Origin: an uncultured Aquimarina sp. | GTDB lineage: Bacteria > Bacteroidota > Bacteroidia > Flavobacteriales > Flavobacteriaceae | Direction of reading: 5' to 3' | NCBI GenBank assembly: GCA_947489685.1 | Contig: CANLEM010000005.1 | Span: 186,001-250,000 of the forward strand | DNA: 64,000 nt | Part shown: piece by piece, positions 1-64,000 of the stretch | Numbering within the stretch: the stretch's first letter is position 1 | Layout of the letters: each line of letters starts with the position of its first letter | Program-made: the position numbers and the translations under genes | The notes under the pieces: model-generated | Database searches by the model: none | Told to the model about the DNA's origin: nothing | Seen by the model: only the letters and a program-made list of their open reading frames with translations

Positions 1-48
1 TCAATTATTAACACCTCATTATCAATGAATTAAATTTTATTTAAATAA

Positions 49-771
49 TTATTGTTGAGTATAATAATTGTAATCTTTAAGGACAGTATCGATAAATTGA
101 CGATCATAGAGTTCTGATTTGACTTCCAAAACCTCTTCGACCTTATCTCTAAGAGCAGTTAATGTTTTAAAATCATTAGATTTTTTTGCAATGATATAGG
201 TCTCTTTTATTAACCTAACATCTTTATCCGATAATTTGGTAACGTTCATGAATTTTGGTTGATAATCTTCTGTCAGATCTTCCAAAATAGTATGCGAGAT
301 TTTCACTTTCTGCTTATTGGATATAACTACCGTTCCCGCAGCAGCATCTCCTAACCGTTGCCGTTTTTCAGAAAATAAAATAGTCAAAATACCTACCGAA
401 GCCAGAAAAATCCATATATCAACCAATCGCAACATCCATCTTACCATATAATTACTCCAATGTGCTGGTAATCCATCAATACGTACAACTCGTATTTTTA
501 GGATCATTTTACCGACTGTTCTACCATTAAAAATGATATGCATAATGAGAGAATAGAACATAACGGGTAACAATAATAAAGACTGTATCCCAAAAACCGT
601 CCAATTATCCTTAAAAGCAATACCAACAAGTGATGTGATAAAATTAACGATAAATAAGTATAGCCAGAATATGGCAAAATCTATTAGTGCTGCTAACATT
701 CTTTCTCCTATACTAACTGTTTTATAGTCTAGGTTAACATTTTGTGTTGTGTTGATTGCTAAATTTGCCAT
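49..771 (-). CDS. RDD family membrane protein
   Basis: ORF with RDD-type N-terminus (GERMLAALIDFAIFW), multiple TM segments and a VGKMILKIRVVRIDG motif; divergent from the MoxR operon. Confidence 0.85.
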   Translation of the reverse strand: MANLAINTTQNVNLDYKTVSIGERMLAALIDFAIFWLYLFIVNFITSLVGIAFKDNWTVFGIQSLLLLPVMFYSLIMHIIFNGRTVGKMILKIRVVRIDGLPAHWSNYMVRWMLRLVDIWIFLASVGILTILFSEKRQRLGDAAAGTVVISNKQKVKISHTILEDLTEDYQPKFMNVTKLSDKDVRLIKETYIIAKKSNDFKTLTALRDKVEEVLEVKSELYDRQFIDTVLKDYNYYTQQ

Positions 772-810
772 TTACGAGTAAGTCATTATCTTTAACCAAA
801 AAATTGATAG

Positions 811-1770
811 ATGCGGGAAGCAGCTTTTGTGAAGCAAAATAAAGAAAAATGGATCGCTTTTGAAAAAGCAATTAGCCAAAATTTAAAAATAAGCCCTGAT
901 AAGTTAGCCGATTACTATATTCATTTGACCAATGATTTGTCGTATGCACAAACATACTATCCAGATAGTAAGACGTTATTATACCTTAATTCTTTAGCTT
1001 CTCAAGCTCATCAAAAAATCTATATTAACAAAAAAGAAAATAAGAATAGAGTCGTCAATTTTTGGAAAACAGAATTTCCTTTATTCTTTTACCAACACCA
1101 GAAAACTCTATTATACGCCTTCTTAATTTTTGGTACTGCCTGTTGCATTGGTATTATTTCGGCTTTAAATGATGCTTCTTTTCTTAGGCTGATTTTGGGA
1201 GACGAATACGTAAACGAAACTCTTAATAATATTGAGAAAGGAGATCCTACGGGAATCTATAAAAGTGGTAGCATGGTTGGCTCTTTCTTAGGCATCACCA
1301 TTAATAACATTAGAGTAGCCTTTTTGGCTTATGCCTTTGGCGTCATTACATCTGTAGGAACGGGTTACATATTATTTAGTAACGGTATTATGCTGGGTGC
1401 TTTTATGACCTTTTTCTATACAAAAGGGGTATTGTTTGAAGCTTCGAAATCAGTATGGCTTCACGGAACTATAGAAATATCGGTTATTGTTATTGCAGGT
1501 TGTGCAGGATTGGTTATGGGAAACAGTATTTTATTTCCCACAACATATTCTAGAAGGGTTTCCTTTATGAAAGGTGCCAAAGGTGGTTTAAAAATAGTGG
1601 TTAGTACCATCCCCTTTTTTATTATTGCTGGTTTTATAGAAGGATTTATAACCCGATATTCTAATATGCCCACGTGGCTGGCCATGTCAATTATTTTTGG
1701 CTCATTAGCCTTAATTTTATTTTATTACATCATCTACCCCATAATTTTAAACAAAGCCTATGATCGATAA
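811..1770 (+). CDS. Stage II sporulation protein M-like (SpoIIM/DUF95) membrane protein
   Basis: Multi-TM ORF with SpoIIM-like pattern (NNIRVAFLAYAFGVITSVGTGYILFSNGIMLGAF...HGTIEISVIVIAGCAGLVMG). Confidence 0.85.
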   Translation: MREAAFVKQNKEKWIAFEKAISQNLKISPDKLADYYIHLTNDLSYAQTYYPDSKTLLYLNSLASQAHQKIYINKKENKNRVVNFWKTEFPLFFYQHQKTLLYAFLIFGTACCIGIISALNDASFLRLILGDEYVNETLNNIEKGDPTGIYKSGSMVGSFLGITINNIRVAFLAYAFGVITSVGTGYILFSNGIMLGAFMTFFYTKGVLFEASKSVWLHGTIEISVIVIAGCAGLVMGNSILFPTTYSRRVSFMKGAKGGLKIVVSTIPFFIIAGFIEGFITRYSNMPTWLAMSIIFGSLALILFYYIIYPIILNKAYDR

Positions 1771-2683
1771 ATACATAGAACTTAAACAAATTAGAGACCT
1801 AGGAGAGATTATTTCTACCTATTTTGATTTTTTTAAGCAAAACCTTAAAAGCTTTACGAATATATTTATAAGCTATAACGGTATCTTTATATTACTTTTA
1901 TTAGGCTGCAGTTATCTTATGGTGACAGGTTTTATTGGTGCATTTGGCTCAGAAAGCGGTTTCGAAGGCACTCCTGATATTGATTCAAGCTTTTTAATTG
2001 GAATTGGCGCTATATTATTTTTCTTTGTTTTTATAGGTACCGCTACCCTTAATTATAGCTTAGCTTCTGCTTACATTATCAAGTACGATCAAAATAAAAA
2101 AGTGATCGAAAACAAAAAAGAAGTATGGGATTTGGTTAAAAGTAACTTCGGAAATATTATTGTATTTATCATTTTATTAGTCCTAATTTATATCGTATTT
2201 TTTATCGTTTCTATTATTTTGGCCATTATTCCTTTATTAGGAACGCTAGTACAATACGTTATTCAATTTTGGGTTACTTCGTGGATAGGGGTTTCTTTTA
2301 TGGTTATGTTATACGAAAACAAAAGCCCCACAGATGCTCTGGGAGAAGGCTGGGATTTGGTTAAAAGTAATTTCTGGAAATGTGTTGGAGTTAATTTTAT
2401 TCTTGGACTATTAGTAGGGATTTTATTGCTACTTTTATTAATGATTCCGGGAGTTTTGGTTGGGTTTTATTCTTATCATGTGGTAGAAAACGGTACTGTA
2501 ATTGCCGAGTCCGCTGTTTCAAAAATTATATATACGCTCGCGTTGTCTATTTTCTTGATCGTTATGGCATATTCGCAGTCACTATCTCAGTTTATCAATG
2601 GGATTTTGTATTTCTCACTGCATGAACAGAAATATAATATTAATACAAGAGAAAAGATTGATCAAATTGGTGTTGGTGAGTAA
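1760..2683 (+). CDS. Multi-pass membrane protein (DUF4013 / GDPD-membrane-domain-like)
   Basis: Overlaps the previous gene by 11 nt; about 6 TM segments; conserved operon position. Confidence 0.75.
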   Translation: MIDKYIELKQIRDLGEIISTYFDFFKQNLKSFTNIFISYNGIFILLLLGCSYLMVTGFIGAFGSESGFEGTPDIDSSFLIGIGAILFFFVFIGTATLNYSLASAYIIKYDQNKKVIENKKEVWDLVKSNFGNIIVFIILLVLIYIVFFIVSIILAIIPLLGTLVQYVIQFWVTSWIGVSFMVMLYENKSPTDALGEGWDLVKSNFWKCVGVNFILGLLVGILLLLLLMIPGVLVGFYSYHVVENGTVIAESAVSKIIYTLALSIFLIVMAYSQSLSQFINGILYFSLHEQKYNINTREKIDQIGVGE

Positions 2684-3410
2684 AAAAACGATCTACATAG
2701 CATTTAGCTTTTTACTACTTTTTTTAAGTACACCTTGCTGGGCGCAAAAGGATTCTTTACAGGTTGCGATAGATAGTAGCAAAGTATCAATTGTGAACTT
2801 TTCTGAAGATTTATCTAATAAATATACCGGAGAAGAATTTGACTACGATACTATCGAAGGTGAAACGCAGAACTTCTTAGCTCGAATTCTTAATTGGTTT
2901 TTTCAAGGACTACAAAGTATATTTGGTGTAGAAGTAAGTCCAGGATTAACCAAACTCATAGAAAATCTAATTTATATAGTACTCATTGGTTTTGCTATTT
3001 ATCTTATTATACGGGTTTTGGCAGGAAAGGATGCTGTTTCATTTTTTGGAAAAAAGAATACCGTTGTAGCTCCCATAAATATTGCCGAAGAACATATTGA
3101 AAAGATAAATTTGGATAATCTTATTAAAGACGCCCTTAAAGACAATAATTACAGATTAGCAATACGCTATATGTATTTAAAGACACTACAAGATTTGTCT
3201 GTAAAAAAAGTGATTGATTATCATTTTGAGAAGACTAATACTGATTATTACAGAGAAATTGCAGATGTCTCGCTAAAACAAAATTTTAGTAGAGTTTCGT
3301 ATCTGTACGATTATATATGGTACGGAAAGTTTGAATTAGATGAATCTGGTTATCAAAATGCAAAAAAATCATTTGATCAGCTTAACACAAAAATGAATAC
3401 TATTGGATAA
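2676..3410 (+). CDS. DUF4129 domain-containing protein
   Basis: Track ORF starts at 2598, but the signal peptide VSKKTIYIAFSFLLLFLSTPCWAQ fits a GTG start at 2676; single TM plus C-terminal DUF4129-like region. Confidence 0.75.
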   Translation: MSKKTIYIAFSFLLLFLSTPCWAQKDSLQVAIDSSKVSIVNFSEDLSNKYTGEEFDYDTIEGETQNFLARILNWFFQGLQSIFGVEVSPGLTKLIENLIYIVLIGFAIYLIIRVLAGKDAVSFFGKKNTVVAPINIAEEHIEKINLDNLIKDALKDNNYRLAIRYMYLKTLQDLSVKKVIDYHFEKTNTDYYREIADVSLKQNFSRVSYLYDYIWYGKFELDESGYQNAKKSFDQLNTKMNTIG

Positions 3411-4596
3411 AAGATCACGAAACATATTGATTCTTTTTGGAATTGCTCTTTTAGCCATTATTGTGACCGAATTAGTAAGACCTAAACCTATTAATTGGAA
3501 TGCTAGTTATACCTCTACAGATAAGATACCATTTGGAAGCTATATCCTTTTTGAAGAATTAAAAGAGACAAAAGATGATAATAACATTCATTTAATTACT
3601 CAAAATCCTTACGATTTTCTAAGTAGTTCAGAATTACAGAATAATTCGTCCTACATTTTTATAAACTCTAATATTGGTCTGGATAAGCGTTCGTATGAGA
3701 AACTAATAGCATTTGTGCGCAATGGTAATTCTGTTTTTATGGCGGCTCAAAATTTTGGTACCATTATCTCTGACTCTCTTCATGTAGAAACAGAAATAGA
3801 TTATCAAATTATGGAAGAAGAAATATCACCTACTTTCTTCTCTTCTTATATAAAAGAAGACTCGTTGTCCAAGTTTAAAAAGAAAATATATAAAACTGTT
3901 TTTAAAAATTTTGACACCCTTAAAACCACTGCGCTGGGATATTACAAAAATGATCAAAACCAAGATGCAGTAGATGAGATAAACTTTATTAAAGTACGAG
4001 AGGGAAAAGGTAATTTCTATTTTAACACCTTACCACAAGCATTTTCTAATTATTATATGCTTAACGGAAACGAAAATTATGCTTCTATATGTTTATCATT
4101 TTTAAATCAATCTGAAACCATATATTGGGATGATTATTTAAAAGACGGGCGAAAAATTATTGACTCCCCTATGCGATTTGTGCTCAATCAGGTTCCTTTA
4201 CGATGGGCTTATTATTTGCTTGTAATTGGTATTTTAATTTTTGTAATATTTACCGGAAAACGAGAACAACGCATTATTCCTATTATTAAACCTTTAGAAA
4301 ACACATCTATAGAATTTACTAAGACAATAGGTGACCTATATTTTCAACATAAAGATTATAGCGATATTATATCTAAAAAGATTACGTATTTGCTTGAAAA
4401 AATAAGAAGTACATATTATATAAACACCAACTCTTTGGACAAAAAATTTATTGACAGACTTGCGGTTAAAACAAACCATTCGATAGATGAAACTGCTATA
4501 TTTATTGGCTATATCAATGATTTAAAAAGTAAAGCATTTCATACCGAAGGAGATCTGGTAGAATTAAATAAAAAAATAGAAGAATTTACACTATAG
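3403..4596 (+). CDS. DUF4350 domain-containing protein
   Basis: N-terminal TM, SYILFEELKE motif typical of DUF4350, second TM; overlaps upstream ORF. Confidence 0.8.
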   Translation: MDKRSRNILILFGIALLAIIVTELVRPKPINWNASYTSTDKIPFGSYILFEELKETKDDNNIHLITQNPYDFLSSSELQNNSSYIFINSNIGLDKRSYEKLIAFVRNGNSVFMAAQNFGTIISDSLHVETEIDYQIMEEEISPTFFSSYIKEDSLSKFKKKIYKTVFKNFDTLKTTALGYYKNDQNQDAVDEINFIKVREGKGNFYFNTLPQAFSNYYMLNGNENYASICLSFLNQSETIYWDDYLKDGRKIIDSPMRFVLNQVPLRWAYYLLVIGILIFVIFTGKREQRIIPIIKPLENTSIEFTKTIGDLYFQHKDYSDIISKKITYLLEKIRSTYYINTNSLDKKFIDRLAVKTNHSIDETAIFIGYINDLKSKAFHTEGDLVELNKKIEEFTL

Positions 4597-4599
4597 ATT

Positions 4600-5592
4600 A
4601 TGGAAGAAACTAATGACAATTCGTTAGAGTTTAACAACAGAATAGATCTAAAAAACTTACAAGAGGCAGTTCAGACCATAAAAAATGAACTCGGTAAAGT
4701 AATTATTGGGCAACAGGATATGATAGAATTGTTAATCATCTCTATTCTGGCAAACGGACATTCTTTGATAGAGGGTGTTCCTGGTGTTGCCAAAACGGTT
4801 ACGGCTAAGCTACTTGCAAAGACCATGAATGTAGATTTTAGCAGAATCCAGTTCACACCCGATCTTATGCCTAGTGACATTTTAGGGACATCTATATTTA
4901 ATGTAAAAACATCAGAATTCGAATTTAAAAAAGGACCTATATTTTCTAATATTATCCTAATCGACGAGATCAATCGAGCACCCGCAAAAACCCAGGCAGC
5001 ATTATTTGAGGTTATGGCAGAGCGCCAAATAACTATTGATGGAATTGAAAATAAAATGGAGTTGCCTTTTCTGGTATTTGCTACGCAAAACCCTATCGAG
5101 CAAGAAGGAACTTATGCATTACCCGAAGCACAACTAGATAGGTTTTTGTTCAAGATTAATGTGGGCTATCCATCTATTGAAGAAGAAGTAACTATTCTAG
5201 AAGGGCATCACCAGAGAAAAAATACAATTCCAACAGATATTATTAAACCAATTCTGGATGCCAAACAAATTCAAGAATATCAAGATATTATCAAAGGAAT
5301 CATTATTGAAAATAATTTGATGAAATATATTGCCTCTATTGTAAATAATACCCGAGACAATGGCAATCTATATTTAGGTGCTTCTCCGCGTGCATCAATT
5401 GCGATAATGAATGCTTCAAAAGCTATGGCAGCGATTAATGGTAGGGATTTTGTAACTCCTGATGATATCAAAAAAGTTGCTTCTGCCGTACTAAGACATC
5501 GTATCATATTAACTCCAGAAAGAGAAATGGAAGGATTTACAGCAGAAAAAGCCGTAACACAGATTATCGAAACTATTGAAATACCACGCTAG
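4600..5592 (+). CDS. MoxR family AAA+ ATPase
   Basis: Walker A GVPGVAKT, Walker B ILIDEINRAPAKTQAALFEVMAE, DRFLFK. Confidence 0.95.
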   Translation: MEETNDNSLEFNNRIDLKNLQEAVQTIKNELGKVIIGQQDMIELLIISILANGHSLIEGVPGVAKTVTAKLLAKTMNVDFSRIQFTPDLMPSDILGTSIFNVKTSEFEFKKGPIFSNIILIDEINRAPAKTQAALFEVMAERQITIDGIENKMELPFLVFATQNPIEQEGTYALPEAQLDRFLFKINVGYPSIEEEVTILEGHHQRKNTIPTDIIKPILDAKQIQEYQDIIKGIIIENNLMKYIASIVNNTRDNGNLYLGASPRASIAIMNASKAMAAINGRDFVTPDDIKKVASAVLRHRIILTPEREMEGFTAEKAVTQIIETIEIPR

Positions 5593-6926
5593 TGAAGACC
5601 TTTTTAAAAAGTTTATACCTGAAGAAATTATTTTTCGCCGCTTTCTTTTCGATTGCAGTACTCTTTGTGGTGTCTTATTTCTTCGAAAACTTATTAAGTG
5701 TCTCCAAATTACTATTAACTATTCTCCTTGTTGCTCTTGTATTTGATATCCTGTTATTATACCGTAATAAACTAGGAATTCAAGCATCCCGATCTTTACC
5801 CGAAAAATTATCAAATGGAGATGAAAATATAATCGAGATTGTAGCAACCAACAGGTATCAATTTAACAGTAGCATAAGAATTATTGATGAATTGCCAACT
5901 CAATTTCAGCAAAGAAATTTTTTAATTAATTCTAATCTAAAATCCTCAGAGCAAAAGAAATTTTCTTATCATTTACGTCCAACTCTAAGAGGTGAATATC
6001 ATTTTGGAAATTTAAATATTTTTACTTCATCACCTATTGGCTTGATAGAAAGAAAACAACAGTTTTCTGCGGCTGCAATGGTTCCCAGCTATCCTTCTTT
6101 CTTACAATTAAAGAAATATGATTTTATAGCTTTTACCAATAGATTAAAACTTTATGGGCTTAAAAAAATAAGAAGAATCGGCCATACGTTAGAATTTGAG
6201 CAGATTAAAGAATATGTATCTGGCGATGATATAAGAAATATCAATTGGAAAGCTACCGCCAAGAGAAATCATCTGATGGTCAATCAATATCAAGATGAAA
6301 AATCACAGCCTATCTATTCGGTTATTGATACCGGAAGAGTTATGAAAATGCCGTTTAATGAATTAAGCTTATTAGATTATGCCATTAACGCGACATTGGT
6401 GATCTCTAATATAGCCATCAAAAAACAAGATAAGGCGGGTATGTTTACTTTTTCTCGGAAAGTAGAAAATATGGTTGTCGCACAACGTAGAAAAAGTCAA
6501 ATGAATTTGATTTTGGAAACATTGTATAATATCAATACTGATTTTTCTGAATCGGATTTTGCTAGATTGTATGTTGATATAAAAAGAAACATTAATCAAA
6601 GAAGCCTTTTATTATTATATACAAATTTTGAAACCTTAGATGGCTTGCACAGGCAATTACCATATTTACAAGCCATTGCCAAAACTCACCTTTTGGTAGT
6701 GATTTTCTTTGAAAATACAGAGTTAGAATCTTTCTTGGGTAAACCTGCAGTGTCTACGAAACAAATTTTTGAAAAAACAATCGCCGAAAAGTTTGTGTAC
6801 GAAAAGAAAATGATTGTTAACGAATTAAACAAACATGGTATTCATTGTATTCTCACAGCCCCCGAAGACCTTACCATAAATACCATTAATAAATATCTCG
6901 AAATCAAAGCCCGAGGTCTTTTATGA
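5592..6926 (+). CDS. DUF58 domain-containing protein
   Basis: GTG start shares one base with the moxR stop (TAGTG); DUF58 motif YVSGDDIRNINWKATAKRNHLMVNQYQDEKSQ. Confidence 0.92.
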   Translation: MKTFLKSLYLKKLFFAAFFSIAVLFVVSYFFENLLSVSKLLLTILLVALVFDILLLYRNKLGIQASRSLPEKLSNGDENIIEIVATNRYQFNSSIRIIDELPTQFQQRNFLINSNLKSSEQKKFSYHLRPTLRGEYHFGNLNIFTSSPIGLIERKQQFSAAAMVPSYPSFLQLKKYDFIAFTNRLKLYGLKKIRRIGHTLEFEQIKEYVSGDDIRNINWKATAKRNHLMVNQYQDEKSQPIYSVIDTGRVMKMPFNELSLLDYAINATLVISNIAIKKQDKAGMFTFSRKVENMVVAQRRKSQMNLILETLYNINTDFSESDFARLYVDIKRNINQRSLLLLYTNFETLDGLHRQLPYLQAIAKTHLLVVIFFENTELESFLGKPAVSTKQIFEKTIAEKFVYEKKMIVNELNKHGIHCILTAPEDLTINTINKYLEIKARGLL

Positions 6927-7063
6927 TTCTTTACATATGTGGTAGTACAAATTTTTAGTAAAATTAAGGACAATATAGTAACTTCGACCTATCAAAGTCA
7001 CAGTGCTATTGTTTTAAATTATTCTTGTTGCTATCCGTCTGTTAACATTATATATCTGGTTCT

Positions 7064-7444
7064 ATGGAAACTAATCAAAAAAAAATTATCGAAAACTATA
7101 TCAAAGCATACAACGAGTTTGATATTGAAAATATGACTAAGGATTTACATAAAGATATAGAATTCGAAAATATAACAAATGGGCAGGTAGATCTGATGCT
7201 TCAAGGGATTGAACAATTTAGAAACCAAGCAGCATCTGCAAAAGAATATTTTAAAGAACGAAAACAACTTGTTACCGCCTGGAACTTTCAGGATGATGCC
7301 ATTATAATTGATGTGTCCTACGATGCTGTTTTGGCTATTGATTTACCAAATGGCCTTAAAGCAGGGGAATCCATTAAGTTAAACGGTCAATCAGTTTTTG
7401 AGTTTGAAGACAACCAAATTATTAAAATACAGGACAAAAGCTAA
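7064..7444 (+). CDS. SnoaL-like / nuclear transport factor 2 family protein
   Basis: Small ORF with NTF2-fold-like N-terminus (YIKAYNEFDIENMTKDLHKDIEFENITNG). Confidence 0.75.
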   Translation: METNQKKIIENYIKAYNEFDIENMTKDLHKDIEFENITNGQVDLMLQGIEQFRNQAASAKEYFKERKQLVTAWNFQDDAIIIDVSYDAVLAIDLPNGLKAGESIKLNGQSVFEFEDNQIIKIQDKS

Positions 7445-7472
7445 TTTTTTGGTAGCAATCAAACATTCATAT

Positions 7473-8549
7473 ATGAGAATACATAATACTGCACCAATGG
7501 TAGAAAAAATGTTTCCCGAAATTAATAAAATCTATTTTATGGATACCTATACCCTTATCCATGTGTTATCGGGTACCGGAAGTATTGAAGTAGATTTTAA
7601 AAATTATTACGACTGGGAAGACAAAGTTATTTATTTAGAGAAAGGACAATACATCAAGTTTCTATCAGAAGATTTTGTGGTTAGAAAAATTGAATTCCCT
7701 AATCATGAAAAATTTCAAAATACCGAAATTAGAGTCTTGTTTAAGCATTTGATTTCTCTGGGTTATATCAATCTAATGGAATGTAGTGATTGTCAGCATT
7801 ATTTAACAAATACTGTCTTTTCTGATCGCTCTAGTGATATTCTTGATATCTCCTCCAAACAGTGGTTTTGGCAAAATCCATTTCATGCTAATAAAGACGA
7901 ATATCAAATCATATTCGATATTAAGGATGTGATAGATAATGAGTTTTCGAATCATCTTACCAATACCGAACTAGTATCCTTTATAAATGCAAAAGGATAT
8001 AATGCTCAGGCATTAATAAAAAATAAAGTTGGTCTTTCGGTTAAAAATCTATTGGGTAAAAAACGCCTCACCGAAAGTCAAAAAGAAATTGCTTTTACGG
8101 ATAAGAATATTCAAGAAATCTCTTATGAATTAGGGTATAAGGATACTGCTTACTTTAATCGAGTCTTTAAAAACAATACAGGGCAAACTCCTTTAGAATT
8201 TAGAACAAACTTCGATTACCAAAATAAAGATCTTTTTACTCAAAATATTGTAGATCTTTTAAAAACTCATCATGAACACGAAAGATCATTAGAGTTTTAT
8301 GCTCAAAAAATGCACGTCTCTGTAAAGACGTTATCCAAAAAAGTACGGCAGAAAATGAACGCTTCTCTTGGTCAACTTATCCGATTAGAACTCATAAATT
8401 CTTCTAAAACAATGCTTCTTGAAGGAGAGAGTATTATTGCCGTCTCTCAAAAATTAAATTTTGAAGAACCTAACCATTTTTCGAGGTTCTTTAAACATTA
8501 TACTGGCATATCCCCCTCAGAATTTAAAGATAAAAAGTACAATTTTTAG
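7473..8549 (+). CDS. AraC-type transcriptional regulator with two AraC HTH regions
   Basis: Start trimmed from 7398 to ATG 7473; two HTH signatures (NIQEISYELGYKDTAYFNRVFKNNTGQTPLEFR and IIAVSQKLNFEEPNHFSRFFKHYTGISPSEFK). Confidence 0.85.
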   Translation: MRIHNTAPMVEKMFPEINKIYFMDTYTLIHVLSGTGSIEVDFKNYYDWEDKVIYLEKGQYIKFLSEDFVVRKIEFPNHEKFQNTEIRVLFKHLISLGYINLMECSDCQHYLTNTVFSDRSSDILDISSKQWFWQNPFHANKDEYQIIFDIKDVIDNEFSNHLTNTELVSFINAKGYNAQALIKNKVGLSVKNLLGKKRLTESQKEIAFTDKNIQEISYELGYKDTAYFNRVFKNNTGQTPLEFRTNFDYQNKDLFTQNIVDLLKTHHEHERSLEFYAQKMHVSVKTLSKKVRQKMNASLGQLIRLELINSSKTMLLEGESIIAVSQKLNFEEPNHFSRFFKHYTGISPSEFKDKKYNF

Positions 8550-8628
8550 CGTCTTTTTGGTAGGTTAATCCTCTTATCCTTGCCTCATCTTTGTAGTGTA
8601 ATTATTAATTCACTAAAAAAATAAAAAG

Positions 8629-8982
8629 ATGAATATCAAAGAACAAGTAACAAGTATGGATGCCATAGTAAGTCAAGGTGCTATTGTAGATGCTGTACAA
8701 CAATTTTTTGCCGATAACGCAACAACTGCTGACTACGGCGGCACTGCCACTACCAATAAAGCTGAGATGGTAGAAAAAATGGAAAACTTTGCCGGAGCAA
8801 TCGCTCAAGTAAATGGAATAACACATCATCATTCTATTGTTGATAATAACGTATCTGCTTCAGAATTTACGTTTGATTTTAATATGAAGGATGGAAGTAA
8901 AATTTATTGGCATGAAATCATCAGAAGAATCTGGAATGAAGAAGGAAAAGTTATAAGTGAAACGTATTTCAACGCACAATAA
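8629..8982 (+). CDS. SnoaL-like / nuclear transport factor 2 family protein
   Basis: NTF2-like architecture; 117 aa. Confidence 0.75.
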   Translation: MNIKEQVTSMDAIVSQGAIVDAVQQFFADNATTADYGGTATTNKAEMVEKMENFAGAIAQVNGITHHHSIVDNNVSASEFTFDFNMKDGSKIYWHEIIRRIWNEEGKVISETYFNAQ

Positions 8983-9012
8983 AAATAGTTTAATTCAAAA
9001 AAAAATAAAAAA

Positions 9013-9483
9013 ATGAATACCTTAAAGACAATAGTTATAGCATGTGCTCTACTCGTTAGCACATCAATAGTAGCGCAAGATAAAATGGCAAACAACATCG
9101 ATAATAGTAATATTGCTTTACAAGGATACAGCCCGGTGTCATATTTGGATCTTGGGATTGCACAAAAAGGAGTAAAACAATTTAAATCAGAATATAACAA
9201 GGTGATTTATTATTTCACTTCTGCAGATCAAAAAGCTGCGTTCGATAAAAATCCTGCAAAGTACACTCCTCAATATGGTGGCTTTTGTGCCTTTGGAGTA
9301 TATGCAGGAGCAAAATTTAGACCTGATCCTAACAAATTTATTGTAAAAGACGGAAAATATTTCTTATATCTCTACAATATAGAATTAGATGCTCAGCAAT
9401 TATGGCTTGCAGAAAAAAATCATAACAAACTAGTAACTGTCGCTAATAAAAACTGGACCAAACTAGGCAAAACACATAACTAG
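9013..9483 (+). CDS. Secreted YHS domain-containing protein
   Basis: Signal peptide; NIALQGYSPVSYLDLG...YYFTSADQKAAFDKNPAKYTPQYGGFCAFGV. Confidence 0.88.
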   Translation: MNTLKTIVIACALLVSTSIVAQDKMANNIDNSNIALQGYSPVSYLDLGIAQKGVKQFKSEYNKVIYYFTSADQKAAFDKNPAKYTPQYGGFCAFGVYAGAKFRPDPNKFIVKDGKYFLYLYNIELDAQQLWLAEKNHNKLVTVANKNWTKLGKTHN

Positions 9484-9507
9484 TTTTATATAATAAGAAA
9501 CGGTTTG

Positions 9508-9543
9508 AAGAGCATCCCAATAGTATTTGGATGCTCTTTTTAT
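9508..9543 (+). terminator. Intrinsic terminator after YHS gene
   Basis: GAAGAGCATCC...GGATGCTCTTTTTAT hairpin with T tail. Confidence 0.8.
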
Positions 9544-9671
9544 ATCATAAACTTATAAAATAACGATTCAGCATCATTTATCTACAGTTCGGTATTTTAC
9601 TTTATATAATAGGTTAGTTTTTATAGACATTTGAACCATCAATAATCACATAACTATAAAAATCACAACAT

Positions 9672-10097
9672 ATGAAAACATTAGCCTTATTAGTAGCCTT
9701 AATAATCTCCAATTTTGTTGCTCAGGCCCAAAAAGACACTAAAGGAATTACCATTACAGTAACAGTACCTAATGTAACAAGCTCTGATGGCAAGGTAATG
9801 TTTGGTTTATATGACGAAAGCACTTTTATGAAAGCTGGCCCTATTCAATCGGATAAAAGTGAAATCAAAGACGGTATAGCCAAAATTACCTTTACCAATG
9901 TCCCAGAAGGAGTATATGCAATCTCATGCGTACATGATGCCAATGATAATGACCGTATGGATTTTGAAGCTAATGGAATGCCAAAAGAAAACTACGGTGT
10001 TTCTAACAATCAAATGAATTTGTATGGCCCTCCTACCTGGAGCGAAGCAAAATTTGATGTAGGAAATAAAGACTTAAATCTTGAGATTAGAATGTAA
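9672..10097 (+). CDS. DUF2141 domain-containing secreted protein
   Basis: Signal peptide; GKVMFGLYDESTFMK...VPEGVYAISCVHDANDNDRMDFEANGMPKENYGVSNN. Confidence 0.9.
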   Translation: MKTLALLVALIISNFVAQAQKDTKGITITVTVPNVTSSDGKVMFGLYDESTFMKAGPIQSDKSEIKDGIAKITFTNVPEGVYAISCVHDANDNDRMDFEANGMPKENYGVSNNQMNLYGPPTWSEAKFDVGNKDLNLEIRM

Positions 10098-10119
10098 TAC
10101 GACTTAAAATTCATCAATC

Positions 10120-10157
10120 AAAAAGAAATAGTGCTTACTTGGCACTATTTCTTTTTT
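10120..10157. terminator. Intrinsic terminator
   Basis: AAAAAGAAATAGTGC-TTACTTG-GCACTATTTCTTTTTT. Confidence 0.85.
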
Positions 10158-10190
10158 GATTTCAATAGACAAAACAAATTTTTTACATTT

Positions 10191-10217
10191 TATTGATAAA
10201 TAATATCAATAGCTTTG
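10191..10217 (+). promoter_or_regulatory. LysR-type palindromic operator overlapping a TAnnTTTG -7 element
   Basis: TATTGATA-AATAA-TATCAATA perfect inverted repeat at 10191-10211; TAGCTTTG at 10210-10217; oxyR-like start at 10245. Confidence 0.6.
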
Positions 10218-10244
10218 TTATTTTTGTTCTTCAAAATATAACCT

Positions 10245-11195
10245 ATGACCATTACACAACTAAAATATGTACTTGCGGTTGCTGAGCATAAAAACTTTAC
10301 CAAAGCCGCAGAGAAGACGTTTGTGACTCAACCGACATTAAGTATGCAAATTCAAAAATTAGAAGATGAGTTGGATATCTTAATTTTTGATCGTAGCAAG
10401 AAACCTATCGAGCTTACAGAAGTTGGAAAAAAGTTAGTGCAACAAGCTCGAAATATAGTTGATGAAAGTGAACGTATTCAAGATATCGTAGATCAACAAA
10501 AAGGGTTTATAGGTGGTGAATTTAAACTAGGTATTATCCCTACGGTAATGCCTACGCTATTACCTATGTTTTTGAATAATTTCATCAAAAAATACCCAAA
10601 GATTAAGTTAAAGATTGAAGAATTAAGTACACAAACGCTTATTGAGCGCCTACTTGATGGACATCTGGATGCAGCTATTGCAGCAACGCCTCTCGAGCAT
10701 GAAAACATTAAAGAACGTGTACTGTATTATGAACCGTTTGTAGGATATATTCCTTCTAATCACAGATTAAATCAAAAGAAAAAAATTGATGTTACTGATC
10801 TGGATATAGATGATATGTTATTATTAGAAGATGGGCATTGTTTTAGAGATGGTATTATCAACTTATGCAAAACGCAAAAGAGTTATGAAGAAGATCATTT
10901 CCAGCTGGAGAGTGGAAGTTTTGAGACTTTAATAAAGCTAGCAAACGAAGGTCTGGGGATGACACTACTGCCATACTTACATACCATGGATATAAAAGAG
11001 AGTGAAAAAATAAATCTTCATTATTTTAACGAACCTTCTCCCGCTAGAGAAGTAAGTTTAATTTTTAACAAGAGTGAATTAAAAATGCATATTATCGAAG
11101 CATTACAATCTACGATCGCCGGAGTAGTAAAAGGAGCGATAACTTTTCAGAACGTACAAATTATAAGTCCTCTTTCAAAAATAAAAAGCGACTAA
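10245..11195 (+). CDS. oxyR: LysR-type regulator, OxyR-like hydrogen peroxide-inducible genes activator
   Basis: LTTR N-terminus MTITQLKYVLAVAEHKNFTKAAEKTFVTQPTLSMQIQKLEDEL; OxyR-type redox Cys region (LLLEDGHCFRDGIINLC). Confidence 0.88.
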   Translation: MTITQLKYVLAVAEHKNFTKAAEKTFVTQPTLSMQIQKLEDELDILIFDRSKKPIELTEVGKKLVQQARNIVDESERIQDIVDQQKGFIGGEFKLGIIPTVMPTLLPMFLNNFIKKYPKIKLKIEELSTQTLIERLLDGHLDAAIAATPLEHENIKERVLYYEPFVGYIPSNHRLNQKKKIDVTDLDIDDMLLLEDGHCFRDGIINLCKTQKSYEEDHFQLESGSFETLIKLANEGLGMTLLPYLHTMDIKESEKINLHYFNEPSPAREVSLIFNKSELKMHIIEALQSTIAGVVKGAITFQNVQIISPLSKIKSD

Positions 11196-11214
11196 AAAGT
11201 CGCTTTTATTTTTT
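11178..11214. terminator. Bidirectional terminator
   Basis: AATAAAAAGCGACT-AAAA-AGTCGCTTTTATTTTTTT between convergent genes. Confidence 0.85.
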
Positions 11215-11414
11215 TATTCTGTTTTTAAATAAATTAAACAAGATTCTAATTCTGGTTGTTTAACCGTTAAAGATTGAATCCAAATTTTTAATTCTTCAAT
11301 CTCATGCGGAAGTAGTCTGTTTAGTGCTTTTAGAACTTCCTTTGTAAAAAGATTAACATCAAAACTCACTTTTTTAAGCACAGTTTTAGTGTAATCAAAC
11401 ATTGCTCTAGCCAT
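11214..11414 (-). CDS. Small conserved hypothetical protein (66 aa)
   Basis: Free-standing ORF with own terminator; amphipathic/acidic composition. Confidence 0.65.
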   Translation of the reverse strand: MARAMFDYTKTVLKKVSFDVNLFTKEVLKALNRLLPHEIEELKIWIQSLTVKQPELESCLIYLKTE

Positions 11415-11546
11415 AAATTAATAGGGGTTAAAATATTAGGTTTACACAAATGAATGTAGGAAAAACCTTACATTTTTAATGTTTATATAATCTAATATAT
11501 GCAAATAAAACGATAAAATTAGTTTTTTGGCGCTTATTTAACATTA

Positions 11547-12347
11547 TTAAAAACTATTATCGCCATCCAGGATATCTCCCAAACCTCCTAAAATACTGCC
11601 TTCTCCTTTGCTTTTTCCTCCTCCTCTTGGGGCTAATGCCAATACTCGATTAGCAAGCCTACTAAATGGTAATGATTGTATGTATACAATTCCTGGCCCT
11701 GTTAGGGTAGCAAAAAATAATCCTTCTCCTCCAAAAATGGTATTTTTTATTCCACCTACAAATTCGATATCATAATTTACTCCTTGAGAAAACCCTATGA
11801 TACATCCCGTATCTACTTTTAATTTTTCGCCTGGTTGTAATTCTTTACGTGCTGTGGTTCCCCCGGCATGAACAAATGCCATACCATCTCCTTCTAGTTT
11901 TTGCATAATAAATCCTTCTCCTCCAAAAAGGCCTCTTCCTAATTTTCTAGAGAATTCAATTCCGACAGAAACTCCTTTTGCAGCACATAAAAAGGCATCT
12001 TTTTGACAAATAAACTTACCGCCATAGTTGGTTAAATCTATAGGTATAATTTTACCTGGATAAGGAGAAGCAAAACTCACCTTTTTCTTTCCTCCAACCT
12101 GATTGTAAAAGGCAGTCATAAACAAACTTTCTCCTGTCAAAAGTCGTTTTCCTGCACCAAAAATCTTACCCATGATTCCTTTATCCTTATTCGAACCATC
12201 ACCAAAAATGGTGTCCATTTGTATTCCATCGTCCATCATCATAAAGCTTCCTGCTTCGGCAATAACTCCTTCTTGAGGATCAAGCTCTATCTCTACATAT
12301 TGCATTTCTTCTCCTATGATTTCGTAATCGATTTCGTGTGCTGTCAT
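11547..12347 (-). CDS. TIGR00266/AIM24 family protein
   Basis: [37 protein letters not shown]... glycine-rich AIM24-like repeats. Confidence 0.9.
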   Translation of the reverse strand: [266 protein letters not shown]

Positions 12348-12452
12348 TTTCTTATTGTTTGATTTATATTGATTAATGAATAATTACCTTATCAGTAAAC
12401 AATTTTCAGAAAGTGTTACAATAAAGATTAGTATACATTTCAGAATATTGGA

Positions 12453-12908
12453 TTAGCTTTTCACCTTAAGTGTCCATTCAAAATTAAAAGTAGACACCTC
12501 TACTCCATCCTTATTTGTCCCTACAGATTTCATCCATACAGTTTGGCCCTCACCAGTTTCAATTGTTTTTTCAATAGCTTTTTGTACCAAAGCACCATCA
12601 TTACATACAAATGTGATTCTTCCGGTTGCCTTTTTAGTAAAAGTAGCATTGTTATTAGCTACTAGCATCGATATATTCTTTCCACTATTCCTAATATATC
12701 CCGTAACCAATGCTCCTGTAGTAAGTTCTGCGGCCATACCCTGTACCGCCCAGAACATAGATTTAAACGGATTTTGATTGACCCAGCGATGTTTAACCGT
12801 AACTGTACAAGAGTTTCTATCGATATTTTTTACTCGCACTCCACATATCCATGCCGAAGGTAACTTTAGTAATAAAAAGGAATTAAGTTGTCTTGGAGTA
12901 ATTTTCAT
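12453..12908 (-). CDS. DUF4442 domain-containing (hot-dog thioesterase-like) protein
   Basis: KHRWVNQNPFKSMFWAVQGMAAELTTGAL motif. Confidence 0.85.
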   Translation of the reverse strand: MKITPRQLNSFLLLKLPSAWICGVRVKNIDRNSCTVTVKHRWVNQNPFKSMFWAVQGMAAELTTGALVTGYIRNSGKNISMLVANNNATFTKKATGRITFVCNDGALVQKAIEKTIETGEGQTVWMKSVGTNKDGVEVSTFNFEWTLKVKS

Positions 12909-13002
12909 TGTTTTAGCTTTTAGTTGTTACAATATAGGCAAAAGTAATAGGTCTGGAAAAGATATTAAATCTTAAATTTATGTTAAAATATGGTACTATG
13001 TT

Positions 13003-13034
13003 TTGCATAATACCTTTTTTTAACCATATATTTG
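13003..13034 (+). promoter_or_regulatory. Bacteroidota-type promoter
   Basis: TTG (13003-13005), 21-nt spacer, TATATTTG (13027-13034); next start 13063. Confidence 0.5.
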
Positions 13035-13062
13035 CATAAGAAACTATTATATACTTTTCAAA

Positions 13063-13515
13063 ATGTCAACTAATAACCATAAAAATATCGCAACTTTCAT
13101 GCATCTGGGGACATTTTCCAAATACTTTATCCCATTTGGAAATTATATCGTTCCCATACTGTTATGGACAACAAACAAGGATAAATCAGAATTTATCGAT
13201 CACAATGGTAAGGAGGCCATTAACTTTCAATTAAGTATTTTACTGTACACAGTTGTATTGGCAATGTTTTCATTTCCGTTTTTTATTTTCAATGTACTTG
13301 GAGACGCCTCTATTTCAGATCTATTTCATTTTCATGATATCTCATTTAACTTTTCTGAGGCTGGTGGGTTTAGAACATTAATAGGTGCATCTTTTGTAGG
13401 TATTATTGCTTTAATTGGTTTTTTCCTTGAAATTATTTTTACCATAACCGCAGCTTTAAAAGCTAACAAAGGAGAAACGTATAGGTATCCACTTTGTATA
13501 AGATTTATAAAATAG
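13063..13515 (+). CDS. DUF4870 domain-containing membrane protein
   Basis: LGTFSKYFIPFGNYIVPILLWTTNKDKSEFIDHNGKEAINFQLS. Confidence 0.88.
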   Translation: MSTNNHKNIATFMHLGTFSKYFIPFGNYIVPILLWTTNKDKSEFIDHNGKEAINFQLSILLYTVVLAMFSFPFFIFNVLGDASISDLFHFHDISFNFSEAGGFRTLIGASFVGIIALIGFFLEIIFTITAALKANKGETYRYPLCIRFIK

Positions 13516-13519
13516 TAAT

Positions 13520-14053
13520 ATGGTGTCATCTATCAATATAAAATATATCTTAATAACTATCTTGGCGGTAGTGCTTTCATTCTTTTTTCATGAATTAGCA
13601 CATTTGCTTACCGGAGAGTTACTAGGATATTCGATGAAGATGACTCTTAATTCGGCTTACTTATCAGAGGGTACGTATCAATCACAATGGCATGGACAAC
13701 TTGTAAGCGCTGCAGGACCAATATTTACAATACTATCAGCTTTCTTTTTCTTTTATATAATTAGAAGAACAAATAACATATACTGGTATCCATTTCTGTT
13801 CTTTGCTTTTGTTTTTAGGTTAATGGCTATGATGGTTTCCATTATAACGCCGAACGATGAAGCAAGAATTAGTTACTGGTTGGGTCTAGGATATTGGATA
13901 TTACCATTAATGGTTTGCTTTATATTACTATTTCTATTAATAAAAACATCAAAAGAACAAGAATACAATTTAAAATTTAACCTAATCAATTATCTTTTAG
14001 CTAGCGTCTTTGTGACGGCAGTAGTATTCTTAGATCAATATCTATTAAAATAA
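13520..14053 (+). CDS. Small membrane HExxH protein (M50-like putative metallopeptidase)
   Basis: HELAH in TM context (FFFHELAHLLTGELLGY); 5-6 TM segments. Confidence 0.6.
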   Translation: MVSSINIKYILITILAVVLSFFFHELAHLLTGELLGYSMKMTLNSAYLSEGTYQSQWHGQLVSAAGPIFTILSAFFFFYIIRRTNNIYWYPFLFFAFVFRLMAMMVSIITPNDEARISYWLGLGYWILPLMVCFILLFLLIKTSKEQEYNLKFNLINYLLASVFVTAVVFLDQYLLK

Positions 14054-14109
14054 TCATCAATCAAACATCAATCAAAAAATGAACAGTTTAACTTTTAAAA
14101 ATTAGTTTT

Positions 14110-14445
14110 ATGAAGATCGAAAACACAAAAGCGCAAATGCGCAAAGGTGTTCTAGAATATTGCATACTTTCTATCCTAAAGGACGATGATGCTTATGTAG
14201 CTGAAATTTTAGAAACCCTTAAAGATGCAAAGATGCTTGTGGTAGAAGGTACTATATATCCCTTACTTACAAGGTTAAAAAACGCTGGACTATTAAGTTA
14301 TCGTTGGGAAGAATCAACCTCTGGACCACCACGCAAATATTATGGACTCACAGAAACAGGAAAGTTGTTTCTAAAAGAATTAAATAGTACTTGGGATGAG
14401 TTACAGAATGCTGTAAACCTGGTAACCCAACAAAAAAAGAAGTAA
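14110..14445 (+). CDS. PadR family transcriptional regulator
   Basis: MRKGVLEYCILSILKDDDAYVAEILETLKDAKMLVVEGTIYPLLTRLKNAGLL. Confidence 0.95.
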   Translation: MKIENTKAQMRKGVLEYCILSILKDDDAYVAEILETLKDAKMLVVEGTIYPLLTRLKNAGLLSYRWEESTSGPPRKYYGLTETGKLFLKELNSTWDELQNAVNLVTQQKKK

Positions 14446-14446
14446 A

Positions 14447-16204
14447 ATGAATAAGACAATCAATATAAATTTAGCAGGTATATTTTTTCATATAGATGAA
14501 GACGCCTATCTGAAGTTACAGCGATATCTTGATGCTATACGACGTTCCTTTACAGATTCACAAGGTAGAGATGAGATCATAGCAGATATTGAAGCTCGTA
14601 TAGCCGAATTGTTTAGTGAAAAAATAAAAGATGAAAGACAGGTAATCGGAGACAAAGAAGTGGATGAAGTAATCACAGTTATGGGGCAACCCGAAGATTA
14701 TAGATTGGATGAAGAGATTTTCGAAGACGAACCAAAAGCTTCATATCAGAAAACGAAAAACGCTAAGCAGTTATTTAGAGATACCACAAACTCATACGTT
14801 GGTGGGGTAAGTTCTGGATTAGGTCACTATTTGGGAATAGAACCTATATGGATCAGATTAGCCTGGATATTATTTACCATATTCTCTAGCGGAGCCTTTA
14901 TATTAATCTATGTAGCCTTTTGGATTTTTGTTCCAGAAGCAAAAACAACTTCGGATTTTTTGGCTATGAAAGGTGAAGCGGTAAACATAAGTAATATAGA
15001 AAAAAAGATAAAAGAAGGTCTTGATGATGTAGCGGATACCGTAAAAAATGTAGATTACCAAAAATACAGTAACAAGGTAAAAAGTAGTTCGACCACTTTT
15101 TTTGATGCTCTTGGTGATGTTTTACTATTCTTACTTAAAATATTTATAAAGTTTGTAGGCGTATTTTTTATCATCATTGCGGGTATTACATTAATTAGTT
15201 TATTCGTTGGATTATTCACCCTAGGTACTTTTGGATTTATGGATACCCCATGGGTAGAATATTTTGAAGTAGGCAGCCACCCAGAAGCTCCATTATGGTT
15301 GATTTCATTACTTACATTTTTTGCAGTAGGAATTCCTTTTTTCTTCCTTTTTATACTAGGGTTAAAAATTTTAATAAAAAACTTAAAATCTATAGGTACA
15401 CCCGCAAAATTAGGATTATTAGGTGTATGGATATTATCATTAATAGGATTAGGAGTTTTAGGAATTCGACAAGCTACGCTCGAAGCATATGATGCCGAGG
15501 TTATCTCTCAAGAACAACCATTACAGATAACTAGTAAAGACACGCTTACTATAAAAATGCAGGGCAATAATAGATATGTTAATTACCCTAAACACAGACA
15601 TGATTATAAAATCAAAAGAGATGATAAAGGCAATAAAGTAATTGTGGTTCAGGATATTGAGATATACTTAAAACCTACAACCAAAGATTCGATTGCTAGC
15701 ATCGTAATCGAAAAAAAGGCAGAAGGTAGATCGTATGAAGAAGCATCAAAGCGTGCAGGCGAATTAAAATATGCTTATGAAGTAGAAGGTACTACCCTAT
15801 TCTTAGATGGATTTGCAATTACGGATTATGCAAATAAATATAGAGATCAAGAAGTAAAAGTAATTTTATCATTACCAGAAGGAATTACCGTATTTGCTAA
15901 TGATAACACATCCGGATATAATAATTCATGGAAATTCGATGATTATATCGCTATAGACGGTCGAGAAGAAAAATATCTGCATCTTGTTAATGGAAAATTT
16001 GAATGTGATGAGTGTCCAGAAAAAGATGAATGGGAATATAAAGATGATGATGATGACGATGACGATGATGGTGTGAATATCAAAATAAATTCTGATGATA
16101 ACGATTTTAACCTAAAAATAGACGAAGATGGTGTGCAATTAAACAATGACCCTGTAAAGGTAAAAATAGACGAGGACGGGATAGAAATTAAAACCGAAAA
16201 TTAA
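14447..16204 (+). CDS. PspC domain-containing protein
   Basis: PspC domain (KQLFRDTTNSYVGGVSSGLGHYLGIEPIWIRLAWILFTI), TM segments, Asp-rich C-terminus. Confidence 0.93.
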   Translation: MNKTININLAGIFFHIDEDAYLKLQRYLDAIRRSFTDSQGRDEIIADIEARIAELFSEKIKDERQVIGDKEVDEVITVMGQPEDYRLDEEIFEDEPKASYQKTKNAKQLFRDTTNSYVGGVSSGLGHYLGIEPIWIRLAWILFTIFSSGAFILIYVAFWIFVPEAKTTSDFLAMKGEAVNISNIEKKIKEGLDDVADTVKNVDYQKYSNKVKSSSTTFFDALGDVLLFLLKIFIKFVGVFFIIIAGITLISLFVGLFTLGTFGFMDTPWVEYFEVGSHPEAPLWLISLLTFFAVGIPFFFLFILGLKILIKNLKSIGTPAKLGLLGVWILSLIGLGVLGIRQATLEAYDAEVISQEQPLQITSKDTLTIKMQGNNRYVNYPKHRHDYKIKRDDKGNKVIVVQDIEIYLKPTTKDSIASIVIEKKAEGRSYEEASKRAGELKYAYEVEGTTLFLDGFAITDYANKYRDQEVKVILSLPEGITVFANDNTSGYNNSWKFDDYIAIDGREEKYLHLVNGKFECDECPEKDEWEYKDDDDDDDDDGVNIKINSDDNDFNLKIDEDGVQLNNDPVKVKIDEDGIEIKTEN

Positions 16205-16275
16205 ACGTATCTGATTTAAAATCAGAACATCAATCAAAAACAAACAATTAAATCAACATATTAAAACATTAAGTT

Positions 16276-16995
16276 ATGACTACACTAGCCAAAATATTAA
16301 TAACACTTTGCTTATCCTTAGCCTGTTGCTCTTGTAATATAAATTTTAACGGAATTAAAGGTCAGGGAGAAGTAATCAAAAAGGAAAGAACTATAAACGC
16401 AGAATTTGATGCTGTTAAAGCCAGCAGAGGATTAGATGTGATCCTAATTGACAGTAACGATGGAAGGATTGTTGTAGAAGCGAATGAAAATTTACATGAA
16501 CATATAGAAGTATATGTTCAGGGTAATACCTTGCATGTTACATCAGACGAAAATATTTATTTCGCAGACGAAAAAAATGTCTACGTTTCATATGATAAAC
16601 TGAATAAAATACATGTTAATAGTGGTGCCAGTGTCTCTTCGGAACAAGAAGTAAAACAAAAAGACATCGCCCTTACTGCTACTAGTGGAGCCGATCTTAG
16701 ATTAAAAATTAAAGCGCAAACCGTAAATTCATCTGTATCAAGCGGTGCATTCATTGATCTTGAAGGAAATGTACAAAACCATATTGCAAGTGCATCAAGT
16801 GGTGCTAATTTAAGAGCCGAAGATCTTTTAAGCCTGGTAACAGAAGCTAAAGCGAGTAGTGGCGCAAATGTAAGAGTACATGCGCAAAATGAATTTACAG
16901 GAAAAGCTACTAGCGGAGGTAACGTAATTTATTATGGTAAACCAGAAAAAGTATCAGAAGTCGACAACTCTGGAGGTAACGTAAGAAGACATTAA
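16276..16995 (+). CDS. Head GIN domain (DUF2807) lipoprotein
   Basis: Lipobox LACCSC; FDAVKASRGLDVILIDSNDGRIVVEANENL... with SGA repeats. Confidence 0.9.
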   Translation: MTTLAKILITLCLSLACCSCNINFNGIKGQGEVIKKERTINAEFDAVKASRGLDVILIDSNDGRIVVEANENLHEHIEVYVQGNTLHVTSDENIYFADEKNVYVSYDKLNKIHVNSGASVSSEQEVKQKDIALTATSGADLRLKIKAQTVNSSVSSGAFIDLEGNVQNHIASASSGANLRAEDLLSLVTEAKASSGANVRVHAQNEFTGKATSGGNVIYYGKPEKVSEVDNSGGNVRRH

Positions 16996-17038
16996 ACCCC
17001 TAACCACCTAACCAACCAATTAACCAATCAAAATTAGT

Positions 17039-17107
17039 ACTGCCCGAAAAATACCCATTGTTGTTTAGTATAGATTATTATACATTATCTTTTTCGGGCA
17101 GTTTTTT
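17039..17107 (+). terminator. Intrinsic terminator, long loop
   Basis: ACTGCCCGAAAAA...TTTTTCGGGCAGTTTTTT. Confidence 0.65.
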
Positions 17108-17346
17108 AATTCATTAACTATTTTCTCTCATCTACTCATCATAGATATAACCAAGAGGGATACAACTTTAATTCATCAATTTACCTCTTCAAACTAGGTT
17201 AAAAAAAAACGATATAATGGTATTAAAAAAAATCACCCTTGTACTGGCTTTTGCTTTACTATGTTAATGCTCTTCTATTACATATTTAATGTACAGTATA
17301 ACGATGCAGTTTTGAGAAATTATCGTTACCATACTTATAAATAATC

Positions 17347-18222
17347 ATGAAGCATGTTAAGAAAATTTTAATTCTTATTGTTCTATTTTTCATATTCATT
17401 GCAATTTTATTCGCTTGTGACGTAATTTGGAAATCTCCCCCGTTTTACAATGTCGAGACAAATAGAAAACTGAATGCCCTCATAATGAATATGGAATCCT
17501 ACGAACAAATTTGGCAAACCCATCCTAGGCCATATTGTTATACGATCAATTCGACATCAGGAGGAAAAGCTTATATTCTTGGTCTTGAACATCTAACCGA
17601 TCAAAACCACCCACAGTTTAACACTATTCGAAATATATGGAATGAAGCTAATCCTTCTTTTGCTTTTGTAGAAGGAAGATTAGGATTTTTATGTACCTGG
17701 CTTCAAGATCCTGTAGAGAAATATGGCGAAAGTGGATTAGTTTCAGAATTGGCAAAAAAAAGGGGAACTACATTATATACATGGGAACCTACTCGGAATG
17801 ACGAAGTCGAAATTTTGATGAAACAGTTTCCCGTTGAACAAATAGCTATGTTCTATTCATTCCGACCGTATTTTAGCAACATAAGACATGGTAAACCCGA
17901 AAATCCAGAAAAGAAGCTACAAGAATACTTAGAAAGCAGAACAGATTATGACTATATAAGAGGTGTATTTAAATCCTGGGAAGAATTGGATAGTATTTGG
18001 CAGAAAGATTTCCCTGAAATTAATTGGAGAAACTACTCAGACGAACAAGGTTGGCCCGAAGGTTATCTATACGAAATATGGAACGCATCTAATTTATCCA
18101 GAGGTTTTCACCTTATTCAAGCAATCACAGAATTAGTTGAAAAAGGCGAGATTGTTTTTGTTACTATGGGAGTTAGTCATGCTCCCCGAATTGAAAATGC
18201 TCTAAAAACTACAATAAAATAA
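17347..18222 (+). CDS. Putative TraB/TIKI/GumN-like superfamily lipoprotein
   Basis: Signal plus FACD lipobox; paired GxxH motifs (YILGLEHLTD, VTMGVSHAPRIENAL) and FVEG acidic motif. Confidence 0.5.
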   Translation: MKHVKKILILIVLFFIFIAILFACDVIWKSPPFYNVETNRKLNALIMNMESYEQIWQTHPRPYCYTINSTSGGKAYILGLEHLTDQNHPQFNTIRNIWNEANPSFAFVEGRLGFLCTWLQDPVEKYGESGLVSELAKKRGTTLYTWEPTRNDEVEILMKQFPVEQIAMFYSFRPYFSNIRHGKPENPEKKLQEYLESRTDYDYIRGVFKSWEELDSIWQKDFPEINWRNYSDEQGWPEGYLYEIWNASNLSRGFHLIQAITELVEKGEIVFVTMGVSHAPRIENALKTTIK

Positions 18223-18372
18223 TCATTCTCAATAATTACATATAGCCAAACCAATATCTTAGCACTGTAACGTATCATTTATAATACAGTCTATTTATAT
18301 TTGTAAACCTATTTTGAAAAGTACATACTTAAAAATCAAAAATTCTGTTTATACAGTATAAATTTCACACAA

Positions 18373-19233
18373 ATGAGAACATCCTTATTAATATTGTTTT
18401 CACTTCTTATACTAGGAAGTGTCTATGGACAAAGAGAAAAGGTTAAAGGCAATAAAATAGTTAGCACCGAAGAATATGATGTAGAAGGGTTTCATACAAT
18501 AGAAATATATGAAGGCTTCGAAGTTACATTTGATGAAAGTAGTGATAGCCAAATAAAAATTGAAGCCGATAGTAATATTCAACGCGTCATACAAGTAGAG
18601 GTAGTTGATAGCGTTCTCACCATAAAATCTGACAAAGACCTTCGTCGTGCAAAGGCATTAAATTTGGATATATTGTATAGCTCTGAGCTTAAAAAAATTG
18701 TTTTGTATGACAAGGTAAATGCCAAATCATTATCTTCAATACATACAAATCAACTTACCATCGAGGTCAATGACTATGCTCAGTTATTTTTATCGGCCGA
18801 AACTGGTAAATTGAGTTGTATTACAAATGGAAAATCTTTTGCAGAAATACATGCTACAACAACAGACGCAGTATATCAAATAAATGAAAATTCAGAATTA
18901 AAAGGGATTTTAACAGCGGATAATCTTAAGGTTGATTTATATCAAAAAGGATCCTCAAAATTAGAAGGTGAAGTAAAATCTATGTTGGTTAGAGCTGATA
19001 ATACCTCTGATTTTTTTGGTGAAAAACTAAATGCATTAAAAACTACTCTAATTGCAGAAGGATCAAGTGACTGCTATATCCAAACTAGTGAAGAAATTAG
19101 TATCGAAGCTAAAGATAAATCTGAGATATTTCTTCTTGGAGAACCCAAGATTATAATCCAAGGTTTTGCAAACGAAGCTACTTTATTCAAAAAGAATATT
19201 GATTACGTTCCTAGCAAACTTAGATTAAATTAA
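18373..19233 (+). CDS. Secreted GIN domain (DUF2807) protein
   Basis: Signal peptide; VEGFHTIEIYEGFEVTFDESSDSQIKIEADSNIQ. Confidence 0.85.
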   Translation: MRTSLLILFSLLILGSVYGQREKVKGNKIVSTEEYDVEGFHTIEIYEGFEVTFDESSDSQIKIEADSNIQRVIQVEVVDSVLTIKSDKDLRRAKALNLDILYSSELKKIVLYDKVNAKSLSSIHTNQLTIEVNDYAQLFLSAETGKLSCITNGKSFAEIHATTTDAVYQINENSELKGILTADNLKVDLYQKGSSKLEGEVKSMLVRADNTSDFFGEKLNALKTTLIAEGSSDCYIQTSEEISIEAKDKSEIFLLGEPKIIIQGFANEATLFKKNIDYVPSKLRLN

Positions 19234-19278
19234 AAAAGGCATTCTAATACTAAAAATATGTATTAGAATGCCTTTTTT
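19232..19278. terminator. Bidirectional terminator
   Basis: AAAAAAGGCATTCTAATA...TATTAGAATGCCTTTTTT. Confidence 0.9.
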
Positions 19279-19300
19279 GACCTTTTATGCTACTTATTTT

Positions 19301-20269
19301 CTAAGCCGAAACACTTTCATTGGTTTCAACAGTAGCTAGATATCGTTCTGCATCCAAAGCAGCCATACATCCAGTTCCTGCCGCAGTAACTGCTTGTCTA
19401 TATTCTTTATCCTGAACATCTCCAGAAGCAAAAACTCCAGGGATATTTGTTCTGGTAGACTTACCTTCGGTAATCAAATATCCTGTATCGTCCATATCCA
19501 ATTGCCCTTTAAAAATATCAGTATTAGGTTTGTGCCCAATTGCTATAAACAACCCTGTAATTTCAATCTCACTCTTATCACCGGTCTGGTTATTTACCAT
19601 ACGCAATCCTTCTACCACTTGATCACCCAAAACTTCATCAACCTCGGTATTGTATAGCACCTTAAGATTTGGAGTATTGTTTACTCTATGTTGCATTGCT
19701 TTTGATGCTCTCATATAATCTTTACGCACTAACATGGTAACGCTGGAGCAAATATTAGACAAATACGTAGCTTCTTCGGCAGCTGTATCTCCAGCTCCTA
19801 CAATAGCTACATCTTGACCCTTGTAGAAAAACCCGTCACAAACGGCACATGCCGAAACTCCGCCGCCACGTAATTTTTGCTCACTGGGCAATCCTAAATA
19901 CTTTGCAGTAGCACCAGTAGAAATGATCACACTTTCTGCTTCTATTTCTGTAGTATTATCAACAGTAACTTTATGTATACCACCTACTTCTTTACTAAAA
20001 TTAACAGATGTTACCATTCCAATACGTACTTCTGTACCAAAACGTTCTGCTTGTTGTTGTAATTGAACCATCATCGTTGGACCATCAATACCCTCTGGAT
20101 ATCCAGGGAAATTATCAACTTCGGTAGTCGTTGTTAATTGACCTCCAGGCTCCATTCCTGTATACATTATTGGTTTTAGATCCGCTCTAGCTGCATATAT
20201 TGCTGCAGTATATCCTGCAGGCCCAGATCCTATTATAAGACATTTTATTCTTTCTATTGTATCAGACAT
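19301..20269 (-). CDS. trxB: Thioredoxin-disulfide reductase
   Basis: GSGPAGYTAAIYAARA, CAVCDG redox motif, GHKPNT, ASGDVQDKEYRQAVTAAGTGCMAALDAERYL. Confidence 0.97.
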   Translation of the reverse strand: MSDTIERIKCLIIGSGPAGYTAAIYAARADLKPIMYTGMEPGGQLTTTTEVDNFPGYPEGIDGPTMMVQLQQQAERFGTEVRIGMVTSVNFSKEVGGIHKVTVDNTTEIEAESVIISTGATAKYLGLPSEQKLRGGGVSACAVCDGFFYKGQDVAIVGAGDTAAEEATYLSNICSSVTMLVRKDYMRASKAMQHRVNNTPNLKVLYNTEVDEVLGDQVVEGLRMVNNQTGDKSEIEITGLFIAIGHKPNTDIFKGQLDMDDTGYLITEGKSTRTNIPGVFASGDVQDKEYRQAVTAAGTGCMAALDAERYLATVETNESVSA

Positions 20270-20436
20270 AATCAGTATGTTTTATCTGATGTAAAAGTAG
20301 CAATTTGCACATAAACCTTACATTAAAGTTATTAAGAATTATTATTCGTCTATAGACATCTTAAATAATTATTAAATCTAGGCCGATTCTTTGGTGACCA
20401 CTATATATTTGTATGTTAATCAATCAGTTTACAATA

Positions 20437-22122
20437 ATGCGAAGCATAATCATCATTTTTTTGATATTATTTGGCACAAATGTTTATTCACAGAATAAAA
20501 AAGCAGATAGTTTAATTAATTTATTAAATCTGCATCAAAAAGATGACACCCAAAAAGTAGATTTATTTAATGCAATAGGTTTTGAATATTGGATTACAGA
20601 TGCCAACCAGTCTATTATTTATGGACAAAATGCTTTACAATTATCTCATGAAATAGGATATGCACTAGGAACAGCAAAAGCCAATCGCATAATAGGTGTT
20701 GCTCATTGGGCACAAGGAAATCAAAATGAAGCTCTTCGGTTTTTGATCAATTCTCAAAAAGAATTTCAGAACCTGAACAATGAAAAAGGTATTGCAAATA
20801 CAATGCTCAATATAGGCATGGTATACGCAGATCTCAAGGAATACGATAAGGCTTTATATAATTACAATATTGCTATCGATCATTTTACAGCATTAGATTT
20901 AAAAAGCCGTATTGCAACTACATTTACCAAAATAGGTACCGTTTATCTAGAAAAAGGGTTGTTTTATGATGCTAAAGAATATATCTCAAATGCTTTAAAA
21001 CTACATAATCAAGATAATTTTACATATGGTATAGCCGAAGCGCATAACCGCCTGGGTATTTTATATCTTAATGAAGGAGAATATGTACAAGCCAAGTATC
21101 ACATCGAAAGATCTATTGCTACAGGAAAACAAATCGATGACAAAGACGGACTCACTAGTAACCTAATACAATACGGGAAATTACTTCGGTTAGAAAACAA
21201 TTTTGAAGCTGCCGATATTCATCTTGAATTAGGACTAAATAGGGCCAGGGAAAATAACTTAAAAAAATACGAATTACAGGCGTATCACGAATATAAAGAA
21301 CTAAGGAAGCAACAAAACAATTTTGAAGAGGCTTTAGTCTTTTATGATCGCTATGTTGCCCTCAGGGATTCTATTTTTAATACCGAAAAATCTAAGCAAA
21401 TTGCTTATCTCGAATTTGAAAATGAATTAGAAAAACAAAATCAAGAACTCAAATTTTTACAGGATCAAGAAAAAACAGATACTTTAATCAAATGGAGTTT
21501 ATTACTAGGGATACTAGTTGTTATTATTGCAGGTATTTTAATACTAAAAACCATTCAACAAAAATCTCGTAAAAGCAAAGATCTATTAGAAAAAAGTAAT
21601 GAACTACTTCAATCCAGAGCAACTTTGGCAAAACAAACAATCGAAAATGCGCATTTGAAAGAACAGGAGCTAAAACAACAATTAAAATTTAAAAACAAAG
21701 AACTTACCTCATACACTATCAATTTTCTTCAAAAAAATGAATTACTTGAGCAGTTGCAAAGCACTGTGCTTTTAGCAAAAAAAGCTACTCCAAAAGAAAA
21801 AGATAAGCTTATTAATGAAATCAATAAAACTATTAGAGTACATCAAAATATTGATAAAAACTGGGAAGATTTTAAACGCTTTTTTGAAGAGGTACACATT
21901 GATTTTTATACAAAACTAAAAAGCAAACACCCTAGTTTAAGTGCTAATGACCTAAAAGTGTGCTCACTCACACGACTTAATCTTAACATAAAAGAAACCG
22001 CCAGTATCTTGGGAATCTCTCCAGAAAGTGCCAAAACCGCTCGTTATCGACTCAGAAAAAAGTTGGAGCTCTCTCAAGAACAAGAAATTTTTACTTATTT
22101 ATTGGATCTTGAGGGAGAATAA
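20437..22122 (+). CDS. TPR-containing signalling protein with C-terminal LuxR-like HTH
   Basis: Start refined from 20413 to ATG 20437 (MRSIIIIFLILFGTNVYS); TPRs, TM, coiled coil, HTH (LNIKETASILGISPESAKTARYRLRKKL). Confidence 0.85.
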   Translation: MRSIIIIFLILFGTNVYSQNKKADSLINLLNLHQKDDTQKVDLFNAIGFEYWITDANQSIIYGQNALQLSHEIGYALGTAKANRIIGVAHWAQGNQNEALRFLINSQKEFQNLNNEKGIANTMLNIGMVYADLKEYDKALYNYNIAIDHFTALDLKSRIATTFTKIGTVYLEKGLFYDAKEYISNALKLHNQDNFTYGIAEAHNRLGILYLNEGEYVQAKYHIERSIATGKQIDDKDGLTSNLIQYGKLLRLENNFEAADIHLELGLNRARENNLKKYELQAYHEYKELRKQQNNFEEALVFYDRYVALRDSIFNTEKSKQIAYLEFENELEKQNQELKFLQDQEKTDTLIKWSLLLGILVVIIAGILILKTIQQKSRKSKDLLEKSNELLQSRATLAKQTIENAHLKEQELKQQLKFKNKELTSYTINFLQKNELLEQLQSTVLLAKKATPKEKDKLINEINKTIRVHQNIDKNWEDFKRFFEEVHIDFYTKLKSKHPSLSANDLKVCSLTRLNLNIKETASILGISPESAKTARYRLRKKLELSQEQEIFTYLLDLEGE

Positions 22123-22373
22123 ATGTTTATCCTGAAAAATTCATTATTATTTCCACTTAAAGCTTAACAGGTGTTAAAAATCTATCTATCAACACTATAA
22201 ATACATTTGTCTACTTAATGTTTACTTAAAATTAAGATTCATACCATTACCGTCTACTATTTATAAACAGCTGTTTACCAAGGATATACTCTAATTATTT
22301 CTAAGCAAATGCATCTGTCTATACTTTTGTTTCGGAGAACAAATTAAAGTATAACAGAATTAAAAAGTAAAAC

Positions 22374-23147
22374 ATGTTAGAGATCATAAAAACACTACCA
22401 ACCCCTCTTGAAATATTGTTGGATCCAATATCACTTATAATATTAGGAATGTACGCAGTACTAATGATTTGGGAGGCACTAGTACCCGCCAGACAATTAC
22501 CAAAAGTTAAATATTGGAAACTAAAAGGAAGTATTGCATTTGTTACATTTTTCTATTTGTCCACCTACTTTCCATTACTATGGGATGAGTACCTCGTAAA
22601 ATATCAGGTATTTGACCTTACAAGTTTAGGTACTGTAAAGGGTGCCATAGTAGGAATTTTCATATATGAATTAGGGCTATACATATGGCACAGAACAATG
22701 CATAATAGCAATTTATTATGGAAAGTGTTTCACCAAATGCATCACAGCGCAGAAAGGTTAGACAGTTACGGAGCCTTTTATTTTAGTCCTTTGGATATGG
22801 TTGGTTTTACCCTTCTAGGAAGTTTGTGTTTAGTGGTTATAACCGGTTTTACAGCAGAAGCAACTACTATAATTATCTTAGGTACTACATTTCTTGCTAT
22901 TTTTCAGCATAGCAATATTAAAACGCCAAGTTGGCTAGGATATATTATTCAAAGACCCGAAGCGCATACCTATCATCACGCAAAGGGAATTCATTCACAC
23001 AACTACTCCGATTTTCCAATTATCGATATACTATTCGGAACATTTAAAAATCCTAAAACATATAGCCATGAAACTGGTTTTTATCAAGGTGGATCAAATA
23101 AAATAAAGGATATGTTATTGTTTAGAGATATATCTCAAAAAAAGTAA
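22374..23147 (+). CDS. Sterol desaturase/fatty acid hydroxylase family protein
   Basis: His boxes HRTMH, HQMHH, HTYHHAKGIHSHNYSD. Confidence 0.92.
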   Translation: MLEIIKTLPTPLEILLDPISLIILGMYAVLMIWEALVPARQLPKVKYWKLKGSIAFVTFFYLSTYFPLLWDEYLVKYQVFDLTSLGTVKGAIVGIFIYELGLYIWHRTMHNSNLLWKVFHQMHHSAERLDSYGAFYFSPLDMVGFTLLGSLCLVVITGFTAEATTIIILGTTFLAIFQHSNIKTPSWLGYIIQRPEAHTYHHAKGIHSHNYSDFPIIDILFGTFKNPKTYSHETGFYQGGSNKIKDMLLFRDISQKK

Positions 23148-23202
23148 TGGGTTGAGTTTGCAAAGGTCATTCCTGGTTTTTCTGTTATAAGAAAAATTAG
23201 GG

Positions 23203-23664
23203 GTGACTTCTAAAGAAATAAAGAAAATTATGGAATCATTAGAAAATTTACATTATAAAATCTGGAGTATATTTTTAGAATTAAGATCTTTTATATGTAC
23301 AATTACATATAGTATGTTATTGTTTTATATAGTATCAGAAAAAAACCTTAACTCCGGAACACTATTATACCTAGAAGTGTATAACATCACTTTATTCTAC
23401 ATCATTTTAAACATGTTATTGTTCGCTAAAGACATATTACACCCTAAAATAAAAAACAAATATTCTAGAGGACTAATAGAACTATTATTAATTATAAGCT
23501 CTTCTGCAATTTTGATTATTTCCTTATACCTATTTAGAAATACTATTAACGATTCTGGCTTAGGTAATGTGGTTGTCAAAATTAATGCATTGGCAGTAAT
23601 TGTATTATCTGTATACATCTTCTGGTCCTCTTCTTCACCATCACACAAATCTGAAAATAAATAA
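23203..23664 (+). CDS. Hypothetical membrane protein
   Basis: 4 TM segments; GTG start 23203 or ATG 23230. Confidence 0.55.
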   Translation: MTSKEIKKIMESLENLHYKIWSIFLELRSFICTITYSMLLFYIVSEKNLNSGTLLYLEVYNITLFYIILNMLLFAKDILHPKIKNKYSRGLIELLLIISSSAILIISLYLFRNTINDSGLGNVVVKINALAVIVLSVYIFWSSSSPSHKSENK

Positions 23665-23690
23665 AGATTACAGTAAACACTTAACATTAA

Positions 23691-24032
23691 ATGTCGAATG
23701 AAAAAATTATTGTGAATGTACAATTCAAAACAAGTATATCGCAAGATAAGTTAACCGAAATTTCTAATCAGAGTCTCGAAGAAATGGCAAAAATAAAAGG
23801 TTTAATAATTAAATATTACCATATAAACCCAGAAACTAAAATCGTTGGAGAAACATATTTATTTGAGAATTTAAAATTAGCAAGAGATTATTTAAACAAT
23901 TTTTTCTTACAGGGAATTGGACCTAAATATGGTATCATCCCAGAAACCCTAAAGATGGAAACCGGTATTGTATATATGGAAGTAAAAGGAAAAAGCACAA
24001 AACACAAATGGAAATATTATAATCCCAACTAG
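23691..24032 (+). CDS. YdhR-like putative monooxygenase family protein
   Basis: 113 aa, VNVQFKTSISQDKLTE...MAKIKGLIIKYYHINPETKIVGETYLFENLKLARDYL. Confidence 0.6.
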   Translation: MSNEKIIVNVQFKTSISQDKLTEISNQSLEEMAKIKGLIIKYYHINPETKIVGETYLFENLKLARDYLNNFFLQGIGPKYGIIPETLKMETGIVYMEVKGKSTKHKWKYYNPN

Positions 24033-24063
24033 AAAGTCTAAATTTATTCCCAAAATAAAAGTC

Positions 24064-24687
24064 ATGACATTTTTTGACATTCTTGATATTTTGGGTACTA
24101 TAGCTTTTGCTATATCTGGCGCTTTAAGTGCTATGAACCGAAGGTTAGATCTTTTCGGGGTTTTTATTATTGCTTTTGTAACGGCAATTGGAGGAGGAAC
24201 TATAAGAGATATACTTATTGGAAACACTCCTGTGTCCTGGATGCAAAATACATTAAACATTTACCTTATTGGTGGTGCCACTGCTCTATCTATTACTTTT
24301 AGAAATAAATTAAATTACCTTAAAACCTCTCTTTTTCTTTTTGATACTATAGGGTTAGGAATTTTTACAATCATTGGTGTAGAAACCGGTATTCATTCAG
24401 GATTAGAGCCCATTGTATCTGTAGCCTTAGGAGCTATGACAGGTTGTTTTGGAGGAGTGATTCGAGATATCTTATGTAATGAGATTCCTGTTATTTTTCG
24501 AAAAGAGATCTATGCTACAGCGTCAATCGCGGGTGGCGTATGCTTTATGATAATGCATTCGTTGGATATACATCAAAATATAACCTATACAGTCACTACT
24601 TTATGTATTATCTTGATACGATTATTAGTAGTTAAATATCAGGTTACTTTACCTATGTTTTCCGTCAAAAATCAAACAACCAAGTAA
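24064..24687 (+). CDS. Trimeric intracellular cation channel (TRIC/UPF0126) family protein
   Basis: DILGTIAFAISGALSAMNRRLDLFGVFIIAFVTAIGGGTIRDILIG and repeat GCFGGVIRDILCNEIPVIFRKEIYA. Confidence 0.95.
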   Translation: MTFFDILDILGTIAFAISGALSAMNRRLDLFGVFIIAFVTAIGGGTIRDILIGNTPVSWMQNTLNIYLIGGATALSITFRNKLNYLKTSLFLFDTIGLGIFTIIGVETGIHSGLEPIVSVALGAMTGCFGGVIRDILCNEIPVIFRKEIYATASIAGGVCFMIMHSLDIHQNITYTVTTLCIILIRLLVVKYQVTLPMFSVKNQTTK

Positions 24688-24739
24688 CACTATTCCGTTA
24701 CATTAATTATGTTGATATTACTTTTTTAATTTTATTGTT

Positions 24740-25198
24740 ATGAAATTTGTTCCTAAATCCAAAAACTACATTGAAAAGGTTAGAGAAAGTTTTGAGCGAC
24801 AAGAATTCATGAAATTAATCTGTGCGTCACTGGTTGATGTACAACCCGGGTATTGCGAAATACACGTACCGTATCAAGAAAGTCTTACCCAGCAACATGG
24901 TTTTTTTCATGCTGGTGTGATTAGCACTATTGCCGATAATACTGCTGGTTACGCGGGGTTTTCTTTGATGGAAGAAAACTCGTCTGTATTGACCGTAGAA
25001 TTTAAAATTAATTTAATTGCCCCTGGAGATGGTGAAGTATTGATCGGTAAATCCAATGTTATAAAACATGGCAGAACATTAACTATTTGCAAATCTGATA
25101 TTTTTATCCGTAAAAATGGAAAAGAAAAACTTTGTGCTGTTTCGCAATTAACGTTAATCGAATTGAAAAATAGTTCTGATAAAAAATATAACTCTTAA
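24740..25198 (+). CDS. PaaI family (hot-dog) thioesterase
   Basis: QQHGFFHAGVISTIADNTAGYAGFSLM. Confidence 0.9.
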   Translation: MKFVPKSKNYIEKVRESFERQEFMKLICASLVDVQPGYCEIHVPYQESLTQQHGFFHAGVISTIADNTAGYAGFSLMEENSSVLTVEFKINLIAPGDGEVLIGKSNVIKHGRTLTICKSDIFIRKNGKEKLCAVSQLTLIELKNSSDKKYNS

Positions 25199-25200
25199 CG

Positions 25201-25611
25201 ATGGAAAAACATTATGAGCTAACAGATCATGAATTTGAAAAACAATTTGAAGATTGTAGTTTACCTCCTTCCCTATTTAGTCATGAAGCACATTTGCGTT
25301 TGGCATGGATATATATAAATGCATCTGGCGAAACTAAGGCTTGCGAAGCAATTAGCTCCCAAATATTAAAATTTGCAACCATAAATGGTGATCCTGGTAA
25401 ATTTAATAAAACAGTAACTGTTGCAGCTATAAAAATTGTAAACAACTTTCTAAAAAAATCAAAGTCCTCTAATTTTCAAGATTTTATTGAAGAGTTTCCG
25501 AAATTAAAATTCAATTTTAAAGAATTAATAAGCTGTCACTATGGATTTGATATCTTCTCGTCAAAAGTGGGTAAACAAAAGTTTTTAGAGCCCGATTTAT
25601 TGCCTTTCTAA
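25201..25611 (+). CDS. Conserved hypothetical protein
   Basis: 136 aa ORF adjacent to the thioesterase gene. Confidence 0.6.
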   Translation: MEKHYELTDHEFEKQFEDCSLPPSLFSHEAHLRLAWIYINASGETKACEAISSQILKFATINGDPGKFNKTVTVAAIKIVNNFLKKSKSSNFQDFIEEFPKLKFNFKELISCHYGFDIFSSKVGKQKFLEPDLLPF

Positions 25612-25633
25612 TTCATAAACCTATTAAATTAAT

Positions 25634-25661
25634 AAAAAAAGCACCACAAATAGTGGCGCTT
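25634..25661. terminator. Imperfect hairpin between convergent genes
   Basis: AAAAAAAGCACCACAAATAGTGGCGCTTT. Confidence 0.6.
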
Positions 25662-25688
25662 TCTCTCATCAACATTAACCGTATCGCC

Positions 25689-26210
25689 CTACTTAGGCAT
25701 CACCACATCGCTAATTATATGGATCACTCCATTTTTTGCCATAACATCAGTTTTTAAGATTTGGCTGTATTTCCCATTTTGATCTTTTAACCAAATTTTA
25801 CCTTCTTTTTGAACTACTTTTAATTTCGCTCCATTAAGCGTAGTTACTTCAGTTTTTCCTTTGCCTTTCTTTAATGCATTTACCACATCACTTGCCGCAA
25901 GTTTTCCACTTACCACATGGTATGTAAGAATTGATGTTAAGGTTTTTTTATTTGCTGGTTCTAATAATGAGTTAAGTGTTTTTGAATCAATCTTACCAAA
26001 GGCATCATTAGTGGGAGCAAATACTGTAAAAGGACCATCTCCTTTTAAAGCCTCTACCAAATCAGCAGCTTTCAATGCAGCTACAAGTGTTGAAAAATCA
26101 TCCACAGATACGGCTACATCCACAATATCTTTGTTGTTTTTTTGAGCAGATACTGATTGTGCGATAAAGAATAAAAAAAGAGTTGAGATAATAAAAATTA
26201 ATTTTTTCAT
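25689..26210 (-). CDS. Secreted fasciclin (FAS1) domain protein
   Basis: Signal peptide; DFSTLVAALKAADLVEALKGDGPFTVFAPTNDAF...GVIHIISDVVMP. Confidence 0.95.
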   Translation of the reverse strand: MKKLIFIISTLFLFFIAQSVSAQKNNKDIVDVAVSVDDFSTLVAALKAADLVEALKGDGPFTVFAPTNDAFGKIDSKTLNSLLEPANKKTLTSILTYHVVSGKLAASDVVNALKKGKGKTEVTTLNGAKLKVVQKEGKIWLKDQNGKYSQILKTDVMAKNGVIHIISDVVMPK

Positions 26211-26305
26211 GATTTCTATTTTAATAATTAAACATTTTTTGCGCGCTTTATATTATCATATACACATGTTTAATCGTTTTGGATGAGGTTAGATGATTTT
26301 TTTCT

Positions 26306-26313
26306 TAAATTTG
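26306..26313 (+). promoter_or_regulatory. -7 promoter element of ECF sigma gene
   Basis: TAAATTTG matches TAnnTTTG; implies start at 26332 rather than 26293. Confidence 0.45.
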
Positions 26314-26331
26314 AATAACCTTACCCATAAA

Positions 26332-26886
26332 ATGCAAGACGATTTAGAGCTTATTAAACGACTACAAAATCAAGATAATATGGCATTATCATTGATTTAT
26401 GATAAGTACTCTGCTGCCTTGTATGGTATTATTTTACGTATCTGTAAAAACGAAGCTAAAGCTCAGGATATATTGCAAGAAACATTTATAAAGATTTGGC
26501 AAAAATCAAATTCGTATAACTCAGAAAAAGGTAAATTTTTTACCTGGTCCTATAGAATAGCCAAAAATCTTGCCTTAAATTCTATGCGTAGTCCGTCTAA
26601 GCTCATCCAAAATGAAGATTTGAGTGTATATAAAGATAAAGATCAAGAAGAGTCCGAAATAGATCTATTACAATTAAGTGGTTCTTTAAAACAATTAGAA
26701 CCTCATCATCAAAAAGCGTTAGAACTGGTTTATTTTAATGGATTAACACATAGAGAAGCTCATGAAGAAATGGATGTACCTTTGGGCACATTTAAATCTT
26801 ATATTAAGCAGGCTTTAAAAAAGTTAAGAGAGGTATACCAGAAAGAACTTTTTATATTGTGGGTAATTATAGAAATGATGATATGA
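26332..26886 (+). CDS. ECF-type RNA polymerase sigma factor
   Basis: Region 2 (SAALYGIILRICKNEAKAQDILQETFIKIWQ) and region 4 (LVYFNGLTHREAHEEMDVPLGTFKSYIKQALKKLR). Confidence 0.93.
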   Translation: MQDDLELIKRLQNQDNMALSLIYDKYSAALYGIILRICKNEAKAQDILQETFIKIWQKSNSYNSEKGKFFTWSYRIAKNLALNSMRSPSKLIQNEDLSVYKDKDQEESEIDLLQLSGSLKQLEPHHQKALELVYFNGLTHREAHEEMDVPLGTFKSYIKQALKKLREVYQKELFILWVIIEMMI

Positions 26887-27662
26887 TGGATAGAAATTCT
26901 ATAAAAGATACAGGAATACTAGAACAGTATTTATTAGGTGAGCTTTCAGAAGATCAACAAATCGAGGTTGAAAACATTCTGAGGGAAGACGCCGAATTGC
27001 GAGCGTATTTTAACAAAATAGAGAATGATTTTGAAAGCATGGCTTTCGAAAATGCTATTACTCCTCCTTCACATATTAAAAACAACATTTTTGATACTAT
27101 TCAGAATCAATCTGTAACACAGCCCGATTCTATACAAGTCAAAAATCAACGTTCAACATATTTGGCAATAGCTGCAAGTCTCGCTGTTTTATTTATGATA
27201 GGTAGTGGTTGGTTATATACGCAATGGCAGCAGTCTAAAAATGATATGCAACTTGTACAGAATGAAACCAACGACTTAAAAGAACGTATCATCGTTCTAG
27301 AACAAAACTTGAATAAAACCAATGGATGGTATCAAGCCATCAATAATCCAAATACATTAAAACTAGTACTTAATGGTAATCAGGTATCTCCTGCTTCTAG
27401 TGCGATCACTTATGTAAATCATAAAGAAAAAACGATATTGCTCAACCCGCAAGGACTTGCAACATTAGATAGCGAACACACGTATCAAATGTGGGCTGAT
27501 GTAGAAGGAGAAATGATTGATATGGGAGTTATATCAGCAGGTCAAGAAATGATTGCTATGAAATATATTGATCATGCAGAATCTATTAATATTACCATAG
27601 AACCTGCTGGTGGAAACGATCACCCTACGGTAGAAAGATTAATTGCCAATGTGCTTCTTTAA
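26883..27662 (+). CDS. Anti-sigma factor, RskA-like
   Basis: N-terminal zinc-less ASD-like region, single TM, RskA C-terminal domain (TYQMWADVEGEMIDMGVI...INITIEPAGGNDHPT). Confidence 0.9.
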   Translation: MMDRNSIKDTGILEQYLLGELSEDQQIEVENILREDAELRAYFNKIENDFESMAFENAITPPSHIKNNIFDTIQNQSVTQPDSIQVKNQRSTYLAIAASLAVLFMIGSGWLYTQWQQSKNDMQLVQNETNDLKERIIVLEQNLNKTNGWYQAINNPNTLKLVLNGNQVSPASSAITYVNHKEKTILLNPQGLATLDSEHTYQMWADVEGEMIDMGVISAGQEMIAMKYIDHAESINITIEPAGGNDHPTVERLIANVLL

Positions 27663-27674
27663 AAAATAAATAGT

Positions 27675-28037
27675 ATGTCGATTTCACTTCCCGTTATTAT
27701 ACCTGTTTTGCCATCGGCAGATATTAAAAGAGATCTCTTATGGTACAAAGAAAAAACAGGTTTCGAACCTTTATTTGGTGATCATATGTATGCAGGTATA
27801 AGAAAAGGCAATTTAGAAATTCACTTACAATGGCATGCCGATACCGAAGATGATCCCTTATTGGGTGGATCTGTAATCAAGATTTTTGTAGAGAATGTAC
27901 AAGAATTATTTGATGAGTTTGTTCAAATAGGAACAGTTCCTTCAAATAAATTAAGACGCAATACTCCATGGGGGACACATGAATTTAGTTTTTATGACCT
28001 TAATAAGAATGCCATTTTTTTTGTTGAAGACGCATAA
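27675..28037 (+). CDS. Glyoxalase/bleomycin resistance superfamily protein
   Basis: VLPSADIKRDLLWYKEKTGFEPLFGDHMYAGIRKGNLEIHLQ. Confidence 0.88.
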   Translation: MSISLPVIIPVLPSADIKRDLLWYKEKTGFEPLFGDHMYAGIRKGNLEIHLQWHADTEDDPLLGGSVIKIFVENVQELFDEFVQIGTVPSNKLRRNTPWGTHEFSFYDLNKNAIFFVEDA

Positions 28038-28058
28038 TAGTGTCTAATACCTTTAATT

Positions 28059-28583
28059 ATGAGAAAAATATTAATTATTAGTGTATTTATTTTCACAAAT
28101 ACCTTTTTACAAGGACAAGAACAAAACGCTAAACACCTAGATAAGGTACAATCGCTAGAGAGTACACTCCAAACTTTGTATACAGTTATATCTGGCGAAA
28201 AGGGTGAAGAAAGAGATTGGCAATTATTCAAATTTCTTTTTAAACCAGAAGCCAAACTTATTCCTTCGGGAAAAGACAAAGAAGGTATTTTCAGGATACG
28301 ATATATGTCTCCTGATGAGTATATTAGCACCTCTGGAGCATGGCTAATAAAAAATGGTTTTTTCGAAAAAGAAATTCATAGAACCGTACAAACTTTTGGT
28401 AATATTACTCAAGTGTTTAGTACCTACGAATCTTTTAAAAGTAAAACAGATCAAGAACCCTTTATGAGAGGTATCAATAGTATTCAATTACTAAATGACG
28501 GAAATAGATGGTGGATCGTAAATATATACTGGAGTCAAGAATCTGAAGAAAACCCTATCCCGAAAGAATATCTACCTAACTAA
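28059..28583 (+). CDS. Secreted NTF2/SnoaL-like hypothetical protein
   Basis: Signal peptide; YTVISGEKGEERDWQLFKFLFKPEAKLIPSG. Confidence 0.75.
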   Translation: MRKILIISVFIFTNTFLQGQEQNAKHLDKVQSLESTLQTLYTVISGEKGEERDWQLFKFLFKPEAKLIPSGKDKEGIFRIRYMSPDEYISTSGAWLIKNGFFEKEIHRTVQTFGNITQVFSTYESFKSKTDQEPFMRGINSIQLLNDGNRWWIVNIYWSQESEENPIPKEYLPN

Positions 28584-28596
28584 TAATCAGATTTTT

Positions 28597-29049
28597 ATGA
28601 TATTCAGAAAAGCAACTTTTTTGGATCTTCCAACAATCATACAAATGATTGCCGATGATGATCTTGGGCAAACCAGAGAAGATTATCAGGATCCCTTACC
28701 ACAAGACTATATCGATGCTTTTAATCACATACAAAATGATCATAATCAGGAATTGATTATCGTAGAAGATGAACATTCAAAAATAGTAGGCACATTACAA
28801 TTATCTTTTATTCAATACCTAACTTATAAAGGAGGCATCCGTGCACAAATCGAAGCAGTTAGAGTTCAAAAAGATCATAGAGGAAAAGGTATAGGAGAAA
28901 AAATGTTTAAATGGGCAATAGTACGCGCACAAGAAAGAGGTGCTCATTTACTTCAACTTACCACAGATAAAAAGCGTCCAAAAGCTATTCAATTTTATAA
29001 AAAACTTGGTTTTAAGGCATCTCATGAAGGAATGAAACTTCATTTTTGA
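28597..29049 (+). CDS. GNAT family N-acetyltransferase
   Basis: VRVQKDHRGKGIGEKMFKWAIVRAQERGAHLLQLTTDKKRPKAIQFYKKLGFK. Confidence 0.95.
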   Translation: MIFRKATFLDLPTIIQMIADDDLGQTREDYQDPLPQDYIDAFNHIQNDHNQELIIVEDEHSKIVGTLQLSFIQYLTYKGGIRAQIEAVRVQKDHRGKGIGEKMFKWAIVRAQERGAHLLQLTTDKKRPKAIQFYKKLGFKASHEGMKLHF

Positions 29050-29071
29050 TTCTAATTTTATCATAACCTTA

Positions 29072-29126
29072 ATAATTGATTTGATGAATAATATCTATAT
29101 TTCGTTTTATCAATCAAATCAATTAT
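29072..29126 (+). promoter_or_regulatory. 14-bp inverted repeat sequestering the start codon of the PD40 gene
   Basis: ATAATTGATTTGAT region: left arm 29072-29085, right arm 29113-29126, overlapping ATG 29125. Confidence 0.45.
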
Positions 29127-30057
29127 GAAAAAAATATCAATACTTCTATTTTTTGTAATATCTATATCCGTATTTAGTCAAGAAAATGCTGAGGTGCGAT
29201 CCGTATTTCCTGAAATTATTTCGCAATTACCAACTGTTAGAGACTTTACCATCTCTCCTGATCAAAATGAAATATATTTTACAGCTCAGGGATACTTAGG
29301 AGAACTCTCTACAATAATAAAAGTAACTAAAGAAAATGGTGTTTGGTCCAAACCCGAGGTTGCTCCTTTTTCTGGACAATACACAGATCTCGAAGCAATG
29401 TTTTCTCCGGATGGGCTAAAACTTTTTTTCGTCTCAAACAGACCTATTGACAATACCAAATCAGAAGCCAAAGATCAAGATATTTGGTATATAGAAAGAG
29501 CAACCACTTCTGGTAGTTGGTCAACTCCTAAAAATATTGGAAGCCCAATAAATACCTCTGGAGATGAGTTTTATCCATCTATCGCCTCGAATGGAAATTT
29601 GTATTTTACCAGTACTGCCGAAACGTCAAAAGGAAAAGATGATATTTTTATGAGCACATGGGAAAATGAAAAATACAGTCCTCCTATTTCATTAAGTGAA
29701 GCTGTGAATTCTCCCGGATATGAATATAATTCGTATATCTCTCCGGACGAATCCTTTTTAATCTTTGGAGGATATCAACGTAAAGATGGATTAGGAAGCG
29801 GTGATTTATACATTTCTTATAAGGACAAAGAAGGTAAATGGGGTGCTGCAAAAAACCTATCCAAAGAAATTAATTCTAAAAAAATGGATTACTGCCCCTT
29901 TTACGATCATAAAACACAAACTCTTTACTTTACAAGTAAAAGAAGTAACATCAAACAAGATGTAACTCAACCAAAAAATCTCGAACAATTATTAAAGTTA
30001 CTAAATGCTTATGAAAATGGATTAAGTAAAATATATAGCACATCGATCAAATTATAG
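29125..30057 (+). CDS. PD40 / WD40-like beta-propeller secreted protein
   Basis: Signal peptide; repeated FSPDGLKLFFVSNRP, PSIASNGNLYFTSTAE, ISPDESFLIFGGY. Confidence 0.88.
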   Translation: MKKISILLFFVISISVFSQENAEVRSVFPEIISQLPTVRDFTISPDQNEIYFTAQGYLGELSTIIKVTKENGVWSKPEVAPFSGQYTDLEAMFSPDGLKLFFVSNRPIDNTKSEAKDQDIWYIERATTSGSWSTPKNIGSPINTSGDEFYPSIASNGNLYFTSTAETSKGKDDIFMSTWENEKYSPPISLSEAVNSPGYEYNSYISPDESFLIFGGYQRKDGLGSGDLYISYKDKEGKWGAAKNLSKEINSKKMDYCPFYDHKTQTLYFTSKRSNIKQDVTQPKNLEQLLKLLNAYENGLSKIYSTSIKL

Positions 30058-30147
30058 TATCGCACCTATTTAACAACAACTTATCTCCTTTTTATGATTA
30101 CATCAATATACTAATTCGTATTTTTGCCCGAAATTTAGTACTCATAA

Positions 30148-30534
30148 ATGAGAGTTCTTTTCTCGATATTATTAGTTTTAACTTTTACGATTAGACCTAT
30201 GATGGAGGTCAGCACAGTGCTGTACTATCAACTTAATATTGATTATATCGTAGACAAATATTGTGTGAATAAAGAACGACCAAGACTTAACTGTAATGGG
30301 AAATGCTATTTAATGAGCCAGATGAAAGCCAAAACACAGCCTTCCAAAGAAACATCTGAATCTATGGTTAGTACAGAAGCTTTTATTCCTCTTTTTTTTC
30401 AGGACAATTCAATTCAAATAAAAAACACACACCCTTTTCTTTCTGAACAATTACAAAATTGGAAATTAAAGAGTGTCCATTCAAAATCAATTCCCAACGA
30501 TATTGATCACCCGCCAGACAGTTGGCTTTCTTAA
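30148..30534 (+). CDS. Hypothetical membrane-anchored protein with CxxxC motif
   Basis: YIVDKYCVNKERPRLNCNGKCYLMSQMKAK upstream of TonB receptor. Confidence 0.7.
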   Translation: MRVLFSILLVLTFTIRPMMEVSTVLYYQLNIDYIVDKYCVNKERPRLNCNGKCYLMSQMKAKTQPSKETSESMVSTEAFIPLFFQDNSIQIKNTHPFLSEQLQNWKLKSVHSKSIPNDIDHPPDSWLS

Positions 30535-30640
30535 ATAATCAATGTTTTGATACCTGCAGAGAATAGATTTTCGTACATCTATTCCACAAGTCAATATCAT
30601 AAAAATCAAATCTTTTAAAAATATAAAGATGATATTTCCT

Positions 30641-30663
30641 ATGGCCCAAAATCATTGGGCCAT
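30641..30663 (+). promoter_or_regulatory. 9-bp GC-rich hairpin in 5' leader of TonB receptor gene
   Basis: ATGGCCCAA-AATCA-TTGGGCCAT. Confidence 0.55.
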
Positions 30664-30693
30664 TGGGATCATCATGACAATTCATTATATACA

Positions 30694-32844
30694 ATGAAAA
30701 AATATATCTATGCCCTAATAACACTAGTGGCAACACAAATAGCGTATGCCCAAGAGCCACCTCAAGAGCAACCTACAGATAGCATTGGTACTACTGAAAC
30801 TCTGGAAGAAGTTCTAGTAACTTCGGCTAGTAGAGAAACGCAAAGACGTTCTGATGTGCCAGGGTCCATTGCTACAATAAATGCAAAGGCAATTAAAGAA
30901 ACCAAAGCATTTGGTATTGATCAATTAGTGAATCAAGTACCAGGTGTATTTATGTCGACATCCAGAGTCGCTAGCAATGAACAACATTTTATGGCCGTGC
31001 GTTCTCCAATATCGACCAAAGCATTGTTCTTATATCTCGAAGATGGGTTACAAATTAGACCTACTTCTGTTTTTAACCATAATGCCTTATTAGAAATGAA
31101 TGACGTTTCTTATAAGCGAATAGAAGTATTAAAAGGGCCAGCTTCCAGCATTTATGGTAGTGAGGCAATTGGGGGGAGTTTTAATTTTATTACCAAAGAA
31201 CCATCTGATAAATTAAGTGGTAGTGTAGGTTTTCAGACTAACGATTTGGGGCTTTCGCGCTATGAGTTCGAAATTTCAGATCGGGTTAATGAAAAAATAG
31301 GCTTTTATCTAGGAGGTTTTCATGCAAAAAGACAAGATGGCCCAATAGAACATAGTGATTATGAAAAAATAGTTATTACATTCAAGACCGTTTTTGATAT
31401 AAATGATACCACCAATTGGACTACAGTTTTTGATCTTATCGATTATAGATCTGATATGACAGGGTCATTAAGTGAAGCCGATTTTAATGGTGGAAATTTT
31501 GAGAGTGATCAAACATTTACAGAACGAGAAGCGATTGCTTTTAGAGTAAGAACTACCATTAGTACTTTCTGGAATAATTACAATAAAACTTCGTTTAATT
31601 TTATTGTTAGAGATAATCGAATGGATCAAAATCCATCATATAGAGTTAGACAGTTTAGAGATCAGGGGCAATTAACTGGTTTTGGTTCTGGAGAAATAAA
31701 CTCCAATCAATTTAAAAGTTTTGTTGGATTGATTCAACATAAATTAGATTTTAATGTTGCCAATTCTTCTTTAATTATTGGCGCAACTGCCGACTATTCT
31801 CCTCAAGAATATGTTGCTGAGACTACCAATATAATTGTAGATCCCGAAACTGGGAGGAATATTGATTTCACCATAAACTCAGGAGATTTTATATTAAATT
31901 ATGAAGCTAATATTTTTAATTATGCAGGTTTTTTTCAATACGAAATATCTCCTTTAAATGCCTTAAAAATAACTGCTGCATTGCGTTATGATGGTTTCGA
32001 ATATGACTATAACAATCTTGCAGATGATATTGTTGGCGTTAATGACGCCGTTGATAATTTTAATAACCTTACTCCCAAATTAGGTGTAAACTATAACTTT
32101 ACCACAAAATCAGGATTTTATGCAAATTACTCGCAAGGTTTTACTCCACCGCAGGTCTCAACATTATACCGTAATAGAAATGCATTGAGAGGTATAAAAC
32201 CTAGTCGTTATGATAATTATGAAATAGGAGGGTATTTTGCTTCATCAAAAATCAAATTAGACGGAGCCATTTATATTTTAGAAGGAAAAAACACTTTGAT
32301 TACTTTGCGTGATCAAGATGATAATTTTTTCAATACTAATGCTGGTAAAACCAGATCATACGGAGTAGAGTATGGTATTACCTGGACACCGATAAAAGAA
32401 CTATCCCTAACGCATAATGGTAGTTATGCACATCATAGATATATTGAGTTTTTTGATCGAGGTGTTGATTTTTCGGATACCGATCGAGAAACAGCTCCCA
32501 ACCTATTGGGGACTTCACTAATTACATACCGAAAAAACATTAATCAATATTTGGGTTTTAGTATTACGGCAGAACATGAACTCGTAGGTAAGTATAATAC
32601 TAGTTTTGAAGGACAGGTAGCTAACGAAGATGGTTCTTTTGATACTGCTACCTATGATGGGCATAATGTGTTTAACCTAAGAGCCACTGTAAACTACAAA
32701 GGTTTTGAAATTTGGGGGCACGCCTTAAATATTTTTGACGAATTGTATGCCGCCAGAGCTTCTTTTAATCGTTTTAGAGGAGAAAATAGTTTTACCATTG
32801 GCAATCCAATAGCATTTCATATGGGAGCCAGATACAATTTTTAA
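30694..32844 (+). CDS. TonB-dependent outer-membrane receptor
   Basis: Signal peptide, TonB-box-like region, plug (VLKGPASSIYGSEAIGGSFNFITKEP), C-terminal aromatic residue; start refined from 30655. Confidence 0.95.
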   Translation: MKKYIYALITLVATQIAYAQEPPQEQPTDSIGTTETLEEVLVTSASRETQRRSDVPGSIATINAKAIKETKAFGIDQLVNQVPGVFMSTSRVASNEQHFMAVRSPISTKALFLYLEDGLQIRPTSVFNHNALLEMNDVSYKRIEVLKGPASSIYGSEAIGGSFNFITKEPSDKLSGSVGFQTNDLGLSRYEFEISDRVNEKIGFYLGGFHAKRQDGPIEHSDYEKIVITFKTVFDINDTTNWTTVFDLIDYRSDMTGSLSEADFNGGNFESDQTFTEREAIAFRVRTTISTFWNNYNKTSFNFIVRDNRMDQNPSYRVRQFRDQGQLTGFGSGEINSNQFKSFVGLIQHKLDFNVANSSLIIGATADYSPQEYVAETTNIIVDPETGRNIDFTINSGDFILNYEANIFNYAGFFQYEISPLNALKITAALRYDGFEYDYNNLADDIVGVNDAVDNFNNLTPKLGVNYNFTTKSGFYANYSQGFTPPQVSTLYRNRNALRGIKPSRYDNYEIGGYFASSKIKLDGAIYILEGKNTLITLRDQDDNFFNTNAGKTRSYGVEYGITWTPIKELSLTHNGSYAHHRYIEFFDRGVDFSDTDRETAPNLLGTSLITYRKNINQYLGFSITAEHELVGKYNTSFEGQVANEDGSFDTATYDGHNVFNLRATVNYKGFEIWGHALNIFDELYAARASFNRFRGENSFTIGNPIAFHMGARYNF

Positions 32845-32893
32845 AAATATGAGCTGCGGGGTTCTATAGCCTCGTAGATCTAAAAAATATGAT

Positions 32894-34147
32894 ATGAAAA
32901 AAAATGAAAATTTAAATAAATGGCTCTGGAAATGGCATTTTGTAGCCGGATTGATTTCACTCCCTTTTATACTTGTTCTTTCAATTACCGGGGGTATCTA
33001 TCTCTTTAAAACCGATTATGAAACTCCTAGGCAGAAACATATAAAAGAGGTAATGGTACAAGGAAACCCAATATCTTTTGAAAAACAATTGCAAATAGCC
33101 AACAAAAATGCTTTTAAAAAACCAAATGCATTAATCGTTTCGACGAAACCAAATCTAGCAACAGAATTTATTTCTGGACGTTTTGGAGGAAAAAGCAGTT
33201 TATATGTAAACCCATATTCTGGCAACGTTTCTGGGCAAATTATTAGTAAAGAAACCGACATGTTTAAAATCAGAAAATTACATGGCGAATTATTAATGGG
33301 GAAATTTGGTACTAAAATCGTTGAGCTTATTGCCAGTTGGATGGTAGTTTTAATTCTTACAGGATTATATATTTGGTGGCCCATACGCAGTTGGAATGTT
33401 AAAGGCTTATTTATTCCTAGAATACGACAGGGAAAAAGAATATTATTCAGAGATTTACATGCCATAATCGGTTTTTGGATATCGGGTTTACTCATCCTGA
33501 TTCTTGCTGGTGGTTTTCCGTGGACAGATGTTTTTGGTTCAAACTTTAAACAAATCCAAAAAATCACAAATACTGGGTATCCGGCATCTTGGAATGGAAC
33601 ACAATTACAATCAAAACCAACAGGAAAACCGTTAACGGTAGATCAAATGGTTGCCAAAGCTAATTCTCTATACCTTCCTGGTGTAGTAACACTTCATTTA
33701 CCAAAAGGGCCTAAAAGTATTTTTAGTGTTTCTAATCAAAATCCGTCTCACCTTAAATCACAGAAGAAAATACACTTTGATCAATACTCGGGACAACAAA
33801 TTTTATCCAATGATTGGGAAGATGTTGGTGTATTAATGAAGGGCAGAATGTGGGTTATGGCTTTTCATCAAGGAGAGTTCGGGACTTGGAATTGGGTATT
33901 GATGTTAAGTGTAGCATCAGCATTAACTGTAATGAGTATTTCGGCCCTTGTTTCTTATGTATTAAGAAAACGTAAAGGAACATGGGGTATCCCAAAAGTT
34001 CCTATAGCATTTAAAGTTGGGTATGGAATAGTGATCCTTATAGGAATACTCTCTTTAGTCTTTCCATTATTTGGAGCTAGCTTACTCACTTTATTAGTAA
34101 TAGAGTATATTAAAAAAATAAATAAAAGAAAGAAAACTATGGTATAA
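32894..34147 (+). CDS. PepSY-associated TM helix protein
   Basis: WKWHFVAGLISLPFILVLSITGGIYLFKTDYE, FRDLHAIIGFWISGLLILILAGGFPW. Confidence 0.93.
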   Translation: MKKNENLNKWLWKWHFVAGLISLPFILVLSITGGIYLFKTDYETPRQKHIKEVMVQGNPISFEKQLQIANKNAFKKPNALIVSTKPNLATEFISGRFGGKSSLYVNPYSGNVSGQIISKETDMFKIRKLHGELLMGKFGTKIVELIASWMVVLILTGLYIWWPIRSWNVKGLFIPRIRQGKRILFRDLHAIIGFWISGLLILILAGGFPWTDVFGSNFKQIQKITNTGYPASWNGTQLQSKPTGKPLTVDQMVAKANSLYLPGVVTLHLPKGPKSIFSVSNQNPSHLKSQKKIHFDQYSGQQILSNDWEDVGVLMKGRMWVMAFHQGEFGTWNWVLMLSVASALTVMSISALVSYVLRKRKGTWGIPKVPIAFKVGYGIVILIGILSLVFPLFGASLLTLLVIEYIKKINKRKKTMV

Positions 34148-34247
34148 ATGGCTAATAGGTAAACCAAGATATGTCAAAATTGCACCTCTAAACCTGGAAT
34201 ATAACCTCGGTTCCATTATTAGTGAAAAAATAAACTTTAAAATTACC

Positions 34248-34382
34248 ATGGACATTGTAACTTATATTTTGATAGCCGCAATAGTATTTTGTATTTTTCA
34301 AATTGTAATTCAGATATGTAAAATGAATAAAATTGCAAAACAGCACAAAGAAGAAAAACGCAAAATAGAAAAGGAAAAATAA
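34248..34382 (+). CDS. Small membrane protein (44 aa), absent from ORF track
   Basis: MDIVTYILIAAIVFCIFQIVIQICKMNKIAKQHKEEKRKIEKEK*; TM plus Lys/Glu tail. Confidence 0.5.
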   Translation: MDIVTYILIAAIVFCIFQIVIQICKMNKIAKQHKEEKRKIEKEK

Positions 34383-34409
34383 TATATTTAAACACAAATA
34401 AAACTAATT

Positions 34410-34841
34410 ATGAAAGCATCATTTTTTTATTCAATAGCAATAATAATAGTACTTTTTACATCCTGTAATCAACTTTCTAAAGAAGAACAAGAGTTTGATA
34501 TACTTATGCAACAGGTAATAGACGTACATGATGAAGTAATGCCCAAAATGGGAGAAATGAGTACACTAATAAGAGAATTAGAAGCTAAAATAGACACTAC
34601 CGCAAATGGACAGAGGTATGCCAAAACCCAACAGGATGTAAAAGATGCTTATGACTATATGATGACTTGGATGGGTGACTTTAGTAATACATTTCCGCAT
34701 GAAACAGATGATAAAATAAGTAAAGAAAAACTGTCATCGCAAATAAAATTACTTAAAGAAGAAGATATTAAAGTAAAAAAATTAAGAGATCAAATCAACT
34801 CTAGTATCAAAAATGCCAAAGAACTACTAGAAAAGTCCTGA
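34410..34841 (+). CDS. Hypothetical lipoprotein, coiled-coil
   Basis: Lipobox VLFTSC; helical hydrophilic body. Confidence 0.75.
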   Translation: MKASFFYSIAIIIVLFTSCNQLSKEEQEFDILMQQVIDVHDEVMPKMGEMSTLIRELEAKIDTTANGQRYAKTQQDVKDAYDYMMTWMGDFSNTFPHETDDKISKEKLSSQIKLLKEEDIKVKKLRDQINSSIKNAKELLEKS

Positions 34842-34907
34842 TTATACCGTACAATATAATTTATAAAAAAGTTTTACTTTAGCAGTTGCAACAAATCGCT
34901 TAAATCA

Positions 34908-35729
34908 ATGAGAAAAATTATTTTATTTACCACTGTACTGTTTGTAACCACCTTATCTGTAAATGCACAGAAAAAAAAGGACCTCCTTGAAGAGATTGAC
35001 AAATTAAGACAGGAACTGAAAACTACCAAGGGAGAGCTTAATGACTCTCGTAGCAAAGAAAGAGCCTCGTTAACCAAAGTAAAGACTATTGAGCTACAGG
35101 TAAACGATCTTAAAGAGACAAATGCTACTTTATTGACCAATATGAGTAATTTCACACAGTTATCTAATCAAAAAGCAGAAAACTTAAAGAAATCTCAAGA
35201 AATTATTCAGGCAAAAGACAGGCAACTGATCACTATAAATGATGCATTGACCAAGGCCGACTCCACCAAATTAATAACTTTTAGTGCTTTTAAGAATGCT
35301 ATTGGTGGTGATAATATAAAAATTGGAAACGGTTTAATTTATATTCAACTAGCAAATGACATGCTTTTTGGTGCTAACGACAAAAGCTATTTGATTGATG
35401 ATGGCGCAAAACCTTTATTGGCAAAAATTGCTGCAGAGCTTAACAAAAATAAAGATCTAAAAATTATTATTGAGGGTAATAGCAATGCGCTTAAACTTGA
35501 TGGTAAAACATTGATTGATAATTGGGATCTTAGCGCAAGACGAGCAGCATCAGTCGTAAGAATTTTACAAACAGATTACAAAGTAGATCCTAAACGTATG
35601 GAAGCTGTAGGTAAAAGTGAATATGCCACCGATGGAATAGAAACTGTTACACGTATAATTATTGATCCAAAGTTTGACGAGTTCTTTAGACTAGTTAAGG
35701 ACAATATGAAAAACGCTTCCAAAGGATAA
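34908..35729 (+). CDS. OmpA family protein with coiled coil
   Basis: Signal peptide, coiled coil, OmpA-like C-terminus (IIEGNSNALK...NWDLSARRAASVVRILQTDYKVDPKRMEAVGKSEY). Confidence 0.88.
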   Translation: MRKIILFTTVLFVTTLSVNAQKKKDLLEEIDKLRQELKTTKGELNDSRSKERASLTKVKTIELQVNDLKETNATLLTNMSNFTQLSNQKAENLKKSQEIIQAKDRQLITINDALTKADSTKLITFSAFKNAIGGDNIKIGNGLIYIQLANDMLFGANDKSYLIDDGAKPLLAKIAAELNKNKDLKIIIEGNSNALKLDGKTLIDNWDLSARRAASVVRILQTDYKVDPKRMEAVGKSEYATDGIETVTRIIIDPKFDEFFRLVKDNMKNASKG

Positions 35730-35756
35730 AAAACACAACTCTATATTTATATATTT

Positions 35757-35788
35757 AAAAGCCGATCAAAATAGATCGGCTTTTTTTA
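35757..35788 (+). terminator. Intrinsic terminator
   Basis: AAAAGCCGATC-AAAATA-GATCGGCTTTTTTT. Confidence 0.9.
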
Positions 35789-35843
35789 TACCCCCTACTA
35801 TTCGTATTCCTTATATGCTTGATTTAAATTAAAATTAGTATAT

Positions 35844-35863
35844 TTACGTAACTAGTTACGTAA
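35844..35863. promoter_or_regulatory. 20-bp perfect palindrome, candidate MarR operator
   Basis: TTACGTAACTAGTTACGTAA, 12 bp before the MarR-GNAT start. Confidence 0.7.
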
Positions 35864-35875
35864 TTAATATTAGAT

Positions 35876-36871
35876 ATGAGTTTTTTTGATAAAGTAGGTG
35901 TCATGGCGATTGGAACCAGATTAAGGATGCTGAGTGAAAAAATGAATGAAGATGCTTCAAAAATATATGAAATGTACGGAGTTGGATTAAAACCCAAATG
36001 GTTTCCTGTCTTCTATGTTTTATCACAAGAAGAAGAAGAAGAAGAAGAAGAAGAAGAAAAATCCATTACCCAAATTGCTCAAGAAATAGGACATTCTCAT
36101 CCGTCGGTAAGCAAAATTGTACGAGAAATGTTGAAATCCGGAATTGTTCTAGAAAAAAAAGACAAGAATGATCGAAGAAAAAATAATATTCAACTTACTG
36201 CAAAAGGTAAAGAAATGGCTATCCAAATCAGAGAGCAGTATATGGATGTTAAAACCGCAGTTGAAGAAACGCTGAGTCAGAGCACACATAATATGTGGCA
36301 AGCTATCGAGGAGTTTGAATTTTTATTAGATCAAAACTCCATGCTACAACGTGTTAAAGAGCAAAAAAAAATTAGAGAAAATAAAAAAGTGAAAATCATC
36401 TCTTATCAAGAGAAATATAGAAAATTCTTTAGAGATATAAATATAGCATGGATAACTACTTATTTTAAGGTGGAGGATACCGATCTCAAAGCATTGGACA
36501 ATCCCGAAGAGTATATCTTAAACAAAGGCGGAAGTATTGTTATTGCTCTATATGAAAATGAACCTGTGGGCGTATGTGCTTTAATCAAAATGGATGACCC
36601 AAAATATGATTACGAATTGGCCAAAATGGCGGTTTCACCCAAAGCAAAAGGCAAAGGTATAGGTTGGTCATTGGGAAAAGCTGTCATACAACAAGCACAA
36701 TCGTACGGAGCACAAAATGTATATCTCGAAAGTAACACTATACTTAAGCCCGCTATTAATCTATACCACAAATTAGGTTTTAAAAAAATAGCTGGTCATC
36801 CTACTCCATATGAACGTTGTAATATTCAGATGGTATTAACTTTAGATGAAGATGTTATAAAAATAAATTAA
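35876..36871 (+). CDS. MarR-GNAT fusion (HTH regulator plus N-acetyltransferase)
   Basis: MarR HTH (ITQIAQEIGHSHPSVSKIVREMLKSGIVLEKKDKNDRRKNNIQLT) and GNAT (MAVSPKAKGKGIGWSLGKAVIQQAQSYGAQNVYLESN). Confidence 0.93.
   Translation: MSFFDKVGVMAIGTRLRMLSEKMNEDASKIYEMYGVGLKPKWFPVFYVLSQEEEEEEEEEEKSITQIAQEIGHSHPSVSKIVREMLKSGIVLEKKDKNDRRKNNIQLTAKGKEMAIQIREQYMDVKTAVEETLSQSTHNMWQAIEEFEFLLDQNSMLQRVKEQKKIRENKKVKIISYQEKYRKFFRDINIAWITTYFKVEDTDLKALDNPEEYILNKGGSIVIALYENEPVGVCALIKMDDPKYDYELAKMAVSPKAKGKGIGWSLGKAVIQQAQSYGAQNVYLESNTILKPAINLYHKLGFKKIAGHPTPYERCNIQMVLTLDEDVIKIN
36029..36058 (+). repeat. (GAA)10 trinucleotide tract inside the MarR-GNAT gene
   Basis: Ten consecutive GAA codons encoding poly-Glu. Confidence 0.97.
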
Positions 36872-37115
36872 AAGATACACTATATTTTCGGCGTGGAAAA
36901 GAATGGATGTAAGTCATTTTCGTAATGATTTGTTTATATGTTTTACCCAAACTACTCTACGCCGAATTATAGTTATTCAACTTATTTTTGAGGTTATATT
37001 CGGTACTACATCAAATTTCTTTTTCTTCATAAAACCATATCCAAATATTTCTGTTAAATTACGGCATCGGTCTATTTTTACTGTAAAGGCTGTGTAACCT
37101 AATTCTTTCTAGAGT

Positions 37116-38573
37116 ATGAAAACAAAATTGATAGGTCTTTTTGCAGGTCCAATACTATTTTTATTGATTTTGTTTTTCTTTCATCCTCAAGGGTTATCTC
37201 CAGAAGGTGTTGCTACATTAGCAATAGCCACTTGGATTGCAGTTTGGTGGCTTACCGAAGCTATTCCGATCGCAGCAACGGCGCTTTTACCATTAGTGCT
37301 GTTTCCGTTAACCGGGGTCATGCCACTAAAAGGTGTTACAGGAGCCTTTGCAAATCAAATGATTTTCTTATTCTTAGGAGGCTTTATTATAGCAGCGGCC
37401 ATAGAAAAAACTAATCTTCATAAAAGAATAGCCCTTTCTATTATTTATCGAATAGGTAGTAACTGGAACAACGTATTATTAGGTTTCATGATTGCAACTG
37501 CTTTTTTAAGCATGTGGATATCAAATACTGCTACTGCTGTAATGATGTTACCCATTGGATTGGCTGTTGCCTCTCAAATCAAAGCCAATGAGGATCTTAA
37601 AAGAAGTATGGGAAGGTCACTAATGCTAGCAATAGCCTATGGATGTTCTATCGGAGGAGTTGCAACTATTATTGGCACTCCAACAAATGCGATATTTATT
37701 GGTGTTGTTGATGATCTTTATGGGCATACCATCACCTTTACGCAATGGATTGCTATAGGTCTTCCTTTTTCGTTAGTAATGTTAGTTATTGGTTGGTTGT
37801 ACCTTACAAGGGTTATGTTTCCGGTAACTGTAGAAGGTATTCCTGGAGGAAAAAAAGCTATTGCCGGACAACTCAAAGAATTAGGAAAAATGTCCTATCA
37901 AGAAAAGTCTGTTCTCGCTGTATTTATTATTGTTGCATTATGCTGGATCACGAGTTCATTTGTTCTAAAAAAAATCATCCCCGAAATTAATGACTCATTA
38001 ATAGCCATAGCTGGTGCAATTGCACTTTTTATTATTCCTTCTGGAGATAAACAAAAAATCGGGATTATAAATTGGAAAAATGCAGAAACCATTCCTTGGG
38101 GAATTTTATTACTTTTTGGAGGAGGACTGGCACTAGCCGAAGGGTTTAAAGTATCAAAATTGGCAGAATGGATAGGAAGTCAACTCACTATTTTTGAAAT
38201 CTTACCTAGTTTTTTATTAATTATAGCCATTATTACGGTAGTAAATTTTCTTACAGAAATTACTTCAAATGTCGCCACGGCATCTATGTTAATGCCAATA
38301 TTAGCCGCTCTTGCTCTGGCTATCGATATTCACCCGTATTTTCTTATGGTTGCTGCTACTGTTGCCGCCTCTTGTGCCTTTATGCTTCCTGTAGCAACCC
38401 CACCAAATGCAGTGGTTTTTGGATCAGGACTACTCACCATTCCCAAAATGGTAAAAGTTGGTTTTTGGATGAATATTATATCCATAATAATTGCATCTAT
38501 AATAATATATTTCATATTACCTTATGTTTGGGAAATTGAAATAGGCGTATTTCCAGAAGTATTTAAATCATGA
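37116..38573 (+). CDS. SLC13/DASS family anion:sodium symporter
   Basis: TEAIPIAATALLPLVLFPLTGVM, NTATAVMMLPIG, GVATIIGTPTNAIF, LTEITSNVATASMLMPIL. Confidence 0.95.
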   Translation: MKTKLIGLFAGPILFLLILFFFHPQGLSPEGVATLAIATWIAVWWLTEAIPIAATALLPLVLFPLTGVMPLKGVTGAFANQMIFLFLGGFIIAAAIEKTNLHKRIALSIIYRIGSNWNNVLLGFMIATAFLSMWISNTATAVMMLPIGLAVASQIKANEDLKRSMGRSLMLAIAYGCSIGGVATIIGTPTNAIFIGVVDDLYGHTITFTQWIAIGLPFSLVMLVIGWLYLTRVMFPVTVEGIPGGKKAIAGQLKELGKMSYQEKSVLAVFIIVALCWITSSFVLKKIIPEINDSLIAIAGAIALFIIPSGDKQKIGIINWKNAETIPWGILLLFGGGLALAEGFKVSKLAEWIGSQLTIFEILPSFLLIIAIITVVNFLTEITSNVATASMLMPILAALALAIDIHPYFLMVAATVAASCAFMLPVATPPNAVVFGSGLLTIPKMVKVGFWMNIISIIIASIIIYFILPYVWEIEIGVFPEVFKS

Positions 38574-38677
38574 TATAGAATCCTTATTGTAAAGCTTTCT
38601 TAAAAGCCAATTAAAAAAGGTCTAATCTCATAAAATTTTTGTAACTTAATGAGATACAGACTTTAAACCTATCAATC

Positions 38678-39124
38678 ATGAAAACTACAATGCTTATTCT
38701 AATCGGAATGTGTTCTTTTCTCGCTATCACACAAGAAAATAAAAAATCTCCTATTGAACCCTATAACATAGATGGTGTTTGGGAACTAAAACATCAATTC
38801 ATTTATGAAGACAACCACATAGCCGATACTATTTTAAATCAGAATGGATATCGCCAGGTAAAAATGTATAGTAAAGGAAAAGTTATGTGGACCCGTTATG
38901 ACCCAAAGGATAATAATGAATGGTTTGGTTATGGAACATACACCTTAAAAGATGGTATTCTCGAAGAAAGATTAGAATATGCTTCTGGCCCCATGATGAA
39001 GATTATAGATACAACAAAGGTGTTTAGGTTCGAGTTTATACTGGATGCCAACACCTATCAACAAATCGACATTAACGAAGAAGGGCATTACTACCACTCA
39101 GAAAATTATGAGAGAATACGGTAA
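38678..39124 (+). CDS. Secreted/membrane hypothetical protein
   Basis: Signal-like N-terminus; lipocalin-like small domain (IDGVWELKHQFIYED). Confidence 0.65.
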   Translation: MKTTMLILIGMCSFLAITQENKKSPIEPYNIDGVWELKHQFIYEDNHIADTILNQNGYRQVKMYSKGKVMWTRYDPKDNNEWFGYGTYTLKDGILEERLEYASGPMMKIIDTTKVFRFEFILDANTYQQIDINEEGHYYHSENYERIR

Positions 39125-39131
39125 ATATCAA

Positions 39132-39166
39132 TAAAAAATCCACTTGCCGTAGCAAATGGATTTTTG
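39132..39166 (-). terminator. Terminator of tRNA-Pro
   Basis: AAAAAATCCA...TGGATTTTTG adjacent to tRNA 3' end. Confidence 0.75.
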
Positions 39167-39244
39167 TGGTCGGGTAGAGAGGATTCGAACCTCCGATCTC
39201 TGGTCCCCCAGACCAGCACTTTAACCGGACTAAGCTACTACCCG
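39167..39244 (-). tRNA. tRNA-Pro (anticodon GGG)
   Basis: Reverse complement CGGGTAGTAGCTTAGTCCGGTTAAAGTGCTGGTCTGGGGGACCAGAGATCGGAGGTTCGAATCCTCTCTACCCGACCA folds as cloverleaf with encoded CCA; minus-strand TATATTTG element at 39259-39266. Confidence 0.95.
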
Positions 39245-39278
39245 AAAAAAACAGAATGCAAATATAATAATCCTACGA

Positions 39279-40316
39279 TTAAATCGATGGATTATTATGT
39301 TGTTCGAGAATTTTAATCATTTTAAACGACTTTAATAAATGAAATAAACCCGGGAGAATCACCGTTCCTCCTATGATAAGCGATATTCCTAAGACATTAA
39401 TTACACTATCAGGAGCTATATTTTCGATAAGACTTATACTTCCGGTTTGAGTAATAATAATGTCAGGAAAATGGGAAATCAAAGCTGCCATCAAAATCAA
39501 AAATACCTGTAATCCTGCAAAAAATCTACTCCAAACTTTGTTTCCTTTTTTAATAGTTTTCCATAAAGGAATCAATAATATTGCCGAAAGCAGTACAGCT
39601 AGTATTGCGAAAGGATTCTTTATAAAATCTATTACAAATATATTTCCAGAAATATATCCATATGTAAATGTTAGCAATCCCATAGTAAAAACTACAATCG
39701 TTGCAATTGTAGATTTTCTAACATAGATATTTTCATTACCGGATTCGGATTCTCCAATTAACAAAACCGAAGATAAAAAAGCGCATAATGCAGCAAAAAA
39801 CAATCCCGTACATAAGCTAAAGATATTGAACCATGGTTTTAGAAAAGCTTCGTAAAAAGATAAGGTTGCTATATCTTCTACAATTTTTATGTGACCACTT
39901 ATCAATCCTCCAAAAACCATCCCAAGAAATATTGGCGTTATCAAACTTGATACTTTAAACATTCCGTCATATAATTTCTGAGAGTTATCTATTACTGCAT
40001 CATAATGTCTAAAAACAAAGGCGACTCCTCTTAAGGTAACCCCCAAGAGCACTATAGTAATAGGAATATGAAGATTGACAACAATGATATTATAATAAAC
40101 AGGAAATGCAATCCATAGTATTACAATCAAAATAATAATCCAGATATGATTGGCTTCCCAAACGGGCCCCATCACTCTATAGACTGTTTTCTTGGTGATT
40201 TTTTGGTTTTCTTTTGATGAAAAAAGCTCTACAATTCCTGCTCCATAATCTGCGCCTCCTAAAACGACATAGAGAAACAGAGAAAATATCAAAAAGAATA
40301 AAACAACATACAACAT
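39279..40316 (-). CDS. cydB: Cytochrome bd ubiquinol oxidase subunit II
   Basis: LGGADYGAGIVELF, GPVWEANHIWIIILIVILWIAFP. Confidence 0.96.
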   Translation of the reverse strand: MLYVVLFFLIFSLFLYVVLGGADYGAGIVELFSSKENQKITKKTVYRVMGPVWEANHIWIIILIVILWIAFPVYYNIIVVNLHIPITIVLLGVTLRGVAFVFRHYDAVIDNSQKLYDGMFKVSSLITPIFLGMVFGGLISGHIKIVEDIATLSFYEAFLKPWFNIFSLCTGLFFAALCAFLSSVLLIGESESGNENIYVRKSTIATIVVFTMGLLTFTYGYISGNIFVIDFIKNPFAILAVLLSAILLIPLWKTIKKGNKVWSRFFAGLQVFLILMAALISHFPDIIITQTGSISLIENIAPDSVINVLGISLIIGGTVILPGLFHLLKSFKMIKILEQHNNPSI

Positions 40317-40318
40317 AC

Positions 40319-41620
40319 TTAATAGTTTGAATTATTTAAAACTCTAATTTGACGCAGCATTAACCAGGTAACCGCAACCGATAATGTAAGGTATACGGCA
40401 ACATAGGTATAAAAACTAAATACAATCCCTGGCATTGGGGTAACGGCATCTTTGGTTCTCATAATTTTATGAATAATCCACGGTTGTCTTCCTACTTCGG
40501 TTACTATCCATCCCGCCTCTAAAGCGATGAATCCCATAGGAGCTAATACAACAAAAAACAACCAATATTTATGATTATTAAACCATTTCTTTCTCTTTAA
40601 AGAAATAAAATATAATATTCCCGCAAAAAGCAGTATTGAGCCTATCCCAACCATAATTTGAAAAGCATAATGTACCATAGGCACATTTGGATGTTCATCC
40701 TCAGGAAAATCGTTTAACCCTTTTACCTCTGCATCAAAATCTCCAAAGGCAAGAAAAGATAACATCCCTGGCAGTGCAAGCTTGTATTTGACTTCTTGCG
40801 TTTTGGGATTTACGATTCCTCCAATATACAACGGTGCAGATTTTTCGGTATTATAATGCGCCTCCATCGCAGCCAGTTTTACTGGTTGTCTTTTTGCAAT
40901 ATCCTTTGCCGATATATCACCACTTATAGGTTGCAAAATTGCTGCTATCGCTCCAAAAGTGATTGCTATCTTGAACGCTTTCTTATGTAATTCCACTTTT
41001 CTTTTCTTAAAAACCTGATACGCATGAATACCTGCTACCGCAAAACCTGTAGCCGTAAAAGCTGCTAATGTCATGTGCAAAGCCTGGGTAAACCATGCCG
41101 GGTTTAACATGGCTTGTATTGGATCTATATTTAAAAATTCTCCATTCACATAATCAAATCCACTAGGAGCATTCATCCATCCATTTGCCGCAACTACCAA
41201 AATTCCTGAAGCGACTCCTGATAATCCAATGATAATGCCTGTAATCCAATGAAATCTTTCGGGTAACTTACCCCATCCATATAGATAAAACCCTAAAGCT
41301 ATAGCTTCTACAAAAAACGCAGCTCCTTCCAAGGAGAAGGGCATTCCTATAATTGGGCCCGCATGCTTCATAAATTCTGGCCACAATAGCCCCAATTCAA
41401 AAGATAAAGCTGTACCAGACACCGCTCCGGTGACAAAAAAAATAGCCACTCCCTTTTGCCATGATTTGGTTAATGTTAAATAAATCTGATCCCGGGTTTT
41501 TAGCCATTTGTAATGAGATACTACCATAAAAAAAGGCATGACCATACCAATACAAGCAAAAACAATATGAAATATTAGGGTAAATGCCATTTGGAGTCTT
41601 GCTGCATCAAGGTTTTCCAT
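40319..41620 (-). CDS. cydA: Cytochrome bd ubiquinol oxidase subunit I (short form)
   Basis: AARLQMAFTLIFHIVFACIGMVMPFFM, SFELGLLWPEFM, GWIVTEVGRQPWII. Confidence 0.97.
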   Translation of the reverse strand: MENLDAARLQMAFTLIFHIVFACIGMVMPFFMVVSHYKWLKTRDQIYLTLTKSWQKGVAIFFVTGAVSGTALSFELGLLWPEFMKHAGPIIGMPFSLEGAAFFVEAIALGFYLYGWGKLPERFHWITGIIIGLSGVASGILVVAANGWMNAPSGFDYVNGEFLNIDPIQAMLNPAWFTQALHMTLAAFTATGFAVAGIHAYQVFKKRKVELHKKAFKIAITFGAIAAILQPISGDISAKDIAKRQPVKLAAMEAHYNTEKSAPLYIGGIVNPKTQEVKYKLALPGMLSFLAFGDFDAEVKGLNDFPEDEHPNVPMVHYAFQIMVGIGSILLFAGILYFISLKRKKWFNNHKYWLFFVVLAPMGFIALEAGWIVTEVGRQPWIIHKIMRTKDAVTPMPGIVFSFYTYVAVYLTLSVAVTWLMLRQIRVLNNSNY

Positions 41621-41753
41621 AGATAAAGTTTAGAGAAGAAATTGATTTCCAATTATGACTATAAAGATACACCTCAAAGCTGGTTTTAAGAAAAAAAAGC
41701 GATACAGTTTTGAGTAAATAGAGTTAAACTTTTGTCAATAAAAATATAAGGAC

Positions 41754-41769
41754 TTAGGGTTTACCCTAA
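41754..41769. promoter_or_regulatory. Perfect 7-bp inverted repeat between cydA and the 41987 ORF
   Basis: TTAGGGT-TT-ACCCTAA. Confidence 0.55.
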
Positions 41770-41986
41770 TTTTTAAATTCTATGTTTTTCACTTACAAAT
41801 AAGTTGTTGATTTACAATAATTTAGCTTCGTAAATAAAACATTAGAAAAACAATTTTTTAGAAAAATCAATATGTAAATATCTAAAGAGGGAAAACAAAA
41901 GGCGCCAACAAATTTTCTAATGACAGATGATATCCCACTGTCTGTATAAAAATCAGTGGGTTAACTATTCTTAAAACTAAAACAAA

Positions 41987-42508
41987 ATGAAAAATTTATT
42001 TTATGTATTACCTATTGCCGGATTAATCTTGTTTGCTTCCTGCAATAAAAATGAATCTACAGAAAATTTGGAAACCCCATTAGGAGATCAAATTTTGGTT
42101 AAAGAAAAAGTCACATGGAATCAAAACTACCCCCTTGCAACTACAGATAATGAATTATCTGAAATAATGGATAATCCCCACGCGAATATTGTTAGAAACG
42201 TTGATGATTTTAAACGATACGTTCGCACTAACCCTTTGTTAAAAAGAGTTTTTTCTGACAAAAAACTTCTAAATGATGTTACAAAAACAATGGAGTTTAA
42301 TCAAAGAGGGCTTAAAACTTTTTCTTATGAAAGTATTAAAATCAAGTACCCAACCCAAAACGAAATTGATCATATTTTAGGAGAAATATACATGGGGCTT
42401 GCTATTGAGTACGGAACTCTAGGAGTAGATTACAAAAATTATAAATGTATTGGAGAAGGTACTTGTACATTTAGAGATGCTCGCATATGTATTGGAGCTA
42501 ATTGCTAA
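41987..42508 (+). CDS. Hypothetical lipoprotein with Cys-rich C-terminus
   Basis: Lipobox LFASC; C-terminal KCIGEGTCTFRDARICIGANC. Confidence 0.7.
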   Translation: MKNLFYVLPIAGLILFASCNKNESTENLETPLGDQILVKEKVTWNQNYPLATTDNELSEIMDNPHANIVRNVDDFKRYVRTNPLLKRVFSDKKLLNDVTKTMEFNQRGLKTFSYESIKIKYPTQNEIDHILGEIYMGLAIEYGTLGVDYKNYKCIGEGTCTFRDARICIGANC

Positions 42509-42585
42509 TTTATCTTTTATCAAAAAATTGGGGGCAACCGAAAACCCATAGTTAAAAAGAGTAGGATCATCTTAAAACCAAGATT

Positions 42586-43296
42586 ATGAAAAAATCAATT
42601 TTTAAATTTTCAATTTTAATAATAATGCTGGGAGCAGTATTCTTTTCATGCGAAAAAAATGACATAATACCAGAGACTGTATCATTCAATGAAGAAGATT
42701 TTAACAGTACAACTGGAAATCACGATCAAATATTGGAGGAGAAAAAGAATAAAATACTTCGTCCTGTACTTCATATGAGTTTCGGAAAGGAAATAAGCGA
42801 AAAAGAAGCAGACCTTCAATGGGAATCGGCTGTAATAGATTATATCAAAAAAAATCCTGTACAAAACAAAGTTAGTTCAGAATGGTTTTTCAAGATAATT
42901 ACAACAACCGGTGACCAAACAAATAATAATACTTTTAATGATGTTCAATTTTCTGCCACGTTCAATACTGATGTAGGTTCTATTCCGGCTTATGGTGTTT
43001 TAGAAGATGCAGGTAACGTTCGAGGGCAAACTGATAGATATCTTTTTAGAGGGACTTATCCTGGTCAAGTTGTTTCTTGGGTAGAAGCAGAAAGTGCTAC
43101 CCTCTCTTTACAAGGTACAGATGGTTGGTTGGTTACAAAATTTAAAGTAAAAATCAAAAGAGTAGATCAAACCGCCAGTGCAACAGGTTTTTCTAGTGTA
43201 GTTACATTTCCCAATGTAATATTAGATAATATTGATCCCCAAAATTGGGATATTTTTGAAACGGGAAATATTGGAACAGGTAGATTAGAGTTTTAG
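42586..43296 (+). CDS. Hypothetical lipoprotein
   Basis: Lipobox VFFSC; predicted beta-rich body (PLAT-like fold possible). Confidence 0.7.
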   Translation: MKKSIFKFSILIIMLGAVFFSCEKNDIIPETVSFNEEDFNSTTGNHDQILEEKKNKILRPVLHMSFGKEISEKEADLQWESAVIDYIKKNPVQNKVSSEWFFKIITTTGDQTNNNTFNDVQFSATFNTDVGSIPAYGVLEDAGNVRGQTDRYLFRGTYPGQVVSWVEAESATLSLQGTDGWLVTKFKVKIKRVDQTASATGFSSVVTFPNVILDNIDPQNWDIFETGNIGTGRLEF

Positions 43297-43340
43297 ATAC
43301 TTTTCAATTTCATAATTTATTGTTTTGAATTTTTATTTCA

Positions 43341-43375
43341 GAAGAGGATGTCGTTGTAAGGACATCCTCTTCATT
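43341..43375 (+). terminator. Intrinsic terminator
   Basis: GAAGAGGATGTC...GACATCCTCTTCATTT. Confidence 0.7.
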
Positions 43376-43496
43376 TACATTCAAAAATACAGGTATAACC
43401 CCCTATCTAATCAACTTAAAGATTCGTATCTTTAATAATGATCTATGAACTTCTTTGAAAGTATAATTCTTCTAATGGGCTTTCTAAAAAAAAATC

Positions 43497-45542
43497 ATGA
43501 AACTAGGGTCAATATATGTATACTGCTTCATAATATTCAATTTTTATGTTGTTTCTGCCCAGCATATAAAAATTCAGGATACCTCTAGTATCGAGAATAA
43601 ATTAAAATATAAGCTTTATAAATTATTAGACGAATCTAATTATAAAAAGGCCCTGATAATTACGGACAGTATGGAAATATATGGTGCTAAAAATAGTAAC
43701 AGTCTTTTTCTGGCTTATGCTTATGATGCTAAAACAATGATTTACCGGTTTAGACAAGATCTTCCCAAGGCAAAGGCATATGTCAAAAAGAGTATTCAAA
43801 TTTATGAGGAACATAAACGATATAATAGCCTAGTCGCCCTAAATGCTCACCTTGCAAATATATTAAGGGCTGAGGGAAAATTAGATTCATGCTTAATCGT
43901 ACTCAATACTATATCCAGAAAATATATTACTGATACCACGTCAAAAAAGAATTTAAGATATTTTTATAACGAAAAAGATATATCCCACAGTCTAGCAGGC
44001 CGAATTGATTCTTCCTTCCATTATACATTTAAAAAAATTGCCCTAACAAACGAAGATGATTACTACGGTTTAGGTGTTTCTTACACCATATTGGCAAAAA
44101 ATTTTTATACAGTAAATGATTTACCCAAAGCGTTAATTTACATTGACAAATCCATTGACTATCTCTCTATGGGAGCATATTCTTATGACGTAGCTACATG
44201 CAGAGCTCTTATTTTAAAAGGAAAGATTTTATTGTCCTTAAATAGGTATACTGAAGTAGAACAATGTGCTAATTCTATTACCGCTCTTATTAAAAACAAA
44301 AACCAACCTGAGTATAAGGCCCAGGCAAATATTTTACTATCAAAACTTTATCGAAAAAGAAAACAATTCGAAAAAATTCCCTCCATAGATTTCTTTGTTA
44401 AAAAGCATAAAAATATATCCTTTGGTACTTTATTCGAATTCTATAACCTGAAGTTAGAACAAGCTATTTACCATACATCCTGGAAAGAGGCCGGTGAGCT
44501 CATCGAAAAATTGGATCATCTAACTTCAAAAATTAGTGGATTGAAATCAAAACAATCTTTTTATAAACTTTCATCCATCTACTGGGCGGCTATTAAAGAT
44601 TTCGAAAAAAGTTACTATTCGCAAAATCAACATCTTCAAATAAAAGAAAAAATCAACACTAGACAACAAACCTATATGGCCTATGACTTGGACCAGAGAT
44701 ATCAACTCGCTAAAAAGAATAAGGAAATAGCATTACAAAATTTTAAAATTAAGGAGCAAGAAAATCAACTACTCCTAAAGAAAAAGCATCAAACGTATTT
44801 ATCAATATCCATTTTGTCGGCTATACTTGCATTTATTTCATTGCTTTTTGTTTATAGACAACGTCAAAAAATAAAAGATAATGAAATATTAGCATTACAA
44901 CGTAGGCAGGAAATCATAAGGCTTGAATCACTCATTTCGGGAGAAGAAAAAGAACGTAACAGACTGGCACAAGATCTTCATGATGGGATTAACGGGGATT
45001 TATCTGCTATTAAATATAAATTTACTTCTATAAAAGGTTCGAAACTGGATAAAAAGGAAAAAGTTATTCATAAAGAAGCGATAGCTATGCTTGACAATAC
45101 GGTGGAACAAGTGCGAAGAATTTCGCATAACCTGGCTCCTTCGTCCTTACAAAATTTTGATTTGGTAAAAACCATAAAACAGTTTTGTAATAAAATTAGT
45201 TTTTCGCACTCCTTGCAAGTTAGTTTTCAACATTTTGGAAATAAAATACAATTAGACAAACAAAAGGAAAATGCCATTTACAGAATTGTTCAAGAGTTGA
45301 TCAATAATGTTGTAAAACATGCCGAAGCCTCAGAAGCATTAGTACAAGTTAACCAATATAAAAATAAAGTTCACATTACTGTTGAAGATAATGGAAAAGG
45401 GTTTGACCCCAATATCAAAAGTGACGGAATTGGATTGCAAAATATTAAATCTAGAGTAAGTTTTTTAAAGGCTGATCTGGATATTATTTCAGAAGATCAG
45501 GGAACCTCATTTCATATCATCATCGACCTTAACAAAATCTAA
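43497..45542 (+). CDS. TPR-containing sensor histidine kinase (HisKA_3/NarX type)
   Basis: TPR-like N-terminus, TM, EEKERNRLAQDLHDGINGDLSAIK, HATPase region (VQELINNVVKHAEASEALVQV...DNGKGFDP). Confidence 0.93.
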   Translation: MKLGSIYVYCFIIFNFYVVSAQHIKIQDTSSIENKLKYKLYKLLDESNYKKALIITDSMEIYGAKNSNSLFLAYAYDAKTMIYRFRQDLPKAKAYVKKSIQIYEEHKRYNSLVALNAHLANILRAEGKLDSCLIVLNTISRKYITDTTSKKNLRYFYNEKDISHSLAGRIDSSFHYTFKKIALTNEDDYYGLGVSYTILAKNFYTVNDLPKALIYIDKSIDYLSMGAYSYDVATCRALILKGKILLSLNRYTEVEQCANSITALIKNKNQPEYKAQANILLSKLYRKRKQFEKIPSIDFFVKKHKNISFGTLFEFYNLKLEQAIYHTSWKEAGELIEKLDHLTSKISGLKSKQSFYKLSSIYWAAIKDFEKSYYSQNQHLQIKEKINTRQQTYMAYDLDQRYQLAKKNKEIALQNFKIKEQENQLLLKKKHQTYLSISILSAILAFISLLFVYRQRQKIKDNEILALQRRQEIIRLESLISGEEKERNRLAQDLHDGINGDLSAIKYKFTSIKGSKLDKKEKVIHKEAIAMLDNTVEQVRRISHNLAPSSLQNFDLVKTIKQFCNKISFSHSLQVSFQHFGNKIQLDKQKENAIYRIVQELINNVVKHAEASEALVQVNQYKNKVHITVEDNGKGFDPNIKSDGIGLQNIKSRVSFLKADLDIISEDQGTSFHIIIDLNKI

Positions 45543-45546
45543 CAAC

Positions 45547-46179
45547 ATGGTAACAGTTTCTATATTAGATGATCACACCATGGTGCTGAAAGGACTTGAA
45601 GCCATGTTAGAAGATTCTGAAATAATTGAAGTTATCGGGACCTATAACTTGGGACAAGAATTGTTGAATAATTTAACAAACACCACTCCAGATGTGCTGT
45701 TATTAGATATTAATTTACCCGATAGTAATGGGGTAGAATTATGTAAAATAATAACCAAATCCTATCCGATTATTTCAATAATTGGTTTGTCAAATTATAG
45801 TGAGACCGGTTTTATAAAAAACATGATCCGCAATGGGGCAAAAGGATATTTATTGAAGAACACTTCAAAAGATGAATTAGAACATGCTATACAAATGGTA
45901 TATCGCGGAAAAACTTACCTTCCTTCCATTATAAAAAATAAATTATTGAATGAAAGTATCGGAATTTCATCTTCATCATTTATCCCTAAGATTACTAGAC
46001 GAGAAAAAGAGGTACTTCAATTAATCGCAAAAGAACATACTACCGAAGAAATTGCAAAACTATTATTCGTTGCTGCAAAAACTGTAGAAGCACATCGAAG
46101 TAATCTTATTCAGAAGTTGGGAGTACGCAACACAGCCGGCTTGATTCGCGTGGCTTTTGAAAAAGGTCTTTTGGTATAA
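45547..46179 (+). CDS. LuxR/NarL family response regulator
   Basis: REC domain (VLLLDINLPDSNG), LuxR HTH (ITRREKEVLQLIAKEHTTEEIAKLLFVAAKTVEAHRSNLIQKL). Confidence 0.95.
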   Translation: MVTVSILDDHTMVLKGLEAMLEDSEIIEVIGTYNLGQELLNNLTNTTPDVLLLDINLPDSNGVELCKIITKSYPIISIIGLSNYSETGFIKNMIRNGAKGYLLKNTSKDELEHAIQMVYRGKTYLPSIIKNKLLNESIGISSSSFIPKITRREKEVLQLIAKEHTTEEIAKLLFVAAKTVEAHRSNLIQKLGVRNTAGLIRVAFEKGLLV

Positions 46180-46200
46180 TTTTGAAATAGTAATGTATTA

Positions 46201-46232
46201 AAAAAACCTGTCACCAAATTAGTAACAGGCTT
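46201..46232. terminator. Terminator between convergent genes
   Basis: AAAAAACCTGTCACCAAATTAGTAACAGGCTTT. Confidence 0.65.
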
Positions 46233-46253
46233 TAATACAATTGAGAATAATAT

Positions 46254-49200
46254 TTATTTCACCATTTTGATCACTTCAGAATTATTGCCAGAAGTTACTC
46301 TTATCATATAAATTCCTTTAGGCAATTCGGCAGTATCTAAAATAATTGAATTGGATCGTAACTCTCCTTTTGGAATTACGTTGGTATTCTCTCCTCTCAG
46401 GTTATACATTACCACTTGTACAGGGGTTTTATTTGCATCACCGTTTACAGTTAGTACCAGAGTTTGATTAAATGGATTTGGTGCTGCACTTATCAAATTT
46501 GTTCTTTCTTTAATGAATGACACGCTTGGTCTTGCTGTAGATCCAGGGCATTCGCTAGGACAAGTATCAAACCATTGATTGTCATACCAACCCTCGGTAG
46601 TTCTAAATACATCACTAGTTTGGGAAATTCCACTATCATTAAATACAATTCCTACTTCGACAGATTGATCAATTGTAGCCGAAAACCAAGGTGATCCAAC
46701 AATCGCTTTCATTGCTTCTCCTGGCCAAGCCGGTGCTCCTTGAATTGGTGCATTTGCATTTTTATCATACAAATATATAAAGGCCGTGTTCCATGATGCT
46801 GGTTTCTTAAAATATACATTAAATGAGGTATCTACAACATCTCCAGGACACTCACTGGGGCATGTATCGGTCCATTGATTATCATACCAACCCTCGGTTG
46901 TTCTAAACAAATCATCGGTCTGTGCTCCCCCATTATCATTAAATACTATACCTACTTCAACAGTTTGATCAATGGTATAGCTATACCATGGTGTATCTTT
47001 AACTAGTTGCATAGGTGCGCCTGGCCAAGCCGGAAATCCAGGAATTGCGGTGTTTGTATTTTTATCATACAGATAAACAAACGCACTACTCCAATTACTA
47101 GGCTTTTTGAAATAAACATCAAATGGTGTATTCACTACATCACCAGGACATTCGCTTGGACAAGTATCAAACCAAGCATTATCATACCAACCCTCTCCTA
47201 CTCTAGTCAAATCATCGGTTTGTGCGCCACCATTATCATTAAATACAATACCTACTTGCACATTTTGGTCAACGGTATACTTATACCAGGGAGAAGTAGC
47301 TTCTTGTGTCATTTCTACTCCTGGCCAGGCAGGAAATCCTGGTAATGCGGCACCGGTATTATTATCAAATATATAAACATAAGCAGATGACCAATCTGTT
47401 GGTTTTTTAAAATGTATATCAAAAGCAGATACATCTCCAATTACATAATCTCGACTTATGACAGATGATTCATTTCCTTCAGCATCAATAGCAATTGCTT
47501 TTACTGTTGTAGTTTCAGTTATTTCGAAAGGAACGTTATACGTTTGATTTGAAGCAGATGGTATTGTACCATCTGTAGTAAAATGAATACTTGTCGTGGC
47601 TCCTTGCGCTGTAGATGATGCTGTCATTTCTACATTTATTGGACTTGTATATGCTCCTGAAGCGGGGTCAATTGATAAGCTTACAGAGGCTGATGTATCC
47701 AAAGGTTCTCCTACCAACAACAAACCAAATGTAGTTCCAAAAGTTACTGTCCCATTAGAAACAGTAGCCGTTAGGTCAGAAAAATAATCTTTCAGTACTG
47801 TACCATCAGGCCATAATCCAAATACATTAAGAGCTCCAACAAAATCTCCGTCTTGTCCTTGAAAAACTAATGTTTTATCACTTTCGTTGTTACGATTGTA
47901 TTCTCTTTTAAAAATGTATGGCGAATCACTTAGTTTTTGATGAGATCCTGCTCCTACAGAAATGTGATGTCTTCTAAACGTTCCAATCTTTCTCCAATGA
48001 AACAACATTCCCTCATCTATAGAATCCCAATTCATATCACCTCGATACCCGGCATCAGGATACGTTTGCGGATCAAAAAATTGTCTCCCGGATTCATCTC
48101 CATAATAAATCTGAACTCCCCCTGGAGAAAGAAGTAAGGTTGTTCCTCCGTAGAACATATTCCCAGTATAAAACTCACTAAAATCATGAGATCGAAGGTA
48201 ACTCACCATATTGTATTCTCCTGGTGTTCCGAAACCTCCGTCATTATTGTTAAGTTTTGCAGCAAAAGAACTAAATATCTCCTCCTGACCCAAGTTGGTA
48301 TAAGCTTCTTTTGGAGAACGAAAATTGATCATACTGTTAAACTTACCTACAGTAAAATCATCTGGTAATTGATCTCCGACATTACCAATAATATTTACAC
48401 CAGAATGCTCACCTGTCATATAAAAATCAAGATCGTCTGGTTTTTTATCTGGGTTATTTTGTTTCCATTCTTTTAGCGCCAAAACGGCTTCATCCTTTAG
48501 TTCTGCCCACGCATCAACACCCACGTGTCTTTCTGTATCTACTCTAAATCCATCTATTCCATACTCACGTACCCAATCGGTTAACCATTTAATAAGGTAA
48601 TATCTTGGTGCTCTTGGTTTTCCTGTTCGAGCAAAATAAGCATCAAGTTCATCAAGTTCTTGTTGTCTTCTTCCTTCGGCCTCCCATTTATCTATTAGCC
48701 ATTGTGGTAAAGCAACTTGGTTAAATGATTCTGTTCTTATATCGGGTAATCCAAAAAGAGGTCTCGTTAGATCATCACAAGATAATTCGCCATTATTAGG
48801 CTCACCATCTTCTTGACATTGTAGTCTTACCCAATCATTAGGGTAATCTTCGTCTACGAATTCTAATTGCCCATTAACCTCCTTATAAGTTCGGTAGCCT
48901 GTATGGTTCATTACGATATCCAATAATACTCTAATTCCGTGATCATGCGCCTCATCTATAAATTCTTCAAACTGCGCTGCAGAAGTAAAGTTTGGATCAA
49001 AGGCGGTCCAGTCATTTGTGTGATATCCATGATAAGGGTAATCTCTAAAAGAAGGATCATTTGCCGGGGGATTATTAAATCCATGTCTATTTTCTACAAC
49101 TGGCGTAACCCAAATTGCACTTACGCCAAGTTTATCAAAATATCCCTCTCGGATTTTCTCTGTAACTCCCGCAATATCTCCGCCATGAAAATCAATTTCA

Positions 49201-49394
49201 TTATTTCTACTATTTTGTTGTCGATCAAAATTTACATCATTTGTCTGGTCCCCGTTATTAAAACGATCCGTGATCAAAAAGTAAATGGTAACATTATCCC
49301 AAGAGAATGGTAACTCTCTTAGAGATTGTCCTGTACTAATATTTGGAAGCAGTATACTTAAAAGCAATCCAAAATAAAGTAAGCGTTTTTTCAT
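46254..49394 (-). CDS. Secreted GH13 alpha-amylase family protein with three starch-binding-like modules and T9SS signal
   Basis: GH13 motifs (VLLDIVMNHTG, GIDGFRVDTERHV, EHSG, YLRSHD); chitobiase-like domain; three FKKP..W..A...WPG modules; C-terminal PNPFNQ...GIYMIRVTSGNNSEVIKMVK. Confidence 0.95.
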   Translation of the reverse strand: MKKRLLYFGLLLSILLPNISTGQSLRELPFSWDNVTIYFLITDRFNNGDQTNDVNFDRQQNSRNNEIDFHGGDIAGVTEKIREGYFDKLGVSAIWVTPVVENRHGFNNPPANDPSFRDYPYHGYHTNDWTAFDPNFTSAAQFEEFIDEAHDHGIRVLLDIVMNHTGYRTYKEVNGQLEFVDEDYPNDWVRLQCQEDGEPNNGELSCDDLTRPLFGLPDIRTESFNQVALPQWLIDKWEAEGRRQQELDELDAYFARTGKPRAPRYYLIKWLTDWVREYGIDGFRVDTERHVGVDAWAELKDEAVLALKEWKQNNPDKKPDDLDFYMTGEHSGVNIIGNVGDQLPDDFTVGKFNSMINFRSPKEAYTNLGQEEIFSSFAAKLNNNDGGFGTPGEYNMVSYLRSHDFSEFYTGNMFYGGTTLLLSPGGVQIYYGDESGRQFFDPQTYPDAGYRGDMNWDSIDEGMLFHWRKIGTFRRHHISVGAGSHQKLSDSPYIFKREYNRNNESDKTLVFQGQDGDFVGALNVFGLWPDGTVLKDYFSDLTATVSNGTVTFGTTFGLLLVGEPLDTSASVSLSIDPASGAYTSPINVEMTASSTAQGATTSIHFTTDGTIPSASNQTYNVPFEITETTTVKAIAIDAEGNESSVISRDYVIGDVSAFDIHFKKPTDWSSAYVYIFDNNTGAALPGFPAWPGVEMTQEATSPWYKYTVDQNVQVGIVFNDNGGAQTDDLTRVGEGWYDNAWFDTCPSECPGDVVNTPFDVYFKKPSNWSSAFVYLYDKNTNTAIPGFPAWPGAPMQLVKDTPWYSYTIDQTVEVGIVFNDNGGAQTDDLFRTTEGWYDNQWTDTCPSECPGDVVDTSFNVYFKKPASWNTAFIYLYDKNANAPIQGAPAWPGEAMKAIVGSPWFSATIDQSVEVGIVFNDSGISQTSDVFRTTEGWYDNQWFDTCPSECPGSTARPSVSFIKERTNLISAAPNPFNQTLVLTVNGDANKTPVQVVMYNLRGENTNVIPKGELRSNSIILDTAELPKGIYMIRVTSGNNSEVIKMVK
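46540..47430 (-). repeat. Three tandem ~300-bp repeats encoding CBM26-like modules
   Basis: Recurring EGWYDN(A/Q)WFDTCPSECPG and PGFPAWPG at about 300-bp period. Confidence 0.85.
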
Positions 49395-49461
49395 AATTAG
49401 TTTTTATGGTTTGTGTGTTAATAATTAAAATCATCTGGGAATCAATTATTAATCAATTCCT

Positions 49462-49540
49462 CAAACGTTGTAATAAATATTTCTAAAAAAAAATCGTATT
49501 TGATAACTTTAGAAGTCCCATTTTTCTTCGCAAACGTTTG
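49462..49540. promoter_or_regulatory. Two LacI-family-type operator sites upstream of the amylase gene
   Basis: CAAACGTTG (49462-49470) and perfect palindrome CAAACGTTTG (49531-49540). Confidence 0.55.
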
Positions 49541-49830
49541 AGTGTTGATATTTAATTTCTTTTGCGTTAAAAAAATGAATATTACCTATATAAACCTTGT
49601 AGATTTTATGAATATCTAAGTTTATTTAGATTTGAAAACATTCTCATATAATGATGTGTTTTTAAAATCAAATTTTTCATCTTTATGAAAGATGAAAATC
49701 ATTAAATAAATCGATGGAAGCATTTTTACATGATTAATCTAAATGCAATTGGAGGTAATTATCACTTACTTAGAACTTATACAGAATATGCTTTTGATTA
49801 TTTATATTTGAACTTTAAACATATCAAGCA

Positions 49831-50877
49831 GTGGACGTCCAATCTCAATTATTATTTTTTTTTAGCGCTCTTGGAGCATTCAATGGGATAATAGTAGGAT
49901 TGTTTTTTCTTTTTTATGTAAAACCCAAACATAGAAGCAATTTATTTCTGGGATTATTGTTACTCGCTTTAAGCGTTCGTATTGGAAAATCAGTGTTTTA
50001 TTATTTTCATTACGATTTGGCTGATATTTATATTCAAATAGGTTTGTTCGCTTGTTGGTTTATAGGACCTCTTTTATATTTCTATGTCAAATCTGCCTTA
50101 GAAGCTGATGACTTAATCAATAGAAATGTTAATATTCATTTTGGTATTTTAATTTCATTAGGGCTTACATTATTCTTAGCTTTTCCAAGATCCAACTATG
50201 AAGTACAATGGTTAAATTTATTTATATACCTTATTTATGGTCAATGGGTAATATATGTTATAGCCGCCGGATATTTTATTTGGCAGAACTATAATAAGAT
50301 TAGACAATCTAAAAAAAGTTTTCTCTCCTTTAGATTATGGTTGTTAAGTATATACACAGGTAATGCAATAATTTGTACCGCCTTTATTACGGGTAATTAT
50401 ACTTCTTACATAGTCGGAGCCTTGTCGTTTTCTTTTATTTTTTATTTACTTGTATTGTTACTTTTCTTCGCAAAACAACGTAATAAACTTATTTTTTTAA
50501 ACCCTCAGAGACATCGTGAAAAAAGTATTAACACAGAAATTGCAGAAGTACTTATATCCAATCTGGAACAAGTAATGATAGAAAGTGAATTATACAAAAA
50601 CTCTGATATTACTTTATCAAAGGTTGCAAAAAGGCTTAACATTATACCTAATAAATTATCGTTGCTTTTAAATGATAATATGAAAATAAGTTTTTCTGAT
50701 TATTTAAATGGAAAGCGTATCGAAATGGCAAAAAAAATGATTGATGCAAACTCTAATTATTCTTTTGAAGCCATCGGCTATGACTGTGGGTTTAACTCAA
50801 AATCTACTTTTTATGCAGCTTTTAAAAAACATACAGGAACAACACCTTTAAAATATCAAAAATCAATTTTAAAATAG
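49831..50877 (+). CDS. Membrane-anchored AraC family regulator
   Basis: Seven-TM-like N-terminus; AraC HTH (FEAIGYDCGFNSKSTFYAAFKKHTGTTPLKYQK); GTG start. Confidence 0.9.
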   Translation: MDVQSQLLFFFSALGAFNGIIVGLFFLFYVKPKHRSNLFLGLLLLALSVRIGKSVFYYFHYDLADIYIQIGLFACWFIGPLLYFYVKSALEADDLINRNVNIHFGILISLGLTLFLAFPRSNYEVQWLNLFIYLIYGQWVIYVIAAGYFIWQNYNKIRQSKKSFLSFRLWLLSIYTGNAIICTAFITGNYTSYIVGALSFSFIFYLLVLLLFFAKQRNKLIFLNPQRHREKSINTEIAEVLISNLEQVMIESELYKNSDITLSKVAKRLNIIPNKLSLLLNDNMKISFSDYLNGKRIEMAKKMIDANSNYSFEAIGYDCGFNSKSTFYAAFKKHTGTTPLKYQKSILK

Positions 50878-50979
50878 CGATTTAAAAATTCCTGATTTAT
50901 AATATAGGACTCCTATTTTTTTACCCAAGATCTTTTTAAAACACAAACTAGATACAATTGTTCTAAAATTGTTTTAAAA

Positions 50980-51780
50980 ATGAGAACAGTAATATTTTAC
51001 ATCTTCATCTCGCTTATAATAATTAGTTGTAAAAATAAAAACAACAAAAAAGATACGTCTAATGTATCAACAACAAAAGTAGAAAAGAAAAAACGGGTAT
51101 TATTTGTAACAAGTAATGCGCATTTCTATGGTGACTCAAATATAGAATCTACAAATCATTTCCCCGAGATTGTTTATGCTTATGACGAATTTGTAAAAGA
51201 AGGATTTGCAATAGATTTTATAAGCCCTAATGGAGGTGATATAGCCGTAGGATATATTTATAGTTCGGATTCTATTATTAAAAAATATCTGTTTGATGGT
51301 GAGTTTATGGATAAATTGGAAAATACCAAAGCTCCAAGGGAGATCAATTACAAAGATTATATAGCTGTTTATTATAGTGGTGGAGGCAGTGCCATGTTTA
51401 CCGTTCCCGAATCCAATGAGATTCAAAATATATCGATAAATATCTACGAAAAAAATAAAGGTATAATTTCGGCCATTTGCCATGGAACAGCAGGTATAGC
51501 TAATCTCAAAAAATCTGACAGCACTTATTTGGTCTCTGATAAAAAAATCACCGGATTCCCGGACCTCTTTGAAGATAAAAAGGCTAAATATTATAAAGAA
51601 TTTCCTTTCTCTATTCAAGAAAGAATAGCCAAAAATGGAGGTGATTTTAAATACTCCAAAAACGGATGGGACAACTATTACTTAAAAGATGACAGGATAG
51701 TTACTGGTCAAGACCCCTCTAGTTCGAGTGTGGTAGCACGAACTGTTATCCAAATTATCAACAATCAAAAAACGAATTAA
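50980..51780 (+). CDS. DJ-1/PfpI-type class I glutamine amidotransferase-like lipoprotein
   Basis: Lipobox IIISC; nucleophile elbow AICHGTAG; GQDPSSS. Confidence 0.9.
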   Translation: MRTVIFYIFISLIIISCKNKNNKKDTSNVSTTKVEKKKRVLFVTSNAHFYGDSNIESTNHFPEIVYAYDEFVKEGFAIDFISPNGGDIAVGYIYSSDSIIKKYLFDGEFMDKLENTKAPREINYKDYIAVYYSGGGSAMFTVPESNEIQNISINIYEKNKGIISAICHGTAGIANLKKSDSTYLVSDKKITGFPDLFEDKKAKYYKEFPFSIQERIAKNGGDFKYSKNGWDNYYLKDDRIVTGQDPSSSSVVARTVIQIINNQKTN

Positions 51781-51792
51781 ACATAACTGATT

Positions 51793-53505
51793 ATGAGAAT
51801 ACTAACTTTTACTCTGGCTTTTACAGTATTATTATTTGTTTCTAAAGGATATGGACAAAATCAATCGGCACTTTCTGAAAACTTAACCGATAAAATAAAT
51901 AAACTATTTGAACCATGGGCAAATTCTGAGGGACCTGGCGTATCGTTTGCAATCATTAAAGATGGACAGGTGATTTATAAAAAAAATTGCGGGTCCGCAG
52001 ATATCAATAACAAAATACCTATCACTTCACAAACACGTTTCAATTTAGCACATAGCTCTGCTCATTTTACAGCTTATGCGCTTTTAAAGTTAGTAGTTGA
52101 AGGTAAACTATCGCTAAAAGATGATGCCAGTAATTTTGTAAAAGAACTTCGCAGTTTAGATCAAACCATTACTATTAAAAATCTATTATACGGATCAAGC
52201 GGTATTTATGATTACCAAATTCTCAAATCGATTTGTGGGTGGGACTATACAGATAAAATCAATCAAAAAGATGTTCTAAAACTAGTATCACTTCAAAACA
52301 AAAGTATTTTTGAGCCAGGTACAGATTATTCAGAAGCTGATATCAACTTTGTTATACTAACCGAAGTAATCGCAAGTGCTACTGGAAAAACTTATAAAGC
52401 CTATATGGAAGAAAACATTTTCGCCCCTCTAGGTATGACTCATACATTCGTAAAAGCAAATCCAAATACTATATATCATAATCTAGCCAATTCATATCGT
52501 ACAGAAGAGGATACGATTGTAATAAATAACTCAGAAAATTCGATATTAGGGATTAATAATATCTATTCGTCTATTGATGATTTAATTCTGTGGGAAAACC
52601 ATTTGAATGAAGGTTTGGGTAAGAACAAAGAAGTGATCGAATTAATGGATAATATTATAAAATTAGAAAATGGAAGAGCAAATAGTACAAGTTCTGGAGA
52701 GCTTACTTTAGGGCAATTGTATGGTCATAAAGAAAGAGGCCTATTCTCTACCTATATTTTAGGAAGCGCCAGTGGCCATGATAGTTCAATATTTAAATTT
52801 CCTAATCAAAACTACACAGCAATTGCTCTAAGTAACAATGGAGATGGATATAATGGATATTTAGGAGTATTATCTGCCCACAATATATTAGGCTCTGCAT
52901 TCACAGAACCAGAAACAACAGATTTCGATAAAGTGAAGATCAAAAGTATACCCAAAAAGCTACTTCAAACTTTTGAAGGACATTATTGGGATCGATTAGG
53001 AGAATTAAGCAGAGAAATCAAAGTAGTTAATGATACTCTTCGTTATATAAGGGCTAATGGCAATGCAACACCCTTAATACCATTAACCGATAATAAGTTT
53101 CAAATGAAGGTACAATTTGACGATAAGATCTATATTCATTTTCCCAGAGAAAAAACTGATGTAATGATCTATCAATACGATGGCGCCGAACCTATAGCAT
53201 TCGAAAAATACAACAAAACAACATTGGATAAAAAAGAACTCTCTAACTTATTTAATGGTATATATATAAATAAAGACTATAATATTGCTTTTGGAGTTGA
53301 AGTCGCTAACAGTAAATTAATTCTTAGTAATGCCAAAAACGGTACCATGAATTTTACACCCGTTAAACCAGAGCTGTTTTTAGGCGATAAGTGGTATATG
53401 CGAAGCATTGAGTTTACAAAAGATAATAGTCAAAATATAAATGGATTTTATATAAGAAATAATGCCATACGTAACTTATGGTTCGAAAAAATAGCTCTCA
53501 ATTAA
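51793..53505 (+). CDS. Serine hydrolase/beta-lactamase-fold protein with degenerate catalytic motifs
   Basis: Fold-level match (FNLAHSSAHFTAYALLKLVVEGKLSLKDD, NLLYGSSGIYDY, NIFAPLGMTHTF). Confidence 0.85.
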   Translation: MRILTFTLAFTVLLFVSKGYGQNQSALSENLTDKINKLFEPWANSEGPGVSFAIIKDGQVIYKKNCGSADINNKIPITSQTRFNLAHSSAHFTAYALLKLVVEGKLSLKDDASNFVKELRSLDQTITIKNLLYGSSGIYDYQILKSICGWDYTDKINQKDVLKLVSLQNKSIFEPGTDYSEADINFVILTEVIASATGKTYKAYMEENIFAPLGMTHTFVKANPNTIYHNLANSYRTEEDTIVINNSENSILGINNIYSSIDDLILWENHLNEGLGKNKEVIELMDNIIKLENGRANSTSSGELTLGQLYGHKERGLFSTYILGSASGHDSSIFKFPNQNYTAIALSNNGDGYNGYLGVLSAHNILGSAFTEPETTDFDKVKIKSIPKKLLQTFEGHYWDRLGELSREIKVVNDTLRYIRANGNATPLIPLTDNKFQMKVQFDDKIYIHFPREKTDVMIYQYDGAEPIAFEKYNKTTLDKKELSNLFNGIYINKDYNIAFGVEVANSKLILSNAKNGTMNFTPVKPELFLGDKWYMRSIEFTKDNSQNINGFYIRNNAIRNLWFEKIALN

Positions 53506-53663
53506 TAATAGTCCAATTCTATGTTGACCTCACATTAACTTTGTTAAACAAAAACATGATCTCTTTTATATTTTCGTATTACTTTCTATATAACCCCGCT
53601 TCAAAAGGAAGAATTGATAACACTTAGGGCAAAAACTACATTTTTATGCAAAAGGATCTCCCC

Positions 53664-53671
53664 TACTTTTG
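53664..53671 (+). promoter_or_regulatory. -7 promoter element
   Basis: TACTTTTG upstream of ORF 53736. Confidence 0.35.
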
Positions 53672-53735
53672 TTATATCAAATTATCAGAAATAGATAATT
53701 GACAATAATATAGTTAACCTTAAAACATTATCGAC

Positions 53736-54092
53736 ATGGAAAATACAATTGAAAAAAATCTAAAACATATTCATGAATTACTAGCAAAAGGAGCATTTAT
53801 AGAAGCTATGGACACTTATTTACATGATGATGTAGAATTAAAAGAAGCTAATGATACTCCTAAAAAAGGAAAAGTTTTTAACCTTAAGTTTGAACAAGAT
53901 TTTATAGATAATCAACTGGAAGAATTCGTTAGATATGAAGTAAACAATTATGCCGTAAACGGAAACCACTCTTTTTATGACGCCGTAATGGAATTAAAGT
54001 TAAAAGATGGTAATACAATGCTATCTGAACAAACTGTCGTTACCGAATGGAAAGATGGAAAAATTTACAGAGAACGTTATTATCATGCGTAA
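53736..54092 (+). CDS. SnoaL-like / nuclear transport factor 2 family protein
   Basis: 118 aa NTF2-like. Confidence 0.75.
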   Translation: MENTIEKNLKHIHELLAKGAFIEAMDTYLHDDVELKEANDTPKKGKVFNLKFEQDFIDNQLEEFVRYEVNNYAVNGNHSFYDAVMELKLKDGNTMLSEQTVVTEWKDGKIYRERYYHA

Positions 54093-54130
54093 TACATAAT
54101 ACTATTACCAAAAGTGTATAAGTAATAAAC

Positions 54131-54172
54131 AAAGAGGGCCATATCATAAATAAATCTGGCCCTCTTTTTTAT
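54131..54172 (+). terminator. Intrinsic terminator
   Basis: AAAGAGGGCCA...TGGCCCTCTTTTTT. Confidence 0.85.
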
Positions 54173-54258
54173 ATTTATGTACCTGCATTAGGTATAAAAC
54201 AAGCATCACTTAAAATTATAACCTTTCCAAACAGGATGGCTAGAAGATATTGTCTTCT

Positions 54259-54375
54259 CTAAAATTGCTGCAAAATTTTTTGTAGTTTTTCTAAGTCTTT
54301 TCTTCTACTCTGCTCGTTTAAGCAAGAGGACATTATGAGCGTGATTACAATAAAAATATATGTAAATCCTCTCAT
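54259..54375 (-). CDS. Micro-lipoprotein (38 aa), absent from ORF track
   Basis: MRGFTYIFIVITLIMSSCLNEQSRRKDLEKLQKILQQF*. Confidence 0.45.
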   Translation of the reverse strand: MRGFTYIFIVITLIMSSCLNEQSRRKDLEKLQKILQQF

Positions 54376-54440
54376 ATTATCCGAATTTTAGAATCTATTG
54401 CGTTTAACTTTGAAACTTGCAATTGCAAAAGGATTACTAC

Positions 54441-55403
54441 TTATTCTTTACTTTTTGTTAATGTATCTATCAGTTTAAGCATTTCCTTTGCCAATGTATT
54501 TTCATCATCATAAACCAAGGCTTTCTTATAGGAAGTAATTGCCTTTCTGTAATCGTCTTTTTCGAAATAAGTGTTTCCTAATAAGCTATGTGCTTCAGAT
54601 TCTTCAGGAAACAATTCTACATATAATTCTGCAATATCATTACTGGCTTTATTATAATTATTTTGTTTTAAATATAGATACAGGAATTCAAAATTTGAAG
54701 GATTTTGAACATCCTTATTATTCACTTCAGACAGTTTATTAAATTGCTCAAGAGCATCTTTTTTTTGACCATTTGTAATAGAATTAATCATTTTTTCTCC
54801 AAACTGACGTTTGAAAAGCGCTATCGTTTCGGTATTGAATACTCGTGCCGATATCATAAATGTAATCCATACTTTTTCTCCTATACCCTTTTGATTTTCA
54901 CCTACATCAAAATCCAATCGATTAATTTCAAATTCTCCTGTTAGTGTAACTCTATAATTCTTCCACAAATCTAATTGCTCTCCATGCAAAAGCTTTATAG
55001 GAACTTCAATTTGCTTACTAACATCGTGTATGTGGACATCTCCAAGCATTATCAATTGACCATTTTTTTCTATTGTTTTTTTACTTGAAAAATAAATTTT
55101 TGGATGATTTTTTACATCAAAAAAGTCCTTTCCTTTTAAATGTTTATCACGCATTTCAAGCCCTGTATTAATACTATTTGTATCGATATAGATCGTTGAT
55201 GATGTATTTGTCATATTACTCTCATCGATTAAAATAGTACCTTTAATTTTATCAAATTGACCCTTGATAGGAAGTAAACCGCCAAACTTAACGCTAAATT
55301 CAATTTTAGAATGCCATCCATCTATAGGATATGCTTTAACCTGAGCATTAATGAAAGTTGAAAAACAGGCACAAAAAATTAGGATTTTTATTGTTTTAGA
55401 CAT
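54441..55403 (-). CDS. YceI domain protein with C-terminal TPRs
   Basis: YceI (YPIDGWHSKIEFSVKFGGLLPIKGQFDKIKGTI...HLKGKDFFDVKNHPKIYF) followed by TPR (SEAHSLLGNTYFEKDDYRKAITSYKKALVYD). Confidence 0.9.
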   Translation of the reverse strand: MSKTIKILIFCACFSTFINAQVKAYPIDGWHSKIEFSVKFGGLLPIKGQFDKIKGTILIDESNMTNTSSTIYIDTNSINTGLEMRDKHLKGKDFFDVKNHPKIYFSSKKTIEKNGQLIMLGDVHIHDVSKQIEVPIKLLHGEQLDLWKNYRVTLTGEFEINRLDFDVGENQKGIGEKVWITFMISARVFNTETIALFKRQFGEKMINSITNGQKKDALEQFNKLSEVNNKDVQNPSNFEFLYLYLKQNNYNKASNDIAELYVELFPEESEAHSLLGNTYFEKDDYRKAITSYKKALVYDDENTLAKEMLKLIDTLTKSKE

Positions 55404-55450
55404 GATACTTTATTTTTAAAGGTTAAAGTAAGTGCCCAATTCTAAAAAAG

Positions 55451-55480
55451 TCGCCAATACTTATAAGCATTGACTTTTTA
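55451..55480. promoter_or_regulatory. 30-bp repeated motif, copy 1 (upstream of YceI-TPR gene)
   Basis: TCGCCAATACTTATAAGCATTGACTTTTTA; 26/30 identical to copy at 56851. Confidence 0.65.
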
Positions 55481-56647
55481 TTTTTTCGATTCAGTTTTTT
55501 TTTGATATTCTTTTGGGGTCATTGAAGTGAATTTCTTGAAATAATTATTAAAAGAAGCCTTATTATTAAAACCAACTGCGTATGCTATATTTAAAAAGTT
55601 AGACTTGTTACTTTTTGACATCATCATTCTCTTAGCTTCTTCTATGCGATATTTATTTACAAATTCATTAAAGTTACAATGAAAGTGTTCATTTATAACT
55701 CTCGACAAATGATGTTTTGGTATCGATAGTACTTCAGATAAATCAATAAGTCTAATATTTGGATTAAGGTATATTTTTTCTGATTCAAAATATTCTAATA
55801 TTTGAGATTTATATTTTTGAGATAACTTTGTGTCAATCGGTGTTTTGGCGTATTTTTTTTTACTTAACATATATTTTAAATCATCACGAAATAGATATGG
55901 TTTTCTATAAGCATTTACAGCTAGAAGATATATTAAACCGGTTGATGGAAGTATGTATAAATAATCCATCCATCTTTTGTAAATATTAGAGTAGAATAAT
56001 AAATAAAAGTATAGTAGAGATGATAACATAACAAAGCCAAAGACCAAACAACAATATTTTAACCATTGTGTACGAGCTATTTTAATTTGTTGAGCAAAAG
56101 GTTTTTTGGATTTTTTTAAGTGTGTTAGATATTTTACACTAATAAATGCATAAATGCCCGCATGAATAAATTGAAGAAAAAACAATACACCATATAAATT
56201 CTGGATAGGCGTCAATCCCATGCTCGTATTCTTTATTACGGTAAGCATTCCATAAAATTTGCCTCGCTCGGGAATAGCCTCTGAAAACAATAAAGGTATA
56301 GTAATAGCAAAAATCAAAAAAGGCAAAAAATGAAATATATAAGAGGCGTAAATCTTAAACTTATCAGATATGAAAGATTTAGAATACAACAATAATAATG
56401 GGCCGATTAATAACCAGGATCCATATCGAGTGCCATAAAAGATATCAAAACTTAATTGTTCTGAAATACTTCTTACAAAAAAAAACTCGACTTGTACCCA
56501 AACCAAAAACCATATAATTGCAGATAATATGATATTAGAATAATTATGTGTTTTACCGCTTAACAAAATGAATGATAAAAGCAAGCCTTGTAAACTTCCG
56601 GCCAAAAGAATGAATGACCAAAAGTCTATTGAAATTTCTGACATCAT
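55478..56647 (-). CDS. Membrane-anchored AraC family regulator
   Basis: Seven-TM-like N-terminus; AraC HTH (FLNIAYAVGFNNKASFNNYFKKFTSMTPKEYQKK). Confidence 0.92.
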   Translation of the reverse strand: MMSEISIDFWSFILLAGSLQGLLLSFILLSGKTHNYSNIILSAIIWFLVWVQVEFFFVRSISEQLSFDIFYGTRYGSWLLIGPLLLLYSKSFISDKFKIYASYIFHFLPFLIFAITIPLLFSEAIPERGKFYGMLTVIKNTSMGLTPIQNLYGVLFFLQFIHAGIYAFISVKYLTHLKKSKKPFAQQIKIARTQWLKYCCLVFGFVMLSSLLYFYLLFYSNIYKRWMDYLYILPSTGLIYLLAVNAYRKPYLFRDDLKYMLSKKKYAKTPIDTKLSQKYKSQILEYFESEKIYLNPNIRLIDLSEVLSIPKHHLSRVINEHFHCNFNEFVNKYRIEEAKRMMMSKSNKSNFLNIAYAVGFNNKASFNNYFKKFTSMTPKEYQKKTESKK

Positions 56648-56850
56648 AATACCTTTTAAATTTTATTATTTTTTTAAAATATTTAAAATAATTGAATTTT
56701 CAAGTTATCATGCCTTGCAGAATTCAAAAAATAATTTATATCCAACCTATTGGTTTAGATGAACTCATTTTTTACTTATGAATTGCAAATAAATTTCTAA
56801 ATACTTTGGAATAGGTTTTGGTTCAAAAGAAGAAATTTAACTCAAATTAA

Positions 56851-56880
56851 TCGTCTATACTTATAAGTATTTACTTTTTA
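56851..56880. promoter_or_regulatory. 30-bp repeated motif, copy 2 (upstream of AraC gene)
   Basis: TCGTCTATACTTATAAGTATTTACTTTTTA, containing palindrome ATACTTATAAGTAT. Confidence 0.65.
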
Positions 56881-57104
56881 ATTAAAAATAGTTAATCGAT
56901 ATAAACAGTTTTGACAATATTCTTGAGGTCTTACATGAATATGTATAATAAACGTAGAATTACACCAATTTTCCTGATTAATTTTTCAAGTTTATTTTAA
57001 TACGTAGTTCAATAAAAAAGAGAGCTTTAAGTATAGGATAGAATAAAAAAATATGTATTGACCTAGAACGGTTATATTTTTAGGCTTAGTTAATTACAAA
57101 AAGA

Positions 57105-57138
57105 AAAATCCAATCACAGAAAGTGATTGGATTTTCTT
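57105..57138 (-). terminator. Terminator adjoining tRNA 3'-end remnant
   Basis: GAAAAATCCAATCAC...GTGATTGGATTTTC. Confidence 0.75.
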
Positions 57139-57141
57139 TGT

Positions 57142-57153
57142 CGGGGTGGCAGA
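57142..57153 (-). pseudogene. tRNA 3'-end remnant / putative att site
   Basis: TCGGGGTGGCAG = reverse complement of a tRNA 3' end (CTGCCACCCCGA); no T-loop or upstream tRNA body follows. Confidence 0.5.
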
Positions 57154-57421
57154 ATGTTATGAAGCCACACTATATTTTTAAAAATCAAAAAGTTACATTT
57201 TATTAAATCAACTCGGTAACCGAATAGGTAACTTATTTGATAAGAACTTTTGTTGTTATTTACCTTTTTAAAGGTGGGCAAATATACAATTTACAATAAA
57301 AAGACATAAAAGAAATTATATTTTTTTGCTCTTTAGTAATTTACAGTACCTTGAACTAATTTAAGGGATTAAAACGGAGAGTGACTCCATAATATAAAAC
57401 CAAAACGAAAATAAAAGCCTC

Positions 57422-58036
57422 CTATTTTGTAATAATAATTTCTTGAACCATTACTGTATCTGGAATCTTTAGGTAGTCTAAGTTGTATTCCATACTGTTG
57501 TAATTGAGTCGATACATATGCTTTTCATTAAAAACATGAACTCGTGCTTCAATTTCAGACCCATGTACTTTAGGCTCCTTTAAAATATCTTTTAGTTCAC
57601 CAAATGTTGTTCCAACACGGATACCATTATTTGTAGCGCCTCTTGGGTCCCAGATATGTAGAGATTCAATGATATCATTTCCGTATGCATAGCCAAGGGT
57701 GTCAGCTTTATAAATGATATAGTGAACATCAAAAACCCCTTCTCCAGTTTGCAGTGTTCCTGGTTTTAAAATATTTTGATGATCGTTCATGTTGTTTCCT
57801 ACCACAACCCCTAAATAACTATCATTTTCAATTGGTGGCATAAATTTCATGTCATCCTCAATGTCTTCTTCTTCATCTTCTTCTATTTCTGTTAAATCAC
57901 TATTTTTTTCAATGGACGAAGGCGTGCTAACTGTATCTATTCCAATTGATTTGTCCTCAAACTGTTGCGACTTTTTTTCAGTCTTACATGATATAATTAA
58001 GCAAAGGGTGATGAGCAGTATATATGGTTTTTTCAT
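57422..58036 (-). CDS. Hypothetical lipoprotein, acidic linker
   Basis: Start refined from 58108 to 58036 (MKKPYILLITLCLIISC); EIEEDEEEDIEDD. Confidence 0.75.
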   Translation of the reverse strand: MKKPYILLITLCLIISCKTEKKSQQFEDKSIGIDTVSTPSSIEKNSDLTEIEEDEEEDIEDDMKFMPPIENDSYLGVVVGNNMNDHQNILKPGTLQTGEGVFDVHYIIYKADTLGYAYGNDIIESLHIWDPRGATNNGIRVGTTFGELKDILKEPKVHGSEIEARVHVFNEKHMYRLNYNSMEYNLDYLKIPDTVMVQEIIITK

Positions 58037-58405
58037 GATATAGGGTTTTACCAAAACCGATAAGATTTCAATCGACATTAATTTAGCTTTTGTAAAAAGC
58101 ATCACCAAATTATTTCCGTTATAAGGTTTCTTTAGTGATTAAGGATGATGAAATGCTAAAACCAGTTCTGTTATTTTTTGAGTAAATATAAAGAATTTGG
58201 GTGATCTTCATCAAATGGTTTACTACCAGTTAGATTTAATAATGTATTATTAAGTAGCTCATTATCTATTATTGATTGATGGATCCTACTCGTTATGTAG
58301 AAGAAGATAGGATTGAATTCTTTTAAGTATCATACTAATGAGTAAACCAATCTAAAAGTAATTAGCCTTCTATTTGATTATTAAATTTTATTTAATTTTA
58401 GAAGC

Positions 58406-61360
58406 ATGAAAATCAAGCTATTCATTTCTCTATTTTTTGTAGCTACGTTTATTTACAGTCAGCAATACTCTAAGATTGATTCTTTAAAAAGAAGATTTAA
58501 AGAAAATACGGATGTGCAAAATAAGTATGAAAATTTAGTTTCAATTTTTGAATATTACTTATATCAAAATCTTGATTCTGCAGGGTTATATCGAAAGCAA
58601 ATTCATCGTTTAGCGAAAAAGAATCCCGAGCTTATGATATCTTCCCATAGTTTGTCGGCAAAATATTATTATTTCAAATTTGAATTGGATAGTGCATTGT
58701 ATCACACGAATTTGATTCTGGACATTGCTCAAAAAGTAGCTAATGATAGTTTAATATCAGATTCCTACAGAAGAATCGCAATATTACAAAGTAGTAAAGG
58801 AAACCTTGAAGAGGCGGTCATTACTGGGAAATTAGCACTGAACAGCGCTAACAAATCGGGAAATTGGGAGTTGGTAGCTTCGGCCAATACAATGGTTGCC
58901 AACCAATTATATAAAAAAGACAATTACGATGAGGCATTAAACCATTATTTAATTGCAGATTCAATTTACAAAGCCAATAATGAATGTAGTAGAAATGTAG
59001 CCTTGATTTATGATAACATTGGCAACATTTACATTAATTTTAAAGATACCAAAGCATTGTATTACATCAATGAATCTGAAGCCATTTATTCGGACTTAGA
59101 TGATGGAGAAGGAATTGCATATACCCAAAACCTCCGTGGAACTTTTTTTCAAAAAAACAAGGAGTATAAGAAGTCGATAGAAGAGTTTCTAAAATCCGCT
59201 AACTTTTACGAAAACTATGGGAATGATTATAGTAAGAATTCGATATATGTGAAATTATTGAATTGTTATTCCGCACTAGGTGAATATAAAAAAGCGGAGA
59301 ATTATCTTAAAAAATCTGAAGCTTTAATTTCCAACACGTCTTCGGTTGATATGAAATTTGAAACCTATTTAAATGCGATACAGTTCTTTTTGGATCAAGG
59401 GAAGAACAAAAGAGCGCTAGCTTATCTCAAAAAGACCGAAGAATTGTTAAATAATGAAAATAGCAGTCTATATCTTCATAGAGCTAAGGGTGTTAGTGAG
59501 GGGTATTCTAAAGCATACGAGGCTTTAGGAAGGTATGATCTAGCATTGCGGTACAGCAAAAAATGGAATGGATTAAATGATAGTATCAATAGCCTGAATA
59601 ACTTAGAGCTATCCAAGAATTTAGAAGCAAAATACCAAGCTGATAAAAAGGAAAAAGAAATCGCATGGTTAGAGGCGGAAAAGAAAGCAGTGGAAATTCA
59701 AAAATCCAATCAACGTAATCTTTTCATAGCTGGGTTAGGAGTATTTTCAATAGCAGGTATCTTTTTATTTTTTACACTGCGCAACCGGCAAAAGACAAAT
59801 AAAAAATTAAAAGAATTAGATACGCTAAAGTCTAAATTTTTTGCAAATATCTCGCATGAATTTCGAACACCACTTACATTAATATCTGCTCCTGTTGAAA
59901 AAAAATTAGCTTCAGAAAATTTAAACAAAGCTGACCGCTCAGAATTTGAAATGATAGACCGGAATTCTAAGAGGTTATTGAGTCTGGTTGACCAGTTATT
60001 AGACCTTTCTAAGTTAGAGTCAAGAAATCTAAAGTTGGGCGTGACTCAAGGTGATCTATCTCCTCTTCTAAAAGCTATTACATCCTCATTCCAATATTTG
60101 GCAAAACAGAAGAGCATTAATTATTCAGTAAAAGTTGATGACTTAAAAAATGTGTGGTTTGATGAAAGTATTATTGAAAAAATTGTCATCAACTTATTGT
60201 CTAATGCTTTTAAATATACACCAGAGAATGGCAATGTAAATTTTGATGCTAGCCAAAAAAATGATCGATTAGAAATTTCTTTGGAAAATACCGGAGCAGT
60301 GCTGTCTAAAGAAAAAATAGATCAAATTTTTAATAGGTTTTACCAAGTTGATGCAAATGCTGATGGTGTTGGAATAGGTTTGTCATTGGTTAAAGAATTA
60401 GTCACTTTATCACATGGTGAAATTTCCGTAGAAAATACTTCTAACAAGAAAATACGATTTAAAGTCGTTTTACCTTGTACTAGAAACGATTTTCATTCTG
60501 ATGAATTAATTAGTTTAGAACAGTTAGATTCGATTTCAACAGATTTTGAGCCTGAGCTTATTATTACTGAAGCTACAAAAGCTAAAGATGAAGAAATTGA
60601 TATTGATCAACCTATTTTGCTCATCGTAGAAGATAATGAAGATATTAGAAAGCTTGTCATTCAAGTATTTTCAAATTCATTTCAGATTCTAGAAGCCGAA
60701 AATGGTAAAATCGGTATTGAAAAAGCAATAAAATTTGTGCCTGATATTATTATTTCTGATATCATGATGCCTGAGACTAATGGGTTAGAATTGTGCAAAC
60801 AAATCAAGCTTGATGAACGCACCTGTCACATACCAATTATTTTATTAACTGCTAAAGCCGATGAAGAAGATCTGTACAGAGGTTTAGAAACCGGTGCTGA
60901 TGATTATATAACGAAGCCATTTAAATTGAAACTCTTACAAACCAGAGTTCAAAATTTAGTGGCTTCAAGAAAACTTCTTCGAGATCGCTACAGTCAAGAA
61001 GTCATTTTAAAGCCAAGAGATATTGCAATAAGCAATCTCGATGAACAGTTTTTGGAAAGAATGCAGACTGTATTAGATAAAAAATTGACAGAACCTTCTC
61101 TTAATACAGAAGAGTTAAGCAAGCTCATGGGAATGAGCCGTATGCAATTGCACAGAAAGCTAAAATCTCTATTGGGTTTGTCTACAACAGAGTTTATACG
61201 TAATGAACGCTTGAAATCTGCGGCAGAATTACTTAAAAATACCGATATAAGCATTGCAGAAGCTGCTTATAGTACTGGTTTCAATGAAGTGACCTATTTT
61301 TCTAAGAGTTTCAAAAAAGTATATGGTCTATCCCCTTCTGCCTTCCGTAAGGATAACTGA
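58406..61360 (+). CDS. Hybrid two-component system: TPR sensor, histidine kinase, receiver, AraC HTH
   Basis: Signal peptide, TPRs, TM, SKFFANISHEFRTPLTLI, HATPase, REC (IIISDIMMPETNG), AraC HTH (ISIAEAAYSTGFNEVTYFSKSFKKVYGLSPSAFRK). Confidence 0.95.
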   Translation: MKIKLFISLFFVATFIYSQQYSKIDSLKRRFKENTDVQNKYENLVSIFEYYLYQNLDSAGLYRKQIHRLAKKNPELMISSHSLSAKYYYFKFELDSALYHTNLILDIAQKVANDSLISDSYRRIAILQSSKGNLEEAVITGKLALNSANKSGNWELVASANTMVANQLYKKDNYDEALNHYLIADSIYKANNECSRNVALIYDNIGNIYINFKDTKALYYINESEAIYSDLDDGEGIAYTQNLRGTFFQKNKEYKKSIEEFLKSANFYENYGNDYSKNSIYVKLLNCYSALGEYKKAENYLKKSEALISNTSSVDMKFETYLNAIQFFLDQGKNKRALAYLKKTEELLNNENSSLYLHRAKGVSEGYSKAYEALGRYDLALRYSKKWNGLNDSINSLNNLELSKNLEAKYQADKKEKEIAWLEAEKKAVEIQKSNQRNLFIAGLGVFSIAGIFLFFTLRNRQKTNKKLKELDTLKSKFFANISHEFRTPLTLISAPVEKKLASENLNKADRSEFEMIDRNSKRLLSLVDQLLDLSKLESRNLKLGVTQGDLSPLLKAITSSFQYLAKQKSINYSVKVDDLKNVWFDESIIEKIVINLLSNAFKYTPENGNVNFDASQKNDRLEISLENTGAVLSKEKIDQIFNRFYQVDANADGVGIGLSLVKELVTLSHGEISVENTSNKKIRFKVVLPCTRNDFHSDELISLEQLDSISTDFEPELIITEATKAKDEEIDIDQPILLIVEDNEDIRKLVIQVFSNSFQILEAENGKIGIEKAIKFVPDIIISDIMMPETNGLELCKQIKLDERTCHIPIILLTAKADEEDLYRGLETGADDYITKPFKLKLLQTRVQNLVASRKLLRDRYSQEVILKPRDIAISNLDEQFLERMQTVLDKKLTEPSLNTEELSKLMGMSRMQLHRKLKSLLGLSTTEFIRNERLKSAAELLKNTDISIAEAAYSTGFNEVTYFSKSFKKVYGLSPSAFRKDN

Positions 61361-61477
61361 TTTTCCCATGCTACACTAGGGAATTTTTGAGTCATTTTAC
61401 TTCATGTTACATTTCTTCATAGTATCTGTTACATATGTTCAAGAGCATACTAAAAGTGCCCTTTAACTTTGGCGTTA

Positions 61478-61642
61478 ATGAAAAAATACAATAGCAAATC
61501 TAAACAGTATTTGGGGAATTTAAAGCGCCTTTCTTCTTATAAAATTTACTTAAACATTAAGCATTTGAACAAAGGCAGTTATGAATTAAATATTATTAAT
61601 AAAAACAAGCTCATAAAAAGAACTCGATTTGATAAAGAATAA
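61478..61642 (+). CDS. Small hypothetical protein (54 aa), absent from ORF track
   Basis: MKKYNSKSKQYLGNLKRLSSYKIYLNIKHLNKGSYELNIINKNKLIKRTRFDKE*; preceded by TAACTTTG. Confidence 0.45.
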   Translation: MKKYNSKSKQYLGNLKRLSSYKIYLNIKHLNKGSYELNIINKNKLIKRTRFDKE

Positions 61643-61742
61643 TCAAATAAAAATAAAAAATTCTGATGAAATATTGAATATCAATTTTGAAAAACCATTA
61701 ATAATGTCTCATGCAATGAAGAAACCACTAGAATTATACATT

Positions 61743-62354
61743 ATGAAATCAATCACTTTACTTGCTATTACAATAACCTTGCTCTTATGTTTTGCCTGTG
61801 GGAGTAAAGAAAAAAAAGATAAGCGAACAGATTTTAAAGAAGAAGAAACAAAATCTGTAAAAACTTCAAAAGAAAGAGATATCAACCTCAAACAGAATGG
61901 CGATTATACCGAACTTTATGTAGAAACTGGGAATTGTAAAATTACCACAGAACAGTTGGCCGAAGCTTTGGGTATAAGTGAAAATAAGGTTACCCCAAAT
62001 AATAGCTATCAGGGAAGCTGTTGGTTCAAAGTTTTGGGACCTGATAATTTAGAAACCAACTATGGGATAAGTTTAGAAAAATTTTCTAATAGCGTAGTAA
62101 ACCAAGAAATCAATAATGCACAAAAACAAGAACTCATGGATATTCGGCTTAGCGAAACAGGAGATACCTATATTACTAGACATCCCGTTCAAGGCTTTCT
62201 TTTACTTCTCAACCCAAATTATACCAATACGATTAAAGTCAGTTACAGTTATTTTAATCGTAATGGACCAAAACCTACACCAGAGCAGCAAGAAGAGCGT
62301 AAACAGAACACCTATAAGCTTGCGAATTACATCATTAATCAGTATAAAAATTAA
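61743..62354 (+). CDS. Hypothetical lipoprotein
   Basis: Start refined from 61629 to MKSITLLAITITLLLCFACG (lipobox). Confidence 0.75.
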   Translation: MKSITLLAITITLLLCFACGSKEKKDKRTDFKEEETKSVKTSKERDINLKQNGDYTELYVETGNCKITTEQLAEALGISENKVTPNNSYQGSCWFKVLGPDNLETNYGISLEKFSNSVVNQEINNAQKQELMDIRLSETGDTYITRHPVQGFLLLLNPNYTNTIKVSYSYFNRNGPKPTPEQQEERKQNTYKLANYIINQYKN

Positions 62355-62359
62355 GAATC

Positions 62360-63694
62360 ATGAAAATATGTAGATGCAAGTTGATTTTAGTGTTTTTATT
62401 GGCTGGTATTACTCAGGTTTATGCCCAACCTTTTACACTAGATAAGAACATAAAACCGGTTGAACTAAAGTTACAAAAAGATACCCGTAAAGGGTATGAA
62501 GGAGGAAAGTTCATAGCTACTTTAAGTACAGTGGATTCCACAAAATATTACTATGTAAAAGGTCATGACTTGTTCCAGTTTGTTGATGTTTTAGTGAAAG
62601 GGTTTGGCAACAAAAATTCTTTGGAAGCATCTTTAGTGTATGACAACTGGAACGACGTGGTGGAAAAGCAATCTATGCGATCGGCAAAAGACGGGATAAT
62701 CCATTTTAAGGTAAGGGCTTTCGGATCTTTTGGATTAAAAATAATTTCACCTTCGAATGAAGCCATCAATTTCACCATTATGGTAAGTGCCAGTCCGCAG
62801 CAAAAGACCTACCTGGGTAGTCCGTTCTCAAAGATCAAGGATAGCGAAATGAAAGCAGGCAATTCTACTGTTGGCGATACGGGTGGGTCGGGCAGTAGCA
62901 ATAAAGTTTTATATATCATTTTAAGCATCTGTCTTTTGGTCATAGGGTTGCTTGTAGGTAAACTTTTGAGTAAAAAGTCTGTAACTATTATTGTCTTACT
63001 GCTTACCCTACCACTTAAAGCTCCTGCACAAAATGGAGCTACTCCTGGTTTCTTCTATAAAGATCGTTACTATAACGGTGAAGACTTGGATAATGGCAAA
63101 TTTGAAGAAGATCTGGAAAATGAAATGGGCGACGGTTATAACCCGAAGAAAGATATAGAAAATCTATACGGGAAATTACAAAAGATAAAGGAATTTTTAG
63201 ACGTAACTGTAAATCTATACAACAATTATAAAGGTCTAGGAAATTGTATCAATTCCGTACCTCCACGTGGCGAACCACGCATCCCTTCGTTTTGTGATAT
63301 TCCCAGCTCTAGTGACGAAAACGGCTGCGCTGAGTGCTTCTTAAAAGCACGCGAAGAATTTAATGATGTCCGCTATCTATTTGAGCAATTGGCTACAATT
63401 TACAAGTGTACCAAGAATTTTTCGAATGCAGCTTTGTCCTTTGGGGATAATGCTTCAGGTGTACATGCCGTAGCAGGAATGGCTTGGCAAGCAGAACGCC
63501 GGAATATAGAAAAATCAATATCCGAATTAGAAAATGCTTACGACAAAAAGTATGCAGAATTACTACAAAGTCTCTCTGATGCGATGCTTAAACTTAGTGA
63601 ATGTGAAGCTCGTTATGGCGTAGAAGACTGGTTTGACCGATTTGGTTATATGTATTTTGAATTTATGCGGGATAAATACCAACGAACAGATTGA
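62360..63694 (+). CDS. Hypothetical secreted/membrane protein, two-part architecture
   Basis: Signal peptide, beta-rich N-domain, TM (KVLYIILSICLLVIGLLVGKLL), second signal-like segment (VTIIVLLLTLPLKAPAQ), helical Cys-containing C-domain. Confidence 0.8.
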   Translation: MKICRCKLILVFLLAGITQVYAQPFTLDKNIKPVELKLQKDTRKGYEGGKFIATLSTVDSTKYYYVKGHDLFQFVDVLVKGFGNKNSLEASLVYDNWNDVVEKQSMRSAKDGIIHFKVRAFGSFGLKIISPSNEAINFTIMVSASPQQKTYLGSPFSKIKDSEMKAGNSTVGDTGGSGSSNKVLYIILSICLLVIGLLVGKLLSKKSVTIIVLLLTLPLKAPAQNGATPGFFYKDRYYNGEDLDNGKFEEDLENEMGDGYNPKKDIENLYGKLQKIKEFLDVTVNLYNNYKGLGNCINSVPPRGEPRIPSFCDIPSSSDENGCAECFLKAREEFNDVRYLFEQLATIYKCTKNFSNAALSFGDNASGVHAVAGMAWQAERRNIEKSISELENAYDKKYAELLQSLSDAMLKLSECEARYGVEDWFDRFGYMYFEFMRDKYQRTD

Positions 63695-63772
63695 TAAATT
63701 ATATCCTTTTAAATGTGAGGACATTGACCTGGTTAATAGCGTAAGGATAAAAAATAGAACGAAAAAAGTACC

Positions 63773-64000
63773 ATGAAATACATCAAATATTCAGTAAGTA
63801 TGATCTTGATTTTGGTTTTAGGTTTTTCCTGTAAATCAGATACAGAGAAATCAAAAGAAGAGTCAATAGAAAAAGTGCTTGAAGGTTTTGAAGATACCTC
63901 AGATAACACAGTAGAAAAGAGCACTAATAATCTTCTTGATATTGATGAAATGCAAGAATTTCTCAATAACAGTCAAATATCCGAAGACCAAAAAAAAGAA
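63773..64000 (+). CDS. Hypothetical lipoprotein, truncated by window end
   Basis: MKYIKYSVSMILILVLGFSCKSDTEKSKEE... open to last base. Confidence 0.75.
   Translation, partial: MKYIKYSVSMILILVLGFSCKSDTEKSKEESIEKVLEGFEDTSDNTVEKSTNNLLDIDEMQEFLNNSQISEDQKKE

Follow-up and report, generated by a model that had tools for sequence, protein, structure and literature searches.

The AraC and YceI-TPR genes and the repeated motif

In the 64,000-nucleotide stretch of DNA that was analysed (the window), a gene encoding an AraC-type regulator with a predicted membrane domain is followed on the minus strand by a gene encoding a YceI-TPR protein. The features of this region were as follows.

54441–55403, minus strand: yceI-TPR, 320 aa; Pfam YceI (5e-33) and TPR_2 (8.9e-9); proposed target
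55424–55431, minus strand: -7 position of yceI-TPR, TTACTTTA, 4/6 against TAnnTTTG, 23 bp past the palindrome
55451–55454, minus strand: conserved flank after the copy 1 palindrome, GCGA here and mostly TCG[AC] in the family
55455–55472, minus strand: copy 1, putative operator palindrome CAATGCTTATAAGTATTG, 5' of yceI-TPR; exact match to the consensus CAAYNNYTATARNNRTTG
55478–56647, minus strand: araC, 389 aa; Pfam HTH_18 (1.1e-18); clade support 100/99
56824–56831, minus strand: -7-like element TTCTTTTG, 5/6 against TAnnTTTG, exactly 23 bp after copy 2
56855–56872, minus strand: copy 2, putative degenerate operator AAATACTTATAAGTATAG, approximately 208 bp 5' of araC; proposed autoregulatory site

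The AraC protein matched PF12833 (HTH_18 / HTH_AraC, 1.1e-18) at residues 303–383. An AlphaFold model based on a 13-sequence alignment (mean pLDDT 78.5) had approximately seven long N-terminal helices (residues 9–30, 36–61, 68–93, 101–120, 147–175, 183–219 and 225–267) followed by a C-terminal double-HTH domain; the helices are predicted to form a membrane domain. PDB matches, by sequence as well as by fold, were reliable for the HTH half alone (the AraC, MarA, SoxS and GadX structures), and a fold search with the membrane domain returned weak matches of the seven-helix GPCR type (E values of at least 0.005, TM score to query of 0.3–0.4). The protein shares the C-terminal HTH_18 domain of the AraC/XylS regulators MarA, SoxS, RhaS and AraC, but its N-terminus is a predicted helical membrane domain rather than a sugar-binding cupin. 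The membrane domain also contains an invariant FYGTRYGSW stretch, a candidate sensor element.

The YceI-TPR protein has a signal-peptide-like start, a YceI domain and a C-terminal TPR region, and no ortholog was found in 68 congeners. On the far side of araC, just past a hairpin-like repeat at approximately 57109–57136, lies GTCGGGGTGGCAG (57140–57153), which we take to resemble a short piece from the 3' end of a tRNA gene; ARAGORN reported no tRNA at these positions. The AraC/YceI-TPR module is missing from congeners, and this sequence could be a trace of its earlier insertion.

A sequence-only reading of the window had described two similar 30-mers in the same orientation, at 55451–55480 and 56851–56880. 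Both were found there, 1400 bp apart and identical at 26 of 30 positions. The former overlaps the araC stop codon (55478–55480), lying 48 bp 5' of the yceI-TPR ATG (55403), and the latter is approximately 204 bp 5' of the araC ATG (56647). The perfect palindrome that had been ascribed to copy 2 held for its 14-bp core; the longer palindrome is that of copy 1, the outer arms of copy 2 being gone. When the 4,715,144-bp genome was searched with the degenerate 30-mer, allowing up to three mismatches, just the two places in the window were recovered, with no control matches; the same search within the window gave these two places and none in 100 shuffles. Between 54000 and 58500 there was one pair with at least 26/30 identity, compared to a maximum of 24/30 in 60 first-order shuffles.

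Similar copies on both sides of one gene might also be left by a duplication event, the alternative that had been put forward, or the motif might be a dispersed repeat. However, there were two copies in the whole genome, the likeness was limited to approximately 30–40 bp without extended flanking homology, and the element recurred at orthologous loci with non-conserved flanks, and both a scar and a dispersed repeat were rejected as exceedingly improbable.

Conservation of the palindrome at AraC-YceI loci

A 27-mer version of the motif was absent from 93 relatives when up to three mismatches were allowed, which gave a first appearance of no conservation until a degenerate palindrome was drawn from a genome of another genus (G167). 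This genome encodes a YceI-TPR protein 55% identical to that of the window, directly 3' of an AraC protein with 36% identity to its window counterpart. Two sequences were extracted from it by eye, CAACTTTTATAAATGTTG and CAATAATTATAAAGGTTG, one of which lies in the araC-yceI gap and the other before a second YceI gene. Their alignment with the window minus strand, CAATGCTTATAAGTATTG, gave the 18-bp palindrome CAAYNNTTATAANNRTTG, a consensus thus built from the window and G167. Related loci reduced the motif to the palindrome CAAYNNYTATARNNRTTG followed by NC(G); this, rather than the 30-mer, is its natural unit. In copy 1, eight of the nine palindrome pairs match. The outer CAA/TTG arms were invariant in the 14 sites other than copy 2, and the flank had C at position 19 in all 14 and G at position 20 in 12.

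The earlier reading had proposed conservation in relatives as a check, and the palindrome was present in the gap that separates the araC stop from the yceI start at 13 of 13 loci of the AraC subfamily. These came from 12 flavobacterial genomes of eight genera, which were all the genomes where the AraC-YceI pair was found; contig scans with the AraC protein or YceI-TPR alignment had detected no relatives, which were recovered by a separate genome search (1,844 genome look-ups overall). Eleven of the loci had played no part in building the consensus, namely those of three congeners, the second module of the window genome (C1:240609-242410) and those of seven genomes from a 400-genome family survey. 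The site was present in all 11, as an exact match in eight and with one mismatch in three; the expectation per 4-kb locus was 0.0006 exact sites and 0.012 sites with up to one mismatch. By Pfam, the proteins encoded 3' of the sites were YceI in 14 of 14 cases.

Members of the subfamily were sharply separated in the family survey, scoring at least 514 bits compared to at most 181 for all other proteins. In the tree, the 13 AraC proteins formed one clade (support 100/99) with the window AraC as its deepest and longest branch; since the subfamily members have 33–39% identity to the window protein, the operator has survived divergence to this level. Other membrane-embedded AraC regulators of the Bacteroidota, of which there are many per genome (for example at 49831–50877 of the window), have the same architecture and occupy related clades of the tree. 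The YceI-linked clade is separate from them (100/99), and it was the only clade sampled that had the palindrome.

As a control, 28 related AraC loci that do not belong to the clade were examined. None had an exact site or a neighbouring YceI gene; one of them, an outgroup locus (L050), had a one-mismatch match approximately 270 bp past araC. The 12 subfamily-bearing genomes have five to nine YceI genes each, and there was no exact site at the 12 unlinked YceI loci inspected in such genomes. When the palindrome was searched together with its CG flank (CAAYNNYTATAANNRTTGNCG) in the 400 family genomes, 22 matches were obtained: in genomes with a subfamily AraC, 11 of 11 were intergenic, whereas in genomes without one, 11 of 11 were inside open reading frames and had no good -7 element. 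The window genome had two exact palindromes, both in AraC-YceI intergenic regions. Its one-mismatch palindromes were at chance level (18 forward matches, including the two exact ones, compared to 24 in the control) and were left out of any regulon count.

Linkage by itself does not name the binder, and AraC might be a passenger beside a palindrome that is bound by another, unlinked regulator or that forms part of an alternative sigma promoter. Against another binder, the intergenic site was restricted to genomes with a subfamily AraC and, within these, to AraC-YceI loci and one site before another AraC gene, while no exact copy was seen at sister AraC loci or at YceI genes without AraC linkage. 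The -7 element described below is of the primary-sigma type (TAnnTTTG, PMC9723704), which argues against an alternative sigma factor. We consider the passenger explanation improbable.

The exception to the YceI linkage was found in a further genome (G228, C3:381562; L083:1501-1518), where a full operator with a -7 element 23 bp on had no YceI gene nearby and lay approximately 300 bp 5' of the gene for a different membrane AraC (L083:1817-2929). The targets of the operator are thus not confined to YceI, and an AraC-to-AraC cascade is possible at this site.

The other exact palindrome of the window genome (C1:241763-241780) belongs to its second AraC-YceI module (G000 C1:239109-243233; L011, L024), which has a symporter-like gene on its 5' side; a sodium:solute symporter-like gene, named from its sequence, precedes araC in three modules from the genus of the window. 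Cross-talk between the two AraC proteins of the window genome is possible.

A 396-genome survey of the phylum gave one clear subfamily member outside the family (G576), with a site that had two mismatches. The palindrome was not recognisable in two other genomes from outside the family, G839 and G844. In G839, which belongs to another Bacteroidota family, a YceI-like frame whose end is TPR-like lies after a distant AraC gene (L138), and from this case the linkage of AraC and YceI may predate the operator.

Promoter geometry and the sign of regulation

The primary-sigma promoter of the Bacteroidetes consists of a -33 TTTG and a -7 TAnnTTTG element (PMC2483708, PMC9723704). Every offset 3' of the palindrome was scored for the -7 element (PMC9723704; PMC2483708), and a single peak was obtained exactly 23 bp after the palindrome. 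At this offset 12 of the 14 sites scored 5/6, for which the chance at a given position is approximately 0.012 (0.0116), and the mean score was 4.86 of 6, compared to 2.71 or less at other offsets. The palindrome followed after 23 bp by TANNNTTG had 13 matches in 12 genomes and no control matches. These sites resemble the primary-sigma promoter in carrying TAnnNTTG, here at a constant distance 3' of the palindrome; they differ in that the -33 region is occupied by the palindrome and in that the 12 well-scoring sites read TAnn[A/C]TTG, with A or C instead of T at position 5.

With the -7 element set at -12 to -5 (PMC9723704), the palindrome would extend from approximately -53 to -36 and so abut the -33 region at a fixed spacing, a layout of the class II activator type. 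In this it resembles the AraC/XylS regulators, whose sites adjoin the -33/-35 region in a class II-like manner. The sites of MarA or AraC are asymmetric or direct-repeat sequences; the operator proposed here is an 18-bp palindrome. Copy 1 of the window was among the two weak cases: its -7 position (TTACTTTA) is poor, so that the yceI-TPR promoter may have shifted. There is an alternative, TAGAATTG, at offset 10.

The same AraC at the same operator might instead act by repression, occluding the -33 region of the yceI promoter until a signal releases it. A steric block is conceivable, since the palindrome abuts the -33 region with its RTTG end 23 bp before the -7 element. Repressor sites usually tolerate altered spacing, whereas the 23-bp distance was rigid in 12 of 14 sites, and the conserved off-consensus base (A or C in place of the T that opens TTTG) fits a weak, activator-dependent promoter. 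Since a weak promoter and an operator at constant spacing suit an activator that contacts the polymerase, we infer activation as the preferred sign and regard repression as unlikely.

The palindrome straddles the end of araC, and it was also considered as an RNA hairpin, either a terminator or a processing site between araC and yceI. This reading was rejected, as the hairpin-energy and Rfam searches were negative: the predicted energy was 0 kcal/mol at seven of 14 sites because the inner bases are unpaired, and there was no Rfam match. Copy 2 and the G228 site on C3 also precede genes that have no partner gene 5' of them, and the palindrome lies before the inferred transcription start, leaving a hairpin with a negligible probability.

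The sequence-only reading had proposed that the membrane AraC controls yceI-TPR through the motif as its cognate operator. The occurrence at all 13 subfamily loci, the rigid promoter spacing, the exclusion of a dispersed repeat and the lack of an exact site at sister AraC loci and unlinked YceI genes all argue for this proposal. The palindrome is probably (at a rough probability of 0.74) the cis-operator of a local membrane AraC one-component system, most likely one that activates the YceI gene next to it.

Copy 2, the proposed mechanism and its significance

Control of araC by its own product, also part of the earlier proposal, is the weaker half of it. Copy 2 has two mismatches to the consensus; it keeps the 14-bp core CTTATAAG and has lost the outer CAA/TTG arms. 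The -7-like element TTCTTTTG is a candidate araC promoter with a start near 56819 (background chance 0.0116), and its position exactly 23 bp after copy 2, together with the likeness to copy 1, makes autoregulation of this divergent AraC plausible, but lineage-specific. On the other side are the degeneracy of the site and the finding that no site was present 5' of araC at the other 12 subfamily loci.

Copy 2 could also be a non-functional relic or a chance near-match, with copy 1 as the sole operator. Its two outer-arm mismatches, the lack of an equivalent at the other 12 loci and its low matrix score, by which the position matrix alone did not single it out, would suit a relic. Contrary to this, the 26/30 identity to copy 1 reaches past the family consensus in the same orientation, and an element such as TTCTTTTG at exactly +23 has a chance of approximately 0.012. 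The two copies share bases that are mostly missing in the rest of the family, which would fit either joint drift with an AraC that evolves fast or a copying event at this locus. On balance copy 2 is probably functional, and a relic is the doubtful option.

In the mechanism that we propose, a membrane-embedded AraC protein with approximately seven TM helices and a cytoplasmic HTH_18 domain would bind CAAYNNYTATARNNRTTG-NCG at approximately -53 to -36, beside the -33 region of the sub-consensus promoter TAnn[A/C]TTG. On an envelope signal, AraC would most likely activate the neighbouring YceI gene in a class II manner. Of the two copies in the window, copy 1 would drive yceI-TPR, and copy 2 would be a weaker, lineage-specific second site, probably for self-regulation of araC. 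The sequence itself shows the palindrome, its linkage to this AraC subfamily and to YceI, the 23-bp spacing and the rarity of the site in the genome; AraC binding, activation as opposed to repression, the signal and what copy 2 does are what we infer.

Flavobacteria hold many membrane-embedded AraC regulators, and in the openly accessible literature we found no DNA site or target described for any of them. The same literature yielded no description of an operator for any membrane-embedded AraC of the Bacteroidota, nor of AraC-YceI linkage or a palindrome operator. An evenly balanced possibility is that these loci represent a widespread, undescribed flavobacterial envelope-sensing regulon, in which a membrane-bound seven-helix AraC binds a palindrome centred at approximately -44.5 and activates YceI lipid-binding proteins, and which was duplicated here and diverged into a second, autoregulated module driving a YceI-TPR fusion. 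Sequence alone thus assigns to a whole subfamily of membrane AraC regulators a precise putative operator, with a promoter of fixed geometry and YceI as the consistent target. The system is directly testable, and the same footprinting could decode the sister AraC clades.
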